DNA from: Cellulophaga sp. HaHa_2_95
GTDB lineage: Bacteria; Bacteroidota; Bacteroidia; Flavobacteriales; Flavobacteriaceae
Assembly (NCBI RefSeq): GCF_019278565.1
Contig: NZ_CP058988.1
Span: 2,294,001-2,358,000 of the forward strand
Reading direction: 5' to 3'
Length of the DNA stretch: 64,000 nucleotides
The position numbers and the translations under genes are program-made. Under the pieces are notes generated by a model. That model saw only the letters and a program-made list of their open reading frames with translations, was not told the origin of the DNA and did not search any database. Shown piece after piece: positions 1 through 64,000 of the stretch. Every line of letters begins with the position of its first letter. The stretch's first letter is position 1.

Positions 1-1278
1 GCTTTTAAACGAACAGATTTAGAAGGAGAACCTATTATTGAGGCAGATGCAGCTTATGTTGTAAATACTCAGAGAGGGACCAATTTAGAAAAAAGGGGTG
101 TTAAAATTCAAACTTCAGAACATGTTCTTGCAGCATTAGTAGGCTTAGAGATTGATAACGTTTTGATAGAGCTAAATGCTCCAGAACCACCGATAATGGA
201 TGGTTCTTCTAAGTTTTTCGTAGAAGCTCTTGAAGAAGCAGGTATTGTTGAGCAAGAATCTGAAAGAGAAATTTACGTAGTTAAAGAAGTGATATCGTAC
301 AAAGATGAAGCAACCGGCAGTGAAATTACGGTAATACCTTCAGACGATTATCAGATTACTACTATGGTAGATTTTGGTACTAAAGTATTAGGAACACAGA
401 ATGCTACTTTAGATAAGTTGTCAGATTTCAAGGCAGAAATTTCAGAGGCTAGAACGTTTAGTTTTCTACACGAATTGGAAATGCTTTTAGAGCACGGATT
501 AATTAAAGGTGGAGATTTAAACAATGCTATAGTTTACGTAGATAAAGAGATTTCTGAAGAAACGATGAAAAAGCTTGAAAAAGCTTTTAACAAAAAGAAG
601 CTGTCTATTAAACCAAACGGAATTTTAGATAACTTAACATTGCATCATCCTAATGAAGCAGCGCGCCATAAATTGTTAGATGTTATAGGTGATGTAGCTT
701 TGGCGGGTACGCGTATCCGTGGTAAAATTATAGCCAACAAGCCAGGTCATTTTGTAAATACACAATTTGCAAAAAAACTGTCGAAAATTATAAAATTAGA
801 AAAGCGCAATAAAGTTCCTCAATATGATTTGAATCAGCCGCCATTGATGGATATTCATCAAATTATGGAAGTACTTCCTCATAGGCCTCCGTTCTTATTG
901 ATTGATAGAATTTTAGAGCTTTCTGATACGCATGTTGTGGGAATGAAAAACGTTACAATGAACGAAAATTTCTTTGTAGGTCATTTTCCAGGTGCACCAG
1001 TAATGCCAGGAGTTTTGCAAGTAGAAGCTATGGCGCAGACTGGAGGTATTTTAGTATTAAGTACTGTTCCGGATCCAGAAAATTACTTGACATTTTTCAT
1101 GAAAATGGATAATGTGAAATTTAAACAAAAAGTACTTCCAGGGGATACATTGACTTTTCACTGTAGCCTTATTACGCCAATAAGAAGAGGTATTTGTCAC
1201 ATGCAAGCGTATGCTTATGCAAATAATAAGCTGGTGTGTGAAGCAGAATTAATGGCGCAAATAGCTAAAAAGAAATAG
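1..1278 (+). CDS. lpxC-fabZ: Bifunctional UDP-3-O-acyl-GlcNAc deacetylase / 3-hydroxyacyl-ACP dehydratase (5' truncated)
   Basis: The reading frame is open from base 1, so the gene begins upstream of the window. The first part is LpxC, the zinc deacetylase that commits the cell to lipid A synthesis. It shows HVLAAL (bases 121-138), a GLIKGGDLNNA segment and the zinc/catalytic region HPNEAARHKLLDVIGD. The last ~145 residues are FabZ, the hotdog dehydratase of fatty acid elongation, with PHRPPFLLIDRI and HFPGAPVMPGV followed by VEAMAQ. The LpxC-FabZ fusion is typical of Bacteroidota. The stop lies 1 nt before lpxA, so the two are surely co-transcribed. A TTG at 163 is only an internal codon; the frame upstream of it carries conserved LpxC sequence. 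Confidence 0.95.
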   Translation, partial: AFKRTDLEGEPIIEADAAYVVNTQRGTNLEKRGVKIQTSEHVLAALVGLEIDNVLIELNAPEPPIMDGSSKFFVEALEEAGIVEQESEREIYVVKEVISYKDEATGSEITVIPSDDYQITTMVDFGTKVLGTQNATLDKLSDFKAEISEARTFSFLHELEMLLEHGLIKGGDLNNAIVYVDKEISEETMKKLEKAFNKKKLSIKPNGILDNLTLHHPNEAARHKLLDVIGDVALAGTRIRGKIIANKPGHFVNTQFAKKLSKIIKLEKRNKVPQYDLNQPPLMDIHQIMEVLPHRPPFLLIDRILELSDTHVVGMKNVTMNENFFVGHFPGAPVMPGVLQVEAMAQTGGILVLSTVPDPENYLTFFMKMDNVKFKQKVLPGDTLTFHCSLITPIRRGICHMQAYAYANNKLVCEAELMAQIAKKK

Positions 1279-1279
1279 A

Positions 1280-2065
1280 ATGAATCAACCACTGGCATAT
1301 ATTCATCCAGGAGCTAAAATCGCTAAGAACGTAGTAGTAGAACCTTTTACCACCATTCATAATAATGTTATTATTGGCGATGGTACGTGGATTGGTTCTA
1401 ACGTAACGATAATGGAAGGCGCACGAATAGGCAAAAATTGTAATATTTTTCCTGGTGCAGTAATTTCAGCACCTCCTCAAGATTTAAAATATCAAGGAGA
1501 AGAAACTACGGTTATAATTGGTGACAATACCACAATTAGAGAATGTGCAACCATTCATAAAGGAACTTCAGACCGCATGAAAACGGTAATTGGAAAAAAT
1601 TGTTTAATCATGGCCTATTGCCATGTTGCCCATGACTGTTTAGTGGGGGATAATTGTATTTTTTCTAATAATTCTACTTTAGCAGGGCATGTTACTATAG
1701 GAGATAATGTGATTCTTGCAGGACTAGTTGCAGTGCATCAATTCGTGTCTATAGGACAGCATGCTTTTGTAACTGGTGGATCTTTAGTTCGTAAAGATGT
1801 TCCTCCGTATGTAAAAGCCGCGCGTGAGCCACTTTCTTATGTAGGGATCAATTCGGTAGGGCTAAGAAGAAGAGGCTTTACGTCAGAAAAAATTAGAGAA
1901 GTACAGAATATTTATAGAATTTTATATCAAAAAAACTATAACAATTCTCAAGCTGTCCAAATTATTGAGGCAGAAATGGAAGCTACTCCTGAGCGTGATG
2001 AAATTCTCCAATTTATCAGAGATTCTCAGCGCGGAATAATGAAAGGTTATTTTAGTAATAATTAA
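1280..2065 (+). CDS. lpxA: Acyl-ACP--UDP-N-acetylglucosamine O-acyltransferase
   Basis: LpxA catalyses the first step of lipid A synthesis, moving a 3-hydroxyacyl chain from ACP to UDP-GlcNAc in the cytoplasm. The 261-aa product is the usual family length. It is built of hexapeptide repeats (residues ~8-185) forming a left-handed beta-helix, followed by an alpha-helical C-terminus. The catalytic HVAHD motif is present with H118 aligned to the family base (H125 in E. coli). The ATG is 1 nt after the lpxC-fabZ stop, so the start is well supported and translation is probably coupled. Confidence 0.96.
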   Translation: MNQPLAYIHPGAKIAKNVVVEPFTTIHNNVIIGDGTWIGSNVTIMEGARIGKNCNIFPGAVISAPPQDLKYQGEETTVIIGDNTTIRECATIHKGTSDRMKTVIGKNCLIMAYCHVAHDCLVGDNCIFSNNSTLAGHVTIGDNVILAGLVAVHQFVSIGQHAFVTGGSLVRKDVPPYVKAAREPLSYVGINSVGLRRRGFTSEKIREVQNIYRILYQKNYNNSQAVQIIEAEMEATPERDEILQFIRDSQRGIMKGYFSNN

Positions 2066-2098
2066 CCTAACTTTCAATTTATAAAATAACTTTAAAGC

Positions 2099-2140
2099 TT
2101 ACTGATGATTTTTAGTTGATTAATTAGAAATCATCAGTAA
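2099..2140 (+). repeat. Perfect 13-bp inverted repeat (stem-loop) between lpxA and efp
   Basis: TTACTGATGATTT (2099-2111) is followed after a 16-nt loop by its exact reverse complement AAATCATCAGTAA (2128-2140). No T-tract follows (next bases are caaatag), so it is not a classical terminator. It would form a stable hairpin 18 nt upstream of the efp start codon. It could be an RNA processing or translational control element, or a protein-binding palindrome. Confidence 0.7.
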
Positions 2141-2157
2141 CAAATAGCATTATAATT

Positions 2158-2724
2158 ATGGCGTCAACATCAGATATTAGAAAAGGACTTTGCATTCGTT
2201 ACAACAACGATATTTTCAAAATTATTGAATTTTTACATGTAAAACCAGGGAAGGGGCCTGCTTTTGTACGTACAAAATTGAAAAGTGTGACCACGGGTAA
2301 GGTTTTAGATAATACCTTTTCTGGAGGTAGTAAGATAGAAGATGTTCGTGTGGAAACACGCTCTTATCAATATTTATATCCTGAAGGGCAGACGTATCAT
2401 TTTATGAATACGCAGGATTATAATCAAATAACCTTAGAAGAAAGTGCATTAGATGCGCCGGGTCTTTTAAAAGAAGGGGAAATAGTTACTATTCTTTTTA
2501 ATACAGAAGATAGCATGCCTTTGTCTGTAGATATGCCTGCTAGTGTTGTTTTAGAGGTTACGTATACGGAACCAGGTGTAAAAGGAAACACGGCAACCAA
2601 CGCTACAAAACCTGCAAAAGTAGAGACAGGAGCAGAGGTTAATGTTCCTTTATTTATAAATGAAGGTGATAAAATTAAAGTAGATACTGCTTCGGGTTCT
2701 TATATGGAACGCGTAAAAGAATAA
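2158..2724 (+). CDS. efp: Elongation factor P
   Basis: EF-P binds ribosomes stalled on polyproline stretches and promotes peptide bond formation. The 188-aa protein has the three beta-barrel domains of the family (KOW-like N-domain, central OB domain, C-terminal OB domain). The tip loop reads VKPGKGPAFVR, with a lysine at residue 32 in the position modified in other bacteria. The gene sits inside an lpx gene run, 92 nt after lpxA, and a strong hairpin precedes it. Confidence 0.96.
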   Translation: MASTSDIRKGLCIRYNNDIFKIIEFLHVKPGKGPAFVRTKLKSVTTGKVLDNTFSGGSKIEDVRVETRSYQYLYPEGQTYHFMNTQDYNQITLEESALDAPGLLKEGEIVTILFNTEDSMPLSVDMPASVVLEVTYTEPGVKGNTATNATKPAKVETGAEVNVPLFINEGDKIKVDTASGSYMERVKE

Positions 2725-2748
2725 TTTTTAGAAATCAAGCATAGTTAA

Positions 2749-3672
2749 ATGAAGTTTCCTATTTCTCATAGTTTGCAACAAATTGCGAGTATTATTCAGT
2801 CTGAATTTGTTGGCGATGCTGATTTTCAGGTTTTAGGAATGAACGAAATTCATGTGGTAGAACCAGGTGATATTGTTTTTGTAGATCATCCTAAATATTA
2901 TGATAAGGCTTTAAACTCTAAGGCGACTACTATTTTAATCAATAAAAAAGTGGATTGCCCAGAAGGAAAAGCATTGTTAATTTCTGATGATCCTTTTCGT
3001 GATTTTAATAAGCTAACCGCTTTCTTTAAGCCATTTGAGAAATCATCTAAGAATATTTCGCCATCAGCAAAAATAGGTAAGGATACAGTTGTTCAGCCTA
3101 ATGCCTTTGTGGGTAATAATGTGGTAATCGGAGCTAATTGTACCATTCATTCTAATGTATCTATTTATGACAATTGTGTAATTGGTAATAATGTTACGAT
3201 CCATGCCGGAACTGTTTTAGGTTCAGATGCATTTTATTATAAAAATAGGCCAGAAGGTTTTGATAAGTTGTTATCAGGTGGCCGAGTGGTGATTGAGGAT
3301 AATGTTGATATTGGTGCGCTTTGTACGCTAGATAGAGGTGTTACTGGAGATACAACGGTTAAAAAAGGTACTAAGATAGATAACCAGGTGCATGTTGGTC
3401 ATGATACTATTATAGGAGAGAAATGCCTAATAGCTTCGCAGACGGGAATTGCAGGCTGCGTGATTATAGAAGACGAAGTAACCTTATGGGGGCAAGTTGG
3501 AGTGATTAGTGCAATCACTATTGGAAAAAAAGCAGTAGTTTTAGCACAATCAGGAATTTCTAAATCTCTTGAAGGAAACGCCACATACTTTGGTAGTCCG
3601 GCGGAAGAAGCTCGTGAAAAAATGAAGCAAATGGCTTGGATTAAGCAAATTCCGCAAATAATAAAAAAATAG
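2749..3672 (+). CDS. LpxD-like UDP-3-O-(3-hydroxyacyl)glucosamine N-acyltransferase
   Basis: This 307-aa protein has an N-terminal uridine-binding-like domain (~1-100) and then hexapeptide repeats (~100-270). The catalytic-type motif HVGHD is present with H218 as probable base. LpxD adds the second 3-hydroxyacyl chain in lipid A synthesis. It is somewhat shorter than classical LpxD. Bacteroidota commonly carry an additional LpxD paralogue near lpxA, so the canonical lpxD may lie upstream of the window; hence no gene symbol. It begins 24 nt after efp and lies ahead of a separate promoter for sucD. Confidence 0.8.
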   Translation: MKFPISHSLQQIASIIQSEFVGDADFQVLGMNEIHVVEPGDIVFVDHPKYYDKALNSKATTILINKKVDCPEGKALLISDDPFRDFNKLTAFFKPFEKSSKNISPSAKIGKDTVVQPNAFVGNNVVIGANCTIHSNVSIYDNCVIGNNVTIHAGTVLGSDAFYYKNRPEGFDKLLSGGRVVIEDNVDIGALCTLDRGVTGDTTVKKGTKIDNQVHVGHDTIIGEKCLIASQTGIAGCVIIEDEVTLWGQVGVISAITIGKKAVVLAQSGISKSLEGNATYFGSPAEEAREKMKQMAWIKQIPQIIKK

Positions 3673-3720
3673 AAGCAGAAATAAGCTAGCGAAATACTTT
3701 ATAAATTGTTTTCAATGGCA

Positions 3721-3728
3721 TATTTTTG
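3721..3728 (+). promoter_or_regulatory. Candidate -7 element (TATTTTTG) for sucD
   Basis: TATTTTTG matches the Bacteroidota TAnnTTTG -7 consensus and lies 28 nt upstream of the sucD ATG. A TTG at 3706-3708 is closer than the usual -33 spacing, so the -33 element is unconvincing. Confidence 0.4.
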
Positions 3729-3756
3729 CAATGCAATAAATTAATATAGATATAAA

Positions 3757-4629
3757 ATGAGTGTTTTAGTCAATAAAGATTCCAAAATAATTGTACAAGG
3801 TTTTACTGGAAGTGAAGGTACCTTTCACGCAGGACAAATGATTGATTACGGTACGAACATCGTTGGTGGTGTTACTCCGGGTAAAGGTGGGCAAGAACAT
3901 TTAGGGAAGCCAGTTTTTAATACTGTTCATGAAGCTGTTGAAAAAGTTGGAGCAGACACGACTATTATATTTGTTCCGCCAGCATTTGCTGCAGATGCAA
4001 TTATGGAAGCTGCGAATGCAGGTATTAAAGTTATTATTACCATTACAGAAGGTATTCCTGTTGCAGATATGGTAAAAGCGTCTAACTATATTAAAAATAT
4101 GGACTGTCGTTTAATCGGCCCTAACTGTCCAGGAGTTATTACTCCAGGTGAGGCTAAGGTTGGTATCATGCCAGGTTTTGTATTTAAAAAAGGCAATGTA
4201 GGTATTGTTTCTAAATCAGGAACATTAACATATGAAGCTGCTGATCAAGTAGTACGTCAAGGTTTAGGTATTACAACTGCTATTGGTATTGGTGGTGATC
4301 CAATTATTGGAACAACAACTAAAGAAGCTGTTGAAATGTTAATCAACGATCCTGAAACAGAATGTGTAGTAATGATTGGTGAAATTGGAGGTCAATTAGA
4401 GCCAGATGCTGCTAAGTGGTATAAAGCTAGTGGAAGTAAAAAACCAGTTGTAGGTTTTATTGCTGGTGAAACTGCTCCTGCAGGTAGAACAATGGGTCAT
4501 GCTGGTGCAATCGTTGGTGGTAGTGATGATACCGCTCAAGCTAAAAAGCGTATCATGCGTGAGTGTGGTATTCACGTGGTAGATTCTCCTGCGGAGATTG
4601 GATTGAAAGTAAAAGAAGTATTGGGATAA
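3757..4629 (+). CDS. sucD: Succinyl-CoA ligase (ADP-forming) subunit alpha
   Basis: This is the TCA-cycle enzyme subunit that carries the phosphohistidine. The 290-aa length is typical. The N-terminal CoA-binding Rossmann domain has [12 protein letters not shown] near residue 14. The C-terminal domain contains GHAGAIVGG with H248 as the phosphorylated histidine. The beta subunit gene is not in this window. A strong hairpin terminator follows at 4668-4712, so the gene ends a transcription unit. Confidence 0.97.
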
Positions 4630-4667
4630 TTGTTTTACAATTAAATCAAGAACTATATAAAGATTTA

Positions 4668-4712
4668 AAAATCCCGTTTATGCTGAAATATTTTCAGTTT
4701 AAACGGGATTTT
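4668..4712 (+). terminator. Intrinsic terminator after sucD
   Basis: AAAATCCCGTTTA (4668-4680) pairs exactly with TAAACGGGATTTT (4700-4712). An inner CTGAAA/TTTCAG stem (4683-4688 and 4692-4697) extends the hairpin. The T-tract is short. Confidence 0.8.
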
Positions 4713-4772
4713 AGCTATCTATATATCAAACAAAAGTTATATTTGAATATCAACCGAACAAATTGAACAAAA

Positions 4773-5522
4773 ATGAAGTTATTAGAAGGTAAAAACGTAA
4801 TTATTACAGGTGCAAGTAGGGGTATAGGTACTGGTATTGCGCAGGTTTTTGCAGACCATGGAGCAAATGTGGCTTTTACATATAGCTCTAGTGAGGCACC
4901 AGCGCTAGCATTGGAAAAAGAATTGACGGCTAAGGGAGTTAAAGCAAAAGCATATAAAAGTAATGCAGCAAGCTTTAGTGATTCAGAAGCTCTAGTAGCT
5001 CAGGTTTTAGAAGATTTTGATGGTACTATTGATGTGTTGATTAACAATGCAGGAATTACAAAAGATAACCTTCTAATGCGTATGTCTGAGGATGATTTTG
5101 ATAAAGTAATTGAAATTAACCTAAAATCGGTATTTAACATGACAAAAGCGGTACAACGTACTATGTTAAAGCAGCGTAAAGGATCTATAATTAATATGAG
5201 TAGTGTGGTTGGTGTTAAAGGTAATGCGGGTCAGACAAATTACGCAGCTTCAAAAGCCGGAATGATTGGTTTTACTAAATCTATTGCTTTAGAATTAGGT
5301 TCTAGGAATATTCGCTGTAATGCAATTGCTCCAGGGTTTATCGAGACAGAGATGACAGATAAACTTGATGAAAAAGTGGTTCAAGGTTGGAGAGACGGTA
5401 TTCCTTTGAAAAGAGGTGGTAGTCCAGAAGATATTGCCAATGCTTGTTTGTTTTTTGCTTCTGATTTGTCAGGGTATGTAACGGGGCAGGTGTTAAATGT
5501 TGATGGTGGAATGCTAACTTAG
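4773..5522 (+). CDS. fabG: 3-oxoacyl-[ACP] reductase
   Basis: NADPH-dependent beta-ketoacyl-ACP reductase of fatty acid elongation, a 249-aa short-chain dehydrogenase. The cofactor loop TGASRGIG lies at ~12-19 and NNAG at ~91-94. The catalytic Ser is in NMSSVVG (~144) and the YAASK motif has Tyr157. It starts after the sucD terminator and is followed 14 nt later by a VWA membrane protein. The short-chain dehydrogenase family is broad, but length and motif pattern fit FabG best. Confidence 0.88.
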   Translation: MKLLEGKNVIITGASRGIGTGIAQVFADHGANVAFTYSSSEAPALALEKELTAKGVKAKAYKSNAASFSDSEALVAQVLEDFDGTIDVLINNAGITKDNLLMRMSEDDFDKVIEINLKSVFNMTKAVQRTMLKQRKGSIINMSSVVGVKGNAGQTNYAASKAGMIGFTKSIALELGSRNIRCNAIAPGFIETEMTDKLDEKVVQGWRDGIPLKRGGSPEDIANACLFFASDLSGYVTGQVLNVDGGMLT

Positions 5523-5536
5523 AAGTAGCGAAAATT

Positions 5537-7549
5537 ATGCAAATTCAGACTATTCTATTAATAATTTTAGCAGCATTTGTTGCTGTAGGAGTAGTCATTT
5601 TTCAATATTATTACAAAGTTAAAAAGAGAGGGAAACATACTGTTTTGCTCTCTTTTTTGCGTTTTACGGCGCTATTTTCTCTTTTTATAGTGCTTATAAA
5701 TCCAAAATTTAAAAAAGTAGACTATACTGTAGCGAAAGCTAATTTAGTAGTGGTTGCAGATAATTCTAGTTCTATGGCAAATAGTTCTGAGCAGTTAAAT
5801 GATTTTTTAGATAAAATAAAAAACAATAAAGATTTAGCAGAAAAATTTAAAATAGATTATTATCAATTCGGTAGCTCATTAGAAAACTTGGGCACCCTTG
5901 ATCTTTCTGAAAAAAAGACGGATATCGCAAAAGCCTTAAAAACGGTTGCTACGATTTACAACAATAAGAAAACTGTTGGGGTATTACTTTCAGATGGTAA
6001 TCAAACCATAGGTCAGGATTATGAATTTTATGGCAATAAGAGTAAGATTCCATTTTATTCGGTAGTTTTTGGAGACACTACGGCCTACGAAGATGTTAAA
6101 GTAAGTCAAGTGAACACTAATAAATTTGCCTTTTTAAAAAATAAGTTTCCAATAGAGTCCTATATCTCTTATGACGGGGATAAGACCGTTAACCTTCCTG
6201 TTTCTATTGCGGTAGATGGAAAAATTGTTTTTAAGGAACAAGTGAGGTTTTCTAAATTAATCAAATCAAAAAGAGTATATACGTTCGTAACTGCCGACGC
6301 TGTGGGTGTCAAAACTATAGTCGTTTCTGTAGGTGGTTTGGATACTGAGAAAAATAAGATCAATAATAGTAAATCTGTGGCTGTTGAAGTTATTGATGAG
6401 AAAACCAAAGTCACTATTGTTTCTTCTATAGTGCATCCTGATTTGGGAGCTTTAAAAATGGCGATTAAATCTAATGAGCAACGCCTGGTGACTATTGTGG
6501 AACCTAATGTTGATCAGAAAGTATTTGACGATACAGATCTTTTTATATGCTATCAACCCACTAGTAGTTTTAAAGAAGTTTATGCTTTTATTGCGAAAGA
6601 AAAACGAAATCATTTTACCATTGTTGGCACTAAAACTGATCTTAATTTTTTAAATCAATCTAACTTAGATTTTACCTTAGAAACAGGGTATCCTGTTGAA
6701 GAAGTTATCGGTAAGCTAAATACTTCTTTTTCTAAATATGATATAGCCACCACAGATTTCATTAATTACCCGCCTTTGACGAGTAATTCTGGAGCAATTA
6801 GTTTTAAAAGTTCTTATGAGCCCTTAATGCAGATGAATATAAGAGGAGTAGATCTTGCTAATCCGCTTTTTGCTATTTCGGAAAACGAAAAACAGAAGAC
6901 AGCAGTTTTATTAGGTGAAAACATTTGGAAATGGCGAATGCAAAATTATGTGAACCAAGAGAATTTTGAAGATTTTGATACTTTCATAGGAAAGCTAACA
7001 CTGTTTTTATCTAGTGACGCAAAAAGAGAGCAACTGTCAATCGATTATAAGTCGGTGTATGAAAATTTAGGCTTAGCAAAAGTAACGGCTACCTATTTTG
7101 ATGAGACGTACGTGTTTGATCCTAAGGCTAATCTTTATATTGAAATAAATGGAGGGGTGAAAGTACCTATGCTCTTGAAAAATAATTATTTTGAAGCAGA
7201 TTTAAGTGATTTAAAGGCAGGAACTTATTCTTTTAAAGTGGGTGTGGTTGGGAAGTCGGTTTCTAAATCCGGTAAATTTACTGTGTTAGATTTTGATGTA
7301 GAGCAGCAGTTTTTTTCGTCGAATCATACAAAAATGACGAACTTTTCTGAGGCAACAACAGCTTCACTTTTCTATCCAGAACAAATACAGGAATTTATAA
7401 CGCAGTTAGATTCGGATAAACGCTTTATACCTACTCAAAAGAGCGTTGAAAATGTTGTATCTTTGATAGACTTTAAATTCCTTCTAGGGCTTATTGTTAT
7501 AGCACTTTCATTAGAATGGATCATCAGAAAATATAACGGATTAATTTAA
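5537..7549 (+). CDS. Membrane-anchored VWA-domain protein
   Basis: The 670-aa protein has two N-terminal membrane helices (~4-26 and ~37-60) and one at the C-terminus (~648-668), with a large central region between. A von Willebrand A-like fold begins near residue 70. VVADNSSSM carries a MIDAS-type DxSxS motif from D75, and VGVLLSDGNQT follows later. The layout resembles BatA/BatB-like or YfbK-like proteins of Bacteroidota. The gene is 14 nt after fabG and 13 nt before a prohibitin-like gene, so the two membrane proteins probably work together. Substrate and role are unknown. Confidence 0.7.
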   Translation: MQIQTILLIILAAFVAVGVVIFQYYYKVKKRGKHTVLLSFLRFTALFSLFIVLINPKFKKVDYTVAKANLVVVADNSSSMANSSEQLNDFLDKIKNNKDLAEKFKIDYYQFGSSLENLGTLDLSEKKTDIAKALKTVATIYNNKKTVGVLLSDGNQTIGQDYEFYGNKSKIPFYSVVFGDTTAYEDVKVSQVNTNKFAFLKNKFPIESYISYDGDKTVNLPVSIAVDGKIVFKEQVRFSKLIKSKRVYTFVTADAVGVKTIVVSVGGLDTEKNKINNSKSVAVEVIDEKTKVTIVSSIVHPDLGALKMAIKSNEQRLVTIVEPNVDQKVFDDTDLFICYQPTSSFKEVYAFIAKEKRNHFTIVGTKTDLNFLNQSNLDFTLETGYPVEEVIGKLNTSFSKYDIATTDFINYPPLTSNSGAISFKSSYEPLMQMNIRGVDLANPLFAISENEKQKTAVLLGENIWKWRMQNYVNQENFEDFDTFIGKLTLFLSSDAKREQLSIDYKSVYENLGLAKVTATYFDETYVFDPKANLYIEINGGVKVPMLLKNNYFEADLSDLKAGTYSFKVGVVGKSVSKSGKFTVLDFDVEQQFFSSNHTKMTNFSEATTASLFYPEQIQEFITQLDSDKRFIPTQKSVENVVSLIDFKFLLGLIVIALSLEWIIRKYNGLI

Positions 7550-7562
7550 ATTAAATTCAAGT

Positions 7563-8378
7563 ATGGATAAATTGCCAAAAATTGCATTACCTGCAGTCTT
7601 CGCATTAGTAGTTTTAATAATATTAATTTCAAAATCTACCGTCACGGTTGACTCTGGTCAGGCGGGTGTGTTGTACAAACAATTTCAAGGTGGTGTGGTT
7701 ACAGATGAGCCACCATTAGGGGAGGGCTTTCATTTTGTAGCGCCATGGAATAAAGTGTTTATCTACGAGGTAAGGCAACAAGAAGTGTTAGAGAAAATGA
7801 ATGTTTTATCTAGTAATGGTTTGGATATTAAATTAGAAGCTTCGGCTTGGTTTGAGCCTGTTCGTAGTGAATTAGGGAAGTTGCACCAGGAAAAGGGAGA
7901 AGATTATATTCAAAGAGTTTTATTGCCTACTATACGTTCTGCTGCGCGTTCTGTGGTAGGTCGTTACACACCAGAACAATTATATTCTAGTAAGCGTGAT
8001 GCTATACAACAAGAGATTTTTGATGAGACAAAAAAAATTGTAGAGGGGGAGTATATTCAACTTAATGAAATTTTAGTGCGCGATGTAACGCTGCCGCCAA
8101 CTATTAAGGAAGCTATTGAACGTAAATTACGCCAGGAGCAAGAGTCTTTAGAATATGAGTTCCGTTTAGTTACCGCTAAGAAGGAAGCTGAAAAAGTAAC
8201 TATAGAAGCACAAGGTAAGGCAGATGCCAACCGCATATTAAGTGCATCTTTAAATGATCAAATTTTAAAAGATAAAGGTATAGATGCTACATTGGAGCTT
8301 TCTAAATCACCAAATACTAAAGTTGTTGTAGTAGGTGGGGGAGAATCTGGATTACCTTTAATTTTAGGGAACAATTAA
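7563..8378 (+). CDS. Prohibitin-family SPFH/Band 7 membrane protein
   Basis: The 271-aa protein has a single N-terminal membrane helix (~7-24), an SPFH domain (~25-200) and a charged helical region (~185-225) rich in E, K and R. YEVRQQE, VLLPTIRSAARSVVG and EYIQLNEILVRDVTLP are typical of prohibitins. SPFH proteins form large ring or microdomain scaffolds in membranes and often regulate membrane proteases. It is co-directional with the VWA membrane protein just upstream. Confidence 0.88.
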   Translation: MDKLPKIALPAVFALVVLIILISKSTVTVDSGQAGVLYKQFQGGVVTDEPPLGEGFHFVAPWNKVFIYEVRQQEVLEKMNVLSSNGLDIKLEASAWFEPVRSELGKLHQEKGEDYIQRVLLPTIRSAARSVVGRYTPEQLYSSKRDAIQQEIFDETKKIVEGEYIQLNEILVRDVTLPPTIKEAIERKLRQEQESLEYEFRLVTAKKEAEKVTIEAQGKADANRILSASLNDQILKDKGIDATLELSKSPNTKVVVVGGGESGLPLILGNN

Positions 8379-8410
8379 TCTGTTAGTTTTTAAATAAAAA
8401 CAAGAACAGT

Positions 8411-8441
8411 TGTTAAAAAAATAGATTTTTGTTTTTTAACA
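8411..8441 (+). repeat. AT-rich inverted repeat upstream of the his leader
   Basis: TGTTAAAAAA (8411-8420) and TTTTTTAACA (8432-8441) are exact reverse complements with an 11-nt loop containing a TTTG. It may be a weak terminator for the prohibitin gene or part of the his promoter region. Confidence 0.4.
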
Positions 8442-8462
8442 CATAAAATAATTTTACTTTTA
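8429..8462 (+). promoter_or_regulatory. Candidate his operon promoter
   Basis: TTG (8429-8431) and TACTTTTA (8455-8462, one mismatch to TAnnTTTG) are separated by 23 nt. A start site a few bases downstream would lie very close to the ATG of the leader peptide, implying a very short or absent 5' UTR. This is inference from consensus only. Confidence 0.35.
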
Positions 8463-8469
8463 CATCAGA

Positions 8470-8526
8470 ATGAAAAATACAACTACACATCATCATCATT
8501 TTTATACTTGCTTTCAAGCGAGGTAG
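8470..8526 (+). CDS. hisL: His operon leader peptide (attenuator), 18 aa
   Basis: The ORF reads MKNTTTHHHHFYTCFQAR and ends at TAG 8524-8526. Four consecutive CAT histidine codons (8488-8499) lie directly upstream of a terminator hairpin and the hisG gene, the hallmark of ribosome-mediated attenuation of histidine synthesis. When His-tRNA is scarce the ribosome would stall on the CAT run. The peptide itself is not expected to have a function. It is too short for ordinary gene finders. Confidence 0.88.
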   Translation: MKNTTTHHHHFYTCFQAR

Positions 8527-8528
8527 AA

Positions 8529-8552
8529 ATGTATTGTAGTAGTGCAACATAT
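8529..8552 (+). promoter_or_regulatory. Pre-terminator hairpin in the his leader
   Basis: ATGTATTGTA (8529-8538) can pair with TGCAACATAT (8543-8552) across a GTAG loop, with one mismatch and two G-U pairs. It lies between the leader stop codon and the terminator and may stack on the terminator in the off state. Confidence 0.45.
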
Positions 8553-8555
8553 TTT

Positions 8556-8590
8556 AAACCCGTTTGAGCAATCAAACGGGTTTTATTTTT
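8556..8590 (+). terminator. His attenuator terminator
   Basis: AAACCCGTTTGA (8556-8567) and TCAAACGGGTTT (8572-8583) form a perfect 12-bp stem with a GCAA loop, followed by a T-rich tract. An alternative pairing of TTGCTTTCAAG (8508-8518) with TTTGAGCAA (8563-8571) would break it and can act as antiterminator. Confidence 0.88.
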
Positions 8591-8629
8591 AAACTTTTTT
8601 TTGATTGCCAGACACAAACTAAAAAGAAA

Positions 8630-9487
8630 ATGACAAAAATTAGAATTGCTATTCAAAAATCAGGACGGTTAAATGAAGAATCTATTGAGATTCTTAAAGA
8701 TTGTGGTATCTCTATTGATAACGGTCGCGATCAATTAAAAGCGTCTTCTCGTAACTTTCCTATGGAAGTGTTTTATTTGAGAAATGGAGATATTCCTCAA
8801 TACTTAAGAGACGGTGTGGTAGATATCGCTATCATAGGTGAAAATGTGTTGATAGAAAAAGGAGAAGATATTTCTATCGCAGAAAAATTGGGTTTTTCAA
8901 AATGTAAAGTGTCTTTAGCAGTGCCAAAGGCTGTAAAGTATACTTCTGTTCAAGATTTTCAAGGCAAACGAATTGCCACATCGTATCCAAATACCGTTAA
9001 AAATTATTTAGCAGACAAAGGGGTTTCTGCAGATATTCACATTATTAACGGTTCTGTAGAGATTGCTCCAAATATTGGATTAGCAGATGCTATTTGTGAT
9101 ATCGTATCTAGTGGAAGTACCTTGTTTAAAAACAATTTGAAAGAAGTAGAAGTAATGTTAAAGAGTGAGGCTGTTTTGGCGGTTTCACCAAAAATAACTT
9201 CTGAGAGGAGAGATATTCTTGAAAAATTACAATTCAGAATTCAGTCGGTATTACGAGCAAGACAATCTAAATATGTATTGTTGAATGCTCCGAATGATAA
9301 ATTGCCTATGATTTTGAACTTATTACCAGGAATGCGTAGTCCTACAGTTTTGCCATTAGCAGAGGAAGGCTGGAGTTCTGTACACACGGTAATTAAGAAA
9401 GATTCTTTCTGGGAAGTAATAGATGAGTTAAAGCAGGCTGGCGCTGAAGGTATTCTAGTTTGCCCAATTGAGAAAATGGTGCTTTAA
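8630..9487 (+). CDS. hisG: ATP phosphoribosyltransferase (long form)
   Basis: First enzyme of histidine synthesis, joining ATP and PRPP. The product from the ATG at 8630 is 285 aa, the length of the long hexameric HisG with a C-terminal ACT-like regulatory domain (~210-285) that usually confers feedback inhibition by histidine. The start MTKIRIAIQKSGRLNEES matches the family N-terminus. The same frame is open back to a TTG at 8564, but that extension runs through the attenuator terminator and is rejected. It is the first structural gene of the his operon. Confidence 0.96.
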   Translation: MTKIRIAIQKSGRLNEESIEILKDCGISIDNGRDQLKASSRNFPMEVFYLRNGDIPQYLRDGVVDIAIIGENVLIEKGEDISIAEKLGFSKCKVSLAVPKAVKYTSVQDFQGKRIATSYPNTVKNYLADKGVSADIHIINGSVEIAPNIGLADAICDIVSSGSTLFKNNLKEVEVMLKSEAVLAVSPKITSERRDILEKLQFRIQSVLRARQSKYVLLNAPNDKLPMILNLLPGMRSPTVLPLAEEGWSSVHTVIKKDSFWEVIDELKQAGAEGILVCPIEKMVL

Positions 9488-9496
9488 AAAAAGCTC

Positions 9497-9934
9497 ATGA
9501 AGGCTGATTTTGAATTAAAATTGATTCCCTATGAAGAAATGGAGTCGATTATTCCGCTGGTAATTCAATTAAATTTGGGAAAATTACCAGAAGAAACATT
9601 GAAAAGCAGATTAAAAGACATGCTTAAAATGGGAGGATATCAATGCATAGGTGTATATGATAACAACCAATTAATAGCCTGTTGTGGATTTTGGGTGTTA
9701 AACAAGCTATATGCAGGGAAACATCTAGAACCGGACAATGTTTTTGTAGAAGCGAACTATCGAAGCGCAGGAGTTGGAGAATTAATGATGAATTGTTTGT
9801 TTGATTATGCTAAAAGCATTGATTGTGTTGGTGTAGAAGTGAATTGTTACCGGCACAATGAAAAAGGAAAAAAGTTCTGGGAGCGTCAAGGTTTTGAAGC
9901 TTTAGGATATCATATGATTAAGAAATTTGATTAG
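9497..9934 (+). CDS. GNAT-family N-acetyltransferase inside the his operon
   Basis: The 145-aa protein has a GNAT fold; the acetyl-CoA loop NYRSAGVGELMM (R-x-x-G-x-G type) lies at ~95-106, and a C-terminal segment FWERQGFEALGYHM is typical of the family. It starts 9 nt after hisG and ends 8 nt before hisD, so it is an integral part of the operon. The substrate is unknown. A role in histidine metabolism is suggested only by position. Confidence 0.82.
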   Translation: MKADFELKLIPYEEMESIIPLVIQLNLGKLPEETLKSRLKDMLKMGGYQCIGVYDNNQLIACCGFWVLNKLYAGKHLEPDNVFVEANYRSAGVGELMMNCLFDYAKSIDCVGVEVNCYRHNEKGKKFWERQGFEALGYHMIKKFD

Positions 9935-9942
9935 TATTTGCT

Positions 9943-11232
9943 ATGAATAAAATATATAATCCTGAAAGAGAAGATTGGAAATCAATTCTTAAGCGTCCTA
10001 CTAAGAGCGTTGCAGATATAGAAAGTACGGTAAATCAGGTTTTTGAAGAACTTCAAGAAAACGGTGATGCTACCATAAAAAAGTATACCGAAAAGTTCGA
10101 TGGCGTAGCTGTAACAGAGTTATTGGTTACGGATGATGAAATCGTAGAGGCTAATAGTTTGGTAGCTGTAGCGCTTAAAGAGGCTATTCTCTTGGCTAAG
10201 GATAACATAGATAAATTTCACGCCGCTCAGAAAACACAAAGTATAGAGGTAGAAACGAGTCCTGGTGTACATTGTTGGCAGGTAAAAAGACCAATAGATA
10301 AAGTGGGCTTATATATTCCGGGAGGAACAGCACCTTTATTTTCTACTATTTTAATGTTAGCAGTCCCTGCCAATATCGCTGGATGCTCAGAAATTGTGCT
10401 GTGTTCACCACCTAATAAAGAAGGGAAAATTCACCCGGCCATATTGTATACGGCAAACCTTTGTGGTGTCACAAAAATATATAAGGTAGGAGGGATACAG
10501 GCTATAGCGGCAATGACCTTTGGAACAGAAACCATTCCGCAAGTGTATAAGATATTTGGACCAGGAAATCAGTACGTTACTGTAGCGAAGCAGATTGCTA
10601 CAAAGCATGGTGTGGCTATTGATATGCCTGCGGGGCCAAGCGAGCTTTTGGTGGTGGCGGATGATACTGCAAATGCGGCGTTTGTCGCATCAGATTTGCT
10701 TAGTCAGGCAGAGCATGGTGTTGATAGTCAGGTGCTATTGGTAACCACCTCTAAAGCAATGCTTGAAGCTGTAGAGGAAGAAGTTGCCTTGCAAATTGAA
10801 GATTTACCACGTAAGGATATTGCTCAAAAAGCGATAGATAATAGTAAGTTAATTTATGTTGAGGATGATGCAACGGCACAGGAATTAATTAATGAATATG
10901 GTCCAGAACATTATATAGTTTGTGTGGCAGATGAGGGATCTTATTTGAGTGCAATTACAAATGCAGGATCCGTTTTTATTGGAAATTACACCCCTGAAAG
11001 TGCCGGAGATTATGCTTCAGGAACTAACCATACCTTGCCAACAAATGGGTATGCAAAGCAGTATAGTGGTGTTAATTTAGATAGTTTCATGAAAAGCATG
11101 ACTTTTCAGAAGATTTCAAAAGAAGGAATTCAAGAAATTGGTAGTGCAATTGAGCTAATGGCGGAAGCAGAAGGCTTACAAGCACACAAAAATGCTGTTA
11201 CATTACGACTAAATAGTTTGGACGATGAGTAA
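9943..11232 (+). CDS. hisD: Histidinol dehydrogenase
   Basis: Catalyses the last two steps of histidine synthesis (histidinol to histidinal to histidine, NAD-dependent, zinc enzyme). The 429-aa length fits. Zinc ligands are in LLSQAEHGVDSQ, the catalytic Glu-His pair in YGPEHYI, and the NAD/substrate region PAGPSELLVVAD is present. It overlaps hisC by 8 nt. Confidence 0.97.
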   Translation: MNKIYNPEREDWKSILKRPTKSVADIESTVNQVFEELQENGDATIKKYTEKFDGVAVTELLVTDDEIVEANSLVAVALKEAILLAKDNIDKFHAAQKTQSIEVETSPGVHCWQVKRPIDKVGLYIPGGTAPLFSTILMLAVPANIAGCSEIVLCSPPNKEGKIHPAILYTANLCGVTKIYKVGGIQAIAAMTFGTETIPQVYKIFGPGNQYVTVAKQIATKHGVAIDMPAGPSELLVVADDTANAAFVASDLLSQAEHGVDSQVLLVTTSKAMLEAVEEEVALQIEDLPRKDIAQKAIDNSKLIYVEDDATAQELINEYGPEHYIVCVADEGSYLSAITNAGSVFIGNYTPESAGDYASGTNHTLPTNGYAKQYSGVNLDSFMKSMTFQKISKEGIQEIGSAIELMAEAEGLQAHKNAVTLRLNSLDDE

Positions 11233-12271
11233 GGTTGATATACAAAACCTAGTACGGGAGAATGTAAAGGGGTTAAGTCCGTATTCTTCAGCGCGTGATG
11301 AATACGTTTCAGATGGTTCAGATATGGTGTTTTTAGACGCTAACGAGAATCCTTTTGAAAATGGTGTGAATAGGTACCCGGATCCTCAGCAAAGAAGCTT
11401 AAAAGAGGTATTGGCATCTCAAAAAGGGGTGCTACCTGCTAATATTCTTTTTGGGAATGGGAGTGACGAAGTTTTAGATCTAATCTTCCGCGCTTTTTGT
11501 GAACCAAAAGAAGACAATATTATTACCCTACCGCCAACCTACGGGATGTATAAGGTGTTGTCAGGGATCAATGATATTGAGAATAGAGAAGTTTTGTTAA
11601 CGGCAGATTTTGAGCCTGATGTCAACCGGATTTTGGAGACGTCTGATGCTAAGTCTAAATTATTATTCCTTTGCTCGCCAAACAATCCTACAGCAAATAG
11701 TTTTTCGCGAAACAAGATCACAGAACTATTAGAGAAGTTTGATGGAATAGTCATTATTGATGAAGCGTATATAGATTTTTCAAAAGAAGAATCATGGTTG
11801 TCTGAACTACCGAATTATACAAATTTAATACTTACTCAAACACTATCTAAGGCATACGGAATGGCTGGTATTCGATTAGGGGTGTGTTATGCATCTGAAG
11901 AGATTATTGCTATTCTAAATAAGATTAAGCCTCCATACAATGTAAATGAACTTACTCAGAAAAGAGCATTAGAGCGTGTTTTGAATGTTGATAAAATAAA
12001 ATCGGAAATTGCTGACATATTGAAGGAAAGAGCTTTGTTATCTAAAGCATTACTTCAATTAAATTTCGTAACTAAAGTATATGCTACTGATGCTAATTTT
12101 GTTTTAGCAAAACTAGATAATGCTACAGAACGATACAATCAGTTATTAGCGAGAGGTGTTGTGGTAAGGAACCGTACAACGCAACCTTTATGTGAAAACA
12201 CATTACGCTTCACAGTAGGTACTACAGCGGAGAATAAAAAATTAATGCAGGTTTTAAAAGAAATTCAATAA
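11225..12271 (+). CDS. hisC: Histidinol-phosphate aminotransferase
   Basis: PLP-dependent aminotransferase (fold type I) converting imidazole acetol phosphate to histidinol phosphate, 348 aa. It shows FLDANENPF near the N-terminus, SPNNPTAN, and the PLP lysine in [13 protein letters not shown]. The ATG overlaps the end of hisD by 8 nt, supporting translational coupling. Confidence 0.96.
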
Positions 12272-12273
12272 GC

Positions 12274-13407
12274 ATGAAAAAAGTACTTTTTATAGATCGA
12301 GATGGTACGATTATTAAAGAAACCGTTGATGAGCAAATCGATGGTTTTGAAAAAATGACCTTTTATCCAAAAGCGTTTACATTTTTGGGTAAAATAGCTA
12401 AGGAGTTGGATTATGAATTGGTGATGATCACCAACCAAGACGGACTAGGAACAGACGTTTTTCCAGAAGATACATTTTGGCCTGTGCATAATTTTATCAT
12501 GAATTCTTTTGAAAATGAGGGGGTTGTATTTGATAAAGTTTTCCTTGACAGAACTTTTCCACATGAAAATGCTAACACGCGTAAACCAGGTACCGGATTG
12601 TTGACAGCATATTTCTCTGAAGAATATGATTTAGCAAATTCTTTTGTAATCGGAGATCGGTTAACGGATATGGAATTAGCTAAAAATCTTGGAGCTAAAG
12701 GTATTTTTATCAACGATGAAACCAATCTAGGTACTGGTGAAATAACGGTGAAACGAGATGAGTTAGATGCGTATATTGCTACTGAAACCAACGATTGGGA
12801 AAAAATCTATGAGTTTTTAAAATTAAAAGATAGGGTTTCTAGTATTAGCCGTAAGACAAATGAAACTGATATTCAAATTAAGGTAAATCTAGATGGCACA
12901 GGTAAAAGTAGCATCGCTACAGGCCTTGCCTTTTTTGACCATATGCTAGATCAGCTAGCGCGTCACGGTCAAATGGATTTAGATATTAAAGTAGATGGTG
13001 ATCTAGAGGTAGATGAACACCATACTATAGAAGATACCGCAATTGCTTTAGGGGAAGTTTTCCATAAGGCATTAGGTACCAAGCTAGGTATTGAGCGTTA
13101 CGGGTTTTGTTTGCCTATGGATGATTGTTTAGCGCAAGTGGCTATCGATTTTGGTGGTAGAAACTGGCTCGTATGGGAGGCAGATTTTAAGAGAGAAAAA
13201 GTAGGAGATATGCCTACGGAAATGTTTCTGCACTTTTTTAAATCATTTAGTGACGGTGCTAAAGCCAATATCAATATAAAAGCAGAAGGTGTTAATGAGC
13301 ATCACAAGATTGAGGCAATATTTAAAGCTTTTGCTAAGGCAATAAAAATGGCTGTAAAACGCGACGTAGAAAAGATGGTCTTACCGTCTACGAAAGGAAT
13401 GTTATAA
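12274..13407 (+). CDS. hisB: Bifunctional histidinol-phosphatase / imidazoleglycerol-phosphate dehydratase
   Basis: The 377-aa fusion carries a HAD-type phosphatase (~1-165, nucleophile motif FIDRDGTI with D8 and D10; [10 protein letters not shown] further on) and an IGP dehydratase (~185-377) with the manganese-binding HHTIED and EHHKIE motifs. It performs two non-adjacent steps of histidine synthesis. It starts 2 nt after hisC. Confidence 0.97.
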
Positions 13408-13416
13408 AATAGTTGA

Positions 13417-13998
13417 ATGAAAATAGTAATTATAAATTACGGAGCTGGAAATATTCAAAGCATAAAATTTGCAATTCAACGCCTTGGTTTTGAGGCTGTT
13501 TTAACAAATGATGTAGATGAAATTCTAGCAGCCGATAAGGTCATTTTTCCAGGGGTTGGCGAAGCAAGTAGTGCAATGCATAAATTGCGAGCCAGTGGTT
13601 TAGATGCCTTGGTTCCAAAATTAAAACAGCCTGTTTTAGGGATTTGTCTAGGAATGCAATTAATGTGTAATTCAACCGAAGAAGGTAGCACAGATGGCTT
13701 AGGAATTTTTGATGTGAATGTAGTGAAGTTTTCAAGTCAAGTAAAAGTGCCGCAAATTGGATGGAATCAAATTCAGGATTTAAGGTCAGAATTATTCAAT
13801 GAGGTTTCGGAAGAAGAGTACATTTATTTGGTACATAGTTATTACGCACCAATTTGTGAAGAGACGATAGCAACATCTGATTATGATGTTATCTATAGCG
13901 CGGCATTACAAAAAGACAATTTTTACGGAACCCAGTTTCACCCTGAAAAAAGCAGTAGCGTTGGGGAAAAAATTCTTTTGAATTTTTTAAAAATGTAA
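13417..13998 (+). CDS. hisH: Imidazole glycerol phosphate synthase, glutamine amidotransferase subunit
   Basis: Class I glutaminase that feeds ammonia to HisF. The 193-aa length is typical. The nucleophile Cys is in GICLGMQ, and the His-Glu pair in QFHPEKS. It is separated from its partner hisF by a GNAT gene and hisA but is in the same operon. Confidence 0.96.
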   Translation: MKIVIINYGAGNIQSIKFAIQRLGFEAVLTNDVDEILAADKVIFPGVGEASSAMHKLRASGLDALVPKLKQPVLGICLGMQLMCNSTEEGSTDGLGIFDVNVVKFSSQVKVPQIGWNQIQDLRSELFNEVSEEEYIYLVHSYYAPICEETIATSDYDVIYSAALQKDNFYGTQFHPEKSSSVGEKILLNFLKM

Positions 13999-14002
13999 GA
14001 CC

Positions 14003-14419
14003 ATGTCATTCGTAATTTCAACAGATAAAGACAAATTAGATATAAAAAAAATACACCAATACATTAGTGTAGAATCTTATTGGGGTGTAGGTAGAACTAT
14101 TGAAGAAGTGAAAACTACTATTGATCATTCTTTTTGTTTTGGAATTTATGATAAAAACGGCGAACAAATAGGTTTTTCAAGGGTCGTTACAGATCAAATT
14201 TTGTTTGCTTATTTAATGGATGTTATCATTTTTACGAAATACCAAGGTAATGGTTATGGCAAGCACCTTGTAGATTTTATGATGAATCATGAATTAATTA
14301 AAAAAGTAAAGACAATTGCTCTCAAAACAAAAGATGCACATAGTTTGTATGAGCGACACGGATTTAAAAAAGTTGGAAATTCTGATTTTTGGATGTCCAT
14401 TGATAAAATAAAATTATAA
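14003..14419 (+). CDS. Second GNAT-family N-acetyltransferase inside the his operon
   Basis: The 138-aa protein has the acetyl-CoA binding loop [12 protein letters not shown] (Q-x-x-G-x-G type, ~86-97) and a C-terminal [13 protein letters not shown] segment typical of GNATs. Its stop overlaps the hisA start by 1 nt (TAATG), so it is translationally coupled to the his genes. It is not a recent duplicate of the other embedded GNAT; sequence similarity by eye is low. Substrate unknown. Confidence 0.82.
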
Positions 14420-15162
14420 TGAGAATTATCCCAGCAATAGATATTATAGACGGTAAATGTGTTCGGCTTTCAAAAGGTGATTATGACACTAAGAAAATTT
14501 ACAATGAAAATCCACTTGAAGTCGCCAAAGATTTTGAGGCGCACGGAATTGAATATTTACATTTAGTAGACTTAGATGGAGCCAAGTCTAAACATATTGT
14601 AAATCATAAGGTATTAGAACAAATAGCGTCACAAACCAATTTGAAAATCGATTTTGGTGGTGGTTTAAAGACCGATGAGGATTTGAAAATAGCTTTCAAT
14701 AGTGGAGCTTCTCAAATTACAGGCGGAAGCATTGCGGTAAAAGATCAGGACACATTTTTAGGTTGGATAGAAACTTACGGAGCTGAAAAAATTATCTTGG
14801 GAGCCGATGCTTTGCACGAGAAAGTGGCAGTTTCAGGGTGGCAGGAAGATTCTAAACAAGAACTAATACCGTTTATTCAGGCTTATCAGGATAAGGGAAT
14901 TGTATTTGTTATCTGTACAGACATAAGTAAAGACGGTATGTTGCAAGGACCTTCGTTTGATTTGTATGAACGTATTTTAAACGAAACAAGTCAAGGAATT
15001 GATGGAAGTGGAATTCATTTGATTGCCTCAGGAGGTATTTCTACCTTTGATGAGTTGCCTAAATTAGCGGAACTAGGTTGTGAGGGAACTATCATTGGAA
15101 AAGCTATTTACGAGAATAGAATCAGTTTAAAACAATTAGAAGATTACATACTTTCTAAATAA
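14419..15162 (+). CDS. hisA: ProFAR isomerase
   Basis: TIM-barrel isomerase of histidine synthesis (5'-ProFAR to PRFAR), 247 aa. It begins [18 protein letters not shown] with the catalytic Asp near residue 8 and has a second Asp in [14 protein letters not shown]. Phosphate-binding glycine motifs DFGGGLKT and IASGGIS are present. It is coupled to the preceding GNAT through TAATG and lies 5 nt ahead of hisF. Confidence 0.96.
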
Positions 15163-15167
15163 ACAAT

Positions 15168-15923
15168 ATGCTAACAAAACGAATAATACCTTGTTTAGAT
15201 ATTAAAAACGGACGTACCGTAAAAGGGATCAATTTTGTTGATTTACGTGATGCAGGTGATCCGGTAGAATTGGCTGAAATCTATGCCAATTCAGGAGCAG
15301 ATGAGTTGGTTTTTCTAGACATTTCAGCTACCGAAGAAAAACGTAAAACACTTGCTGATTTGGTTTATCGGGTAGCGGAAAAAGTAAATATTCCGTTTAC
15401 CGTAGGTGGCGGTATAGCTTCTATTGAAGATGTAGATATGCTATTGCAAAATGGTGCTGATAAGGTATCTATAAACTCATCAGCTGTTAAAAATCCCCAA
15501 TTAATAAATGATTTATCGGCAAAATTTGGTTCGCAATGTATCGTTGTTGCTATAGATGCTAAGTTCATTGATGGAGAGTGGATTGTGCATTTGGTAGGAG
15601 GAAAAGTGCCTACGGAAATTCGCTTGTTTGATTGGGCTAAGGAAGTAGAGATACGCGGTGCAGGTGAAATTTTGTTTACCTCTATGGATAATGATGGTAC
15701 AAAAGATGGTTTTGCAAATGAGGCGCTGGCTAGATTATCTACAGAATTAAATATACCCATCATTGCCTCTGGTGGCGCGGGTAATATGCAGCATTTTACA
15801 GATACATTTATAGAGGGTAAAGCAGATGCAGCGCTTGCAGCAAGTGTATTTCATTTTAAAGAAATAGAAATTGTAGATTTAAAAAAAGAATTAAAAGATA
15901 ACGGGATTCCTGTTAGAATATAA
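15168..15923 (+). CDS. hisF: Imidazole glycerol phosphate synthase, cyclase subunit
   Basis: TIM-barrel cyclase that works with HisH to make imidazole glycerol phosphate and AICAR. The 251-aa protein starts with [16 protein letters not shown] (catalytic Asp ~11) and has the second catalytic Asp in VVAIDAK. Phosphate-binding loops FTVGGGIAS and IIASGGAGN are present. Confidence 0.97.
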
Positions 15924-15929
15924 AATAGT

Positions 15930-16526
15930 ATGAAAATAGATTTCGATAAAAATTCAGACGGATTAATACCAGCCATAATACAAGATGCTACAACAAAAAA
16001 TGTGTTAATGCTCGGGTACATGAACCAGGAGGCTTTTGATAAGACTCAGGAAACCAAAAAAGTTACATTTTTTAGCCGTACTAAAAAACGTTTGTGGACC
16101 AAAGGAGAAGAAAGTGGTAATTTCTTGAACCTTGTGACAATTAAAAATGATTGTGACAATGATACTTTACTTATTACCGTAAATCCAGTAGGACCTACTT
16201 GTCATAAAGGAACAGATACTTGTTGGGAGGAAGAAAACGCGAGTTCTTTTGGTTTCCTAACCAAGCTTGAAGCAATCATAACAGATCGTAAAGACAATCC
16301 GGAGAATCAAGATAGCTATGTCGCGTCCCTTTTTAGAAAAGGAATTAATAAAGTAGCGCAAAAAGTAGGAGAAGAAGCGGTAGAAGTGGTTATTGAAGCA
16401 AAAGATAATGATGATAAATTATTTTTAGATGAGAGTGCAGATTTACTCTTCCATTACTTAATTCTATTACAGGCAAAGGGATTTACGTTGAAAGATATTG
16501 AAGAAGTCTTGAAGAAGAGAAACTAA
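15930..16526 (+). CDS. hisIE: Bifunctional phosphoribosyl-AMP cyclohydrolase / phosphoribosyl-ATP pyrophosphatase
   Basis: Performs steps 2 and 3 of histidine synthesis. The N-terminal HisI part (~1-105) has TIKNDCDNDTLL and the zinc-binding GPTCHKGTDTCW. The C-terminal HisE part (~110-198) has the MazG-like EEAVEVVIEA and LLFHYLILL helices. It is the last gene of the operon and is followed by a strong terminator. Confidence 0.97.
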   Translation: MKIDFDKNSDGLIPAIIQDATTKNVLMLGYMNQEAFDKTQETKKVTFFSRTKKRLWTKGEESGNFLNLVTIKNDCDNDTLLITVNPVGPTCHKGTDTCWEEENASSFGFLTKLEAIITDRKDNPENQDSYVASLFRKGINKVAQKVGEEAVEVVIEAKDNDDKLFLDESADLLFHYLILLQAKGFTLKDIEEVLKKRN

Positions 16527-16548
16527 ATAGTAACACTGTTCACTTTAT

Positions 16549-16597
16549 AATGATCCGAAATAACATAATGACATGTTGTTTCGGATCATTTTTTTTT
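16549..16597 (+). terminator. His operon terminator
   Basis: An 18-bp stem (16549-16566 with 16573-16590, a single G-U pair) with loop AATGAC is followed by a run of T. It closes the his operon. Confidence 0.92.
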
Positions 16598-16838
16598 GAA
16601 AAAAAAGTCCCCTACGAGAGCCAATACTTCAATTGTAACGTATATGTAAAAGCTAATGAAAAATGAGCGATTTTAAAACCTGTATAAAGCTGTGTAATTA
16701 CACACAAAGTGTATAAAAATTACACAGTTCTTATTCAGAAAATGCTTGGAAACATCAGTAAACTGGTTTTTATTTAAAATGGTACGCAAGTTGCCCTATC
16801 AATTTTAAATTGATACAAAAAAAAAGAGAACGCATATT
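16598..16838 (+). promoter_or_regulatory. Upstream region of orphan GT2 gene with nested TTACAC/GTGTAA repeats
   Basis: The segment holds a perfect 12-bp palindrome GTGTAATTACAC (16692-16703). CTGTGTAATT (16690-16699) also pairs with AATTACACAG (16718-16727), and a GTGTA/TACAC pair lies within. These look like an operator or a folded leader. A related core recurs upstream of the exopolysaccharide cluster at 36092-36137. No gene is seen here. Confidence 0.5.
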
Positions 16839-18245
16839 ATGAAAACAGGAACAATTACTTTAAAAGAATTATATTCCACAGTAAACAATAAATTTCTAAG
16901 TGGAGACAAGGAGTCTAATCCCATTAATTTATGGGCTATTGCAGTGCTTGTTGGTTCATTTGCTTTAATGATTGGAGCAGGTTATGTTGTTTACTTATTA
17001 CAGGCAGATTTTGAGCAATTTAATTTTGAAAGATTAAACACAAGTTGGGGCTTTGCATTTTTTGTAGTTGCCGCTTCATTGTTCTTCTTTAAGGTTGCTT
17101 TCTTCTTATACAATCTATTTCTTTACTTCAAATATAAGCCTATAGCTTCGGTAAGTGATGAAGAATTGCCAACGTGTACAGTAATTGTACCGGCTTATAA
17201 TGAAGGAAAGCAAGTATGGGCCACATTAAAGAGTTTGGCAAAAAGTGATTACCCAGAGCATAAATTACAGTTATTAGCTATTGATGATGGTAGTAAAGAT
17301 GACACTTGGAAATGGATGCAAGAAGCAAAGAGAGTTTTAGGAGACCGAGTAACTATCTTGCAACAACCAAAAAACATGGGGAAACGTCATGCGTTATACC
17401 GTGGGTTTAATTTAGGAACTGGTGAAATCTTTATTACCGTAGATAGTGATTCTGTGGTAAATACAGATACCTTGCGTAATTTGGTTAGTCCGTTTATTGT
17501 AGATGAAAAATGTGGTGCTGTTGCTGGTAATATTCAAGTATTGAATAATGAAAGAGCTATTTTACCTAAAATGTTAAATGTGAGTTTCGTTATGAGTTTT
17601 GAATTCAAACGTTCTGCAGAAAGTAGTTTAGATTCAGTTCTTTGTACGCCAGGTGCATTAGCCGCATACAGAGCAGAGGCAGTTTTTAATTGTCTTCCAG
17701 AGTGGATTAATCAAACGTTTATGGGGCAACCTTCAGATATCGGAGAGGATAGAGCCATGACTAATATGATTTTGAAACAAGGATACCATGTTTTATTTCA
17801 AAGAAATGCATATGCGTATACTAATGTTCCAGAAAAGTACACTGGGTTATACAAAATGTTTATCAGATGGGGTAGAAGTAATGTTCGCGAGAATATCGCA
17901 ATGTCTCAATATGTATTTACAAACTTTAGAGAAGGATCTAAATTTGGATCTAGGCTTTTATTTATTAGTCAAGCTTTAAAAATTATAATGACGTACCCAT
18001 TCTTACTGTTTATGTTATTCTTTATTCTAACGCATCCAATATTGTTTGTAAGCTCTACGTTGTTAAGTATTTTAGTAGTATCTACTTTCCCAGTATTGTT
18101 TTATGCAAAACGATACAGTTTATCACAAGCATTTTGGGCATACTCATATAGTATCTTATTTACTTTTGGTTTGTTCTGGATTACCCCTTATGCGATTGCA
18201 ACAGCAAGTAGAAGAGGTTGGTTGACTAGAGAGATAGCTGCTTAA
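16839..18245 (+). CDS. Processive GT2-family glycosyltransferase (membrane)
   Basis: The 468-aa protein has two N-terminal membrane helices (~27-50, ~68-95), a cytoplasmic GT2 domain and three or four C-terminal helices (~375-465). Motifs are AIDDGSKDDTW, the metal-binding VDSDS, the base-containing GEDRAM and IRWGRS, in the position of the QxxRW motif. This layout is that of chitin/hyaluronan/poly-GlcNAc synthases that polymerise and extrude a sugar chain at the inner membrane. The sugar is unknown. It stands alone between two terminators, so it is monocistronic. Confidence 0.82.
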   Translation: MKTGTITLKELYSTVNNKFLSGDKESNPINLWAIAVLVGSFALMIGAGYVVYLLQADFEQFNFERLNTSWGFAFFVVAASLFFFKVAFFLYNLFLYFKYKPIASVSDEELPTCTVIVPAYNEGKQVWATLKSLAKSDYPEHKLQLLAIDDGSKDDTWKWMQEAKRVLGDRVTILQQPKNMGKRHALYRGFNLGTGEIFITVDSDSVVNTDTLRNLVSPFIVDEKCGAVAGNIQVLNNERAILPKMLNVSFVMSFEFKRSAESSLDSVLCTPGALAAYRAEAVFNCLPEWINQTFMGQPSDIGEDRAMTNMILKQGYHVLFQRNAYAYTNVPEKYTGLYKMFIRWGRSNVRENIAMSQYVFTNFREGSKFGSRLLFISQALKIIMTYPFLLFMLFFILTHPILFVSSTLLSILVVSTFPVLFYAKRYSLSQAFWAYSYSILFTFGLFWITPYAIATASRRGWLTREIAA

Positions 18246-18265
18246 GTAAAGGACTCTTAAAATAT

Positions 18266-18300
18266 AAAAATCCGCATCATGCTATATGATGCGGATTTTT
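18266..18300. terminator. Bidirectional terminator between GT2 gene and yeiH-like gene
   Basis: AAAAATCCGCATCAT (18266-18280) and ATGATGCGGATTTTT (18286-18300) form a perfect 15-bp stem with A and T tails on either side. It can serve both convergent genes. Confidence 0.9.
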
Positions 18301-18304
18301 TCTG

Positions 18305-19246
18305 TTAAAAAGTGATATAGCATAATGAGAATACAGCAATAAAAACCCATAAACAGAAGGCTAGAAGAACGGGTCTATATCCAGTTTCTTTTAAGTCGCT
18401 TACAGAAATACTTGTTCCTACAAGAAAAAGAGTGAGAATCAAAAGTTTCTTAGATAAGGATACTATGGTGTGTGTTGCAACATCCGGTATAAGTTGGTAG
18501 CTGTTGATAATAATGGCAAGGATAAACAAAAGAATGAAATAGGGTATTTTTATACGTTCTCCTTTAGTTCTGAAAATAAACATGGATAAAACAGATAGAG
18601 GAATAATCCATAATGTTCTTGAAAGTTTAACGGTTGTTGCTACGCGTAAAGCTTCGTCTCCATATCCAAGAGCGGCTCCTACAACAGCGCTAGTGTCATG
18701 AATTGCGATAGCGCACCAAAGCCCAAACTGATGTTGATTTAGCTCTAATAAATGTCCTAATTGTGGAAATACAAATAAGGCGATAGCATTTAAAGTGAAA
18801 ACTACTCCCAAAGCGATACTTATTGTCTTTCCATTAGCACGAATTACAGGAGAGATTGCGGCAATAGCACTTCCTCCGCAAATGGAGGTTCCTGAGGTAA
18901 TTAAATGCCCAAGTTTTACATCAATCTTTAGGAATTTAGTCAAAAGAAATCCTAAACTAATTGTTAGCACTATAGAAAAAAAAGTAAGTCCTAAACCTTC
19001 TTTACTTGTTTCTATAGTGTCTTTTAGAAGCATACCAAAGCCAAGGCCAATAATAGCAAGTTTTAATAATAATTGAATGGCTGTTTGATTGTATTTTTTA
19101 AATGGGTTTTCGAAAATTAAAGAGAATAGAAAACCTAAAAATAAAGCAGTTGGACTATTGATAATTCCAAGCAATGCTGTTAAGAGTATGCTTATAAAAA
19201 CTATAGGAGCTAGAATGGATTTCATATCACTAATTTTATGAGACAA
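18305..19246 (-). CDS. YeiH-family putative sulfate/anion exporter
   Basis: The 313-aa polytopic membrane protein has about ten helices. The conserved TSGTSICGGSAIAAISP and AIHDTSAVVGAALGYG segments identify the YeiH (PSE) family. Family members are only putative exporters; in some bacteria they affect handling of oxidised sulfur compounds. A LysR regulator lies 52 nt upstream on the same strand, an arrangement like yeiE-yeiH. An in-frame ATG for MKSILAP lies 7 codons downstream as an alternative start. Confidence 0.85.
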   Translation of the reverse strand: MSHKISDMKSILAPIVFISILLTALLGIINSPTALFLGFLFSLIFENPFKKYNQTAIQLLLKLAIIGLGFGMLLKDTIETSKEGLGLTFFSIVLTISLGFLLTKFLKIDVKLGHLITSGTSICGGSAIAAISPVIRANGKTISIALGVVFTLNAIALFVFPQLGHLLELNQHQFGLWCAIAIHDTSAVVGAALGYGDEALRVATTVKLSRTLWIIPLSVLSMFIFRTKGERIKIPYFILLFILAIIINSYQLIPDVATHTIVSLSKKLLILTLFLVGTSISVSDLKETGYRPVLLAFCLWVFIAVFSLCYITF

Positions 19247-19298
19247 AACTAGTGGTTAATCATAACTATTAAGCAAACTTAATTCCTATGTTAAATAA

Positions 19299-20183
19299 CT
19301 AAAAGTTATAGCTGTTTTTTACAAAACGTTCAAAATAATTCATAAGGCTAGATTTGTAACCTGTTCTAGAGACAAAATAAAACCAACGTTCTATTGTAAA
19401 GCCTTTAATGTCTATTATTTTTAGTTTATTAGTTATGAGATCCTCTCGTATAGCATGTATAGAGAGCAAGGCATAGGAATCTGAATAATAAAGGTAGTTT
19501 TTAATAGCCTCAGTACTATTTAAAGTAACGGCTATTTGTAAAGATTTTATTTGTTGCTGTTGCAAAGCCTCGTAAATTATTTCACGTGTACCAGATCCAG
19601 ATTCGCGTTCAATAATGGGTAGTTCTTGTAGTTTTTTTAGAGAGATAATTCCCTTGGGGAATTGAGAATTCTTCTCATTGGTGACTAGAACAATCTCATC
19701 TTTGATAAATTTTTTAAAATGCAATTTAGGGTTGGTGTTTTTTCCTTCGGTAATACCAAAGTCCAACTGTTGATTTAATATAAGCTCTTCAATGTGGTCA
19801 GAATTGTCGCTCTCTATCTCAAAGCTAGTTTTAGGATATTGGGTTCTAAATTGAGCAATGATTTTTGGGATGATGTAACTGGCAAGAGTAGTGCTGGCAC
19901 CAAATTGAATACGATCAGGGAGCTGATTGTCTTTATGTATAAACTGATTTTCAATTTCCGAATACACCTCTAAGATTCTATTTACATAGATTAAAAAAGA
20001 TTTTCCATCTTGAGTAAGTTCAATAGAGTTACGCTTTCTAATGAAAAAGGAGGTGTTGTATTCATCCTCTAAATTTCTAATAGCTTTAGAAATCGCGGGT
20101 TGAGAAATAAATAGTTGTTCCGCAGCTTTTGTAAAACTAGAATGGTGTGCAACAGATTTAAATATCTTAAGTTTATGATCCAT
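19299..20183 (-). CDS. LysR-family transcriptional regulator
   Basis: The 294-aa protein has a winged helix-turn-helix (~1-60; FTKAAEQLFISQPAISKAIRNLE) and a periplasmic-binding-like effector domain (~90-290; SGSGTREIIYEAL). It resembles the CysB/YeiE group. It probably controls the YeiH-type exporter encoded just downstream on the same strand. Confidence 0.88.
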   Translation of the reverse strand: MDHKLKIFKSVAHHSSFTKAAEQLFISQPAISKAIRNLEDEYNTSFFIRKRNSIELTQDGKSFLIYVNRILEVYSEIENQFIHKDNQLPDRIQFGASTTLASYIIPKIIAQFRTQYPKTSFEIESDNSDHIEELILNQQLDFGITEGKNTNPKLHFKKFIKDEIVLVTNEKNSQFPKGIISLKKLQELPIIERESGSGTREIIYEALQQQQIKSLQIAVTLNSTEAIKNYLYYSDSYALLSIHAIREDLITNKLKIIDIKGFTIERWFYFVSRTGYKSSLMNYFERFVKNSYNF

Positions 20184-20257
20184 AACATTTGAAAATAGCT
20201 TTTCAAAGATACTTTAAACTTTACAGATAGCAGATAGAGAAAGCTATCGTTACTATC

Positions 20258-20638
20258 TTAGTTTTCGGCTATTACCATTGCTTTAAGGTCTAATTCTGTG
20301 ATTAATTCTTGTGTATTGGCATGAACCCTTTTGCTGTAAAACCTACCGCGATCCCAGTCTGGAGCATCAACAGCATGTTCCAAGTCACTGATGGTGTGTT
20401 CAATTTTTAATTTCAATTCATCATCATTACTGGTCTCTAAATGCTCAGAGATATCTAGATATGCTTCTAATGCCTTTTCAGAGTAATACCGTTGATGGTC
20501 AAAATTATTAGAGCCTAGCGCTTTCTTTGTATGATTTAAAGCATAACTAGCTTTCGTATAGATAAGGTCCCATTCTGTGTCATTTGACGTAGCTAAGAAA
20601 GAATAGAAGATACTGAAGATGATGAATAATTTGGTCAT
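20258..20638 (-). CDS. Small secreted helical protein of unknown function
   Basis: The 126-aa product has a short N-terminal hydrophobic signal (~3-16) and then is mainly charged and helical. Two related units can be seen. One is around residues 36-59 (ALGSNNFDHQRYYSEKALEA). The other is around 87-107 (AVDAPDWDRGRFYSKRVHA). They share the pattern A-x-(3-5)-D-x-x-R-(Y/F)-Y-S-(E/K)-K/R. I do not recognise the family. Confidence 0.6.
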   Translation of the reverse strand: MTKLFIIFSIFYSFLATSNDTEWDLIYTKASYALNHTKKALGSNNFDHQRYYSEKALEAYLDISEHLETSNDDELKLKIEHTISDLEHAVDAPDWDRGRFYSKRVHANTQELITELDLKAMVIAEN

Positions 20639-20696
20639 AGGTTAAGTATTTGTAGGAAATTATTTACAAATAACGTTTATTTTTTTCAAATAGTAC

Positions 20697-21500
20697 CTAC
20701 CACCATACAATAAATATTTTCTGAATCGTATTATTGGAATCTTTCATCCATAGCATTGGAGCTTGTTTTTGGTTATGTTTTTCTTGAATGTCGATTAAAA
20801 TTCGCTGTTGAGTTTTCCAAACAACAGCTTCATTAGGGGTAACTATCCATTCTTGTTTAGTTAATAGATAGTAGCTATTTTTTTCAAAATTAGATTTCAG
20901 AAAATCATGAAGGTGCAACCAGAAGCCAACAATACAGTTTTCATTCAACATTTTAAATGCTGTTTTTTTAAGATAGGGGTGAAACAGTTGCGCTTTGAAG
21001 CAGGCTTTTGATACCATATTAGTTGATTTTAAGCCTTTTGATTCAAAAAATGTCTGGGCTTCTCTGGTTTGTAAAAGCTTAAATTGCTTATCTCTAATCT
21101 TTTGTATTTTTTCAAAGAAAGCATCCTTTCGGTTAGGACCAATTAATTGGTGAATTTCTTCCGGTATTGTAGGGTCAATGATGTAAAATTTATAGGTGAG
21201 TTCTACATGTGTTAAAGCTTTGTTTTCAGTGTTTTGTATGATAAAGTCTAATTCTCCTAGCGTTCTATTTTCATTGCGTATTGGCTGATTAGAGACTAGT
21301 GCTTTGTAGCGGGAAGAATGATGAATTAATTGTTCAAAAATATATTCTATTTGATGTCCTAATCGTATGTTTTCAGGAATTGGTTTCAATGAAAAACCTT
21401 CTAAGTTAATAGCAGGAAACTTAAATTGCGGGATATCGTTGAAACTCGCATCCCATAATTCTTCAGTAGCTAAGAAACCTTTTATTTGTGATAAATTCAT
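20697..21500 (-). CDS. DUF1853-family protein (possible PD-(D/E)XK nuclease fold)
   Basis: The 267-aa cytoplasmic protein has the DUF1853 pattern LGELDFII, then THVELTYKFY, then GPNRKD. ELDF followed by ExxYK is compatible with a restriction-endonuclease-like active site (D, E-x-K), but activity is inference. It is transcribed away from the VWA/MoxR pair at 21578. No partner that would explain its substrate is visible. Confidence 0.7.
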   Translation of the reverse strand: MNLSQIKGFLATEELWDASFNDIPQFKFPAINLEGFSLKPIPENIRLGHQIEYIFEQLIHHSSRYKALVSNQPIRNENRTLGELDFIIQNTENKALTHVELTYKFYIIDPTIPEEIHQLIGPNRKDAFFEKIQKIRDKQFKLLQTREAQTFFESKGLKSTNMVSKACFKAQLFHPYLKKTAFKMLNENCIVGFWLHLHDFLKSNFEKNSYYLLTKQEWIVTPNEAVVWKTQQRILIDIQEKHNQKQAPMLWMKDSNNTIQKIFIVWW

Positions 21501-21577
21501 GAAAGCTAAAGTTACAACAAAGCGTTAAGATTTCTTAAATGGTAGCTTCCTTTTGTTAAAAGTGTTATTTTTATAGT

Positions 21578-22729
21578 ATGGCTATGAATATAAGAAAAGG
21601 GTTTCGGTTTGCTACTTATGAAGCGCCGGAACAAACTCCTTTTGAAAAACTTTTTGATATTTTTCAAGAACTAATCACGCATACTTCTGGCGATGTCGAT
21701 GAAGCCCTAGATTGGTTGCGGGAATTAGATAAGGAGTACGAACTAACCGATGAGAATTATACAATTGATGATTTCATTGAAGACCTGAAATCAAAAGGGT
21801 ATTTACAAGAAGAGTTTAAAGACGGTGATGGTGATGGTACCGAGGGGGACGAAACCAATAAAGGAGGTGATTTGTCTATTACCGCAAAAATGGAACGCAT
21901 TATTAGACAACGCGCACTAGACCAAATTTTCGGGAAACTTAAAAGAAATGGCGCAGGTAACCATAAAACTGGAAAATCTGGTCAAGGAGATGAGCATACG
22001 GGAGAGCTTAGAGAATATAGGTATGGCGATGGATTAGACCGTATTTCTATGACAGAGAGTATTAAAAATGCACAAATAAGTAGTGGTATTGGAGAGTTTT
22101 CTTTGAATGAAGATGATCTCGTAGTAGAAGATACACACTATAAAGCTCAAATGAGTACAGTGTTAATGATAGATATAAGCCATAGTATGATTTTGTATGG
22201 TGAAGATCGGATTACTCCTGCGAAAAAAGTGGCTATGGCATTGGCAGAGCTAATTACAACGCGCTATCCTAAAGATACTTTAGATATTTTAGTTTTTGGA
22301 AATGATGCTTGGCCTATTCCTATTAAAGATTTGCCCTATCTAAAAGTGGGCCCTTATCATACCAATACGGTGGCAGGATTGCAATTGGCAATGGATATGC
22401 TCAGGCGAAAACGAAATACAAATAAGCAAATTTTTATGATCACAGATGGTAAGCCTAGTTGTTTGCGTATGCCAGATGGTAGTTATTATAAGAACAGTGT
22501 AGGTTTAGATGATTTTATTGTAGAAAAATGCTATAATATGGCACGCCAAGCAAGAAAGCATCATATTCCCATTACCACTTTTATGATTGCTCAGGACCCT
22601 TATTTAATGCAATTTATAAGGCATTTTACGGAAGCAAATAAAGGGAAGGCCTTTTTTACGGGATTAAAGGGCTTAGGTGAAATGATTTTTGAAGATTACG
22701 AAGCAAATAGAAAAAAGCGTTTAAAATAA
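21578..22729 (+). CDS. VWA/CoxE-like domain protein
   Basis: The 383-aa protein has an acidic N-terminal half (a run of GDGDGTEGDE near 85-95) and a C-terminal VWA domain with the MIDAS motif MIDISHSM followed by ITDGKPS. It is a soluble partner of the AAA+ ATPase encoded immediately downstream. MoxR-type ATPases with VWA partners act as chaperones that insert metals or remodel protein complexes. The client here is unknown. Confidence 0.8.
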   Translation: MAMNIRKGFRFATYEAPEQTPFEKLFDIFQELITHTSGDVDEALDWLRELDKEYELTDENYTIDDFIEDLKSKGYLQEEFKDGDGDGTEGDETNKGGDLSITAKMERIIRQRALDQIFGKLKRNGAGNHKTGKSGQGDEHTGELREYRYGDGLDRISMTESIKNAQISSGIGEFSLNEDDLVVEDTHYKAQMSTVLMIDISHSMILYGEDRITPAKKVAMALAELITTRYPKDTLDILVFGNDAWPIPIKDLPYLKVGPYHTNTVAGLQLAMDMLRRKRNTNKQIFMITDGKPSCLRMPDGSYYKNSVGLDDFIVEKCYNMARQARKHHIPITTFMIAQDPYLMQFIRHFTEANKGKAFFTGLKGLGEMIFEDYEANRKKRLK

Positions 22730-22779
22730 TTTAACAATCAATTTTAAACATAAAGATTAAAGAAAAATTGAATTTACAT

Positions 22780-24249
22780 ATGAAACTGAATCATAACGAA
22801 ATAAGTACTTTGGGAGCGCTTAAAGAAGCGGGCTACCAAAGCAAGAGTATAAAAGATGAACTTAGAGATAATTTAAGAATTAAAATTAAAAATGGAGAAG
22901 AAACTTTCACAGGAGTTTGGGGATATGAGAATTCTGTAATTCCTGAATTAGAACGTGCAATTTTATCTAGACATAATATTAACTTATTAGGATTAAGAGG
23001 GCAGGCAAAAACGAGATTAGCGCGTTTAATGGTGAACCTTTTAGATGAAAATATTCCTGTAGTTGATGGTTCAGAAATCAATGATGACCCCATGCAACCA
23101 ATGTCTCGGTATGCTATTGAATTGATCAAAGAAAAAGGCGATGCTACACCGATTACTTGGTTACACCGCAGTGAGCGTTTCTCTGAAAAACTAGCAACAC
23201 CAGATGTTACTGTGGCAGATTTAATCGGTGATGTTGACCCTATTAAAGCAGCAAATTTGAAATTGTCTTATGCAGATGATCGTGTAATTCACTTTGGGAT
23301 GATACCACGTGCGAATAGGTGTATTTTTGTAATTAATGAATTGCCAGATTTACAAGCTAGGATTCAAGTATCCTTATTTAATATTCTTCAAGAAGGAGAT
23401 ATACAAATTCGTGGTTTTAAATTGCGTTTGCCTCTAGACATTCAGTTTGTATTCACAGCAAACCCAGAAGACTATACCAATAGGGGTAGTATCGTTACGC
23501 CTTTAAAAGATAGAATAGGGTCTCAGATTTTAACACATTATCCAGACGATATTGAAACAGCACGTAAAATTACGGAGCAAGAATCCAAATTAGATGCTAG
23601 GCAAACAGATGCTGTTTATGTTCCAGATGTAGCAAAAGATTTGCTAGAGCAAATTAGTTTTGAAGCGCGTGAAAGCGAGTATGTAGACGCTAAAAGTGGT
23701 GTAAGTGCGCGTACGAGTATCACGGCATTTGAGAATTTGTTAAGTACTGCAGAGCGCAGAGCATTGCTAACGGGTGCAGATCGTACTATGGTGCGTTTAA
23801 GTGATTTTCTAGGTATTATCCCTTCAATAACAGGTAAAATAGAATTGGTATATGAAGGAGAGCAGGAGGGTGCAGATGGTGTTGCGGCTATTTTGATTGA
23901 TGATGCTGTTAAAACGTTATTCCCGAAGTTTTTCCCTGAAATAAATAAATTAGAGAAAAAGGGAGAGGAAACTCCTTATGATGAATTATTGCATTGGTTT
24001 TTTCAAGGTGATGGTTTTGAACTTTTAGATGAGTATACAGATGAAGAATATAAAAGAGCTTTAGATGATATTCCCGCATTAAATCAATTGATAAAAGAAT
24101 ATCAACCAGAATATGACAAGAAAGATATATACTTCTTAAAAGAGCTGTTGCTTTGGGGTTTAGTTGCTTATAAAAAGTTGAATAAAAACCGTTTTGAAGA
24201 AGGCTATCAATTTAAAGACATGTACAGTAGTTTTTTTAACGATCTGTAA
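22780..24249 (+). CDS. MoxR / magnesium-chelatase-like AAA+ ATPase
   Basis: The 489-aa protein has Walker A GLRGQAKTRLA near 70, Walker B CIFVINELPDL, and VFTANPEDYTNRG (sensor region), as in ChlI/BchI and MoxR ATPases. It is paired with the VWA protein upstream. The ATG at 22780 (MKLNHNEI) is preferred; a TTG at 22768 would add four residues. A strong terminator follows at 24279-24306. Confidence 0.85.
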   Translation: MKLNHNEISTLGALKEAGYQSKSIKDELRDNLRIKIKNGEETFTGVWGYENSVIPELERAILSRHNINLLGLRGQAKTRLARLMVNLLDENIPVVDGSEINDDPMQPMSRYAIELIKEKGDATPITWLHRSERFSEKLATPDVTVADLIGDVDPIKAANLKLSYADDRVIHFGMIPRANRCIFVINELPDLQARIQVSLFNILQEGDIQIRGFKLRLPLDIQFVFTANPEDYTNRGSIVTPLKDRIGSQILTHYPDDIETARKITEQESKLDARQTDAVYVPDVAKDLLEQISFEARESEYVDAKSGVSARTSITAFENLLSTAERRALLTGADRTMVRLSDFLGIIPSITGKIELVYEGEQEGADGVAAILIDDAVKTLFPKFFPEINKLEKKGEETPYDELLHWFFQGDGFELLDEYTDEEYKRALDDIPALNQLIKEYQPEYDKKDIYFLKELLLWGLVAYKKLNKNRFEEGYQFKDMYSSFFNDL

Positions 24250-24278
24250 GAAGGTAGTATAACCATTTTTAAAATGAA

Positions 24279-24306
24279 AAAACCCTTCCCATACAGGAAG
24301 GGTTTT
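24279..24306. terminator. Terminator between the AAA+ ATPase and histidine kinase genes
   Basis: AAAACCCTTCC (24279-24289) and GGAAGGGTTTT (24296-24306) form a perfect 11-bp stem between two convergent genes. Confidence 0.85.
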
Positions 24307-24341
24307 CAACTTTCAAAAAAACATAACAATTTGTCTCCCAT

Positions 24342-25838
24342 TTAGTGTACCTGATAGGCAGGTAGATTAAAAATAAAAGAACTTCCTTCAGTGGGTTTGC
24401 TTAATACTGTAATCGTGGTATCATGTAAATCCATTATTTTCTTCACAATGGCTAAGCCTAAACCATAGCCTTGTTTTTTGGTGCTTTTATCTACTTGTTT
24501 ATAGCGGTCAAAAATATAAGGCAATTCATTTACGGGAATTCCAGTACCTGTATCGCTTATATTAATCTCTATATTCTTACCCTTCTTCAATAAAGACAGT
24601 GTAACCGTGCCATCATCTTCGGTATATTTTAAAGCATTTTCTATTAAATTTTGCAAGGCTCTTTCTACCAAACTTACATCAGCAAAAACCAAACAATTGT
24701 CTTCTGGATTATTCAATTGTAGGCTAATATTTTTCTTATCAGCTAATACCCTAAACTTTGCAATTAAGTCATGAGAAAGTTCGGTTATAGAGAATGGCTC
24801 TTTGATAGGAGTAACTTGTTCTGCTTCTAGTTTTGAGTATTCAAAAAGTTGATTGATGAGCTTGGAGAGCTTGTCTATATTATCATGTGTAATCTGCAGG
24901 TATTCTTTCTTATCTTTTTCCGATAAGGTTTCATTTTTCATTTGTAAAGTTTCCACGTAGCCTTTTAAAATCGCCAAAGGTGTTCTTAGGTCATGAGATA
25001 CGTTTGCAATGAGCTCTCTCCTAAGTAAATCAACAGATTTCATCTTATCCATATTATCTACGATAGTATCTGCCATCTCATTAAAAGAATTTGCGAAAAT
25101 GGCTATATCAGAGTCGTCCGGATTTTCAATACGGGCATCTAAATCTCCTTCTCGGAAACTCCGAACAGTTTTGGTAATGAGTAATAAGTTCTTGGTAAGG
25201 AACCAGATACTTAATAAAGCGATCAATGCGGCAAAAAACATGGTTAATAAGGTGGCGCCAAATCCTAGTTTCATAAAATATTGACCAAACAGATTAGCAC
25301 TTACTGCTTGAAAATCTTTTCCAGCTAATATAATATAGATAAAGCCTTCTCTGCCTTGAATAGTAAAAGGAGCTACGGAAAAAATATTTTGTTCTCCTGT
25401 ATTTCTAGGGTCATCTCCTAAAACGTATTTTTGACCTTTAGTTTTAATGAAGTAATCAATAGGAGCTGTGTCCACAGATTTTGAAGGTGTGTTTTTGCTA
25501 TGGTCAAGAACAACAGAGTATAATATGGTGCCGCTATTGTCTAGCAAATAAACCTCGATACTACGGTTAACAGCCATCATATCATGCATCAGGTCTCCAA
25601 ACAATGCTTTATTGACGCTCCCGTCTTCTAGAAAAGGAGATTCATTTTGAAATTTTTCATTGATTACATGCGTAGCTACATTGGCATTGATGCGTTGTGT
25701 AGTTTCTTCATTGTATTTATTCGCTAGGTATGCGGTAATTACAATATAGGATGCCCCCATTAGTACAATAATCAGCACAAAAGCTAACCACAGCTTTTTT
25801 ATTAGTTTGGGAGTAAGTGTTTTTTCGTTTTTTCTCAT
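24342..25838 (-). CDS. Membrane sensor histidine kinase
   Basis: The 498-aa protein has two membrane helices (~12-35 and ~190-215) enclosing a ~155-residue extracytoplasmic sensor domain. HAMP (~215-270), HisKA (phospho-His in NVSHDLRTPLA) and HATPase (NLIENALKY, DTGTGIP, GYGLGLAIV) domains follow. It overlaps the response regulator stop by 4 nt. The signal is unknown. Confidence 0.92.
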   Translation of the reverse strand: MRKNEKTLTPKLIKKLWLAFVLIIVLMGASYIVITAYLANKYNEETTQRINANVATHVINEKFQNESPFLEDGSVNKALFGDLMHDMMAVNRSIEVYLLDNSGTILYSVVLDHSKNTPSKSVDTAPIDYFIKTKGQKYVLGDDPRNTGEQNIFSVAPFTIQGREGFIYIILAGKDFQAVSANLFGQYFMKLGFGATLLTMFFAALIALLSIWFLTKNLLLITKTVRSFREGDLDARIENPDDSDIAIFANSFNEMADTIVDNMDKMKSVDLLRRELIANVSHDLRTPLAILKGYVETLQMKNETLSEKDKKEYLQITHDNIDKLSKLINQLFEYSKLEAEQVTPIKEPFSITELSHDLIAKFRVLADKKNISLQLNNPEDNCLVFADVSLVERALQNLIENALKYTEDDGTVTLSLLKKGKNIEINISDTGTGIPVNELPYIFDRYKQVDKSTKKQGYGLGLAIVKKIMDLHDTTITVLSKPTEGSSFIFNLPAYQVH

Positions 25839-26533
25839 GCAAGTATATCTTCATTGAATTTGTAGCCAACACCCCAAGTGGTTAAAATAAAGGTAGGGTT
25901 TGCCATATCCCATTCTATTTTAGCTCTTAATCTATTTATATGTGAATTTACAGTATGTTCATATCCTTCAAAATTGTATCCCCAAATCATATTTAATAAA
26001 TCTGTGCGGGTATAGTTTCTGCCAGGGTTAGAAGCCATCAGTACCAGAAGTTCAAACTCTTTTGGAGACAGCTCAATTTTTTTATCGTTCAGAATAACTT
26101 TTCGCTTATCAATATCAATACTCAAGCCTTCTGCTTTAATTGTTGATGTGTCTTTTTTAGGAATTGCACTGGTATCAGCACGGCGTAAGACCGCTTTAAC
26201 TCGAGCTAAAAGTTCTCGTATGCTAAAAGGCTTTGTGATATAATCGTCTGCTCCAATCTCTAATCCTAGAACGCGATCTATCTCTTCAGATTTAGCGGTT
26301 AACATGATGATTGGAGTGTTCTTTTGGCTTCTGATTTTTTTGCAAATCTCTACGCCATCCATTGTAGGGAGCGTTAAATCTAACAATATTAAATCATAAG
26401 AATTTTCTAAAGCCATTTCTAGGCCAAGCTTCCCGTCCATAGCTTTTGCTGTGGTATAAATCAAATCTGTTAGATGTATTTCTAACAATTTAATTATTTC
26501 AGGATCGTCTTCTATGATTAATATCTGCTTCAT
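25835..26533 (-). CDS. OmpR-family response regulator
   Basis: The 232-aa protein has a receiver domain (~1-115; IIEDDPE, phospho-Asp in LILLDLTLP, Lys in YITKPFS) and a winged-helix DNA-binding domain (~130-230; SPKEFELLVLMASNPG). It is the cognate regulator of the kinase, whose start overlaps its stop by 4 nt. Confidence 0.94.
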   Translation of the reverse strand: MKQILIIEDDPEIIKLLEIHLTDLIYTTAKAMDGKLGLEMALENSYDLILLDLTLPTMDGVEICKKIRSQKNTPIIMLTAKSEEIDRVLGLEIGADDYITKPFSIRELLARVKAVLRRADTSAIPKKDTSTIKAEGLSIDIDKRKVILNDKKIELSPKEFELLVLMASNPGRNYTRTDLLNMIWGYNFEGYEHTVNSHINRLRAKIEWDMANPTFILTTWGVGYKFNEDILA

Positions 26534-26751
26534 AATTATTTCTGTTGCTAAACAAGTTAAAATGTATCACACAAATATCACAATGGTAGAAAACTTCATA
26601 AAAAGTCGTTTTAATTACAATTTGCTACAGGGTTTAAAGCTATATTTTGGTGATTATTTACAGAATAGCCGATTTTTTTTAAAAATCCTTACAAAAAATA
26701 ATAGATGGCTGTCAATTATATAGTTAAGAGGAGAAGAGTACGAACTAAATA

Positions 26752-27225
26752 TTAATGTTTATTCGTATCTAGTTCTTCAAATTTAAAGGATCCAATAATG
26801 ATTTTTCGGTATTGAAATGCTAACAACGTAAGTGTTAGCAAGGAGAAATTTAAGGCCATAATTAAAAGTCCCATAGGTAAGAAATTCTCGTGTAATTCTA
26901 TTTCCTCAAAATTATTAATAGTACTTAGGCGGTAGATAGATTCAAAGAATTTGAATACATATATAGAAAAGATAAAGTATAATACATATTCTACATTACG
27001 TAACTGGGGATCAGCAGCTTTTTTAGTAATCAGCTTAACTAAGATGAAATAGAGGTACGTAAAATGTACTATAGAAAGTATCGGAAAGATATAATTATCA
27101 AATTTTAGAAAATAGAACTTGTTGGTATAAATTCCGTAAAAGCTAAATACATCAAGTATTAAAAGCAATAGTGTAGACAATAACACAAGTACCCTTGGGG
27201 GAAAAAGGCGTATTAAAAAATGCAT
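26752..27225 (-). CDS. Small four-helix membrane protein of unknown function
   Basis: The 157-aa protein shows four hydrophobic segments (~10-32, ~45-66, ~80-100, ~115-138) and a charged C-terminal tail. No catalytic or family motif is recognised. It stands alone, upstream of and divergent from the M16 peptidase operon. Its 3' end faces the region upstream of the response regulator gene. Confidence 0.6.
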   Translation of the reverse strand: MHFLIRLFPPRVLVLLSTLLLLILDVFSFYGIYTNKFYFLKFDNYIFPILSIVHFTYLYFILVKLITKKAADPQLRNVEYVLYFIFSIYVFKFFESIYRLSTINNFEEIELHENFLPMGLLIMALNFSLLTLTLLAFQYRKIIIGSFKFEELDTNKH

Positions 27226-27429
27226 AAGTAGGTTTATTTGGCCTTTGGGAGACCATTTAAATTAAAACGACTCGTGATTTTATTTATTTGAAATTATTCG
27301 TTGAACGACAGTGAATGTTGAGAACTCCTAAATAGTTGTTGTAGGAATATCCATGAAATACCAATATTCTCGTTTTACTTAATTGGAGGAGGATTAATTA
27401 TTTTTTTAGAGAATCCGTCTTCCTATTAT

Positions 27430-27437
27430 TATATTTG
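27430..27437 (+). promoter_or_regulatory. Candidate -7 element for the M16 peptidase operon
   Basis: TATATTTG matches TAnnTTTG exactly and lies 20 nt upstream of the ATG at 27458. No good -33 TTG was found at the right spacing. Confidence 0.45.
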
Positions 27438-27457
27438 AAAAACTAATAACGCTAACA

Positions 27458-28792
27458 ATGAAAAAAATACTATTAACCTTAGTGGCATTGCATTTTGCAG
27501 TGGTGCTCCATTCACAAAGTAAAGTAGAAGATGTAAAGAATTTTACACTTTCTAACGGAATGAAAATTATGGTTTTAGAAGATCATAGTATTCCAAATGC
27601 TAACATGTACCTTTTTTGGAAGGTAGGATCTAGAAATGAATATCCAGGAATAACAGGACTTTCGCATTTTTTTGAACACATGATGTTCAATGGTTCTAAA
27701 AAATTTGGTCCTAAAATGTTCGATAGAACTATGGAGGCCTCTGGTGGTAGCAATAATGCATATACAACAGAGAACGTTACCGTATATACAGACTGGTTTC
27801 CTTCTAGTGCTATGGAGACAATTTTTGACCTAGAGGCAGATCGTATTGCAAATCTTGCATTGGACCCTAAAATGGTAGAAAGTGAGCGTGGAGTGGTGTT
27901 GAGTGAAAGAAGTACGGGCTTAGAAAATTCTAATTTTAGAAGTATAAGTGAGGAAGTCAAAGCTTCAGCTTTTTCTGCACATCCCTATAGATGGTCGGTG
28001 ATTGGGTATGAGTCTGATATAAAGAACTGGACCATAGACGATTTACAATCCTATTTTGACACTTACTATGCGCCAAACAATGCAGTGGTTGTTATTTCGG
28101 GAGATGTTACTTTGGAAAGTGTCAAAAAGATGGCGAAGCAATATTTAGAGCCTATTAAGGCGCAGCCAGAGCCAAGAAAAGTACATACTGTAGAGCCTGT
28201 ACAACGTGGGGAAAAACGTGTGATGGTACACAAGGAAGTAAGTACTCCTAATATTCTTATTGCATATCATGTGCCTGAAACACAACATGAAGATCATTAT
28301 GCTTTAGATGTTTTAAGTTCTATATTAAGTAATGGTAAAAGTAGTAAATTGTATAATAAATTGGTTAACGAAACACAAATAGCAACAAGTGTATTTGCGT
28401 ATATGCCAGAGAGTTTTGATCCTAATCTATTCTATTTTTACGGCATAGCAAACCAAGAAGTGTCAGCGGATGCTTTAGAAAAAGGGGTTTTAGCTGTTTT
28501 AGAAGATGTAATGGCAAATGGAGTTTTAGAAGAGGAGCTACAAAAGGTAAAGAATCAGAAACTTATGGAGTTTTATGAAACTCTGGAGACTATTAATGGT
28601 AAAAGTAATACGTTAGGAAGTTACGAAGTTTATTTTGGGGATTATAAAAAAATGTATGCAGCTCCTGCCGCTTATGAAAAGGTAAGTGTAGAAGATATTA
28701 AAAGAGTGGCTAATAAATATTTTATAAAAAGCAATAGAACAGTAGGAGTATTGCAAAATAATAAACCAATTGTTAAAGATGCTACTAAATAA
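27458..28792 (+). CDS. M16 zinc metallopeptidase (active-type subunit), secreted
   Basis: The 444-aa protein has a signal peptide (~1-20, cleaved after HSQ) and an inverted zinc motif HFFEH (HxxEH) near residue 71. A conserved Glu region follows further on (ESERGVVLSE). Members of this family act as periplasmic or membrane-associated peptide-degrading chambers formed by paired subunits. The paralogous partner without the zinc motif follows 34 nt downstream. Confidence 0.9.
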   Translation: MKKILLTLVALHFAVVLHSQSKVEDVKNFTLSNGMKIMVLEDHSIPNANMYLFWKVGSRNEYPGITGLSHFFEHMMFNGSKKFGPKMFDRTMEASGGSNNAYTTENVTVYTDWFPSSAMETIFDLEADRIANLALDPKMVESERGVVLSERSTGLENSNFRSISEEVKASAFSAHPYRWSVIGYESDIKNWTIDDLQSYFDTYYAPNNAVVVISGDVTLESVKKMAKQYLEPIKAQPEPRKVHTVEPVQRGEKRVMVHKEVSTPNILIAYHVPETQHEDHYALDVLSSILSNGKSSKLYNKLVNETQIATSVFAYMPESFDPNLFYFYGIANQEVSADALEKGVLAVLEDVMANGVLEEELQKVKNQKLMEFYETLETINGKSNTLGSYEVYFGDYKKMYAAPAAYEKVSVEDIKRVANKYFIKSNRTVGVLQNNKPIVKDATK

Positions 28793-28826
28793 AAAAACAC
28801 TTTTTTTACTTAAGAAATTACGTATT

Positions 28827-30218
28827 ATGAAATATACTTTTAAAACAATCCTTTTTACAACCTTGGCCTTTTTTTTATTGACAACTATTGTGGCTCAGGA
28901 GAAATTTATGCTTCCAGAGTACACTAAGGTTCAATTAAAAAACGGTTTAACAGTATACTTGATGGAGCAACATGAAGTGCCTCTAATTCAATTTATAGGT
29001 GTTTTTCCCGGAGGAGCTATTCTTGATAAGAAAGATAAAAGTGGACTCGCAAATAGTACAGCCACAGCATTAGCTCTAGGAAGTAAAAACTATACTAAAG
29101 CTCAAATTGAGCAAAATGTAGAATTTTTGGGAGCAAGTCTTAGTACAGGTGCTTCTTTGGAATATGCTTACATCTCTTCTTCTTTTATGAAGAAAGATCA
29201 AAAAGAAATACTAGCAATAGTTAAAGACGTTTTATTGAACCCTATTTTTCCTAAAGACGAATTAGATAAGATGATGAATAGAAGGTTGGTTGAAATGGAT
29301 CAAAGGAAAGAAAGTCCGAGAGCGGTTTTGGGTGATTACTATAGTAAATTTGTATTTGGAGATCATCCTTACGGAAACCCTGAGAATGGTATTAAGTCTA
29401 ACTTAGAGGCAATTACTAAAGAAGATATTGTCACTTTTTATAAGGAAATGTATGATCCTAAAACGTCGGCAATTGCAGTGGTTGGAGATTTTGATACAAA
29501 GAGTATGAAAAAAGAAATAGAATCTCTTTTTGGGAAATGGAATTCTGAGGGTTCTCCGGCCATAAATTTATCCGAAGTTCCTAAAAATAATGAATCACGT
29601 GTTTTAGTTGTAAATAAAGATAATGCAACAGAAACTACATTTTATATTGGAGGACCAGGAATCGCAAGGAATAATCCGGATTATGTAGGTGTAGAAGTGA
29701 TAAATACTATCCTTGGAGGTAGATTTACCTCTTGGCTCAATGACGAGCTGCGCGTAAATTCTGGGCTTACTTATGGAGCCAGAAGTTCTTTTTCTCATTA
29801 CAAATTAGGAGGCTCTTTTATCATTAGCACATTTACAGCAAATGAAACAACAGAACAAACTATAGATTTAGCTTTAGAAACATATGGTCGTCTACATAAA
29901 AAAGGTTTAGATCAAGAAACGCTATTATCTGCTAAAAACTATGTAAAAGGTCAGTTTCCTCCAAATTATGAAACAAATGCTACCTTAGCCAACTTATTGA
30001 CGGACATGTATATTTATAACTTTGACGAATCTTATATTAATACTTTTAATACTCAAGTAGATGAATTAACAGTTGATAAAGCGAACATATTAATTGAGAA
30101 ATATTTTCCAAAAGATCATTTGCAATTTGTTTTAATAGGTAAAGCCTCCGAAATAGGGGAGATGGCTAAAAAATACGGAGAAGTAAAACTGGTAGAAATT
30201 ACAGCAGACGGATTTTAA
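28827..30218 (+). CDS. M16 peptidase-like protein lacking the zinc motif (partner subunit), secreted
   Basis: From the ATG at 28827 the 463-aa product has a clear signal peptide (MKYTFKTILF... ending in VAQ). It has the M16 N- and C-terminal halves, but where HxxEH is expected it reads SGLANSTATALALGS, so it should be catalytically inactive. Active/inactive M16 pairs form heterodimers, and the second subunit holds substrate. The frame extends upstream to 28770 but overlaps the first gene and lacks a signal-like start. Confidence 0.88.
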   Translation: MKYTFKTILFTTLAFFLLTTIVAQEKFMLPEYTKVQLKNGLTVYLMEQHEVPLIQFIGVFPGGAILDKKDKSGLANSTATALALGSKNYTKAQIEQNVEFLGASLSTGASLEYAYISSSFMKKDQKEILAIVKDVLLNPIFPKDELDKMMNRRLVEMDQRKESPRAVLGDYYSKFVFGDHPYGNPENGIKSNLEAITKEDIVTFYKEMYDPKTSAIAVVGDFDTKSMKKEIESLFGKWNSEGSPAINLSEVPKNNESRVLVVNKDNATETTFYIGGPGIARNNPDYVGVEVINTILGGRFTSWLNDELRVNSGLTYGARSSFSHYKLGGSFIISTFTANETTEQTIDLALETYGRLHKKGLDQETLLSAKNYVKGQFPPNYETNATLANLLTDMYIYNFDESYINTFNTQVDELTVDKANILIEKYFPKDHLQFVLIGKASEIGEMAKKYGEVKLVEITADGF

Positions 30219-30240
30219 AATATCCTTGTAATTTTATTGA

Positions 30241-30275
30241 AAAACCCATCATTGTTTGCAATAATGGGTTTTTTG
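30241..30275 (+). terminator. Terminator after the M16 operon
   Basis: AAAACCCATCATTG pairs with CAATAATGGGTTTT (one mismatch) and is followed by T residues. Confidence 0.8.
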
Positions 30276-30415
30276 TTGCCTATAGTTCTCTTATTTTATT
30301 TAGTAAAATTTGAAATTTTAATATAGAGCAATTTAGACAACAGTTGGGTGCGGTTAAAAAGAAGTAGGGCATATGTTTTATATAAATAGTACTTTTACTC
30401 TAGATTTATCATTAC

Positions 30416-31204
30416 ATGCAGAGAATCCGTTATTATTACCTTGTTAAGCTTCAATTTTTGGGTTTTAGATACAGTGGTTGGCAGAAACAACCAGATCAAA
30501 AAACCATAGAAGCAATGTTGGTAAAAACGCTGAAGTATATTTTAGCAGATCAGAAGTTTAAAATATTAGGAGCGGGGAGAACAGACGCTAAAGTTTCCGC
30601 TTTGGATGCAGCGTTTGAGCTTTATTTGGATGATGCCCCAATCGCTGTACTTGACGATTTCTTAGAATTATTTAATAAAAATCTTCCTCCTGATATTCGA
30701 GTAATGCATATTAAAGAGGTAGATCAAGCATTTAATATCATTCAAAATAGTAAAGAAAAAGAATATATTTATTTGTTTGCTTATGGTAAAAAAAGCCATC
30801 CATTTTGTGCTCCTTATCTCGTCACTTTTTTAGATGATTTAGATCTTGATAAAATGAACCGCGTGGCACGCTTTTTTGAAGGAACACATAATTTTAAATC
30901 CTACACGGCTAGGGTACAAGAGAATACAAAGGTGGTTAGAACTGTTACTTTATCTGAAATAAAAGAGAATACAATTCTGGAAGCTAATTTTTTTCCAAAG
31001 AAAACGTATGCATTTCATGTTAAAGGAGAAGGGTTTATGCGCTATCAGATACGGATGATGATGGGGGTATTGGTGCAAGTAGGAAAAGGTGAATTGTCAG
31101 AAGAAGAGGTCTTAGATTCTTTAAAAGAAGAAAGCAATATGAAGCTTCCGTTTGTAGCTCCTGGCTCCGGTTTAATTTTAAATCAAGTAGATTTTAATAT
31201 CTAA
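30416..31204 (+). CDS. TruA-like tRNA pseudouridine synthase
   Basis: The 262-aa protein has the two-domain TruA fold and the catalytic aspartate motif. The motif reads GAGRTDAKVSA, where canonical TruA has GAGRTDAGVHA. Later segments such as HNFKSYTAR and FHVKGEGFMRYQIRMMMG are typical. TruA modifies U38-40 of tRNA. The changed motif suggests a TruA paralogue, so the exact target is uncertain. It lies just ahead of corA on the same strand. Confidence 0.75.
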   Translation: MQRIRYYYLVKLQFLGFRYSGWQKQPDQKTIEAMLVKTLKYILADQKFKILGAGRTDAKVSALDAAFELYLDDAPIAVLDDFLELFNKNLPPDIRVMHIKEVDQAFNIIQNSKEKEYIYLFAYGKKSHPFCAPYLVTFLDDLDLDKMNRVARFFEGTHNFKSYTARVQENTKVVRTVTLSEIKENTILEANFFPKKTYAFHVKGEGFMRYQIRMMMGVLVQVGKGELSEEEVLDSLKEESNMKLPFVAPGSGLILNQVDFNI

Positions 31205-31242
31205 GACTGGCACTAAGCTTGTTAAAAAATGAATGTGTTATC

Positions 31243-32328
31243 ATGAAGAAACCAAAGTTTAAATTAAGAACTAAAAAACCTTCAAAACTTCATAAAATTA
31301 TGGGGAAGGCACCTGGTACGGTAACGTATATGGGGCAAAGAGAAGGAGCTAAATCTGTTCTATCTGTAATTAACTACGACGAACATACCTTAGACATTCA
31401 TGATGTAGTTGATTTAGGGCAGATAGATTTTCATCAAAAATCAGAATTTACTTCATGGATAGATGTTGTTGGGCTTAGTGATGAGTTATTCATAGCGCAA
31501 TTAGGGAAGCTGTCTCAAATAAACCCTTTGGTATTAGAAGATATTGTTAATACGCAGCAACGGCCAAAAATAGATGAATATGAAAATTACATCTTTGGTG
31601 TTTTTAAAATGTTGTACCTGAATGAAAATCAAGAAATTGTTAGCGAGCACCTCGCGATGGTGTTGATGGAGTCTTCCGTAATCGTTTTTCAAGAATTGCA
31701 GGATGATGTTTTCGATGGGTTGAGAGAGCGTATCAAATCAAAATCAGGAAGAATCCGAACACGTGGAGCAGACTACTTATTTTTCGCATTACTAGATGCA
31801 GTGGTTGATAATTACTTTGTAATTCTAGAGCATATCAATCATAGAATTGAGATGTTAGAGGACGAAGTATATGATAATCCAACCAATGATGTGGCTCATA
31901 GAATTCAGGAGCTGAAGAAAGAAGTGCTTAAATTAAGAAGGCAGATAGCTCCTGTTAAGGAATTAGTAGGTAGGTTATTAGATTCTGAAAACCCTTTAAT
32001 TACAAAAGATACAAAACTGTTTTTAAGAGATGTTCAGGATCATTGTATTGAAATAAATGAGAGCCTACAGATTTATAGAGAAATGTCTATGAGTTTGATG
32101 GAAATGTATATGAGTAACATGAGTAATAAAATGAATGAAGTCATGAAGGTACTAACTATTATGGCTTCCATATTTATTCCGCTTACCTTTATAGCTGGTG
32201 TTTATGGAATGAATTTTGACCATATGCCAGAATTGCATTCAGAGCATGGGTATCCCATTGTTTGGGGTGTTATGATTGCGATGTTTATTGGTATGTTAAT
32301 CTACTTCAAACGCAAAAAATGGCTTTAA
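31243..32328 (+). CDS. corA: CorA-family magnesium/cobalt transporter
   Basis: From the ATG at 31243 the product is 361 aa. It has a large N-terminal cytoplasmic domain, a long helical stalk (~200-300) and two C-terminal membrane helices with the signature YGMNF between them, then a basic tail. CorA is a pentameric Mg2+ channel of the inner membrane. A TTG at 31219 in frame gives an unlikely extension. Confidence 0.93.
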   Translation: MKKPKFKLRTKKPSKLHKIMGKAPGTVTYMGQREGAKSVLSVINYDEHTLDIHDVVDLGQIDFHQKSEFTSWIDVVGLSDELFIAQLGKLSQINPLVLEDIVNTQQRPKIDEYENYIFGVFKMLYLNENQEIVSEHLAMVLMESSVIVFQELQDDVFDGLRERIKSKSGRIRTRGADYLFFALLDAVVDNYFVILEHINHRIEMLEDEVYDNPTNDVAHRIQELKKEVLKLRRQIAPVKELVGRLLDSENPLITKDTKLFLRDVQDHCIEINESLQIYREMSMSLMEMYMSNMSNKMNEVMKVLTIMASIFIPLTFIAGVYGMNFDHMPELHSEHGYPIVWGVMIAMFIGMLIYFKRKKWL

Positions 32329-32333
32329 AAGCA

Positions 32334-33221
32334 CTACTCATCAAATAAACCAGAAGATAAGTAACGATCACCCCTGTCACAGATTATGCTCACAATTACA
32401 CCGCTCTCTAATGTATTTGCTAATCGTATGGCAGCTGCCGTAGCGCCACCGCTACTCATACCGGCAAAAATACCTTCTTCTTTAGCGAGCCTAAGTGTCA
32501 TTGCTGTTGCTTCATCTTGACTCACTTCTAGAACAGTATCGACCTTAGAGGCATTAAATATTTTAGGTAAATATTCTTGTGGCCATTTTCTAATGCCTGG
32601 AATACTAGAATTATCAGTAGGTTGTACGCCTACAATTTGTACCGCGTTGTTTTGTTCCTTCAAATAGGTAGAAGTACCCATTATGGTTCCTGTAGTGCCC
32701 ATTGAAGAAACAAAATGAGTTACTTTTTGGTCGGTATCTCTCCAGATTTCTGGACCCGTAGATTTGTAATGTGCTTTCCAGTTGTCATCATTTCCAAATT
32801 GGTTTAACATTACAAAACCATGATTTTTAACTTTGTCTTCCGCGTAATCTCTTGCACCTTCAATACCAATACTAGAGGAGGTAAGGGTCACAGTTGCCCC
32901 GTATGCTCTCATGGTTTGTACGCGTTCTATGGTAGCATTCTCAGGCATGACCAATTCGATACTCAATCCGTAGATATTAGCAATCATAGCTAATGCAATT
33001 CCAGTATTGCCGCTAGTAGCTTCAATTAATTTTGTATCTGTAGAAATTTCTCCACGATCAAGAGCACTTTTAATCATATTTAAAGCGGCTCTGTCTTTAA
33101 CGCTCCCACCTGGATTTTGCCCTTCTAGCTTAAAATAGAGCTTTACATTAGGGTTGGTATTCAAAACACGAGATTCTACAAGGGGCGTATTTCCTATTAA
33201 ATTTATAATGTTATGAGACAT
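32334..33221 (-). CDS. cysM: Cysteine synthase (CysM type)
   Basis: PLP enzyme (fold type II) that makes cysteine from O-acetylserine and sulfide. The 295-aa protein has the PLP lysine in GGSVKDRAA (~43), the substrate loop EATSGNTGIALA and the phosphate-binding loop SSMGTTGTIMG. It overlaps the serine acetyltransferase gene by 11 nt. CysK versus CysM is judged from length and the shorter C-terminus. Confidence 0.9.
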   Translation of the reverse strand: MSHNIINLIGNTPLVESRVLNTNPNVKLYFKLEGQNPGGSVKDRAALNMIKSALDRGEISTDTKLIEATSGNTGIALAMIANIYGLSIELVMPENATIERVQTMRAYGATVTLTSSSIGIEGARDYAEDKVKNHGFVMLNQFGNDDNWKAHYKSTGPEIWRDTDQKVTHFVSSMGTTGTIMGTSTYLKEQNNAVQIVGVQPTDNSSIPGIRKWPQEYLPKIFNASKVDTVLEVSQDEATAMTLRLAKEEGIFAGMSSGGATAAAIRLANTLESGVIVSIICDRGDRYLSSGLFDE

Positions 33222-34005
33222 TTGGAGCTGTTTTAATTTTAATTTCTGAAGCGTGGTAAACGGTAGAGTTTGGCGGTACAGAAGAGGTTATAAAAGCATT
33301 TCCTCCAATAATACTATTAGCGCCGATTACAGTTTTACCACCAAGAATAGTAGCGTTTGCGTATATGGTAACGTTGTTCTCAATGGTGGGATGTCTTTTA
33401 GTCTTGCGTAAGTTTTTAGCAACATAAAGGCCGCCTAACGTTACCCCTTGATAAATTCTAACGTCATCCATGATGATAGCGGCTTCTCCTATAACTACAC
33501 CAGTTCCGTGATCAATGAAAAATGATTTTCCTATCTGTGCTCCGGGATTGATGTCTACGCCAGTTTGCCTGTGGGCATACTCAGTCATTAACCTAGGTAC
33601 TAAAGGAAACCCTTGTACATATAATTCATGCGCTAGCCTGTAAATAGCAATCGCATAAAAACCTGGATAGGCCATATAAACTTCTTCAATAGAAGAAGAT
33701 GCCGGGTCGCAATTAACAAATGCCTGCGCATCTAGGTTAAGTTTTTCTAGAACTTCGGGCAATTTAACAACGTAACTCTCCCAAACCTTCTTACAAGGCT
33801 TATCAATTTCCCAACAACCAAGTTCTACCAATTCGTCAAATAGACGCTCTAAGACGTCTAAATTCTCTTCCACGGGGGTGTCAATGTCAAAAAGCGTGTA
33901 GAACAATTTATCGGTAAACTGTTGAACCTTCTCTTTTAATTTGAACCTTAGGTTAGGTTGTGTTTTGTGTTGATTTATCTTGTTGATAATAGACTCTGAA
34001 TCCAT
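33211..34005 (-). CDS. cysE: Serine O-acetyltransferase
   Basis: Makes O-acetylserine from serine and acetyl-CoA, the substrate for the adjacent cysteine synthase. The start at 34005 (MDSESIINKIN) gives 264 aa. An N-terminal helical domain is followed by a left-handed beta-helix (~150-250). The catalytic histidines are in MTEYAHRQTGVDI and IDHGTGVVIGE. Its 3' end overlaps cysM, so it is a two-gene cysteine operon. Confidence 0.92.
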   Translation of the reverse strand: MDSESIINKINQHKTQPNLRFKLKEKVQQFTDKLFYTLFDIDTPVEENLDVLERLFDELVELGCWEIDKPCKKVWESYVVKLPEVLEKLNLDAQAFVNCDPASSSIEEVYMAYPGFYAIAIYRLAHELYVQGFPLVPRLMTEYAHRQTGVDINPGAQIGKSFFIDHGTGVVIGEAAIIMDDVRIYQGVTLGGLYVAKNLRKTKRHPTIENNVTIYANATILGGKTVIGANSIIGGNAFITSSVPPNSTVYHASEIKIKTAPNVS

Positions 34006-34101
34006 AATGCTGAAATGAATATCAAAATTAACCAATATTTTAAAAGACGCTTGCTTAATTTGGTTAAGTTTCTTGTTAAATTCGTTGTAAAAATAAGTCG
34101 C

Positions 34102-34782
34102 ATGGCAAACGAAGTACTAACAAAAGAAGTCTTAAATTTTCTAAAACAATTAGAAAAGAATAATAATAGAACCTGGTTTGATGAGCATAAAACTATCTTT
34201 AAAACACATGAAAATAAGGTTAAAGATTTGTATAATAGTGTTTTAGAAGGTCTTAGAGCTACAGACGAAATTGAAAAATTAAAAGTGTTTAGGATTTACA
34301 GAGATGTGCGCTTTTCTAAAGATAAAACCCCCTATAAAATACATTTTGCAGGATCTTTTTCTAGAACAGGAGCAAAATTACGAGGAGGTTATTACATAAG
34401 AATAAAACCAGGAGATAGTTTTATTGCGGCAGGATTCTGGGATCCAAACAAAGAAGACTTGTTCAGAATTAGAAAAGAGCTAGAGCTTGATTCAGAGGAG
34501 TTTAGAAGCGTAATAGGGGAGTCGTCCTTTAAGAAAGTCTGGGGAGATATTACTGGTGATGAATTGAAAACAGCGCCAAAAGGATTTGATAAAGAGCACG
34601 AGAATATTGATTTGATACGTAAAAAGCAGTTCATTTTTATTAGAAAAATGACCGATAAAGAAGTCTTGTCCCTAAATTTTGTGGAAGAGGTGACTAAATC
34701 ATTTGTAGCAATTCGCCCATTTTTTGACTTAATGAGCGATATTTTGACTACCGATTTAAATGGTGTTTCTCTTTTAGACTAA
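34102..34782 (+). CDS. DUF2461-family protein
   Basis: From the ATG at 34102 (MANEVLTKEVL) the product is 226 aa, the normal length. The DUF2461 hallmarks NNRTWFDEHK near the N-terminus, FRIYRDVRFSKDKTPYK and GGYYIRI are present. Function is unknown in the family. An in-frame ATG at 34015 would add 29 residues. Its 3' end overlaps the convergent gene at 34774 by 9 nt. Confidence 0.85.
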   Translation: MANEVLTKEVLNFLKQLEKNNNRTWFDEHKTIFKTHENKVKDLYNSVLEGLRATDEIEKLKVFRIYRDVRFSKDKTPYKIHFAGSFSRTGAKLRGGYYIRIKPGDSFIAAGFWDPNKEDLFRIRKELELDSEEFRSVIGESSFKKVWGDITGDELKTAPKGFDKEHENIDLIRKKQFIFIRKMTDKEVLSLNFVEEVTKSFVAIRPFFDLMSDILTTDLNGVSLLD

Positions 34783-35181
34783 AGCTTCGTTTTCAAAAAA
34801 TTGAATTTGATTTTTTAGCCGTTCTACCACCATATTCATCATTCTTTTGTTTAGGGCAGAGGAGTTTTGGATGTAATCCTGGTACTCTTCAACGGTAAAT
34901 TGTCCAATAATCATCCCTTTCAAGGAATTACGAAATTTTATATCTTTTTGAATAGCATTTTCAATATACACAAATCGTTTTTCTATAGAAAGACTGTAGT
35001 AGCTGTTCTTGTGTTTTTTAATATAGTTTTTAAAAACATCAAGTAGCAAAGGATTCTGTAGTTTTAGTACAGGACGTAATGTTTTGTTTTGGAAATACTC
35101 TTCGATACTCATGGCATCAGAAATTCTAGCTGTAGCAATTACAGGTCGAATCTTTTTGAGACTGTGTGATCTTTCGTTCAT
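34774..35181 (-). CDS. Conserved small flavobacterial protein of unknown function
   Basis: From the ATG at 35181 (MNERSHSLKKIRP) the product is 135 aa, soluble and largely helical, with TLRPVLKLQNPLLL and SLKGMIIGQFTVEEYQ segments. I recall closely similar proteins across Flavobacteriaceae, sometimes labelled 'glyoxalase', but no glyoxalase motif is visible, so no function is assigned. The frame extends upstream to 35238 without a convincing start. Confidence 0.65.
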   Translation of the reverse strand: MNERSHSLKKIRPVIATARISDAMSIEEYFQNKTLRPVLKLQNPLLLDVFKNYIKKHKNSYYSLSIEKRFVYIENAIQKDIKFRNSLKGMIIGQFTVEEYQDYIQNSSALNKRMMNMVVERLKNQIQFFENEALV

Positions 35182-35405
35182 CAGTTCTTTTTTTCTAAAG
35201 ATAAGATTTAGATTTCTTGAATTTGGCACTCCCAACATTTACTTTTTAACGGGTTTATGAACAATTTGATTTTTTGGGAATAGGAATTTGAGTATTTTCT
35301 TAGATCAAAATTATTAAATTAAGGAATTCTATCTGCTGATAATTCGGGATTCGGAAATTGGCAAAACTTTGCGAATTAAGATTATTTTACCCTAAAATAC
35401 TTTAT

Positions 35406-35413
35406 TAATTTTG
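35406..35413 (+). promoter_or_regulatory. Candidate -7 element for the thioesterase gene
   Basis: TAATTTTG matches TAnnTTTG and lies 18 nt upstream of the ATG at 35432. A TTTG at 35368-35371 is somewhat far for a -33 element. Confidence 0.4.
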
Positions 35414-35431
35414 CCTCAAAAAGTTATAATT

Positions 35432-35827
35432 ATGAGATTTCACACAAGAAAATGGGTTAAACCAGAAGACTTAAATGCCAATAATACATTGTTTGGAGGA
35501 AGGGTTTTGGCTTGGATAGATGAAGAGTGTGCCTTATATAGTATTATTCAATTAGAGAATAAGAAAGTGGTTACTAAATACATGTCGGAAATTAATTTCA
35601 TGAGCACCGCTGAAAAAGGGGATATTATTGAAATTGGTATAGAGGTTGTAAAATTTGGAAAATCGTCTTTAACCTTAAATTGCGAGGTTCGTAACAAAAT
35701 GAATCACGAAACTATAGTGACGGTAGACAATATTATCATGGTAAATTTAGGTGAAGACGGTAAGCCTTTGTCACACAATAAGACAAAAATAGAGTATGTT
35801 AAAGATAGATTAGCTGCTCAGTCTTAA
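35432..35827 (+). CDS. Hotdog-fold acyl-CoA thioesterase
   Basis: The 131-aa protein begins MRFHTRKWVKPEDLNANN. It contains the thioesterase motif NNTLFGGRVLAWIDE with the catalytic Asp, as in YciA/BFIT-type acyl-CoA thioesterases. It hydrolyses acyl-CoA to free acid and CoA; chain-length preference cannot be read. The ATG at 35432 fits the promoter and the family N-terminus; the frame is open further back to 35411. Confidence 0.85.
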   Translation: MRFHTRKWVKPEDLNANNTLFGGRVLAWIDEECALYSIIQLENKKVVTKYMSEINFMSTAEKGDIIEIGIEVVKFGKSSLTLNCEVRNKMNHETIVTVDNIIMVNLGEDGKPLSHNKTKIEYVKDRLAAQS

Positions 35828-35963
35828 TTAGTTGATTTTAGGTCGTTTATGGTTGTAATTGTATAGTTTAAGTTAAAGAGTTAAGCTTTTTTATTTCAAC
35901 TTCTTTTATATATATGTCATAGACTCTTCGTAGTCCCCTTAAGTTCTACTTATTTAAATATTT

Positions 35964-36002
35964 AAAAATCAGATTGTTATGAATATCAATCTGATTTTTT
36001 TT
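35964..36002 (+). terminator. Intrinsic terminator downstream of the thioesterase gene
   Basis: AAAAATCAGATTG (35964-35976) pairs exactly with CAATCTGATTTTT (35987-35999) and is followed by more T. Confidence 0.85.
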
Positions 36003-36233
36003 TGTTTCAAATTTTAATTTTTATAGACGATTGACGCGCTTTTTAGGGTAATCGGCATCTTTATAAAGCCTTCTTACCTCATCTTTATCGAGTTACACAA
36101 CAGTATTGGTTTGCTAGGTAACATTTAATTGTGTAACCATCAGTATTTCAGCAATTTTATAATGTGAATGTTAGGATCAACCTATTAAATAACATTTTTC
36201 ACACGAATAAAATAGAGTAGTAACCCAAATTTA
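36003..36233 (+). promoter_or_regulatory. Regulatory region of the exopolysaccharide cluster with GTTACACAA/TTGTGTAAC repeat
   Basis: GTTACACAA (36092-36100) and TTGTGTAAC (36129-36137) are perfect 9-bp inverted repeats separated by 28 nt. Both arms share the TTACAC core seen upstream of the orphan GT2 gene (16690-16727). No gene is visible between 35828 and 36233 on either strand apart from these elements and the terminator at 35964. Confidence 0.5.
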
Positions 36234-38015
36234 TTGATTTTGAAATCTAACGAATTACTTTCGTACATATCTGACTTAGAGTCAAAACTGAATAGTTTTT
36301 CTTTTGAAGAACTTACGTCAGATGAGGCTGTTAGATTAAAAAATTCTTTCCAAGCTTTCAAAGAAAAAATAGAAGCTAAAACACAAAACAACGAAAGATT
36401 AGATTCTGTGAGAAAGGTAAAATCTCTAAACGGGAATCCAAAAAAAAGAAAGAAGGTGGTTAGTACTTCAAATGAAGAACAGCTTATTGCTAGGGTTAGC
36501 CATGAAATAAGAACCCCACTCAATGGCATTGTTGGTTTTACGGAGTTACTATCAGAAAGCAGCTTAACGGAAGATCAGAGTACCCATGTACAAGCTATAA
36601 AAGGTGCCTCTAATACATTATTAAATTTAATAAACGAGTTATTAGAATATTCTAAACTTACTTCTGGGACGGCCTATTTTGAATCTGTTGATTTCAATTT
36701 TCATAACATCGTGAATGATGTTTGCTATTTATGTGAGACACTTATTGTAAATCCTAAAATTGATTTTAACGTAACTTACTCGGAGGCTATACCCGAGAAT
36801 TTAATTGGTGACCCTTCTAAATTATCGCAAGTGCTTTTAAACCTGATAGGCAATGCTATAAAATTCGTGGAAGTTGGCAGTATACATTTAGCAGTCGATG
36901 TAGTTAAGAAGAGTAAAAGCAAGGTGGTTTTAGGTTTTTCAGTAACAGATACAGGAATTGGAATAGCAGCGGATAAGTTGACCACTATTTTTGACTATTA
37001 CAAACAAGCTTCTGATGATACTCAAAAAAATTATGGAGGTACAGGCTTGGGTCTTAGTATTGTTAAGCATATTATAGCATCTCTAAATGGTGAAATTTCT
37101 GTAGCGAGCAAATTAGGTGTGGGTACTACATTTAATTTCTCTTTACCTTATGAAATAGGGCAGCCTAAAGATTTTGTTTCTAATGTTCTAGTAGATGAAG
37201 AAATTCTGGAGCAAGAGCGCCAAGTAGGAAAGCTAAATATTCTTGTTTTTGAGGATAATACCATGAATCAAAAATTAATACAGAACCGCCTAAATAATTG
37301 GGGTTGTTCTAATTTTATTACAGATGATTTAACGGAGGGTATTGCCATCCTCGAACATTATAAGATAGATGTTATTTTAATGGATCTACGGATGCCAGTA
37401 ACCAGCGGTTATATTGTGGCGAAGGTAATCAGAGAGCATCAAAATGATCGCATTAAAAACTTGCCAATTATCGCTTTAACGGCAGATTTTTCTATTAAAG
37501 ATAAGAACCTTTGTGCAGCTACCGGAATCAATGATTATTTATTAAAACCCTTTGACTCTAAGGTATTGCTTCAAAAAATTACAAAAAATACAAATACATT
37601 TAACCAAATTGACCCCATGAAATCCCCCCAAGTAATTTCAAAAATCAATGCAGTAGAATCCTGTAACGTCAACCTTTCTGATGTTATCGATGATTGTTTA
37701 GGCGAAGTAGAAATGCTAGAAGAATTAGTAATGCTTTTTAAACAAAACATAGTGGAGTTTATTGGTAAAACCAAAGTAGATTTAAAAAATGCTGATATCA
37801 AAGGAGTACAATTTAATACGCATAAGATTAAAGCAGGTTTACGAATCATGAGAACAGACGGTTTGCTTCGTATCGCAGAGCAAATGCATAAAGTGTGTTT
37901 AGATGACCAAGATTTTAAATATCTAAATTTTCTTTTTGATTGTTTTGTAAAAGAGTATCCGGTGATTGAAAGTGAAATAGCAACAGCTATAGCGGCATTT
38001 AAAAAAGATAACTAA
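36234..38015 (+). CDS. Cytoplasmic hybrid histidine kinase (HisKA-HATPase-REC-HPt)
   Basis: The 593-aa protein has no membrane segment. An N-terminal coiled-coil-like part (~1-70) is followed by HisKA (phospho-His in RVSHEIRTPLNGI, ~91), HATPase (NLIGNAIKF, DTGIGIA, GGTGLGLSI), a receiver domain (~330-450; phospho-Asp in DVILMDLRMP) and a C-terminal HPt-like helical domain (NTHKIKAGLRIM). This is a complete internal phosphorelay, likely ending on the separate response regulator encoded 1 nt downstream. The start is a TTG (36234, or the one at 36240). Confidence 0.9.
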   Translation: MILKSNELLSYISDLESKLNSFSFEELTSDEAVRLKNSFQAFKEKIEAKTQNNERLDSVRKVKSLNGNPKKRKKVVSTSNEEQLIARVSHEIRTPLNGIVGFTELLSESSLTEDQSTHVQAIKGASNTLLNLINELLEYSKLTSGTAYFESVDFNFHNIVNDVCYLCETLIVNPKIDFNVTYSEAIPENLIGDPSKLSQVLLNLIGNAIKFVEVGSIHLAVDVVKKSKSKVVLGFSVTDTGIGIAADKLTTIFDYYKQASDDTQKNYGGTGLGLSIVKHIIASLNGEISVASKLGVGTTFNFSLPYEIGQPKDFVSNVLVDEEILEQERQVGKLNILVFEDNTMNQKLIQNRLNNWGCSNFITDDLTEGIAILEHYKIDVILMDLRMPVTSGYIVAKVIREHQNDRIKNLPIIALTADFSIKDKNLCAATGINDYLLKPFDSKVLLQKITKNTNTFNQIDPMKSPQVISKINAVESCNVNLSDVIDDCLGEVEMLEELVMLFKQNIVEFIGKTKVDLKNADIKGVQFNTHKIKAGLRIMRTDGLLRIAEQMHKVCLDDQDFKYLNFLFDCFVKEYPVIESEIATAIAAFKKDN

Positions 38016-38016
38016 T

Positions 38017-38388
38017 ATGGATGCTATTAAACTGCTATTGGCAGATGATGACCAATTACTCGCATCTCTTTTAGACTTTCGTTTAAAAAAGGCGGGATAT
38101 CAGGTCAAAGTCTGTACAGATGGCAAAAGCGTAAAAAAATATCTAGAAACAGAAAGGCCAGATATTATCGTATCAGATATAATGATGCCTTACTTCTCAG
38201 GCTTAGAAATTACAGATTACGTACGAAACGAATTAAAATTATCTGTTCCAATCATTATCTTATCATCCGCAGGGAATGAGGAGAATGTATTAAGTGCATT
38301 TAAATTGGGTGCTAATGACTTCCTAGCAAAACCAGTAAGTCCCGCCGAATTACTACTAAGACTCCAGAAAGAGCTCGCAAGAATCTAA
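38017..38388 (+). CDS. Single-domain response regulator
   Basis: The 123-aa protein is a bare receiver domain: LADDDQLLASLL acidic pocket, phospho-Asp in IIVSDIMMPYFSG, Thr/Ser position in ILSSAGNEE and Lys in FLAKPVS. It has no output domain, so it must act by protein contact. The HEAT-like membrane protein or the GT2 synthase encoded directly downstream are candidates. It is 1 nt after the hybrid kinase. Confidence 0.92.
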   Translation: MDAIKLLLADDDQLLASLLDFRLKKAGYQVKVCTDGKSVKKYLETERPDIIVSDIMMPYFSGLEITDYVRNELKLSVPIIILSSAGNEENVLSAFKLGANDFLAKPVSPAELLLRLQKELARI

Positions 38389-38402
38389 TTAAAAAAATAC
38401 AT

Positions 38403-40454
38403 TTGAAGTTCCCCCAACTCAAAATATTTCATTTGATAAGTGCTCCGAACATCCATACGGATATTTTGTGGGATTTATCTGTCTTGTTTGTAATACTTGC
38501 GGGGTTGTATTTTGTGGCAATTTTTTTCTTTAGGAGTAAATTCCTAAAGAAGTCTGCAGATACCAATAGGCGTAAAAATATTTTAGCGCCTTTAGTTAGT
38601 GAATTCTTGTTTTATCAAGAAGAAGAAGGATCTAAGGAGGAAAAGAAAAGTTATATACAGAAAAAAGTAGAAATTAGAGAACTTATAAAAGACCCCATAA
38701 ATGAGATGGTCTTGACAGAAATTCTTCTAGATCTTAAAAAGGATGTTTCTGGAGATACTCGAAAACAATTATTTAAACTATACAAAGATCTAAATCTAGA
38801 ATTACGCGCCTTTGAGAAGCTCAAAAGCTGGAAATGGCAAAAAATTTCACAAGCAATGTTTGAGTTAACTCAAATGCAGGTGGCAGAATCTTATGATTTT
38901 ATTAGTGGATTCATTAATGATAAGAGATCTGTAATTCGTAAGCAAGCAGAAATTTCATCGGTTACTTTAGATAAAGACGGATTATCATACTTCTTAGATA
39001 CTACCACCTATCAAATTTCAGAATGGCAGCAACTTAAAATTTTAGAAGTACTTTCCAATTATGACGATTTTGAGGCGCCACGATTTTACAGATGGTTAAC
39101 CTCTAAGAATAAGCATGTGGTTTTATTTGCTCTGAGGCTAATAAAACATTATGATCAGAATGATTCAAGAGGTTCTATAATAACATTAATTAGGCATAAA
39201 AATAACAGCATTAAGTTAGAAGCTATAAACTGTATAAAACAATTTTATATTGTTGAGGCAAAACCAACCTTAAAAGCTGCTTTTTGGCGTAACAAGGCAA
39301 ATGTTAAGTTGGCAATTTTAGATACATTAGCGGAATTTGGCGATAAAGAAGAGATTTTATTTTTGCTAGAGGTAGCGAATAAAGAAAGTAATTTCACCGT
39401 AAAAAGTAAAGCCTTAAGTGCTATAAATTCTATTCAACCAGAATATATTATACCTACAGAAGATATTGAGTTGTTTGATGAGGATGCGGAAGAGCCACCA
39501 TTAAATTTTAATACACCTACAGAATTAACAGCAGATAAGGAAAATTTACCTGAAGAAGTACAAGAAATTTCTGAGGATACATTACCACAAGTAGATATTA
39601 TAGATCGGATGTATGCGGCTATGGTCGAATTTGTACCCAAGGAAATTCCAATAAATGAGCAATTGGTAGATCAAGAGATTTCAGGGGTAGAGGTAGAGCA
39701 GCTTCTTCAAGAGGAAGCCACCCTTGGTACTATTGCAGATCTTCCTTTTGAAGAAGAAATAGATGCCACTATAAATGATACAAGTATTGAGCGCTCAAAT
39801 AATACAGATGACGAAATTTCTGTTTTTTCGGAAGAGGAACATTTTGAAGATGGTACTTCTATTGAAGAATTATCAGCAAGCTATCAAAGTATTTTCAAAT
39901 CTTTGTTTGAGAAATCAGATGATGACTGCAAATTGTTGCTGTTAGATGAGATGCTGACATTGGCCGATGAAAAAGACCTTCCTTTTTTAAGCAGTCTATC
40001 AGATTATCCTAACCCTATTATTAAAGATAAAGTTGCTTTTATTAAAAAAGGGTTGAATAAAAGATTGGAAAAATCTCAGTCAGCTGACAGCATTGAAGAT
40101 TCGGTAATAGAAGTGTTGAATGAGATTTCAGAAAATTCCAATATCGATGAAAGTCAAATGATAGATGATGTCATAAAGAGAGAATCCATATGCGTACCAA
40201 AGCCTCAAATAGCAAAAAGTCTAAAGTCTATGGAGCTTTGCTTCTTAGAAGATGATATTGGAGCAAATTCTTTAGATCTTTTTGATATTAATTTCCAGAT
40301 TGATGCTACAACAGAAGAATTCAGAGCCTCTGTAGCATCCGTAGAAACTTCCAGTTCCATTAGACATAAGCAGGCATTAACAAAAGAAGAGCATGGTTTT
40401 TTTCAAAAGTTTTTAGATTTTCCAACGACGCTAACAGATAAGCTAAATGGATAG
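38403..40454 (+). CDS. Membrane-anchored HEAT-repeat-like protein
   Basis: The 683-aa protein has one N-terminal membrane helix (~22-45). A helical repeat region (~90-330) follows with alternating pairs such as YRWLTSKNKHVVLFALRLIK, which look like HEAT repeats. A long acidic linker (~335-490) and a second helical part (~495-600) complete it. The start is TTG. It overlaps the GT2 gene by 8 nt. Position between a response regulator and a polysaccharide synthase suggests a scaffold coupling signal to polymerisation; this is inference. Confidence 0.7.
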   Translation: MKFPQLKIFHLISAPNIHTDILWDLSVLFVILAGLYFVAIFFFRSKFLKKSADTNRRKNILAPLVSEFLFYQEEEGSKEEKKSYIQKKVEIRELIKDPINEMVLTEILLDLKKDVSGDTRKQLFKLYKDLNLELRAFEKLKSWKWQKISQAMFELTQMQVAESYDFISGFINDKRSVIRKQAEISSVTLDKDGLSYFLDTTTYQISEWQQLKILEVLSNYDDFEAPRFYRWLTSKNKHVVLFALRLIKHYDQNDSRGSIITLIRHKNNSIKLEAINCIKQFYIVEAKPTLKAAFWRNKANVKLAILDTLAEFGDKEEILFLLEVANKESNFTVKSKALSAINSIQPEYIIPTEDIELFDEDAEEPPLNFNTPTELTADKENLPEEVQEISEDTLPQVDIIDRMYAAMVEFVPKEIPINEQLVDQEISGVEVEQLLQEEATLGTIADLPFEEEIDATINDTSIERSNNTDDEISVFSEEEHFEDGTSIEELSASYQSIFKSLFEKSDDDCKLLLLDEMLTLADEKDLPFLSSLSDYPNPIIKDKVAFIKKGLNKRLEKSQSADSIEDSVIEVLNEISENSNIDESQMIDDVIKRESICVPKPQIAKSLKSMELCFLEDDIGANSLDLFDINFQIDATTEEFRASVASVETSSSIRHKQALTKEEHGFFQKFLDFPTTLTDKLNG

Positions 40455-41877
40455 TGGGTTTTTCAATATCATTTTAGAATATATAAACATTGTTTTTTTT
40501 GTGTTTACAGCGGTTTTGTTTACCCTTTTTGCAGTTATGGGGTATTTGTCTACAAAAGGCTCTTTACACTATAAAAATAAAAACAGTTTTGGCGATTTGT
40601 CTAAAGTTATGGCATCCCCATTAGCACCAAGTCTTACGATTGTTGCGCCCGCATTCAATGAGGGAATGACTATTGTAGAAAACATTAGATCACTACTGTC
40701 TTTAAAATATGTGAACTACGAAGTAATGGTAGTGAATGATGGTAGCAAGGATGATACGCTTCAAAAAATGATAGATGCCTATGATTTGGTGAAGATAGAC
40801 CAGCCTATAGACCCTAATTGGAAGTCTAAACCTATCCGAGGAATCTATAAGTCTACACAACAGTCTTTTTCTAAGCTTACCGTAATAGATAAGGAGAATG
40901 GAGGGAAATCGGATGCCTTAAATACTGGAATGCAATTATCTGAAAATCAGTTTATTGGTTGTATAGATGTGGATTGTTTATTGCTTCCAGATGCCTTGTT
41001 GCATGTGGTGAAGTCTTTTTACCAACGTTCAGAAAAACGAGTAATAGCGGTTGGAGGGGTTATTCGTGTGGCAAATTCTTGTGTTATTAATGGAGGGGCC
41101 TTAGAGGAAATTCGCTTGCCTAAAAACTGGTTGGCAAGATTTCAGCTTTTAGAATATACAAGGTCATTTTTATTAGGTAGAATGGCTTTTGGTCGGATGG
41201 ATAGTCTTTTAATTATTTCAGGAGCCTTTGGTTTTTTTGATCGTGAAATTGCCTTGGCTTGCGGTGGTTATGATACCCATACCGTTGGGGAGGATATGGA
41301 AATAGTCTTCCGGATGCGCAGATATATGGTAGAACATAAATTACCGCATACGATAGAATACATTCCAGACGCCCTTTGTTGGACCGAGGTGCCAGAGAGT
41401 AGAAAAATACTGGTAAACCAGCGAGATCGTTGGTCTAGAGGGAATTTTGAAACGCTTTACAAACATAGAGATATGTTTTTTAATCCTAAATATGGTCGTT
41501 TAGGGATGATTAGTTATCCTTATTGGTTTTTTTATGAATGGTTAGCACCATTGTTAGAGTTTTTTGGTTTCTTTTCTATCATCTTATTTTACTTTTTGGG
41601 GATTTTAAATCTCCCATTCTTTCTAGCCATAACCACGATGATTTATATGTACTCCATCATGTTTAGTTTCTATGCTATTCTATGGGAGGTGTATTCGTAT
41701 AATGAATATAAAAATGTGAAAGATATTCTAATCTTGATGGGGTGTGCCTTGATAGAGCCATTTGTGTTTCATCCAATTGTTGTCTTTGCAGCAGTTAGAG
41801 GTAACTATAAAAAGTTATTTAAAATTAAATCTGGTTGGGGAACAATAACACGTAAGGGGTTTGCAAAAACTACGTAA
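40447..41877 (+). CDS. Processive GT2 polysaccharide synthase
   Basis: The 476-aa inner-membrane protein has an N-terminal hydrophobic segment (~5-30), a GT2 domain (~55-320) and several C-terminal helices (~355-450). It shows the full set of processive synthase motifs: VNDGSKDDT, CIDVDCL, GEDMEIVFRM and QRDRWSRGN (QxxRW). It resembles poly-GlcNAc synthase PgaC/IcaA and related enzymes. The start overlaps the HEAT-like gene and the stop is 2 nt before the next gene. Confidence 0.88.
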   Translation: MDSGFFNIILEYINIVFFVFTAVLFTLFAVMGYLSTKGSLHYKNKNSFGDLSKVMASPLAPSLTIVAPAFNEGMTIVENIRSLLSLKYVNYEVMVVNDGSKDDTLQKMIDAYDLVKIDQPIDPNWKSKPIRGIYKSTQQSFSKLTVIDKENGGKSDALNTGMQLSENQFIGCIDVDCLLLPDALLHVVKSFYQRSEKRVIAVGGVIRVANSCVINGGALEEIRLPKNWLARFQLLEYTRSFLLGRMAFGRMDSLLIISGAFGFFDREIALACGGYDTHTVGEDMEIVFRMRRYMVEHKLPHTIEYIPDALCWTEVPESRKILVNQRDRWSRGNFETLYKHRDMFFNPKYGRLGMISYPYWFFYEWLAPLLEFFGFFSIILFYFLGILNLPFFLAITTMIYMYSIMFSFYAILWEVYSYNEYKNVKDILILMGCALIEPFVFHPIVVFAAVRGNYKKLFKIKSGWGTITRKGFAKTT

Positions 41878-41879
41878 TC

Positions 41880-44270
41880 ATGGAAGTTAAGGTAGATGTA
41901 CTTCGCAAAGCGACATTAAGAGGATATACGCGGTTAATGTTAGCTTATTTATTTTGCCTTGTATTGATTTCTGTTTACCAATATATAGCGCTCTATCTTA
42001 AAGGAGTTACAGATAGTATATTTGGAATGAGTTTTTTCTTAGCTGCAATTCACCATATAGGTTTTAGTGCATTGATAGCTTTATTACTTGTAACTCCATA
42101 CCGTTTATTAGAGCATTTAAAACCGCGACTAGGAATTAAATCTATTTTCGGAGTTGTTGTCCTTTTATTAGTAGTTGAAGCATTGCTAGTAGGGTATTAT
42201 ACGCGTACCTATATTCCTATGGGAGCAGACCTATTAAGTTATTCTTTACAAGACGTTTATACGGCTATTTTAAAGACGAGTAGGTATGGTGTGCTGCCTG
42301 TAATTATTTTAGGGCTTATCATTTTCGTTTTTTATAGTTTTTTCAAGTTTACAGGTTCATTTTATCATTATATAAGTAAAATGTTTCCATTTACGATTGT
42401 ATTAATGAGTTTGTTTTTGACCACGTTATTTACAGAGCGTAAGCCTATAAATGATAATAAAACACAGCACTTAGTTTATCATTTAATCACAACATCTTTA
42501 GATAAAACAGCATATACAGCAACAACAAAATTTCCATTACTGCAGCCAAATAAACCTGAAGATGTATTAGGTACTTATTTTAATCTTCAAGAGGAAGCGC
42601 CAAATTTAGTATTCATTATTGTTGAAGGTTTAGGTCAAGATTTTGTAGGTGATGAAGCTGAATTTGGAGGTTTTACGCCTTTTATTGATGAATTAACTCA
42701 AAAATCGCTTTATTTTGACCACTTTCTAAGTAATACGGGAAGAAGTTTTGGAGTAGTCCCTTCTTTGCTAGGATCGCTACCTTTTGGTAAAAGCGGATTT
42801 TTGGATGTTCAAGAAATGCCGAATAAACTGACCTTATTTGGAGTTTTGAAAAATAACGGATATCAAACTAGCTTTTATACCGGCGCAAATAGTTCGTTTG
42901 ATCACTTAGATCAATTTCTAAAGAGTGAGCGGGTTGATGTCGTCATAGATAAGAGTAAGTACGAAAGAATTTATAATTTACAACCTGCAGATGCTGCGGG
43001 AGCTTCTTGGGGGTATCCAGATAAAGAATTATTTAAAAAAGCATTATCGGTTCATAAGTCAGACCATACACCTAGATTGGATGTGTTTACTACCTTGACC
43101 ACACATGAGCCTTATTTAACTCCTAATCAAGAGTATTACGATACAAAGGTTGCGCGTATTTTAGAAAACTCTGAGCGTTATGATTCGCGTACGCAAAAAA
43201 TAATCTCAAAAAATAAAGCTGTTTTTAGTTGTCTCCTTTACGGAGATGATGCGCTGCGGAATTTTATGACGGCCTACCAGGAGAAGCCTTCTTATGGAAA
43301 TACAATTTTTATTATTACAGGAGATCATAGGTTGGTGCCCATTCCGCAACATAATACTTTAACTCGGTATCATGTGCCTTTACTATTTTTTAGTCCTATG
43401 CTGAAAGACCCTAAGAAAATTAGCGCAGTTTCTTCTCATGTAGATGTGGTGCCAAGTGTATTGGCAATGTTAGCTGCAAATTATGCAATTGATTTACCTC
43501 GTGAAACTGCTTGGTTAGGATCGGGATTGGATATGCATTCTACTTTTCGGGTGATCAAAAATATACCTTTACTCCGCAATAAAAATGAGCTAAATGATTA
43601 TGTAGCACAGGATATATTTTATACGGATGGAGATTTGTTTCGTATTACTAAAAATATGGAATTAGAAGAGCTAGTCGCAGATAAAGGGCCCTATGAAAAA
43701 CTGTTGGAAGATTTTAAGGGCTTAAATAACTATGTGATTGCTGAAAATAAAATAGTACCCGCCGAACTTGTGGTACACAAAGTGCACCTAGAAAATTTCA
43801 CAAAAGAAGAGACTGTTTGGATTAATAGTCAATTTAATGGAAGAGATTTTGATAATGCTTATGAAACGGCCAAACAACTTGCCTTTGAAGGAGACTATGA
43901 TAAAGCTTTATTGTTGATAAAGTTTATAGCATCAAAAGTTCCAAGCCATATTGATGCTAAAATTTTAAAAGGCCGTATACATGCTTGGCGTAAAGATTTT
44001 AATACTGCTTCCGTTGTCTTAGAAGAGTGTTTAAAAACCAACCCTAATTATGACGATATCTACTTGGCCATGCTAGATGTTTATTTCTGGTCTAATGAGA
44101 ATGAAAAAGTATTGTTTCTGTTTGAGAAAATTCAAGACAATAAAATAAAGAATATAGAAGTTAATAAAAAGGTAAAGAGGTCATACCAAATGCTTCAAGA
44201 TAAAGGCAAAGAGTCTAATACCATAATTGTAAATGCGGCCATTGAAGCATTTACAGCTTCAGAGATTTAA
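41880..44270 (+). CDS. LTA-synthase-like alkaline-phosphatase-superfamily transferase with C-terminal TPR repeats
   Basis: The 796-aa protein has five N-terminal membrane helices (~18-40, 50-77, 88-106, 137-157, 169-184). A periplasmic sulfatase/LTA-synthase-type domain follows (~238-560) with VEGLG (metal-binding Glu), SNTGRSFGV (Thr/Ser nucleophile position), TTHEPYL and ITGDHRL (metal-binding Asp-His). A ~120-residue TPR-like tail (~655-780) ends it. Relatives transfer phosphoglycerol or phosphoethanolamine, or hydrolyse sulfate esters. Here it probably decorates the polymer made by the GT2 synthase. It is 2 nt after the synthase and 1 nt before the barrel gene. Confidence 0.78.
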   Translation: MEVKVDVLRKATLRGYTRLMLAYLFCLVLISVYQYIALYLKGVTDSIFGMSFFLAAIHHIGFSALIALLLVTPYRLLEHLKPRLGIKSIFGVVVLLLVVEALLVGYYTRTYIPMGADLLSYSLQDVYTAILKTSRYGVLPVIILGLIIFVFYSFFKFTGSFYHYISKMFPFTIVLMSLFLTTLFTERKPINDNKTQHLVYHLITTSLDKTAYTATTKFPLLQPNKPEDVLGTYFNLQEEAPNLVFIIVEGLGQDFVGDEAEFGGFTPFIDELTQKSLYFDHFLSNTGRSFGVVPSLLGSLPFGKSGFLDVQEMPNKLTLFGVLKNNGYQTSFYTGANSSFDHLDQFLKSERVDVVIDKSKYERIYNLQPADAAGASWGYPDKELFKKALSVHKSDHTPRLDVFTTLTTHEPYLTPNQEYYDTKVARILENSERYDSRTQKIISKNKAVFSCLLYGDDALRNFMTAYQEKPSYGNTIFIITGDHRLVPIPQHNTLTRYHVPLLFFSPMLKDPKKISAVSSHVDVVPSVLAMLAANYAIDLPRETAWLGSGLDMHSTFRVIKNIPLLRNKNELNDYVAQDIFYTDGDLFRITKNMELEELVADKGPYEKLLEDFKGLNNYVIAENKIVPAELVVHKVHLENFTKEETVWINSQFNGRDFDNAYETAKQLAFEGDYDKALLLIKFIASKVPSHIDAKILKGRIHAWRKDFNTASVVLEECLKTNPNYDDIYLAMLDVYFWSNENEKVLFLFEKIQDNKIKNIEVNKKVKRSYQMLQDKGKESNTIIVNAAIEAFTASEI

Positions 44271-44271
44271 A

Positions 44272-45501
44272 ATGTATATAAAAAGAACCTTCTTAGTACT
44301 AATTTTATCTGTAACATTTTATTCTGTAAATGCGCAAGAGGCTATATATTCTGGTGATGCGGATGCTTCCTTTTTAAATGCGCAGGCAATTGCGTTTGCA
44401 GGTAGCAGGTCAGAAGCCAGAGATACCTTACAGTATATACTTTCGAAGTATCCAGATTATATAGATGTGCGCACACTTCTTGCAAAAACATATAGCTGGG
44501 ATGGTGCTTATGACGAAGCTAGGAACCAATTTAATATTATAACGTCATTAGAAAAACAAAATAAAGAAGTTTGGATAGCGGCTATAAAGAATGAAATTTA
44601 TGCTGAGAATTATACTACTGCAGTAGGTTTATCCAACAAAGGTTTGTTATATCTTACTGATGATGCAACCTTAAGTGCATTAAAAGAAGAAGCTATTGCC
44701 GCTATCACAGCTTTACAAGCGCAAGTATCTCTTCAAGAATTAGATGCGCTACAAGTAGCAGTAATTGAGCCAAAAAACAGTATTGATATTTCCGGGAGTA
44801 TAGATGTTTTTGATAAGGTGTATGATCCTATGTATTTGACGAGTATAAGTTATACGAGACGTACAAAATATGGGAGTGTCATTCCGCGTATCAATTATGC
44901 CAATAGATTTAATACTAGTGGGGTTCAGTATGAAGTTGATGCGTACCCAAAATTTTCTGAAAAAGTATACATGTATACAAATTATGGTTTTTCTGATGCT
45001 AGTATTTTTCCAAAGCACAGAGGAGGGGCAGAGTTGTATGTAAATTTACCTAAGGCCATGGAGGTTTCTTTAGGAGCACGATATCTTAATTTTGTAACGA
45101 GTGATGTTTATATCTATACCGCATCTTTTGGTTTGTATAGCGGAAATTACTTTTTCTCCATTAGGCCTTATGTCACGCCATCAGAGGGTAATACTTTTAG
45201 TGTTTCAGGTTCTTTGCTAGCGCGAAAGTACTTGAAGGATAAACACAATTATATAGGAGGTAATTTTAATTATGGATACACTTCAGACCTCAAACAGTTC
45301 AGAAGCGGTACCACACTGTTAGCAGAAACATTATTGTATTTAGAAACGCAACAGTTAAATTTAGAATATCAGTTTACGATTAAAAACAACCCTAATACCC
45401 TTAAAACAATGGTGGGAGTCACTAGACAAGAGTTGAGTTTTGATCCCGGTAATTTTTTTATTGCAGGAACTTTAGGCTTTATCTATCAGGTTAAGTTCTA
45501 A
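44272..45501 (+). CDS. YaiO-like outer-membrane beta-barrel protein with N-terminal TPR
   Basis: From the ATG at 44272 the 409-aa product has a signal peptide (~1-22, ending SVNAQ), TPR-like helices (~28-140; LLAKTYSWDGAYDEARNQF) and a C-terminal region of alternating aromatic strands (~180-409) ending LGFIYQVKF with a terminal Phe, typical of an outer-membrane barrel. This architecture matches YaiO and recalls PgaA/NfrA exporters. It is probably the polysaccharide exit pore. The frame upstream to 44233 overlaps the previous gene and is not used. Confidence 0.82.
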   Translation: MYIKRTFLVLILSVTFYSVNAQEAIYSGDADASFLNAQAIAFAGSRSEARDTLQYILSKYPDYIDVRTLLAKTYSWDGAYDEARNQFNIITSLEKQNKEVWIAAIKNEIYAENYTTAVGLSNKGLLYLTDDATLSALKEEAIAAITALQAQVSLQELDALQVAVIEPKNSIDISGSIDVFDKVYDPMYLTSISYTRRTKYGSVIPRINYANRFNTSGVQYEVDAYPKFSEKVYMYTNYGFSDASIFPKHRGGAELYVNLPKAMEVSLGARYLNFVTSDVYIYTASFGLYSGNYFFSIRPYVTPSEGNTFSVSGSLLARKYLKDKHNYIGGNFNYGYTSDLKQFRSGTTLLAETLLYLETQQLNLEYQFTIKNNPNTLKTMVGVTRQELSFDPGNFFIAGTLGFIYQVKF

Positions 45502-45563
45502 ACACATCCATTATTTCTTCGAAATACGTTGACAACAAATTTCCCTAGTTTCACCACAATAAA

Positions 45564-45594
45564 TTGTAACACTTCTACTATTCTTATACATTTA
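45564..45594 (+). promoter_or_regulatory. Candidate promoter for the twin microprotein genes
   Basis: TTG (45564-45566) and TACATTTA (45587-45594, one mismatch to TAnnTTTG) are 20 nt apart, 28 nt upstream of the first microprotein ATG. Confidence 0.35.
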
Positions 45595-45622
45595 TCATGT
45601 AATTAACCCAAATCTTTTAATT

Positions 45623-45721
45623 ATGCTTTACGATACCTACGGCGATGAATATTTATCATTCTTACAAGATCTCAATGAGATTTTAAGTTTAAATGAATTA
45701 GTAGAATTAGATTTTTTCTAA
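45623..45721 (+). CDS. LNEIL microprotein 1 (32 aa), unknown function
   Basis: The ORF encodes MLYDTYGDEY followed by LSFLQDLNEILSLNELVELD and FF. Its helix-forming core YxxFxxxLNEIL is shared with the next ORF, 37 nt downstream, including spacing to a later E-L pair. Two adjacent short ORFs sharing sequence at the protein level is strong evidence that both are translated. Composition is acidic and amphipathic with no membrane segment. I know of no named family. Confidence 0.65.
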   Translation: MLYDTYGDEYLSFLQDLNEILSLNELVELDFF

Positions 45722-45758
45722 AAAAAAAGAGGCAGTAACGTACAAAAAAAACAAACCT

Positions 45759-45860
45759 ATGGCAAACAAGAATCAAGAAAACTCAGCTTATGTAAATTTC
45801 ATCAACAATTTGAATGAAATTTTAGGAAATTATAATATCAACGAATTAAGTCGTTCTTAG
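45759..45860 (+). CDS. LNEIL microprotein 2 (33 aa), unknown function
   Basis: The ORF encodes MANKNQENSAY then VNFINNLNEILGNYNINELS and RS. Ungapped alignment from Tyr11 to microprotein 1 from Tyr10 gives about 9 identities in 21 positions, including the block LNEIL and the Tyr, Phe, Glu-Leu framework. The leader before the ATG is A-rich, as expected for flavobacterial translation. It is followed by a strong terminator, so the two likely form a small transcript of their own or the tail of the exopolysaccharide operon. Confidence 0.65.
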   Translation: MANKNQENSAYVNFINNLNEILGNYNINELSRS

Positions 45861-45881
45861 AAAAAGAGAATTGTACATATA

Positions 45882-45913
45882 AAAAAGGCTCGCAAATTGC
45901 GAGCCTTTTTTTA
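45882..45913. terminator. Bidirectional terminator between microprotein genes and rpoD
   Basis: GGCTCGC (45887-45893) and GCGAGCC (45899-45905) form a stem flanked by A and T runs, between convergent genes. Confidence 0.88.
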
Positions 45914-45915
45914 TT

Positions 45916-46779
45916 TTAACCTAAATAGGTTTTGAGTATTTTACTTCTAGAATTATGTTTCAGCTTACGAATAGCCTTTTCTCTAATTTGACGCACACGC
46001 TCACGTGTTAAATCAAAGGTCTGACCTATTTCTTCTAAAGTCATAGAGTGTTGGTCTCCAATTCCGTAATAAAGCTTCACGACATCGGCCTCACGTTGAG
46101 AAAGAGTTTCTAAAGCTCTATTAATCTCAATATTTAAAGACTGTTGTAATAATTGCTTATCAGGGTTAGGAGATTCTCCAGAACCAATAACATTATACAA
46201 GTTAGAATCTTCACCTTCTTTTAAAGGGGCATCCATAGATACGTGTCTTCCTGTATTTTTAAGTGATTGCTGTACTTCACTTACTGTCATTTCTAATTCC
46301 TTTGCAATTTCTTCGGCAGAAGGTGGCCTTTCATGGGCTTGCTCTAAATAAGAAAATGCTTTCTTAATTTTATTGATAGATCCAATTTTATTCAGCGGCA
46401 AACGTACAATACGCGATTGTTCTGCTAAGGCTTGTAAAATTGCTTGTCGAATCCACCAAACAGCATACGATATAAATTTAAAACCTCTTGTTTCATCAAA
46501 ACGTTTAGCAGCTTTCACCAAACCAACATTTCCTTCATTTATTAAATCTGGTAATGTAAGACCTTGATTTTGGTATTGCTTCGCAACAGATACCACAAAA
46601 CGTAAATTCGCTGTAGTCAATTTTTCTAGGGCTACCTGATCTCCTTCTCTTATTCGTTGCGCTAAGTCAACCTCCTCATTTGCGGTTATTAAATCTATTT
46701 TACTGATATCTTGCAAGTATTTGTCTAATGATTTAGACTCTCTATTGGTTACCTGCTTAATTATCTTTAGTTGCCTCAT
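45916..46779 (-). CDS. rpoD: Primary RNA polymerase sigma factor (RpoD/SigA)
   Basis: From the ATG at 46779 ([15 protein letters not shown]) the product is 287 aa, the size of the Bacteroidota primary sigma factor, which lacks the long region 1.1. Regions 1.2 ([15 protein letters not shown]), 2 ([30 protein letters not shown]), 3 ([12 protein letters not shown]) and 4.2 ([19 protein letters not shown]) are clear. It reads the TAnnTTTG promoters seen in the window. The frame continues upstream to 46833 with other possible Met codons, which I consider less likely. Confidence 0.95.
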
Positions 46780-46886
46780 ATATTTATCTATTGTTCGAAC
46801 TGACATTATACACTTTTTTTTTGACTTTTCCAAATATGGGCGTAAATAAAAAAAATAATTGAAATTAGTTTACGAGATATTAAAGC

Positions 46887-46917
46887 TTGTCTTCATTGTT
46901 TTTGCTCCCTATATTTG
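46887..46917 (+). promoter_or_regulatory. Strong candidate promoter, possibly giving a leaderless mRNA
   Basis: TTG (46887-46889) and a perfect TATATTTG (46910-46917) are separated by 20 nt. The ATG of the next gene begins at 46924, only 6 nt after the -7 box, so transcription would start at or next to the start codon. Confidence 0.55.
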
Positions 46918-46923
46918 TAGGGT

Positions 46924-47436
46924 ATGAGTAAAACAGCCCTAAAGAAATTTGTCTCAGAAGCACCTAAAAAAGAATTAGAAGCGCAGCTTGTAGATTTGTA
47001 TGAAAGGTTCCCAGTCGTTAAAGAGTATTATGATTTTATTTTCAATCCAAAAGAAGATAAACTTATTCAGGCTGCTAAAATTAAAATTTCAAATGAATAT
47101 TTTCCTGTTCGTCGTAAGCGGGCACGGGCCAGAAGATCTATTGCTCAGAAATTTATAAAGCACTATTTAAAGCTAGGTGTTGAGGCTCACCTCTTAGCAG
47201 ATCTTATGCTTTATAATTTAGAAATAGCACAATCGTTCTCATCAGAAAAGAATGTGGCAGATACGTTTTATAAAAGTATGCTGAACTCTTTTGATCAAGC
47301 AGTAGTGTATATATCACAAGGAAATCTATTACAAGATTTTAATAAAAGAATAGCAACTATATATAACACTGTACAGGAACAGCGTTGGCCTAATCTAGAA
47401 GAATTTTCTAGAGTTTTAGATAAAATCGATACATAA
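46924..47436 (+). CDS. DUF6155-like conserved protein
   Basis: The 170-aa protein is soluble, helical and basic. It starts MSKTALKKFVSEAPKKELEA, contains YYDFIFNPKEDKL, then a very basic segment (FPVRRKRARARRS, ~61-73), and ends with EEFSRVLDKIDT. I associate this with DUF6155, from memory. The arginine-rich patch could bind nucleic acid. It is divergent from rpoD. Confidence 0.6.
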   Translation: MSKTALKKFVSEAPKKELEAQLVDLYERFPVVKEYYDFIFNPKEDKLIQAAKIKISNEYFPVRRKRARARRSIAQKFIKHYLKLGVEAHLLADLMLYNLEIAQSFSSEKNVADTFYKSMLNSFDQAVVYISQGNLLQDFNKRIATIYNTVQEQRWPNLEEFSRVLDKIDT

Positions 47437-47482
47437 ATAATTTATTTAAGAACTAATATTTTATTTAAGCACAAAAATCTGC

Positions 47483-47490
47483 TAGTTTTG
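47483..47490 (+). promoter_or_regulatory. Candidate -7 element for the RadD-like helicase gene
   Basis: TAGTTTTG matches TAnnTTTG and lies 66 nt upstream of the TTG start at 47557. Confidence 0.4.
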
Positions 47491-47556
47491 TAAAATTGGC
47501 ATTTTCGTACAGGAGCTACAGAAATATCAACTAAAAATTTAAAGATAGGGCAACAT

Positions 47557-49068
47557 TTGAAGTTAGAAAAGCAGACCACGGAGAAGACACTTTACGATTA
47601 TCAGTTAGAAGATTTGAATACTATTTTTACGTTTTTAAATGAATCTGATGATAATGTTAACCTCTTATATCAATTACCAACAGGAGGAGGGAAAACAGTA
47701 GTTTTTTCGGAAATAGCACGCCGTTTTATTAATGAGCGGAAGAAAAAAGTAATTGTACTTACGCACCGTATAGAATTGGGGGCTCAAACCTCAAGAATGC
47801 TTAAAACATTTGGGGTAAAAAATAAAGTAATCAATAGTAGCGTCAAGGAACTTGTAGATCAAGATGAATACATGTGTTTCGTGGCGATGGTAGAGACCTT
47901 AAATAATAGATTGCAAGAGGAAAAAGTAGAACTTAATGATATTGGTCTCGTTATTATAGATGAGGCTCATTATAACTCGTTCCGTAAACTTTTTAAATAT
48001 TTTGAAAACTCCATTATTCTAGGAGTTACGGCAACACCTCTAAGTTCTAATATTAAGCTTCCGATGAAAGATAATTATAAGAAGCTTATTATTGGGGAAT
48101 CTATACAATCATTGATTGACAAGAACTTTCTAGCCAAAGCAGAGGTATATCATAAAGATGTAAGTTTAAAGACGTTGAAACTTGGTGTTGGTGGAGATTA
48201 TACGGTAAAATCTTCAGATGAGCTCTACGGGAATTTTAGCATGGTGTCTAAATTAATATCAACCTATGAAGAAATTGGGAAGGGTAAAAAGACATTAATT
48301 TTTAATAATGGAATTAATACGTCTCGATACGTTTTTGAGTCTTTTAAAAAAGCAGGTTACAACATTCGCCATTTAGACAATAAGAATACTGCTTCTGAGC
48401 GGAAGGATATTTTGAAATGGTTTTCTGAGACTCCGGATGCCATCTTATCTTCTGTAAGTATTTTAACTACAGGTTTTGATGAGCCTACGGTAGAAACTAT
48501 CATCTTAAATAGAGCTACAAAATCACTCACCCTATATTTTCAAATGATAGGTAGAGGCTCTCGTATTTTGCCGAACAAAGATAAATTTACGGTAATCGAT
48601 ATGGGTAATAACGTAGCCCGATTTGGAATGTGGGATGCGCCTATAGATTGGAAAGAGATTTTTCATTTTCCTGATTTCTACTTAGAAAATATTAGAAATG
48701 ATGAGGAAATAGAGCGCGATTTTGTATATGAAATGCCTGATGATTTACGAGCTCAATTTTCAAAATCGTCAAACTTAAGTTTTGATGTGAAAGCAGAATA
48801 TAAAAAGGTTTTTGCTGAAGGGAAAAAATCTAAATTGGTTTTAGAGCGCAGTATAGATCAGCATGCTAGAATTTGTATAGAGAATAGTGAAGATGTTTTT
48901 GACGCCCGTATTTTAGCCAAACAATTAAAAGATGATATTGAGTATAGAGTTCGTTTGTATTCCTACTGTATTATGAATAATACAAAAAACTATAAGGAGT
49001 GGCTTGCAGAAGATTATGAGCGCAAATTGCGTTTGAAAATCTCACAAAAATTTTCCGAGAAGTTATAG
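47557..49068 (+). CDS. RadD-like DEAD/DEAH-box superfamily 2 helicase
   Basis: The 503-aa protein has two RecA domains: Walker A LPTGGGKTVVF (~41-51), DEAH box VIIDEAHYN (~132), motif III GVTATPL, then TGFDEPTVE and QMIGRGSRILP (motif VI). A ~140-residue C-terminal extension follows. The pattern resembles RadD/YejH and type-III-restriction-like helicases involved in DNA repair. The start is TTG at 47557; no ATG fits before Walker A. The next gene follows 9 nt later. Confidence 0.8.
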   Translation: MKLEKQTTEKTLYDYQLEDLNTIFTFLNESDDNVNLLYQLPTGGGKTVVFSEIARRFINERKKKVIVLTHRIELGAQTSRMLKTFGVKNKVINSSVKELVDQDEYMCFVAMVETLNNRLQEEKVELNDIGLVIIDEAHYNSFRKLFKYFENSIILGVTATPLSSNIKLPMKDNYKKLIIGESIQSLIDKNFLAKAEVYHKDVSLKTLKLGVGGDYTVKSSDELYGNFSMVSKLISTYEEIGKGKKTLIFNNGINTSRYVFESFKKAGYNIRHLDNKNTASERKDILKWFSETPDAILSSVSILTTGFDEPTVETIILNRATKSLTLYFQMIGRGSRILPNKDKFTVIDMGNNVARFGMWDAPIDWKEIFHFPDFYLENIRNDEEIERDFVYEMPDDLRAQFSKSSNLSFDVKAEYKKVFAEGKKSKLVLERSIDQHARICIENSEDVFDARILAKQLKDDIEYRVRLYSYCIMNNTKNYKEWLAEDYERKLRLKISQKFSEKL

Positions 49069-49077
49069 TGAAATCAA

Positions 49078-50307
49078 ATGCAAAAAGTATTATTTATTGG
49101 AGTGAATTGGCCAGAGCTTACGACTGCTGCTGGAACACGTATGATGCAATTACTTCAACTTTTTCTGAAAAGAAATGACCAGGTAACGTTTGCAAGTGCT
49201 GCTTCAGAATCCGACTTTAGTATTGATTTAAACGCACTACAGATTTCCAAAGCTCCAATTAAACTGAATAGTGCCTCTTTTGATGTGTTTGTATCAGATT
49301 TACAACCAGATATTGTCATCTTCGATCGCTTTATAATAGAAGAGCAATTTGGCTGGAGAGTAGTTGCCCATGCGCCTAATGCGCTCCGTGTTTTAGATAC
49401 AGAAGATATTCATAGCTTGCGCAATATCCGTCAGGAATTATTTAAAAAACAGATTCCGTTTTCTTCCAAATTATGGTTGCAGACCGATATGGCCAAGCGG
49501 GAAATAGCCAGTATATATCGTTGTGATATCAGTTTAATTATTTCCACCTTTGAAATGGAGCTCTTGCAAAAAAGGGCTAAAGTAGATTCCGCACTTTTAC
49601 TACATGTTCCGTTTATGGTAAAGGCAATTTCTGCAGAGCAAGCATCGTCCTACCCAGATTTTTCAGCACGGAAAGATTTCATTTGTATTGGTAACGGTAA
49701 ACATGCTCCTAATGTAGATGCTGTTTTGTGGTTGAAAACTAAAATTTGGCCGCAAATTAAAAAACAACTACCAGAAGCCAATTTGCACATTTATGGCTCC
49801 TATTTAGCGCAACAGGTGGTACAAATGCATAAGCCACAAGAAGGTTTTTATGTAAACGGTTTTACTGATAATTTGGAAGACACCTTTGTGCATGCTAGAT
49901 TAAATCTTGCTCCCTTACGTTTCGGAGCAGGGATAAAAGGGAAGCTATTAGATAGCATGCGTTTTGGTACGCCAAGTATCACTACGCCAATAGGAGTAGA
50001 GGGTATGGCAAATGGGTTGCCATGGAATGGAGCTATCGCTATAGATGAGGTAGATTTTGTAACAAAGGCTATCGCATTGTATACGAATGAGGCCAAATGG
50101 ATAGAAGCCCAGGAGAATGGATTTAAAATTTTACAAACTAATTATGACGCTGTCCGTTTAGAACATCAATTTATAACAGCCTTAAAAAAAATCCAGAACA
50201 ACCTAATATGGCACCGGCAAGAAAACATTGTAGGCAATTTGTTGCTGCATCAAACAATGCAGAGTACCAAATATATGGCTAAGTGGATTGAAGCTAAAAA
50301 TGCCTAA
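49078..50307 (+). CDS. GT4-like glycosyltransferase
   Basis: The 409-aa cytoplasmic protein has a GT-B fold layout. The N-terminal domain starts VLFIGVNWPELTTAAGTRM. The C-terminal nucleotide-sugar domain has FICIGNGKHAPNVDAVLWLK, then APLRFGAGIKGKLLDSM and GTPSITTPIGVEGM. This matches family 4/1 type glycosyltransferases. Donor and acceptor are unknown. It is 9 nt downstream of the helicase. Confidence 0.75.
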   Translation: MQKVLFIGVNWPELTTAAGTRMMQLLQLFLKRNDQVTFASAASESDFSIDLNALQISKAPIKLNSASFDVFVSDLQPDIVIFDRFIIEEQFGWRVVAHAPNALRVLDTEDIHSLRNIRQELFKKQIPFSSKLWLQTDMAKREIASIYRCDISLIISTFEMELLQKRAKVDSALLLHVPFMVKAISAEQASSYPDFSARKDFICIGNGKHAPNVDAVLWLKTKIWPQIKKQLPEANLHIYGSYLAQQVVQMHKPQEGFYVNGFTDNLEDTFVHARLNLAPLRFGAGIKGKLLDSMRFGTPSITTPIGVEGMANGLPWNGAIAIDEVDFVTKAIALYTNEAKWIEAQENGFKILQTNYDAVRLEHQFITALKKIQNNLIWHRQENIVGNLLLHQTMQSTKYMAKWIEAKNA

Positions 50308-50401
50308 GTAATAGAATTAACACTTTTACGGTCTTTAATTACACCTACTATTGTCTTTACATACGATTTGTTTTTAACCAAACTATCCATATATTTTCTC
50401 T

Positions 50402-50409
50402 TATCTTTG
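50402..50409 (+). promoter_or_regulatory. Candidate -7 element for menB
   Basis: TATCTTTG matches TAnnTTTG exactly, 23 nt upstream of the menB ATG. Confidence 0.45.
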
Positions 50410-50432
50410 AAGCATTAAAGTGAAATTGAGAA

Positions 50433-51275
50433 ATGGAAAAAATCAACTGGAAAACGGTAAAGGAATTTGAAGATATTACCTATAAAAAGTGTGATGGAGT
50501 TGCGCGTATAGCATTTAATAGACCCAATGTGCGTAATGCTTTCAGACCTAAAACTACAAGTGAATTATACCAAGCATTTTACGATGCTCAAGAAGATACC
50601 TCTATAGGGGTTGTTTTACTCACCGCAGAAGGGCCCTCTACAAAAGACGGCGTGTATTCTTTCTGTAGTGGTGGGGATCAAAAAGCAAGGGGCCATCAGG
50701 GTTATGTTGGTGAAGATGGTATGCATCGCTTAAATATATTAGAAGTACAACGATTAATCCGTTTTATGCCAAAAGCGGTAATTGCTGTTGTTCCGGGTTG
50801 GGCCGTAGGTGGTGGTCATTCATTACATGTGGTGTGTGATTTAACCTTGGCAAGTAAAGAACATGCTATATTCAAGCAAACAGATGCAGATGTTACTAGT
50901 TTTGATGGTGGCTATGGTTCTGCTTATTTGGCAAAAATGGTAGGTCAGAAAAAAGCACGTGAAATTTTCTTTTTAGGAAGAAACTATTCGGCACAGGAGG
51001 CTTACGACATGGGAATGGTAAATGCTGTTATCTCTCATGATGAGCTAGAAGATACTGCGTACCAGTGGGCGCAAGAGATTTTAGAAAAATCGCCCACCTC
51101 TATTAAGATGCTTAAATTTGCTATGAATTTAACAGATGATGGTATGGTAGGGCAGCAAGTATTTGCAGGAGAAGCTACACGTTTAGCTTATATGACAGAA
51201 GAAGCTAAAGAAGGTAGAAATGCCTTTTTAGAAAAGCGTAAACCAGATTTTGGTAAAAATAAATGGATCCCTTAG
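50433..51275 (+). CDS. menB: 1,4-dihydroxy-2-naphthoyl-CoA synthase
   Basis: Crotonase-fold enzyme that closes the second ring in menaquinone synthesis. The 280-aa length fits. Family signatures are FNRPNVRNAFRPKT, CSGGDQKARG, PGWAVGGGHSLHVVCDL and TSFDGGYGSAYLA. The rest of the men pathway is not in the window. It is followed by a weak terminator at 51322-51354. Confidence 0.95.
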   Translation: MEKINWKTVKEFEDITYKKCDGVARIAFNRPNVRNAFRPKTTSELYQAFYDAQEDTSIGVVLLTAEGPSTKDGVYSFCSGGDQKARGHQGYVGEDGMHRLNILEVQRLIRFMPKAVIAVVPGWAVGGGHSLHVVCDLTLASKEHAIFKQTDADVTSFDGGYGSAYLAKMVGQKKAREIFFLGRNYSAQEAYDMGMVNAVISHDELEDTAYQWAQEILEKSPTSIKMLKFAMNLTDDGMVGQQVFAGEATRLAYMTEEAKEGRNAFLEKRKPDFGKNKWIP

Positions 51276-51321
51276 GGAGAGGAAAACAATCGTCTAAAGT
51301 TTATTTCATTTTCAGAAATTA

Positions 51322-51354
51322 AAAAAGACCTATTCAGTGAAGAAAAGGCCTTTT
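51322..51354. terminator. Terminator at the left edge of repeat element copy 1
   Basis: AAAAGACCT pairs with AGGCCTTTT with one mismatch, with poly-A on the left and poly-T on the right. It can serve menB on the plus strand or a minus-strand transcript through the repeat element. Confidence 0.55.
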
Positions 51355-51472
51355 ACGAGAACACTATATGAAAATGAAAAATTTTATTCTGTTTTTGTAA
51401 CACTGCTAAAGTATAGCAGTTCTGCATCTTTTTAAAACTATTGTTGTGAACCTATCATTTTATGTGGTGTAG
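51351..51472. repeat. Non-coding repeat element, copy 1 (~122 bp)
   Basis: It begins with the T-tract of a terminator and ACGAGAACACTATATGAAAA (51355 on), continues with an ACTGCTA/TAGCAGT hairpin in the middle, and ends with AACTATTGTTGTGAACC and TGTGGTGTAG. Copy 2 at 52201 shares ~30 identical bases at the start and the same ending at nearly the same distance (81 versus 82 nt between landmarks). It lies immediately upstream of the DEAD-like gene. Confidence 0.75.
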
Positions 51473-51533
51473 GTTTTAAAAGATGTTATTTAGCTTAAAA
51501 AGATTAAAAAATATATTTCGAATACAACAAACT

Positions 51534-52148
51534 ATGTCGTTCAAAAAGTTACAGCCAGAGTTAAAAGAGGTCTTAGAAAATCAAGGAATTACTAAATATA
51601 CTGATTTTCAAAAAGCGGTACTTTCTAAAATAAAAGGAGGAGCAAGTGTTTTTGGGATTGCTCCAGAAGGTGCAGGAAAAACTACAGCCATTGTTATTTC
51701 AGTGCTTCAAAAATTAGAGTGTAAAGCTTTTGAAGATGCTCCTAGAGCCTTAATTTTTGTAAAAGATAAAAAATCGGCCTTAGAATTAGCGGCGGAGTTC
51801 GAAAAATACACTAGAAGAATGGATATTCGGGTGTATTGTGCTTATGATGAGCAGGGCATAGAAGACCAGCGTGCAGATATTTATGACGGGGTAGATGTAG
51901 TTATTGCAACCCCAAAACGTTTGAATAAAATATTTTACCTCAACGGTATTAATCTTGGAGCTCTAAAAATGTTCATGGTAGAAGATGCTGAATTCTTAAT
52001 TAAAGCAAGTTCTTATTCAGATTTAATTAGAACACCAGAGAGCTTAGAAAAATGTCAATACATTGTTTTTGGAACTGAGTTTGATGAGCGAATGACTAGA
52101 ATGCAAGATGCATTTATGGCAAATGCTCATATTGTTCAAACAAAATAA
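51534..52148 (+). CDS. Single-domain DEAD-box-like protein (N-terminal RecA domain only)
   Basis: From the ATG at 51534 the 204-aa product covers only the first RecA domain of a DEAD-box helicase. It has a Q-motif-like YTDFQKAVL, Walker A APEGAGKTTA and motif Ib-like IATPKRL. The DEAD box reads VEDAE. No second RecA domain follows before the stop, and the next bases are a terminator. It may be an RNA-binding or regulatory remnant. Upstream and downstream sit two copies of a repeat element. The frame extends back to 51483 without a family-like N-terminus. Confidence 0.75.
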   Translation: MSFKKLQPELKEVLENQGITKYTDFQKAVLSKIKGGASVFGIAPEGAGKTTAIVISVLQKLECKAFEDAPRALIFVKDKKSALELAAEFEKYTRRMDIRVYCAYDEQGIEDQRADIYDGVDVVIATPKRLNKIFYLNGINLGALKMFMVEDAEFLIKASSYSDLIRTPESLEKCQYIVFGTEFDERMTRMQDAFMANAHIVQTK

Positions 52149-52170
52149 AATTTACTAATGGTATATATTA

Positions 52171-52205
52171 AAAAAGAGCTTTAACCGATGGTTAAAGCTC
52201 TTTTT
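52171..52205. terminator. Terminator after the DEAD-like gene, left edge of repeat copy 2
   Basis: AAAAAGAGCTTTAACC (52171-52186) and GGTTAAAGCTCTTTTT (52190-52205) form a perfect 16-bp stem with a 3-nt loop; symmetric A/T tails allow termination in either direction. Confidence 0.9.
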
Positions 52206-52324
52206 ACGAGAACACTATATGAAAATGAAAAACTAATCTAATTTCTTTACTACATAGTAAATATACATTTCAAATTAGAGTTTTTATAACTATTGTTGTC
52301 AACCTTGGAATAATTGTGGTATAG
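52201..52324. repeat. Non-coding repeat element, copy 2 (~124 bp)
   Basis: TTTTTACGAGAACACTATAT and the following GAAAATGAAAAA are identical to copy 1. The middle has diverged but keeps a hairpin (TTTACT/AGTAAA at ~52248-52263), and CTAATTT/AAATTAG gives an outer stem. The end AACTATTGTTGTCAACC with TGTGGTATAG again matches copy 1. No protein is conserved between the copies in any frame. Confidence 0.75.
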
Positions 52325-52362
52325 CGCTTGAAAATTGTTTTTAACCACATATAAGGCTGTAC

Positions 52363-53691
52363 TTATTCCTGTATAGCATTAATAATTTCACTTAAAAATT
52401 CATTCACATCAAAAATTGGGTTTTCAGAAAGTCCCATACGTACTACGACTAAATCTTTTGAAGGCACGATAAAGACATACTGTCCTTGAAAGCCATTGGC
52501 AGAATATAGGTCTCTAGGTACATCCGGGAATTTTCCACCAGCATTTAACCAAAAATGTGCGCCATAAACGCCCTCTGAATTTTCTGTAGGAGTTGCTACG
52601 TATTTCGACCAATTTTCATCAAACAATTGCGTTCCATTCCAATTACCTTTATTGAGGTAAAGAATTCCAAATTTAGCCCAATCGCGTGTGGTTGCCCATC
52701 CGTAAGAAGAGCCTACATAATTACCGTCCATGTCTGCTTCTATTAACATAGAGTGCATGTCAATTTTATCGATGAGTGTTTTATATGGAAAATCTAGGTA
52801 TTCTTGGCGATTAGTGAACCGATCTCTTAGAATGCCTGATAGTAGATTTGTAGTTCCTGAGGAATAATTCCAAATTTCTGCTGGTTTTGCGACAGCTTCT
52901 TTTTCTGCTTGCATTTTCGTCATATCATTAGCCAAGAATAACATTTTCGTGACATCAGATATTCGGGTATAGTTCTCTTCCCAGTCTAATCCGCTTTGCA
53001 TTCGTAACAGGTGGTTCAGGGTAATATTTTTTCGTTCATCCTTTTGCCATTCAGCAATGGGAGCAGGGGCATTTAAATCTATTTTTCCTTGATATTCAAG
53101 CATTCCATATAAAGTTGCTAGAACACTTTTAGTCATAGACCAGCCTAATATTCTAGATTCTTTTGTAAAGCCTTTTGCGTATTTCTCTCCAATAATCTGA
53201 CCTTTGTGATAGATTAAAACACTTCTTGTTTTTTTAATAGCTGGTTCAGAAAAAGCATGTTCTAGAGCTGCATGTAGTTTTGTGAAATTTACATTTGTCA
53301 ATAAACTATCAGCCCCTTGTTGAACTTCAAATGGGTATTCAGATGTACTGGTGTTAATTCTATTAGGTTGCAAGTACGGCTCGTTTTCATCATAAGAATC
53401 ATTTACTAAGACACATCCTAAGCCCTCTCTGTAAACTGTTTTCCTTGGCATTAGGCTAAATACAGTACCTATGGCACTTTTTGCGCTAAGTTCTACTGTG
53501 GCTAATTTAATAAGGGGAACGTTATTATCATTTTCGGCGACAGATTTTGGAGTTCTATCACTTATAAAAACATTTGAGGCCATGTTTTTTGAAGCAAAAC
53601 CAGCGATTAAATTTAATTTAGGGTAATTTAAGTAACCAATAACAAGGAGTGCAAGGGCAAGAATGATGAGAATTCTTTTGAAAATTTTCAT
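52363..53691 (-). CDS. Class C beta-lactamase-family serine hydrolase, membrane-anchored or secreted
   Basis: The 442-aa protein has an N-terminal hydrophobic signal or anchor (~5-24) and a beta-lactamase/DD-peptidase-type domain with the SxxK motif in GWSMTKSVLA and a YxN-like motif in WNYSSGTTN. Family members include esterases, peptidases and penicillin-recognising enzymes. The substrate cannot be read. It stands alone, divergent from the envelope lipoprotein genes at 53931. Confidence 0.85.
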   Translation of the reverse strand: MKIFKRILIILALALLVIGYLNYPKLNLIAGFASKNMASNVFISDRTPKSVAENDNNVPLIKLATVELSAKSAIGTVFSLMPRKTVYREGLGCVLVNDSYDENEPYLQPNRINTSTSEYPFEVQQGADSLLTNVNFTKLHAALEHAFSEPAIKKTRSVLIYHKGQIIGEKYAKGFTKESRILGWSMTKSVLATLYGMLEYQGKIDLNAPAPIAEWQKDERKNITLNHLLRMQSGLDWEENYTRISDVTKMLFLANDMTKMQAEKEAVAKPAEIWNYSSGTTNLLSGILRDRFTNRQEYLDFPYKTLIDKIDMHSMLIEADMDGNYVGSSYGWATTRDWAKFGILYLNKGNWNGTQLFDENWSKYVATPTENSEGVYGAHFWLNAGGKFPDVPRDLYSANGFQGQYVFIVPSKDLVVVRMGLSENPIFDVNEFLSEIINAIQE

Positions 53692-53930
53692 TGAAAACGG
53701 ATTTGTAGATTTATTGTATCTTTAATTAACGCATAAATATAACTAATAAAATAAGGCTTTGGTGAGCTAGAATATAACAAGTGTAAGTATATAGATTTTA
53801 TAGTGTAACGCTGTTGGTAGTGGTGTAAATGAAGAAATGCTTTGTTGCAGTAAAATACGGGTGATGCTATAATCATACGTTTAGAATGCCGTTTTACCAA
53901 AAGTGTAAACTCCCAAATTAAAAATTACTA

Positions 53931-54377
53931 ATGATGGTTTTAAAAAAATGTTATTATGTAGTAGTAGTTTTATTTTTATTGGCAAGCTGTAAGCAGGAAG
54001 AAAAGCAAAAATTAGATTTGCATGATTGGCAGCCTTTGAAGGTAACGGTAACGGCATATAATTCTCTGCCCTCACAAACTACGGCACAAAATGCGAATAT
54101 AGCTGCTTGGGGAGATACCTTAAAGCCTGGGATGAAAACCATAGCGGTTTCTAGAGATTTAATGCGAAAAGGATTAAAATATAACACCATGGTTAGGATA
54201 GATACTTTTCCAGATACTTTTTTAGTAAAAGATAAAATGCATTTTAGACATCGAAATAAGATAGATGTGTATATGGGAACTAATAAGAAAAAAGCAAAGG
54301 AGTGGGGTAGAAAAAAACTTACTATTTTTTATTTAAAAGAAGAAGATAGTACTCTTTTGTCTGCGGCTATTCGTTAA
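53931..54377 (+). CDS. 3D-domain lipoprotein
   Basis: The 148-aa protein has a lipoprotein signal with lipobox LASC (Cys ~20-22). Its C-terminal domain carries the 3D pattern: VTVTAYNSL, RKGLKYNTMVRID, VKDKMHFRHRNKIDVYM. 3D domains share the double-psi barrel of MltA/RlpA-like peptidoglycan-acting proteins, with aspartates in the active site. It is followed by an amidase lipoprotein and an M14 peptidase on the same strand. Confidence 0.82.
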   Translation: MMVLKKCYYVVVVLFLLASCKQEEKQKLDLHDWQPLKVTVTAYNSLPSQTTAQNANIAAWGDTLKPGMKTIAVSRDLMRKGLKYNTMVRIDTFPDTFLVKDKMHFRHRNKIDVYMGTNKKKAKEWGRKKLTIFYLKEEDSTLLSAAIR

Positions 54378-54413
54378 TTTTAGTTTTTTTAATATTAAAT
54401 AGGAGTTGAGCTA

Positions 54414-55073
54414 ATGAAGAATTATTTTTTGTGTGGATTGTTGTTTCTTGCAATGACCTCATGTGTGGTAAAAAAAACGATAATAGAAAAACCTATTGTT
54501 TTTGATGCGGAGCGAGAACAATTAACACTAGAGTATATGAAAGATAGGTATGGTTTAGAAGCCACCACCTCTGAAATAACGCCAAAAATGATTGTTCTTC
54601 ATTGGACGGTCATTCCTACTTTAAAGGGTTCGTATGATGCTTTTTACAGTGCTAAATTACCCAATTGGAGACCTGATTTAGAAAATGTAAGCGGATTAAA
54701 TGTTTCTTCTCAATTTTTAATTGACCAAGATGGGACTATTTATCAATTAATGCCGGAGAACCAAATGGCAAGACATGTCATAGGATTAAACCATTGTGCA
54801 ATTGGTGTAGAAAACGTGGGTGGTGGTACAGATTTACCATTATCAAGGAAACAATTGAAATCTAATATATGGCTAGTAAAATATTTAAAAGATAAATATG
54901 ATATAGACTATGTTATTGGTCATTATGAATATACTAATTTTGAAGGTCATGAACTATGGCTCGAAAAGGATGCGGGATACCGAACGGTAAAAACAGATCC
55001 AGGAGAGCGTTTCATGAAAAAAGTGCGTAAAGCAACTAAAAAATTAGAATTTAAACCTGTCCCTGAAAATTAA
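54414..55073 (+). CDS. N-acetylmuramoyl-L-alanine amidase (Amidase_2), lipoprotein
   Basis: The 219-aa protein has a lipobox MTSC near residue 17. An Amidase_2/PGRP domain (~55-205) follows: zinc histidines in VLHWTVIP and GHYEYTNFEGHELW, and the active region HCAIGVENVGG. It cleaves the amide bond between the glycan strand and stem peptide. It sits between the 3D-domain lipoprotein and the M14 peptidase. Confidence 0.87.
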   Translation: MKNYFLCGLLFLAMTSCVVKKTIIEKPIVFDAEREQLTLEYMKDRYGLEATTSEITPKMIVLHWTVIPTLKGSYDAFYSAKLPNWRPDLENVSGLNVSSQFLIDQDGTIYQLMPENQMARHVIGLNHCAIGVENVGGGTDLPLSRKQLKSNIWLVKYLKDKYDIDYVIGHYEYTNFEGHELWLEKDAGYRTVKTDPGERFMKKVRKATKKLEFKPVPEN

Positions 55074-55077
55074 AAAG

Positions 55078-56586
55078 ATGAAATTATACATTCTCTTCGT
55101 CTCATTTATAATGAGCTTATCGGCTTCTTGCCAATCAAAAATGGCGGAAACTACGCTAAAAGAAAATCCAGAAAAGCAAGCTGATATAACTTCGGCCCTT
55201 TATGATACATATGATACTTATAAGGAATCTAGTTTAGCTAAAAGGAGAATCAAACACCACGAAATACAACCTCTAATAGCGAAGTTTAAAGCGAAAGAAG
55301 GATATACCGTAACTAAAGTAGGAGAATCTATAGAAGGTAGGCCTTTATCTTTAATAAGTGTAGGGAGCGGAGCAACCAATGTTTTTTTATGGTCTCAAAT
55401 GCATGGTGATGAACCAACGGCTACACAGGCCATTTTTGATATTCTCAATTTTTTAGACAGTAAGGATTTTCAAAAAGAAAAGGCCTCTATATTAGGTAAT
55501 CTAACCCTTCATTTCCTGCCCATGCTAAACCCTGATGGAGCAGAAGTATATACGCGTAGAAATACCTTAGGGATAGATATAAATAGAGACGCTCTTGCAT
55601 TACAATCACCAGAAGGCAGAACACTTAAAAGAGTGCGTGATAGCTTAGATGCAGATTTTGGTTTTAATCTACACGATCAAAGTACTTATTATAATGCTGA
55701 GCGAACAGAGAAACCTGCTACAATCTCCTATTTAGCACCAGCTTATAATTATGAAAAAGATATAAATGATGTGCGTGCGAATGCTATGAAGATCATTGTT
55801 TATATGAATAAGATTATTCAAAATTATGCGCCTGGTCAAGTAGGGAGGTATAATGATGATTTTGAGCCTAGAGCCTTTGGTGATAATATTCAGAAATGGG
55901 GTACAAGTGCTATTTTAATAGAATCAGGAGGCTTTAATAAAGATACCGAAAAGCAAGAAATTAGAAAACTAAATTACGTTTCTATCTTATCTGCAATCTA
56001 TACAATATCTGATAAAAGTTACATGGAAATAGCTATAGCTGATTATGAGAAAATACCAGAAAATGACCGTAAGCTTTTCGATCTAAAAATTGAAAATCTT
56101 ACTTATAAACTGTTAGGAAAGGAATACACATTAGATTTGGGCATTCAGAGATTTGAAAATGATAAGCCAAATCATAATGATTTTTATATTTCTAGTAGTA
56201 TTGTAGAACAAGGAGATTTATCTACGTATTACGGGTATGAGACTTTTGATGCTAAGGGGTATATAGCAACCTTAGGTAAAGTTTATCCCAACAAAATTTC
56301 TTCCATGACAGACTTTTTAAAGTTAGATGCTTTTGAATTATTAAAGCAAGGGTACTTATTTGTTACTGTAAACGGAATACCGGAAAAAATTATGGAGTCT
56401 CCTTTGCCTTTAAACATTACAAGAGGCAGCTACAAAGCTCCTGCTAATTTAAGACTTGCAGTAGGTGTTAATCCATCATTCTTCTTAGAAAAAAATGGAA
56501 AAATCATGTATGCTGTGGTGAATGGGTATTTGATTGATTTACAATCAAAGGCGACAAGTTTTAAAAATGCTTTAATCCTCAAATAG
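55078..56586 (+). CDS. M14-family zinc carboxypeptidase, lipoprotein
   Basis: The 502-aa protein has a signal with a Cys near residue 18 (SLSASC), then an M14 domain: zinc motif MHGDEPT (HxxE), LHFLPMLNPDG, NRDA, third zinc His in FNLHDQST and catalytic Glu in AILIESGGF. A ~170-residue C-terminal extension follows. It could trim peptidoglycan stem peptides or import peptides; context (amidase 4 nt upstream) favours the cell wall. Confidence 0.85.
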   Translation: MKLYILFVSFIMSLSASCQSKMAETTLKENPEKQADITSALYDTYDTYKESSLAKRRIKHHEIQPLIAKFKAKEGYTVTKVGESIEGRPLSLISVGSGATNVFLWSQMHGDEPTATQAIFDILNFLDSKDFQKEKASILGNLTLHFLPMLNPDGAEVYTRRNTLGIDINRDALALQSPEGRTLKRVRDSLDADFGFNLHDQSTYYNAERTEKPATISYLAPAYNYEKDINDVRANAMKIIVYMNKIIQNYAPGQVGRYNDDFEPRAFGDNIQKWGTSAILIESGGFNKDTEKQEIRKLNYVSILSAIYTISDKSYMEIAIADYEKIPENDRKLFDLKIENLTYKLLGKEYTLDLGIQRFENDKPNHNDFYISSSIVEQGDLSTYYGYETFDAKGYIATLGKVYPNKISSMTDFLKLDAFELLKQGYLFVTVNGIPEKIMESPLPLNITRGSYKAPANLRLAVGVNPSFFLEKNGKIMYAVVNGYLIDLQSKATSFKNALILK

Positions 56587-56587
56587 C

Positions 56588-56764
56588 CTATTCGTACAAA
56601 TAACCGAATGTTACACTTATATTGTTCATATTTAAGAGAAGCAAAACAAGCATAGATATAAGTAAGAAAGTAATAGAAGCAAATAGTGCTATAGCAAAAG
56701 CTTTAATCCAAACGGGCATTCCGTGTAATGAACTCTGTTCTATAATTTGGTACATAACATTCAT
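56588..56764 (-). CDS. Small single-span membrane protein (58 aa), unknown function
   Basis: The ORF starts MNVMYQIIEQSSLHGMPVW and contains one long hydrophobic helix (~18-46; IALFASITFLLISMLVLLLL), ending FGYLYE. It is just too short for common length cut-offs. It ends 1 nt from the convergent M14 gene. The composition is that of a real membrane helix, and the plus-strand ORF in the same place looks like its shadow. No family recognised. Confidence 0.55.
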   Translation of the reverse strand: MNVMYQIIEQSSLHGMPVWIKAFAIALFASITFLLISMLVLLLLNMNNISVTFGYLYE

Positions 56765-56881
56765 AAGGTTTTTTTTTAAGTGTTACATAGCTAAAAATGT
56801 TAAGTAGGCAAGGTGTCGGGGGGCATCCTTTGTATATAGAACAACTATGGAATTAAATACCCTACCTTAAAACGTATAAAT

Positions 56882-56917
56882 AAAAAAAGGGGATGCTGTG
56901 AAGCATCCCCTTTTTTT
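56882..56917. terminator. Terminator after the OmpA-like gene
   Basis: AAAAAAAGGGGATGCT (56882-56897) and AGCATCCCCTTTTTTT (56902-56917) form a perfect 16-bp stem with GTGA loop. It serves the minus-strand OmpA-like gene and could also stop plus-strand transcripts. Confidence 0.92.
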
Positions 56918-56937
56918 GGTGATATATTTGGATCTTA

Positions 56938-57765
56938 TTAAAGACCTTCAGAATCTAATAAAGCAAAGAATTTATCTAAGTTAGGAATAATAACTATTCT
57001 TGTTCTTCTGTTTTTAGATCTATTTTCTTTAGAATCATTTTCTACTAGCGGTAAGTAGCTACTTCTACCAGAAGCAATTAATTTTTCTGGAGCTACATTG
57101 TACTTACTTTGTAAAATACGTACCACAGATGTTGCTCTTTTTACACTTAAATCCCAGTTATCTTGAAACATTGGAGTTTGAATTGTTCTAGAATCAGTAT
57201 GACCTTCAACCATTACTTCCATACTTGGCTCAGAATTGATTACATCAGCAATTTTCTTAAGGATATTGTTTGCTTTGTTGCTAACTGTGTAACTACCACT
57301 ATTAAAAAGTAATTTATCAGAGATGTTGATCATAACAACAGTTTTGTCGATATCAATATTTACATCATCCTCATCATCAGAAATAGATTTCTTTAAATTG
57401 TAAGAAATAGCTAAGTTGATAGAATCTTCCATAGTTTTAGCATTTGCTAAAAGAGCAGGATCTACTTTACTTAAAGTAGCTTTCATTTTTTCTTTAGTGT
57501 TGTTGCTCATTACAGCAATATCATCTACAGAACTATATTGAGAATCGTTAACTTCTTTTAATGAATTTATTTTATCATTATACTCAGTAACTCTAGCTTC
57601 AATTTTAGTCATCTTAGCTTCAAGATCTTCTTTTTCTACTTGAGTTTTAGTTAAGATACTTTTTGTGTTATTTAAATCAGACTCTAAGGCTACATATTTT
57701 TTCTTAGATACACATGAGCTTAAAGCAACAATCGATACAATAGTGATTACAGATAATTTCTTCAT
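56938..57765 (-). CDS. OmpA-family lipoprotein with coiled coil
   Basis: The 275-aa protein has a lipobox LSSC (~15-18), a coiled coil (~22-70), a middle linker and an OmpA-like peptidoglycan-binding domain (~150-265; VEGHTDSR, RATSVVRIL, SKNRRTRIVI). It probably tethers the outer membrane to peptidoglycan. It sits between the terminators at 56882 and 57851. Confidence 0.9.
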   Translation of the reverse strand: MKKLSVITIVSIVALSSCVSKKKYVALESDLNNTKSILTKTQVEKEDLEAKMTKIEARVTEYNDKINSLKEVNDSQYSSVDDIAVMSNNTKEKMKATLSKVDPALLANAKTMEDSINLAISYNLKKSISDDEDDVNIDIDKTVVMINISDKLLFNSGSYTVSNKANNILKKIADVINSEPSMEVMVEGHTDSRTIQTPMFQDNWDLSVKRATSVVRILQSKYNVAPEKLIASGRSSYLPLVENDSKENRSKNRRTRIVIIPNLDKFFALLDSEGL

Positions 57766-57850
57766 TTTATAATTTTTAGTTATTTCTAATAAACAATTTC
57801 ATTCTATGCTTATTATCTACGATGAAAATTCAAAAAAAGACGTCTTAATT

Positions 57851-57885
57851 TAAAAAAACAAAGGCCACCCAAATAGGGTAGCCTT
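57851..57885 (-). terminator. Terminator after the VWA lipoprotein gene
   Basis: On the minus strand AAGGCTACCC pairs with GGGTGGCCTT (one G-U pair), loop TATTT, followed by TGTTTTTTT. Confidence 0.8.
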
Positions 57886-57908
57886 GTAAAATATTGTTAA
57901 TCTGATAG

Positions 57909-59000
57909 TTATTCGCAACCGCCTGTAAAACCTTTTGCATTAAATTTTGTTTGAACAGCTCCTTGTAAGCTACCCGATGTTACTTGAATGGCTAAGTTGT
58001 TCTCGCCACTACCATCACGTTTTGGGCTACAGTACTCAAATAAGTAGAAACTATTTGCTCGTTGTGACACCAAATAAGAGATGTTATTAAAGGTTGTCTC
58101 TAATTCTGCCTTGTTTCCAGCAAACACACTAGACGTTTTTCCTATGCTAGATAAAACTTCAGTATCAATCTCACTTCCTAAGCCAATAGTGAAGTAAGAA
58201 ATATTTAAGCTTGCATTTTTCACCTTATCTAAAGCAGCTTTCTCAGTGTAGCGAGAGGCTTGATCTGTACCATCTGTAAAGATTACGATTGATGCAGCAC
58301 CAATAATATCATTATTTTTAGTGTCATTGATTAATTTTTCTGCTTTCTCTGTAGATTTGATTACAGCGCCATATAAGTCTGTTGAAGGATCATTGCTAAT
58401 GTCGTCCGTAATTCCGTCAATAGAAGCAATCAATTCTTCTTTAGAAGCTGTTAGATCATTTAATAAGTGTAGTTCATCTTCGCCATCAAACCAGTAAATC
58501 GCCATTTTATTAGATGCAGTTTCTACTTCAGGCATAACATTATTGATAAAACTAACAGAAGCTGTTTTCAATTCTTGTAAACTACTGCTTAAAACACTAT
58601 TACTTAAATCTAATACTAATAAAGTGCTATTGTTGAAAATCTGGGCGTTTGGAGAAATTCTCGCTTGTGCTTCAGATGTAGAGATCTTATTAAAGCAATC
58701 GTCGTTCCTACCTTGCTCGTAAATGGTAAATTGATTGGCGGTTAAGCCAGGTACTGGATTTCCTTCGGTATCAGACACTTTAAAAAATATAGATACTTTT
58801 CCAGGCAGTGTAGTAAATTGGTCTTGGATAGATAGGGTCAGTTGGCTATCTCCTAAATCTAAACATGCATCTACTGTAGAGCCTTGCCCTAAATCAGAAC
58901 CTGTACTCGGGTTAAAAAAAACATCGTTCTCTGCATTTCCACAAGAAAACAAGGTAAACAATGCTATTAGGTAATATGATGATTTCAATATTTTATTCAT
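57909..59000 (-). CDS. VWA-domain lipoprotein
   Basis: From the ATG at 59000 the 363-aa product has a lipobox TLFSC (Cys ~20). A VWA domain (~120-320) follows with the MIDAS motif VLDLSNS and IFTDGTD. A Cys-containing C-terminal part (FEYCSPKRDG ... GGCE) closes it. Ahead of the VWA fold lies a ~75-residue domain with VSDTEGNPVPGLTANQFTI, resembling an Ig-like/VWFA-associated module. A surface or periplasmic binding role is likely but unspecified. A 16-bp palindrome lies 20 nt upstream of the start. Confidence 0.8.
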   Translation of the reverse strand: MNKILKSSYYLIALFTLFSCGNAENDVFFNPSTGSDLGQGSTVDACLDLGDSQLTLSIQDQFTTLPGKVSIFFKVSDTEGNPVPGLTANQFTIYEQGRNDDCFNKISTSEAQARISPNAQIFNNSTLLVLDLSNSVLSSSLQELKTASVSFINNVMPEVETASNKMAIYWFDGEDELHLLNDLTASKEELIASIDGITDDISNDPSTDLYGAVIKSTEKAEKLINDTKNNDIIGAASIVIFTDGTDQASRYTEKAALDKVKNASLNISYFTIGLGSEIDTEVLSSIGKTSSVFAGNKAELETTFNNISYLVSQRANSFYLFEYCSPKRDGSGENNLAIQVTSGSLQGAVQTKFNAKGFTGGCE

Positions 59001-59303
59001 TTTCAATTTTTTAAATGTTCAAGCGTTATAACGCTTATTGTGCTACAAAATTATATATATGTTTTTGATTAACTGTTAAACATTGTTAAGATTTATACTA
59101 ATATCTTAGGGCGGTTTCATATTAAATGTATGTTAAAACGATATATGTCGAATTTTATGGCTTAAATCACTTCGTATTTTCAATATCTTGTACCTCCGTA
59201 TATTTGGAGTTTAAATCAAAGATTATGCCATCATGATCTTTGTGAATTGGATTAATAATAACTTATAGACCATACATAGTAAAAGGAAATCGCAGGTAGT
59301 TTT
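59001..59303. promoter_or_regulatory. Divergent intergenic region with 16-bp palindrome and candidate promoter
   Basis: AAGCGTTATAACGCTT (59021-59036) is a perfect 16-bp palindrome close to the VWA lipoprotein start. TATATTTG (59199-59206) is a perfect -7 element on the plus strand ahead of xdhC. CAAAGAT (59217-59223) and ATCTTTG (59236-59242) form an inverted repeat in its probable leader. No convincing gene is seen. Confidence 0.5.
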
Positions 59304-60314
59304 ATGATGCATGAATTTAAAAAAATAGTAGCAGCTCATATAGCAGCAAAAGCAGAAAATATAACAACTGTTTTAGCAACTGTGGTTGCCTTAGATGGTT
59401 CGTCCTATAGAAAACCAGGAGTGCGGATGCTTTTATTGGCTAATGGCGAAATGGTAGGGGCAGTAAGTGGTGGTTGTGTTGAAAAGGAAATACAATTACA
59501 AGCGAAATCTGTATTTGAAACAGCTATTCCTAAAATGATGACCTATGATGGACGATACCGTCTGGGGTGCGAAGGGGTTTTATATTTATTATTAGAATCT
59601 TTTAATCTCTCGAACTTATTTATAGAAACCTTCCATAGCGCGCTTAAGGAGCGACTTAGTTTTAAAATTACCTCGTATTATAAAAAAGAAGTTGTTGCAG
59701 AAATAGGCTTAGGAACAAAGGTGCAATTTCAAAATAGCACCTACCCAGTAAGTTTAAAACACCCTTTAAATACAGATTGCAAAATTTTAGAAGAACGCAT
59801 GTTTCCTTGTTTTAAATTATTAGTTATTGGTACGGAGCATGATGCTGTCGTATTATCTAGTATGGCGCATTTAATGGGTTGGGAGGTAGGTATAGTAGCG
59901 CATCCTCTAGAAGCTAAAACAATATCAGATTTTCCTGGTAGTTCTGATTTTGAGCAAATTACACCTGAAAATTATGACGCAAGTGAAATAGATGCACAGA
60001 CAGCTGTTGTTTTAATGAATCATAGTTACGCCAAAGATTTATTGTTTTTACAAGCGCTACAATATAGTACTCCTGCTTATGTTGGGATATTAGGGCCTAT
60101 GCACCGCAGAGAAAAGCTACTTGGTGAAATTATAGACAAAAACCCAGAAGTTTCAGAACAGTTTATAGATATTATTCATGGACCTGCCGGCTTAAATATT
60201 GGGTCTGTAACACCCCAAGAGATAGCGCTTTCTATTTTAGCGGAAATTATGGCGGTAGTGCGTAATGAGAATCCAATGTTTCTGAAAGATAAAGTAAATC
60301 AATATTCTAATTGA
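59304..60314 (+). CDS. XdhC/CoxI-family molybdenum hydroxylase maturation protein
   Basis: The 336-aa protein has the XdhC pattern: VVALDGSSYRKPGVRML near 27-43, GAVSGGCVEKE near 53, YDGRYRLGCEGVLYLL, and a Rossmann-like C-terminal half (LLVIGTEHDAVVL; VGILGPMHRREKLL; GPAGLNIG). XdhC proteins bind and sulfurate the molybdenum cofactor before insertion into xanthine-dehydrogenase-type enzymes. Its TGA overlaps the ATG of the next gene. The target enzyme is not in the window. Confidence 0.88.
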   Translation: MMHEFKKIVAAHIAAKAENITTVLATVVALDGSSYRKPGVRMLLLANGEMVGAVSGGCVEKEIQLQAKSVFETAIPKMMTYDGRYRLGCEGVLYLLLESFNLSNLFIETFHSALKERLSFKITSYYKKEVVAEIGLGTKVQFQNSTYPVSLKHPLNTDCKILEERMFPCFKLLVIGTEHDAVVLSSMAHLMGWEVGIVAHPLEAKTISDFPGSSDFEQITPENYDASEIDAQTAVVLMNHSYAKDLLFLQALQYSTPAYVGILGPMHRREKLLGEIIDKNPEVSEQFIDIIHGPAGLNIGSVTPQEIALSILAEIMAVVRNENPMFLKDKVNQYSN

Positions 60315-60910
60315 TGCAGAAAATAGCTTTATTATTATTAGCCGCAGGAGCATCTTCTAGGATGAAAGATCATATAAAGCAATTGTTACCTTATAAGGAT
60401 TCCACTTTGTTAGAACACGCTGTTAAAAACGCAAAGTCGAGTAAGGTATCTGAAGTTTTTGTGGTATTAGGGGCTAATTATGATACGATCCTTGCAACTA
60501 CAACCTTAGAAAAAATATCTATCATAAGAAATGAGGAATGGCATTTAGGTTTGGGGAGTTCAATAGCTAAAGGAGTGGCGTATATAGATAGTTTATCGCA
60601 AAACTATGAGGCCATACTTATTGGGTTAGCAGATCAACCTTTAATGGATGCTACATTTTACAATCAACTCATCACTTTATATCAAGAAACAAAATCAGAT
60701 TGCGTAGCTACTAATTATGGTTTTAAGAAAGGGGTGCCCGCTTTATTTTCGAAGATGCATTTTGGTATTCTAGCGGGTTTGAATCAAGATTCTGGCGCAC
60801 AAAAGCTTTTGATTGATAAAAAAACACTTAGTATTGATAGTGCCGCTAAACATACGGACATAGATACATGGGAAGACTATCAATGGTTGCTAAATAAGAT
60901 AGCGCAGTAA
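60314..60910 (+). CDS. MocA/MobA-like molybdopterin nucleotidyltransferase
   Basis: From the ATG at 60314 the 198-aa product has the nucleotidyltransferase signature LLLAAGASSRM near the N-terminus, VVLGAN, and IGLADQPLM (metal-binding Asp). It resembles MocA, which makes the cytosine dinucleotide form of the cofactor for xanthine-dehydrogenase-type enzymes. Overlap with xdhC (TGATG) supports a joint role. The GTP versus CTP preference cannot be read. Confidence 0.83.
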   Translation: MQKIALLLLAAGASSRMKDHIKQLLPYKDSTLLEHAVKNAKSSKVSEVFVVLGANYDTILATTTLEKISIIRNEEWHLGLGSSIAKGVAYIDSLSQNYEAILIGLADQPLMDATFYNQLITLYQETKSDCVATNYGFKKGVPALFSKMHFGILAGLNQDSGAQKLLIDKKTLSIDSAAKHTDIDTWEDYQWLLNKIAQ

Positions 60911-60912
60911 TC

Positions 60913-61059
60913 TTATTGCTTCGAATTTAGCTCTAAAGTACTTGCAGTAGTTTCTTTACCGTAATCTTGAAAAATTCCACAAGAGTTTTCTTTCTTAATT
61001 AAAGAAGGAGCTTCTTTTCTTTTTGCTAATGCTTCAATTTCTGGAGATAAATACGTCAT
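60913..61059 (-). CDS. Small soluble protein (48 aa), unknown function
   Basis: The ORF starts MTYLSPEIEALAKRKEAPSL and continues IKKENSCGIFQDYGKETTA to end in LNSKQ. It has balanced, charged, protein-like composition with one Cys and no hydrophobic segment. A CAGGG sequence lies 3 nt upstream of the ATG. It converges on the MocA-like gene with 2 nt between the stops. Most likely a real short gene. Confidence 0.55.
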   Translation of the reverse strand: MTYLSPEIEALAKRKEAPSLIKKENSCGIFQDYGKETTASTLELNSKQ

Positions 61060-61475
61060 AACCCTGAAAATTTATTAAATTATATTTTTTTAACGCACAC
61101 AGTGTTACATTGTTGTGTTTGTTAGGGCGAAATTAGTTAAAATATAACTTTGAATCGACGTATTGTTATTTATTTAAGAATCTATTCACGTAAAATTAAC
61201 AATTCTAAAAATACATACGCATTGTAAGGCGTTAAAGCACCAATAATACCAATTATTTTATATCCTTTTCATTTTCTGTTTTTTAAATCAAAAAAAGCTA
61301 CCTATCTTTGCATAAGCATTGAGAGTTATAAAACAGCTCATTATCTGCGCGTTGTTGCAACTTCTTTATAGATTATTAGGCAAATCATATTTACCAATCG
61401 TTCATTTTGAATTTCAATAACTCCACGACGGCTTATCACAAGCAAGTCTTATATTAATTTAAACTTATAATTTTA
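61060..61475 (+). promoter_or_regulatory. Long upstream region of the cold-shock gene with promoter and ~160-nt leader
   Basis: A perfect TATCTTTG -7 element lies at 61303-61310, predicting a start near 61316 and a 5' UTR of about 160 nt. This is much longer than elsewhere in the window. Local hairpins such as GTTG-TTG-CAAC and TGAG...CTCA are visible. Long structured leaders are known for cold-shock genes. No gene is seen in this stretch. Confidence 0.5.
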
Positions 61476-61919
61476 ATGGCGAGAGCACAAGAAACCTTTG
61501 GTAAAAAAGAACGAGAGAAGAAGCGTTTAAAAAAACGTGAAGAAAAGGCTAAGAAAAAAGAGCAACGTAAAGCAAGCGGAGAGCAAGATAGCATGTTTGT
61601 TTACGTAGATGAGAACGGGCATTTAGTAGATACGCCACCGGATCCATCAAAGAAAGTAAAAGTAGATGCTGAGAGTATTGTTCTAGGTATACCTAAGAAG
61701 GAAGAAAGTGACGAAGAAATAGATCCAGTACGTAAAGGTCGTGTTGAGTTTTTCAACGATTCTAAAGGATACGGATTTATTAAAGATTCTGAAACTCAAG
61801 AGAAATTCTTTGTACACGTTCAAGGGTGTCTTGAAGAGATCAAAGAGAACAACATGGTTCAATTTGAACTTGAGCGCGGCATGAAAGGAATGAATGCTGT
61901 AAGAGTCAAGAAAGTATAA
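61476..61919 (+). CDS. Cold-shock-domain protein with basic N-terminal extension
   Basis: The 147-aa protein has a highly charged Lys/Glu/Arg N-terminal helix (~8-35), an acidic linker, and a C-terminal cold-shock domain (~85-147). RNP1 is KGYGFI and RNP2 is FFVHV, followed by VQFELERGMKG. CSD proteins bind single-stranded RNA or DNA and act as RNA chaperones. The extension roughly doubles the size of a minimal CspA. It shares a terminator with convergent recQ. Confidence 0.92.
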   Translation: MARAQETFGKKEREKKRLKKREEKAKKKEQRKASGEQDSMFVYVDENGHLVDTPPDPSKKVKVDAESIVLGIPKKEESDEEIDPVRKGRVEFFNDSKGYGFIKDSETQEKFFVHVQGCLEEIKENNMVQFELERGMKGMNAVRVKKV

Positions 61920-61940
61920 ACAGACTAAAAAAATCATACA

Positions 61941-61973
61941 AAAAAAGGGTGTTCATTTGAACACCCTTTTTTT
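61941..61973. terminator. Bidirectional terminator between the cold-shock gene and recQ
   Basis: GGGTGTT and AACACCC (loop CATTTG) are flanked by A and T runs between two convergent genes; it touches the recQ stop codon. Confidence 0.9.
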
Positions 61974-64000
61974 ATTCCTCTTTATCCAGTACTGCCAGAG
62001 CTAATCGTATTTTAAAATAATCTATTTGTTCATCAAAATGATCAAAGTAAGGCTTTAAGGCTGTAGGTTCATCTAGTGCTATTTTCGCCTTTTTTACTGC
62101 TTCAACTTCACTTTTACTTACAAAATCAAAAATATTTATAGGTTTACCTTCTCCGTATAGTTTCGCGATATGTGAATATATGGTAGGCGATTTTAAATTT
62201 CGTTTTTCAGAGATTTCATCAATTGTTAGTCCTTGTTGATACAGCTCATAGGTTACTTTATGGGTATCCGATTTTTTAGCTTTTTTTTCATTATTAAAAG
62301 CGATGATTTCCTTGATAAAGAGGTCTCCATATACTTCTAATTTTCGCTGCCCGACACCGCTTATTTCTAGAAACTCATCATCAGATAGTGGTCTAGATTG
62401 TTCTATGGCTTGTAAAGTAGCATCACTAAATACCAAATAAGCAGGGATATCTTCTTCCAAAGCAATTTTATGCCTTAGTAGGCGCAAACGTTCAAATAAG
62501 TCACCCGTTTTTTTCTTTTTAACAGTTTTCTCCTTTGGATTACCAATTTTCTCCAGAGCTTCAACTGGTTTTGTTAAAGAAACTTTAGCTGCTTTGAAGA
62601 GTACATTTTTAGAAAATTCCGTGAGTTGTAGGGCATTGTGATTTTGAAAGGCAATTTCGGCATAACCTTGGTTAATGAGTTGAATGATATAATGCTGCCA
62701 GTCCTTCCAAGAAATATCATGGCCTATTCCATAAGTTTTAACTCCCTCTAGACCTTTTTCGATAATTGTAGCGTTCTTAGCGCCGCGGAGCACGTCAATA
62801 ATAACACCTGTAGCCTCAGATTCTTTTACCCTAGCAATGGTAGATAATATTTTTTGGGCAATTATAGTGCCGTCAAATACTTGCGGCGGACTTTTGCAAA
62901 CATCGCAATTGCCGCAGTTTTCAGCGAGTAGTTCGCCAAAATAACTCAGTAGAATTTTTCGTCTGCATGTGGTTGCTTCCGCAAATTGCTTCATGCGCTC
63001 TAATTTTGCAATTTGCACTTCTTGGTTAGAAGCCCCTTCTGTAAATCTCCTTAACTGTATTACATCAGCGTAACTATGAAAGAGTAGTGCGCTTGCCGCC
63101 ATCCCATCACGGCCACCACGGCCAATTTCTTGGTAATAACCTTCAATATTTTTAGGCATGTTATAGTGAATAACCCAACGTACATTAGATTTATCTATTC
63201 CCATTCCAAAAGCAACAGTAGCACAGACAATTTTGGTTTTATCAAAAATAAAATCTTCTTGAACTTTTGTACGTTCATCAAAGGTAAGTCCGGCATGGTA
63301 GGCGTCAGCTTTTAAGCCTTTAGCCTTTAGTTTACTCACCAATTGTTCTGTAGTTTTTCTACTCAGGCAATAAATAATTCCGGAAGATTTAGGTCTTTTT
63401 CCAATAAAACTAAGAATTTGCTCTACACGACTATCGGCCGGTCTAACAGTTAGACTTATGTTTTTACGATCAAAAGAAGTAATAAATTGTTCTGCTTGTG
63501 GTATTGCTAATTGCGTTACAATGTCTAAGCGTGTTGCTTTATCTGCAGTTGCGGTTAACGCTACAATTGGAGTATTGGGCATTTTCTTTTTTAAAAAACC
63601 TAGCTGCTGATACGAAGGTCTAAAATCATGTCCCCAAGAAGAAATACAATGGGCCTCATCTATAGCAATACAACTAATATAGGTTTCATTCAGAATATTA
63701 TCTAAGGCTGGCATACTTTCTGGAGCTACATAGATAAGGTTTAATTCTGACTTTACAATTTTATCTATAATTCCTTGTTGCTCTTCGCTAGATTGGCTAC
63801 TGTTAAAATAAGCCGCTGCAATACCATTGGCATTACAACCATCTACTTGATCTTTCATTAAAGCGATTAATGGAGAAACTACTAAAGTAGTTTTAGGGAA
63901 TAGTAAAGAAGGGAGCTGAAAACAAATAGATTTTCCGCCACCCGTAGGCATGATTACTAAAGCATCTTGTTGATTTAATACGGCAGATATGATGGCTTCT
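61972..64000 (-). CDS. recQ: ATP-dependent DNA helicase RecQ (5' truncated by window edge)
   Basis: The frame is open through base 64000, giving at least 675 residues; the start lies outside. Visible parts are the helicase core (Walker [16 protein letters not shown] in [29 protein letters not shown] motif VI), the zinc-binding region ([19 protein letters not shown]) and a winged-helix RQC domain. An HRDC domain (~[20 protein letters not shown]) and a C-terminal HTH-type extension ([20 protein letters not shown]) follow. It unwinds DNA in recombination and fork repair. Confidence 0.95.

Follow-up and report, generated by a model that had tools for sequence, protein, structure and literature searches.

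Introduction

In Cellulophaga sp. HaHa_2_95, a short open reading frame (ORF) containing consecutive histidine codons and an intrinsic terminator precede hisG, and the question raised by this locus is whether these elements form a switch in which a ribosome on the histidine codons decides between termination and entry into the his operon. The window analysed here is the whole stretch of 64,000 nucleotides that contains the locus. A first-pass annotation had proposed a his attenuator and listed an ATG at 8470, 18 codons with four CAT, a TAG at 8524, a 12-bp terminator, hisG and TACTTTTA at 8455, all of which are present as described. The element is a ribosome-mediated transcription attenuator of the his operon with a probability of about 0.93, and its sequence makes histidine-responsive attenuation of this kind very likely. 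It has every testable defining feature of a classical his-type attenuator and matches no Rfam model. These features are an ORF with cognate codons, predicted to be translated; a terminator before hisG; an antiterminator that shares an arm with this terminator; an early hairpin (1:2), which is seen in the pairing and is predicted to block the antiterminator in time; and a geometry in which, judged from spacing and from masked folding with assumed footprints, a stalled ribosome frees segment 2 of the leader RNA and a ribosome at the stop codon covers it (Table 1).

Table 1. Features of the his leader region and operon (window coordinates)
Feature	Position	Strand	Description
-7 promoter box TACTTTTA	8455-8462	+	TAnnTTTR match, ends 7 nt before leader ATG; sigma-A type consensus TAnnTTTG
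Predicted transcription start	8467	+	3-nt 5' UTR (AGA); inferred from box position
Leader peptide ORF	8470-8526	+	18 codons, ATG 8470, stop TAG 8524-8526, product MKNTTTHHHHFYTCFQAR
Sensing codons, CAT x4 (His)	8488-8499	+	Within leader ORF
Stem 1:2, anti-antiterminator hairpin	8507-8511/8518-8522 (8507-8522)	+	80% of cells paired
Segment 2, antiterminator left arm	8513-8520	+	Pairs with 8561-8568
Hairpin enclosed by antiterminator	8526-8555	+	Fold of RNA 8467-8571; TGtatTG...aA.AtA conserved in alignment
Intrinsic terminator	8556-8590	+	Stem 8556-8567/8572-8583, perfect 12 bp, loop GCAA, T-tract
Segment 3, antiterminator right arm	8561-8568	+	Mostly within terminator left arm
hisG, first operon gene	8630-9487	+	ATG 8630, 285 aa, PF01634 and PF08029
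Rest of his operon	9497-16526	+	Nine co-directional genes after hisG; named by order and Pfam

The his operon and its terminator

Downstream of hisG, the gene order is GNAT, hisD, hisC, hisNB, hisH, GNAT, hisA, hisF and hisIE. Pfam backs hisG, hisD, hisNB, hisIE, hisA and hisF (both PF00977) and the two GNAT acetyltransferases; hisC and hisH are a class I/II aminotransferase and a class-I glutamine amidotransferase by Pfam and are named by position. The acetyltransferase genes lie inside the operon at 9497-9934, between hisG and hisD, and at 14003-14419, between hisH and hisA. The program-made ORF list begins hisG at an upstream TTG (8564) rather than at the ATG. On the other side of the leader, the product of the gene at 7563-8378 ends in ...LPLILGNN, and a coding sequence for a very similar C-terminus also precedes the his leader in several relatives, so that the gene order upstream of the leader looks conserved.

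The terminator arm carries the motif CCGTYTGA, which is found in 194 of the 202 loci of the Flavobacteriaceae described below. A permissive finder reports a terminator-like hairpin in all 202, a count that may include background matches.

Loci compared

The Flavobacteriaceae were sampled with one genome per genus, and hisG was found in 123 of 149 genomes, the window's own included. One of the 123 (G112), where the hisG match begins 253 bases away from the end of its contig, was left out. The family set of 202 hisG upstream regions is composed of 30 loci, the 80 closest of 540 relatives and a further 92. It includes one locus cut off at 118 nt upstream of hisG (L155), which is scored as lacking a leader. 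Six loci (L016, L017, L018, L076, L178 and L182) have fewer or interrupted histidine codons or no ATG start, and the leader of L200 is poor. Eight of the 202 loci are without a strict ATG leader and were excluded from the alignment, which comprises 194 leaders, 107 of them non-redundant at 85% identity. In the class Bacteroidia, hisG was found in 56 of 119 genomes; two of these loci were already in the family set, and 54 upstream regions are new, including one (L204) that belongs to the Flavobacteriaceae.

A conserved histidine-rich leader peptide

A short ORF was counted as histidine-rich when it held at least 3 His in 7 residues. By this criterion an ATG-initiated histidine-rich ORF lies upstream of hisG in 194 of 202 family loci, a number that rises to 196 when ATG, GTG or TTG starts are allowed. 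In the class, 48 of 54 loci have a histidine-rich ORF, which begins with ATG in 46. The same count for other residues gives far lower numbers in the family (Gln 3, Asp 1, Cys 1, Trp 3, Tyr 6, Glu 2, Met 0, Pro 4, Asn 24 and Lys 47 of 202) and in the class (Gln 0, Asp 1, Cys 0, Trp 0, Tyr 1, Glu 7, Asn 6 and Lys 12 of 54), and on the reverse strand a histidine-rich ORF occurs in 8 of 256 regions of family and class combined. A chance ORF is ruled out by these frequencies. In the 194 aligned leaders, which were preselected for at least three His, there are 3-6 His codons per leader, with CAT used 693 times and CAC 82 times. Judged by its distribution, the predicted his attenuator is old and widespread among the relatives of Cellulophaga.

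The end of the reading frame overlaps segment 2. A stop codon stands where segment 2 begins in seven leaders. In L004, L033, L043 and L056, CAG has become TAG and the GCGAGG downstream is unchanged; in L158, L165 and L194 the motif behind the early stop is slightly altered. The persistence of GCGAGG behind the new stop implies that this stretch is kept as RNA, and the C-terminal QA(R/S/K) of the peptide is best read as a reflection of RNA conservation.

Three competing stems in the leader RNA

Folding of the leader, which had been suggested as a check on the attenuation proposal, gives -36.7 kcal/mol (z -6.4), a stability that none of 200 shuffles reaches. The duplex of 8500-8528 with 8556-8571 has -15.0 kcal/mol compared with -7.2 +/- 2.1 for shuffles, of which 7 in 3000 are as good.

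Conservation of pairing was measured in cells of the alignment, with a control in which one side of a stem was slid by 1-3 positions. The terminator stem (3:4) is paired in 97% of cells against 18-56% when slid, and the core of the antiterminator (2:3, 8513-8520:8561-8568) in 813 of 854 cells from the 107 non-redundant leaders (95%) against 20-48%; stem 1:2 is paired in 80% against 30-50%. All eight pairs of stem 2:3 are kept in 142 of 194 leaders and at least seven in 188, and at least four of the five pairs of stem 1:2 in 148, with three or fewer in the other 46. The antiterminator is therefore genuine, with a conserved core of 8513-8520 paired with 8561-8568, and helix 1:2 is weaker than the other two stems. 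The first-pass annotation had drawn the antiterminator as 8508-8518:8563-8571 with a UU bulge, which is close to the energy-model fold of this sequence taken by itself, but the relatives conserve the core instead. The 5' extension of the earlier version (8508-8512:8567-8571) is poorly conserved, with 59% of cells paired against 25-53% when slid, and was rejected.

Compensatory changes point in the same direction for two of the stems. Cells changed on both sides of a pair number 22 in stem 1:2, 16 in stem 2:3 and 32 in stem 3:4, compared with slid maxima of 27, 11 and 14, so that stem 1:2, for which one slid version reaches 27, fails to beat its control on double changes; these counts are raw cells, and the tree from 144 nt of hisG is too poorly resolved for independent events to be separated. 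The outer pair of stem 1:2 (8507:8522) on its own shows 18 double changes, and 0 of 500 shuffles paired as well. In stem 2:3, the pair 8517:8564 occurs as A-U in 57 cells, G-U in 31 and G-C in 12, is unpaired in 7 and never takes the form A-C; a C at 8564 is accompanied by G at 8517 in all 12 loci that have it. When the 3' letters were redealt, the observed pairing was matched in 0 of 500 trials for 8517:8564, in 14 of 500 for 8519:8562 and in 35 of 500 for 8516:8565. The remaining five pairs are matched in 79-500 of 500 trials and say little, being near-invariant or equalled by the redeal. In one locus (L127) all three arms have changed jointly at 8519/8562/8577 from C-G-C to U-A-U. Exceptions also exist: L128 breaks the antiterminator pair 8519:8562 with the terminator pair there intact, and L162 and L191 break 8518:8563. 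On the whole, the comparison of orthologous leaders that had been proposed as a check bears out both the histidine codons and the alternative stems, which are conserved and covary at some pairs.

Spacing, partial transcripts and the proposed mechanism

The distance between the codons and the stems is nearly fixed. Alignment column 8515 follows the last codon of the His run by 15 nt in 181 of the 194 leaders, and in 174 of them the stop codon comes 9 nt after this column. Folding of partial transcripts, in which ribosomes were represented by masking assumed footprints, shows what this spacing would mean. In RNA to 8555, hairpin 1:2 has a probability of 0.99 when no ribosome is present, and of 0.96, 0.99, 0.23 and 0.00 with a ribosome on His1, His2, His3 and His4, respectively; with these footprints only ribosomes on His3 and His4 prevent it. 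In RNA to 8571, the antiterminator has a probability of 0.97-1.00 whichever His codon the ribosome occupies, of 0.97 with no ribosome and of 0.00 with a ribosome at the stop. In full-length RNA to 8590 the terminator is always preferred at equilibrium, which implies that the switch must act during transcription. As transcripts that end at 8571 favour the antiterminator also in the ribosome-free state, default termination would hinge on hairpin 1:2 forming first; this kinetic argument, that the early hairpin forms before its competitors, is usual for attenuators. Since hairpin 1:2 persists with a ribosome on His1 or His2, release at these codons would need its displacement by the antiterminator.

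The mechanism proposed combines the observed sequence elements, their conservation and co-variation, the fixed spacing and the computed folds of partial RNAs with a presumed start site, presumed footprints, kinetics and response to histidine. RNA polymerase would start just upstream of the leader ATG, at the predicted start. With charged His-tRNA available, the ribosome would pass the four CAT codons and reach the stop, covering segment 2; segment 3 would then be free, the terminator would form (8556-8583) and transcription would end near 8590. When His-tRNA is scarce, the ribosome would stall on the CAT run, hairpin 1:2 would be prevented or displaced, and segments 2 and 3 would form a long antiterminator hairpin (about 8509-8570) enclosing 8526-8555, which would let the polymerase continue into hisG. 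If no ribosome loads, hairpin 1:2 would form first and termination would be the default.

Other families of Bacteroidia and other predicted attenuators

Outside the Flavobacteriaceae the terminator arm is often different, with arms of the GGCTTACC type as one example, and the loci L206-L249 include his attenuators whose terminator and antiterminator differ considerably in sequence. The strict leaders of the class number 43, of which eight lack a terminator by scan, and 35 therefore entered a test of the duplex between the post-His leader and the left arm of the terminator. This duplex beats shuffles (p <= 0.05) in 23 of the 35 and is without significance in 12; the same test is passed by 101 of 115 one-per-genus family leaders. 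As the end of the leader changes along with the terminator arm, the attenuator appears to keep its architecture throughout the class Bacteroidia as its sequences turn over. No terminator was found by scan in 11 of the 54 class loci, and the scan misses some, since imperfect terminators are visible by eye in L221 and L225. Four loci (L230, L252, L253 and L254) have a histidine-rich leader and no terminator before hisG by scan; these may be controlled in a different way.

The genome of the window itself carries several predicted attenuators. The leader of trpE (L285) reads WWW, that of ilvD (L345) VIIILL and that of pheA (L262) FFFYFFF, and each is followed by a terminator. Leaders of trp type are present in 44 of 46 trpE loci examined, and ilvD leaders in 23 of 46 by set criteria, some of them weak. 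The scan found no thr-type leader at homoserine dehydrogenase loci, where the stretches covered for the two own-genome genes begin inside the gene. An Rfam search of seven further loci (trpE, pheA, ilvD and his loci of the class) gave one match, Bacteroid-trp in L397.

Alternative explanations

The hairpin before hisG could terminate transcripts of the gene at 7563-8378 as an ordinary intrinsic terminator, with the histidine-rich ORF arising by chance, and terminator-like hairpins are frequent in intergenic regions. However, the His run, the 2:3 pairing and the spacing are all conserved in the family, and the pairing survives in other families despite their different sequences, which makes this explanation extremely unlikely. 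Action of the leader on translation, by coupling or by sequestration of the hisG start in leader RNA, would suit those class loci that have histidine-rich leaders and no terminator by scan, such as L230 and L252. It is still very unlikely in the window, where 104 nt separate the leader stop from the ATG of hisG and this interval holds the 12-bp terminator and its T-tract, with an arm motif that is kept in nearly all loci of the family.

A strong conserved structure ahead of an amino acid operon would also be expected of a T-box or riboswitch, in which the RNA binds a tRNA or a ligand and the peptide is irrelevant. In an Rfam 15 scan of the window, however, no family reaches its gathering score, and 25 weak matches (E up to 10) in 8300-8700 include neither a T-box nor the his leader model (RF00514). 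The best of these weak matches fall far short of their cut-offs and were rejected: anti-hemB with 22 bits (E 0.0057; cut-off 49.5) and L10_leader with 24.9 bits (E 0.041; cut-off 44). The conserved part moreover contains an in-frame His run whose distance to segment 2 is fixed, and an RNA sensor of this type is most improbable. Ribosome-mediated attenuation, as the first-pass annotation had it, is supported by the conserved His run, the terminator, the competing stems and the fixed spacing.

The promoter and a predicted near-leaderless start

The -7 box of sigma-A promoters, TAnnTTTG, occupies -12 to -5 in Flavobacterium psychrophilum (PMC9723704) and also in F. johnsoniae (PMC6847099). From the distance of TACTTTTA to the leader ATG, a start at 8467 with a 5' UTR of 3 nt is predicted, and the sensing peptide would probably begin almost at the first letter of the RNA. 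An overlapping box, TAATTTTA at 8449-8456, scores equally in the window and would give a UTR of about 9 nt. The relatives favour TACTTTTA, as their boxes end near the ATG: among L032-L111, the best 80 of 540 relatives, 79 loci have a leader, and in 76 of these the best box ends at most 9 nt from its ATG. Of the 194 leaders, 74 carry an exact TAnnTTTG no more than 32 nt from the ATG, with a gap of 7 in 31, of 8 in 14 and of 17-19 in 19. At the 102 loci with a gap of 7 or 8, position -4 is a C in 75 and position -3 a purine in 93. The A at -3 of his leaders could also reflect a Kozak-like signal, as has been reported for F. johnsoniae (PMC6847099).

These data lend support to a near-leaderless start in the window's clade, which the first-pass annotation had considered, on the grounds of box position and of the C/purine step at -4/-3, but some relatives differ. 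In the one-per-genus leaders of the family (n = 115), the box lies within 9 nt in 34, at 10-14 nt in 2 and farther away in 24, and none exceeds the threshold in 55, many of which show an imperfect TTTG box some 17-19 nt upstream. The class leaders (n = 42 of 43, L204 being excluded as a member of the same family) have a near box in 7, one at 10-14 nt in 9, a farther one in 16 and none in 10. A universal near-leaderless start is ruled out by these mixed distances. As a control, 329 genes of the window's genome with free upstream space were examined, each start being set, uncurated, at the earliest ATG of the ORF. An exact box lies no more than 60 nt away in 88 of them, 12 of these at a gap of 3-9. 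Enrichment over ordinary genes is weak, with Fisher p values of 0.039 for his leaders per genus, 0.037 for trp leaders, based on the 27 exact boxes in L392-L420, and 1.0 for his leaders of the class, uncorrected for relatedness or for three tests.

Other leaders of the same genome fit the pattern in part. The box gap is 6 for the trpE leader (MKNLTVNTWWWNNLRKNA) and 4 for the ilvD leader (MLEITNNIYVIIILLQE), which the leader scan missed and which was read by eye together with its gap; the pheA leader, also read by eye, has a poor box 18 nt away. Loci in which the box ends 4 nt before the ATG, and which would be exactly leaderless if that box is used, are L239 and L246 (scored) and L178 and L182 (by eye). 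We give roughly even odds to the broader proposition that attenuator leaders in the window's clade of Bacteroidia are translated from leaderless or near-leaderless mRNAs with a 5' UTR of 0-4 nt. The predicted 5' UTRs of the window's genome would then be 3 nt for his, 2 nt for trp and 0 nt for ilv, with phe as an exception at about 14 nt. If this is true, translation of the leader starts as soon as the 5' end of the RNA leaves the polymerase and is coupled to the terminator decision without an upstream region for ribosome loading. This would happen in a phylum that does not use Shine-Dalgarno initiation and in which mRNAs of this sort are few: leaders exceed 10 nt in 87% of predicted F. johnsoniae transcripts (PMC6847099), leaderless mRNAs are 5.5% of those mapped in F. 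psychrophilum (PMC9723704), and 5' UTRs below 10 nt account for about 3.7% in Bacteroides thetaiotaomicron (PMC7366714).

The locus thus offers a concrete candidate for an RNA switch of histidine genes across the Flavobacteriaceae, with an architecture that seemingly lasts across the class Bacteroidia and a copy in the window that matches no Rfam 15 family. Its unusual feature is the predicted near-leaderless start, which is conserved in the window's clade and not universal. If real, it would provide a natural system for studying how ribosomes of Bacteroidia, without Shine-Dalgarno pairing, load on a 5'-terminal AUG quickly enough to control a terminator beginning 86 nt downstream.

Comparison with known systems

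The his attenuator of E. coli and Salmonella consists of a leader peptide with a His run and alternative antiterminator and terminator structures, ahead of an operon that starts with hisG. The window's element shares the His-run leader peptide, the alternative structures and the hisG-first operon. It differs in its Bacteroidetes-type promoter, its 5' UTR of probably 3 nt and its lack of an Rfam match, and the leaders of its family have 3-6 His codons, compared with the seven consecutive His codons described for the his leader of E. coli and Salmonella (PMC3896937). The first-pass annotation was right to see enterobacterial-type logic combined with other signals, but this is less surprising than it held, as both leader-peptide attenuation in flavobacteria and a hisG element were already in print: in F. 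psychrophilum, attenuation of this type was proposed in 2021 for amino acid operons generally, and a structured 5' element without Rfam hits was reported upstream of hisG and said to be shared by other genera of the Flavobacteriaceae (PMC9723704). That element is probably the same as the one in the window, since its position, its spread in the family and the silence of Rfam agree, and the window's attenuator thereby joins a kind already reported. The section of the paper on the hisG element gives no stems, codons or mechanism (PMC9723704).

Other work on the phylum touches on the subject more loosely. Short ORFs in long 5' UTRs of B. thetaiotaomicron recall attenuation leaders (PMC7366714), and in the available text of a paper on the his genes of Bacteroidota attenuation comes up a single time, where the introduction deals with regulation (PMC8305728). 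Titles and abstract openings of the open-licence papers listed describe no his attenuator of the Bacteroidetes, although Vitreschak 2004 or Lopatovskaya 2010 could list one; leaderless attenuator leaders in Bacteroidetes are described in none of the open-licence matches listed. The Bacteroid-trp leader (RF01692), a tryptophan peptide leader of Bacteroidetes in Rfam (PMC2864571), is likewise a leader RNA ahead of an amino acid operon, but it senses tryptophan, whereas the window's element precedes the his operon. Its model matches L397 before trpE and neither the window nor the trpE locus of the same genome (L285).

The closest parallels for the predicted start come from the Actinobacteria, where mycobacterial polycysteine sORFs are reportedly leaderless attenuator leaders. 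As in these, translation of the window's leader peptide would, judged by its predicted start, begin at the 5' end of the transcript. The ilvB leader of Corynebacterium diphtheriae is also a leaderless attenuator leader, in a species where leaderless mRNAs make up 20% of genes (PMC5784534), compared with 5.5% of mapped mRNAs in F. psychrophilum (PMC9723704).
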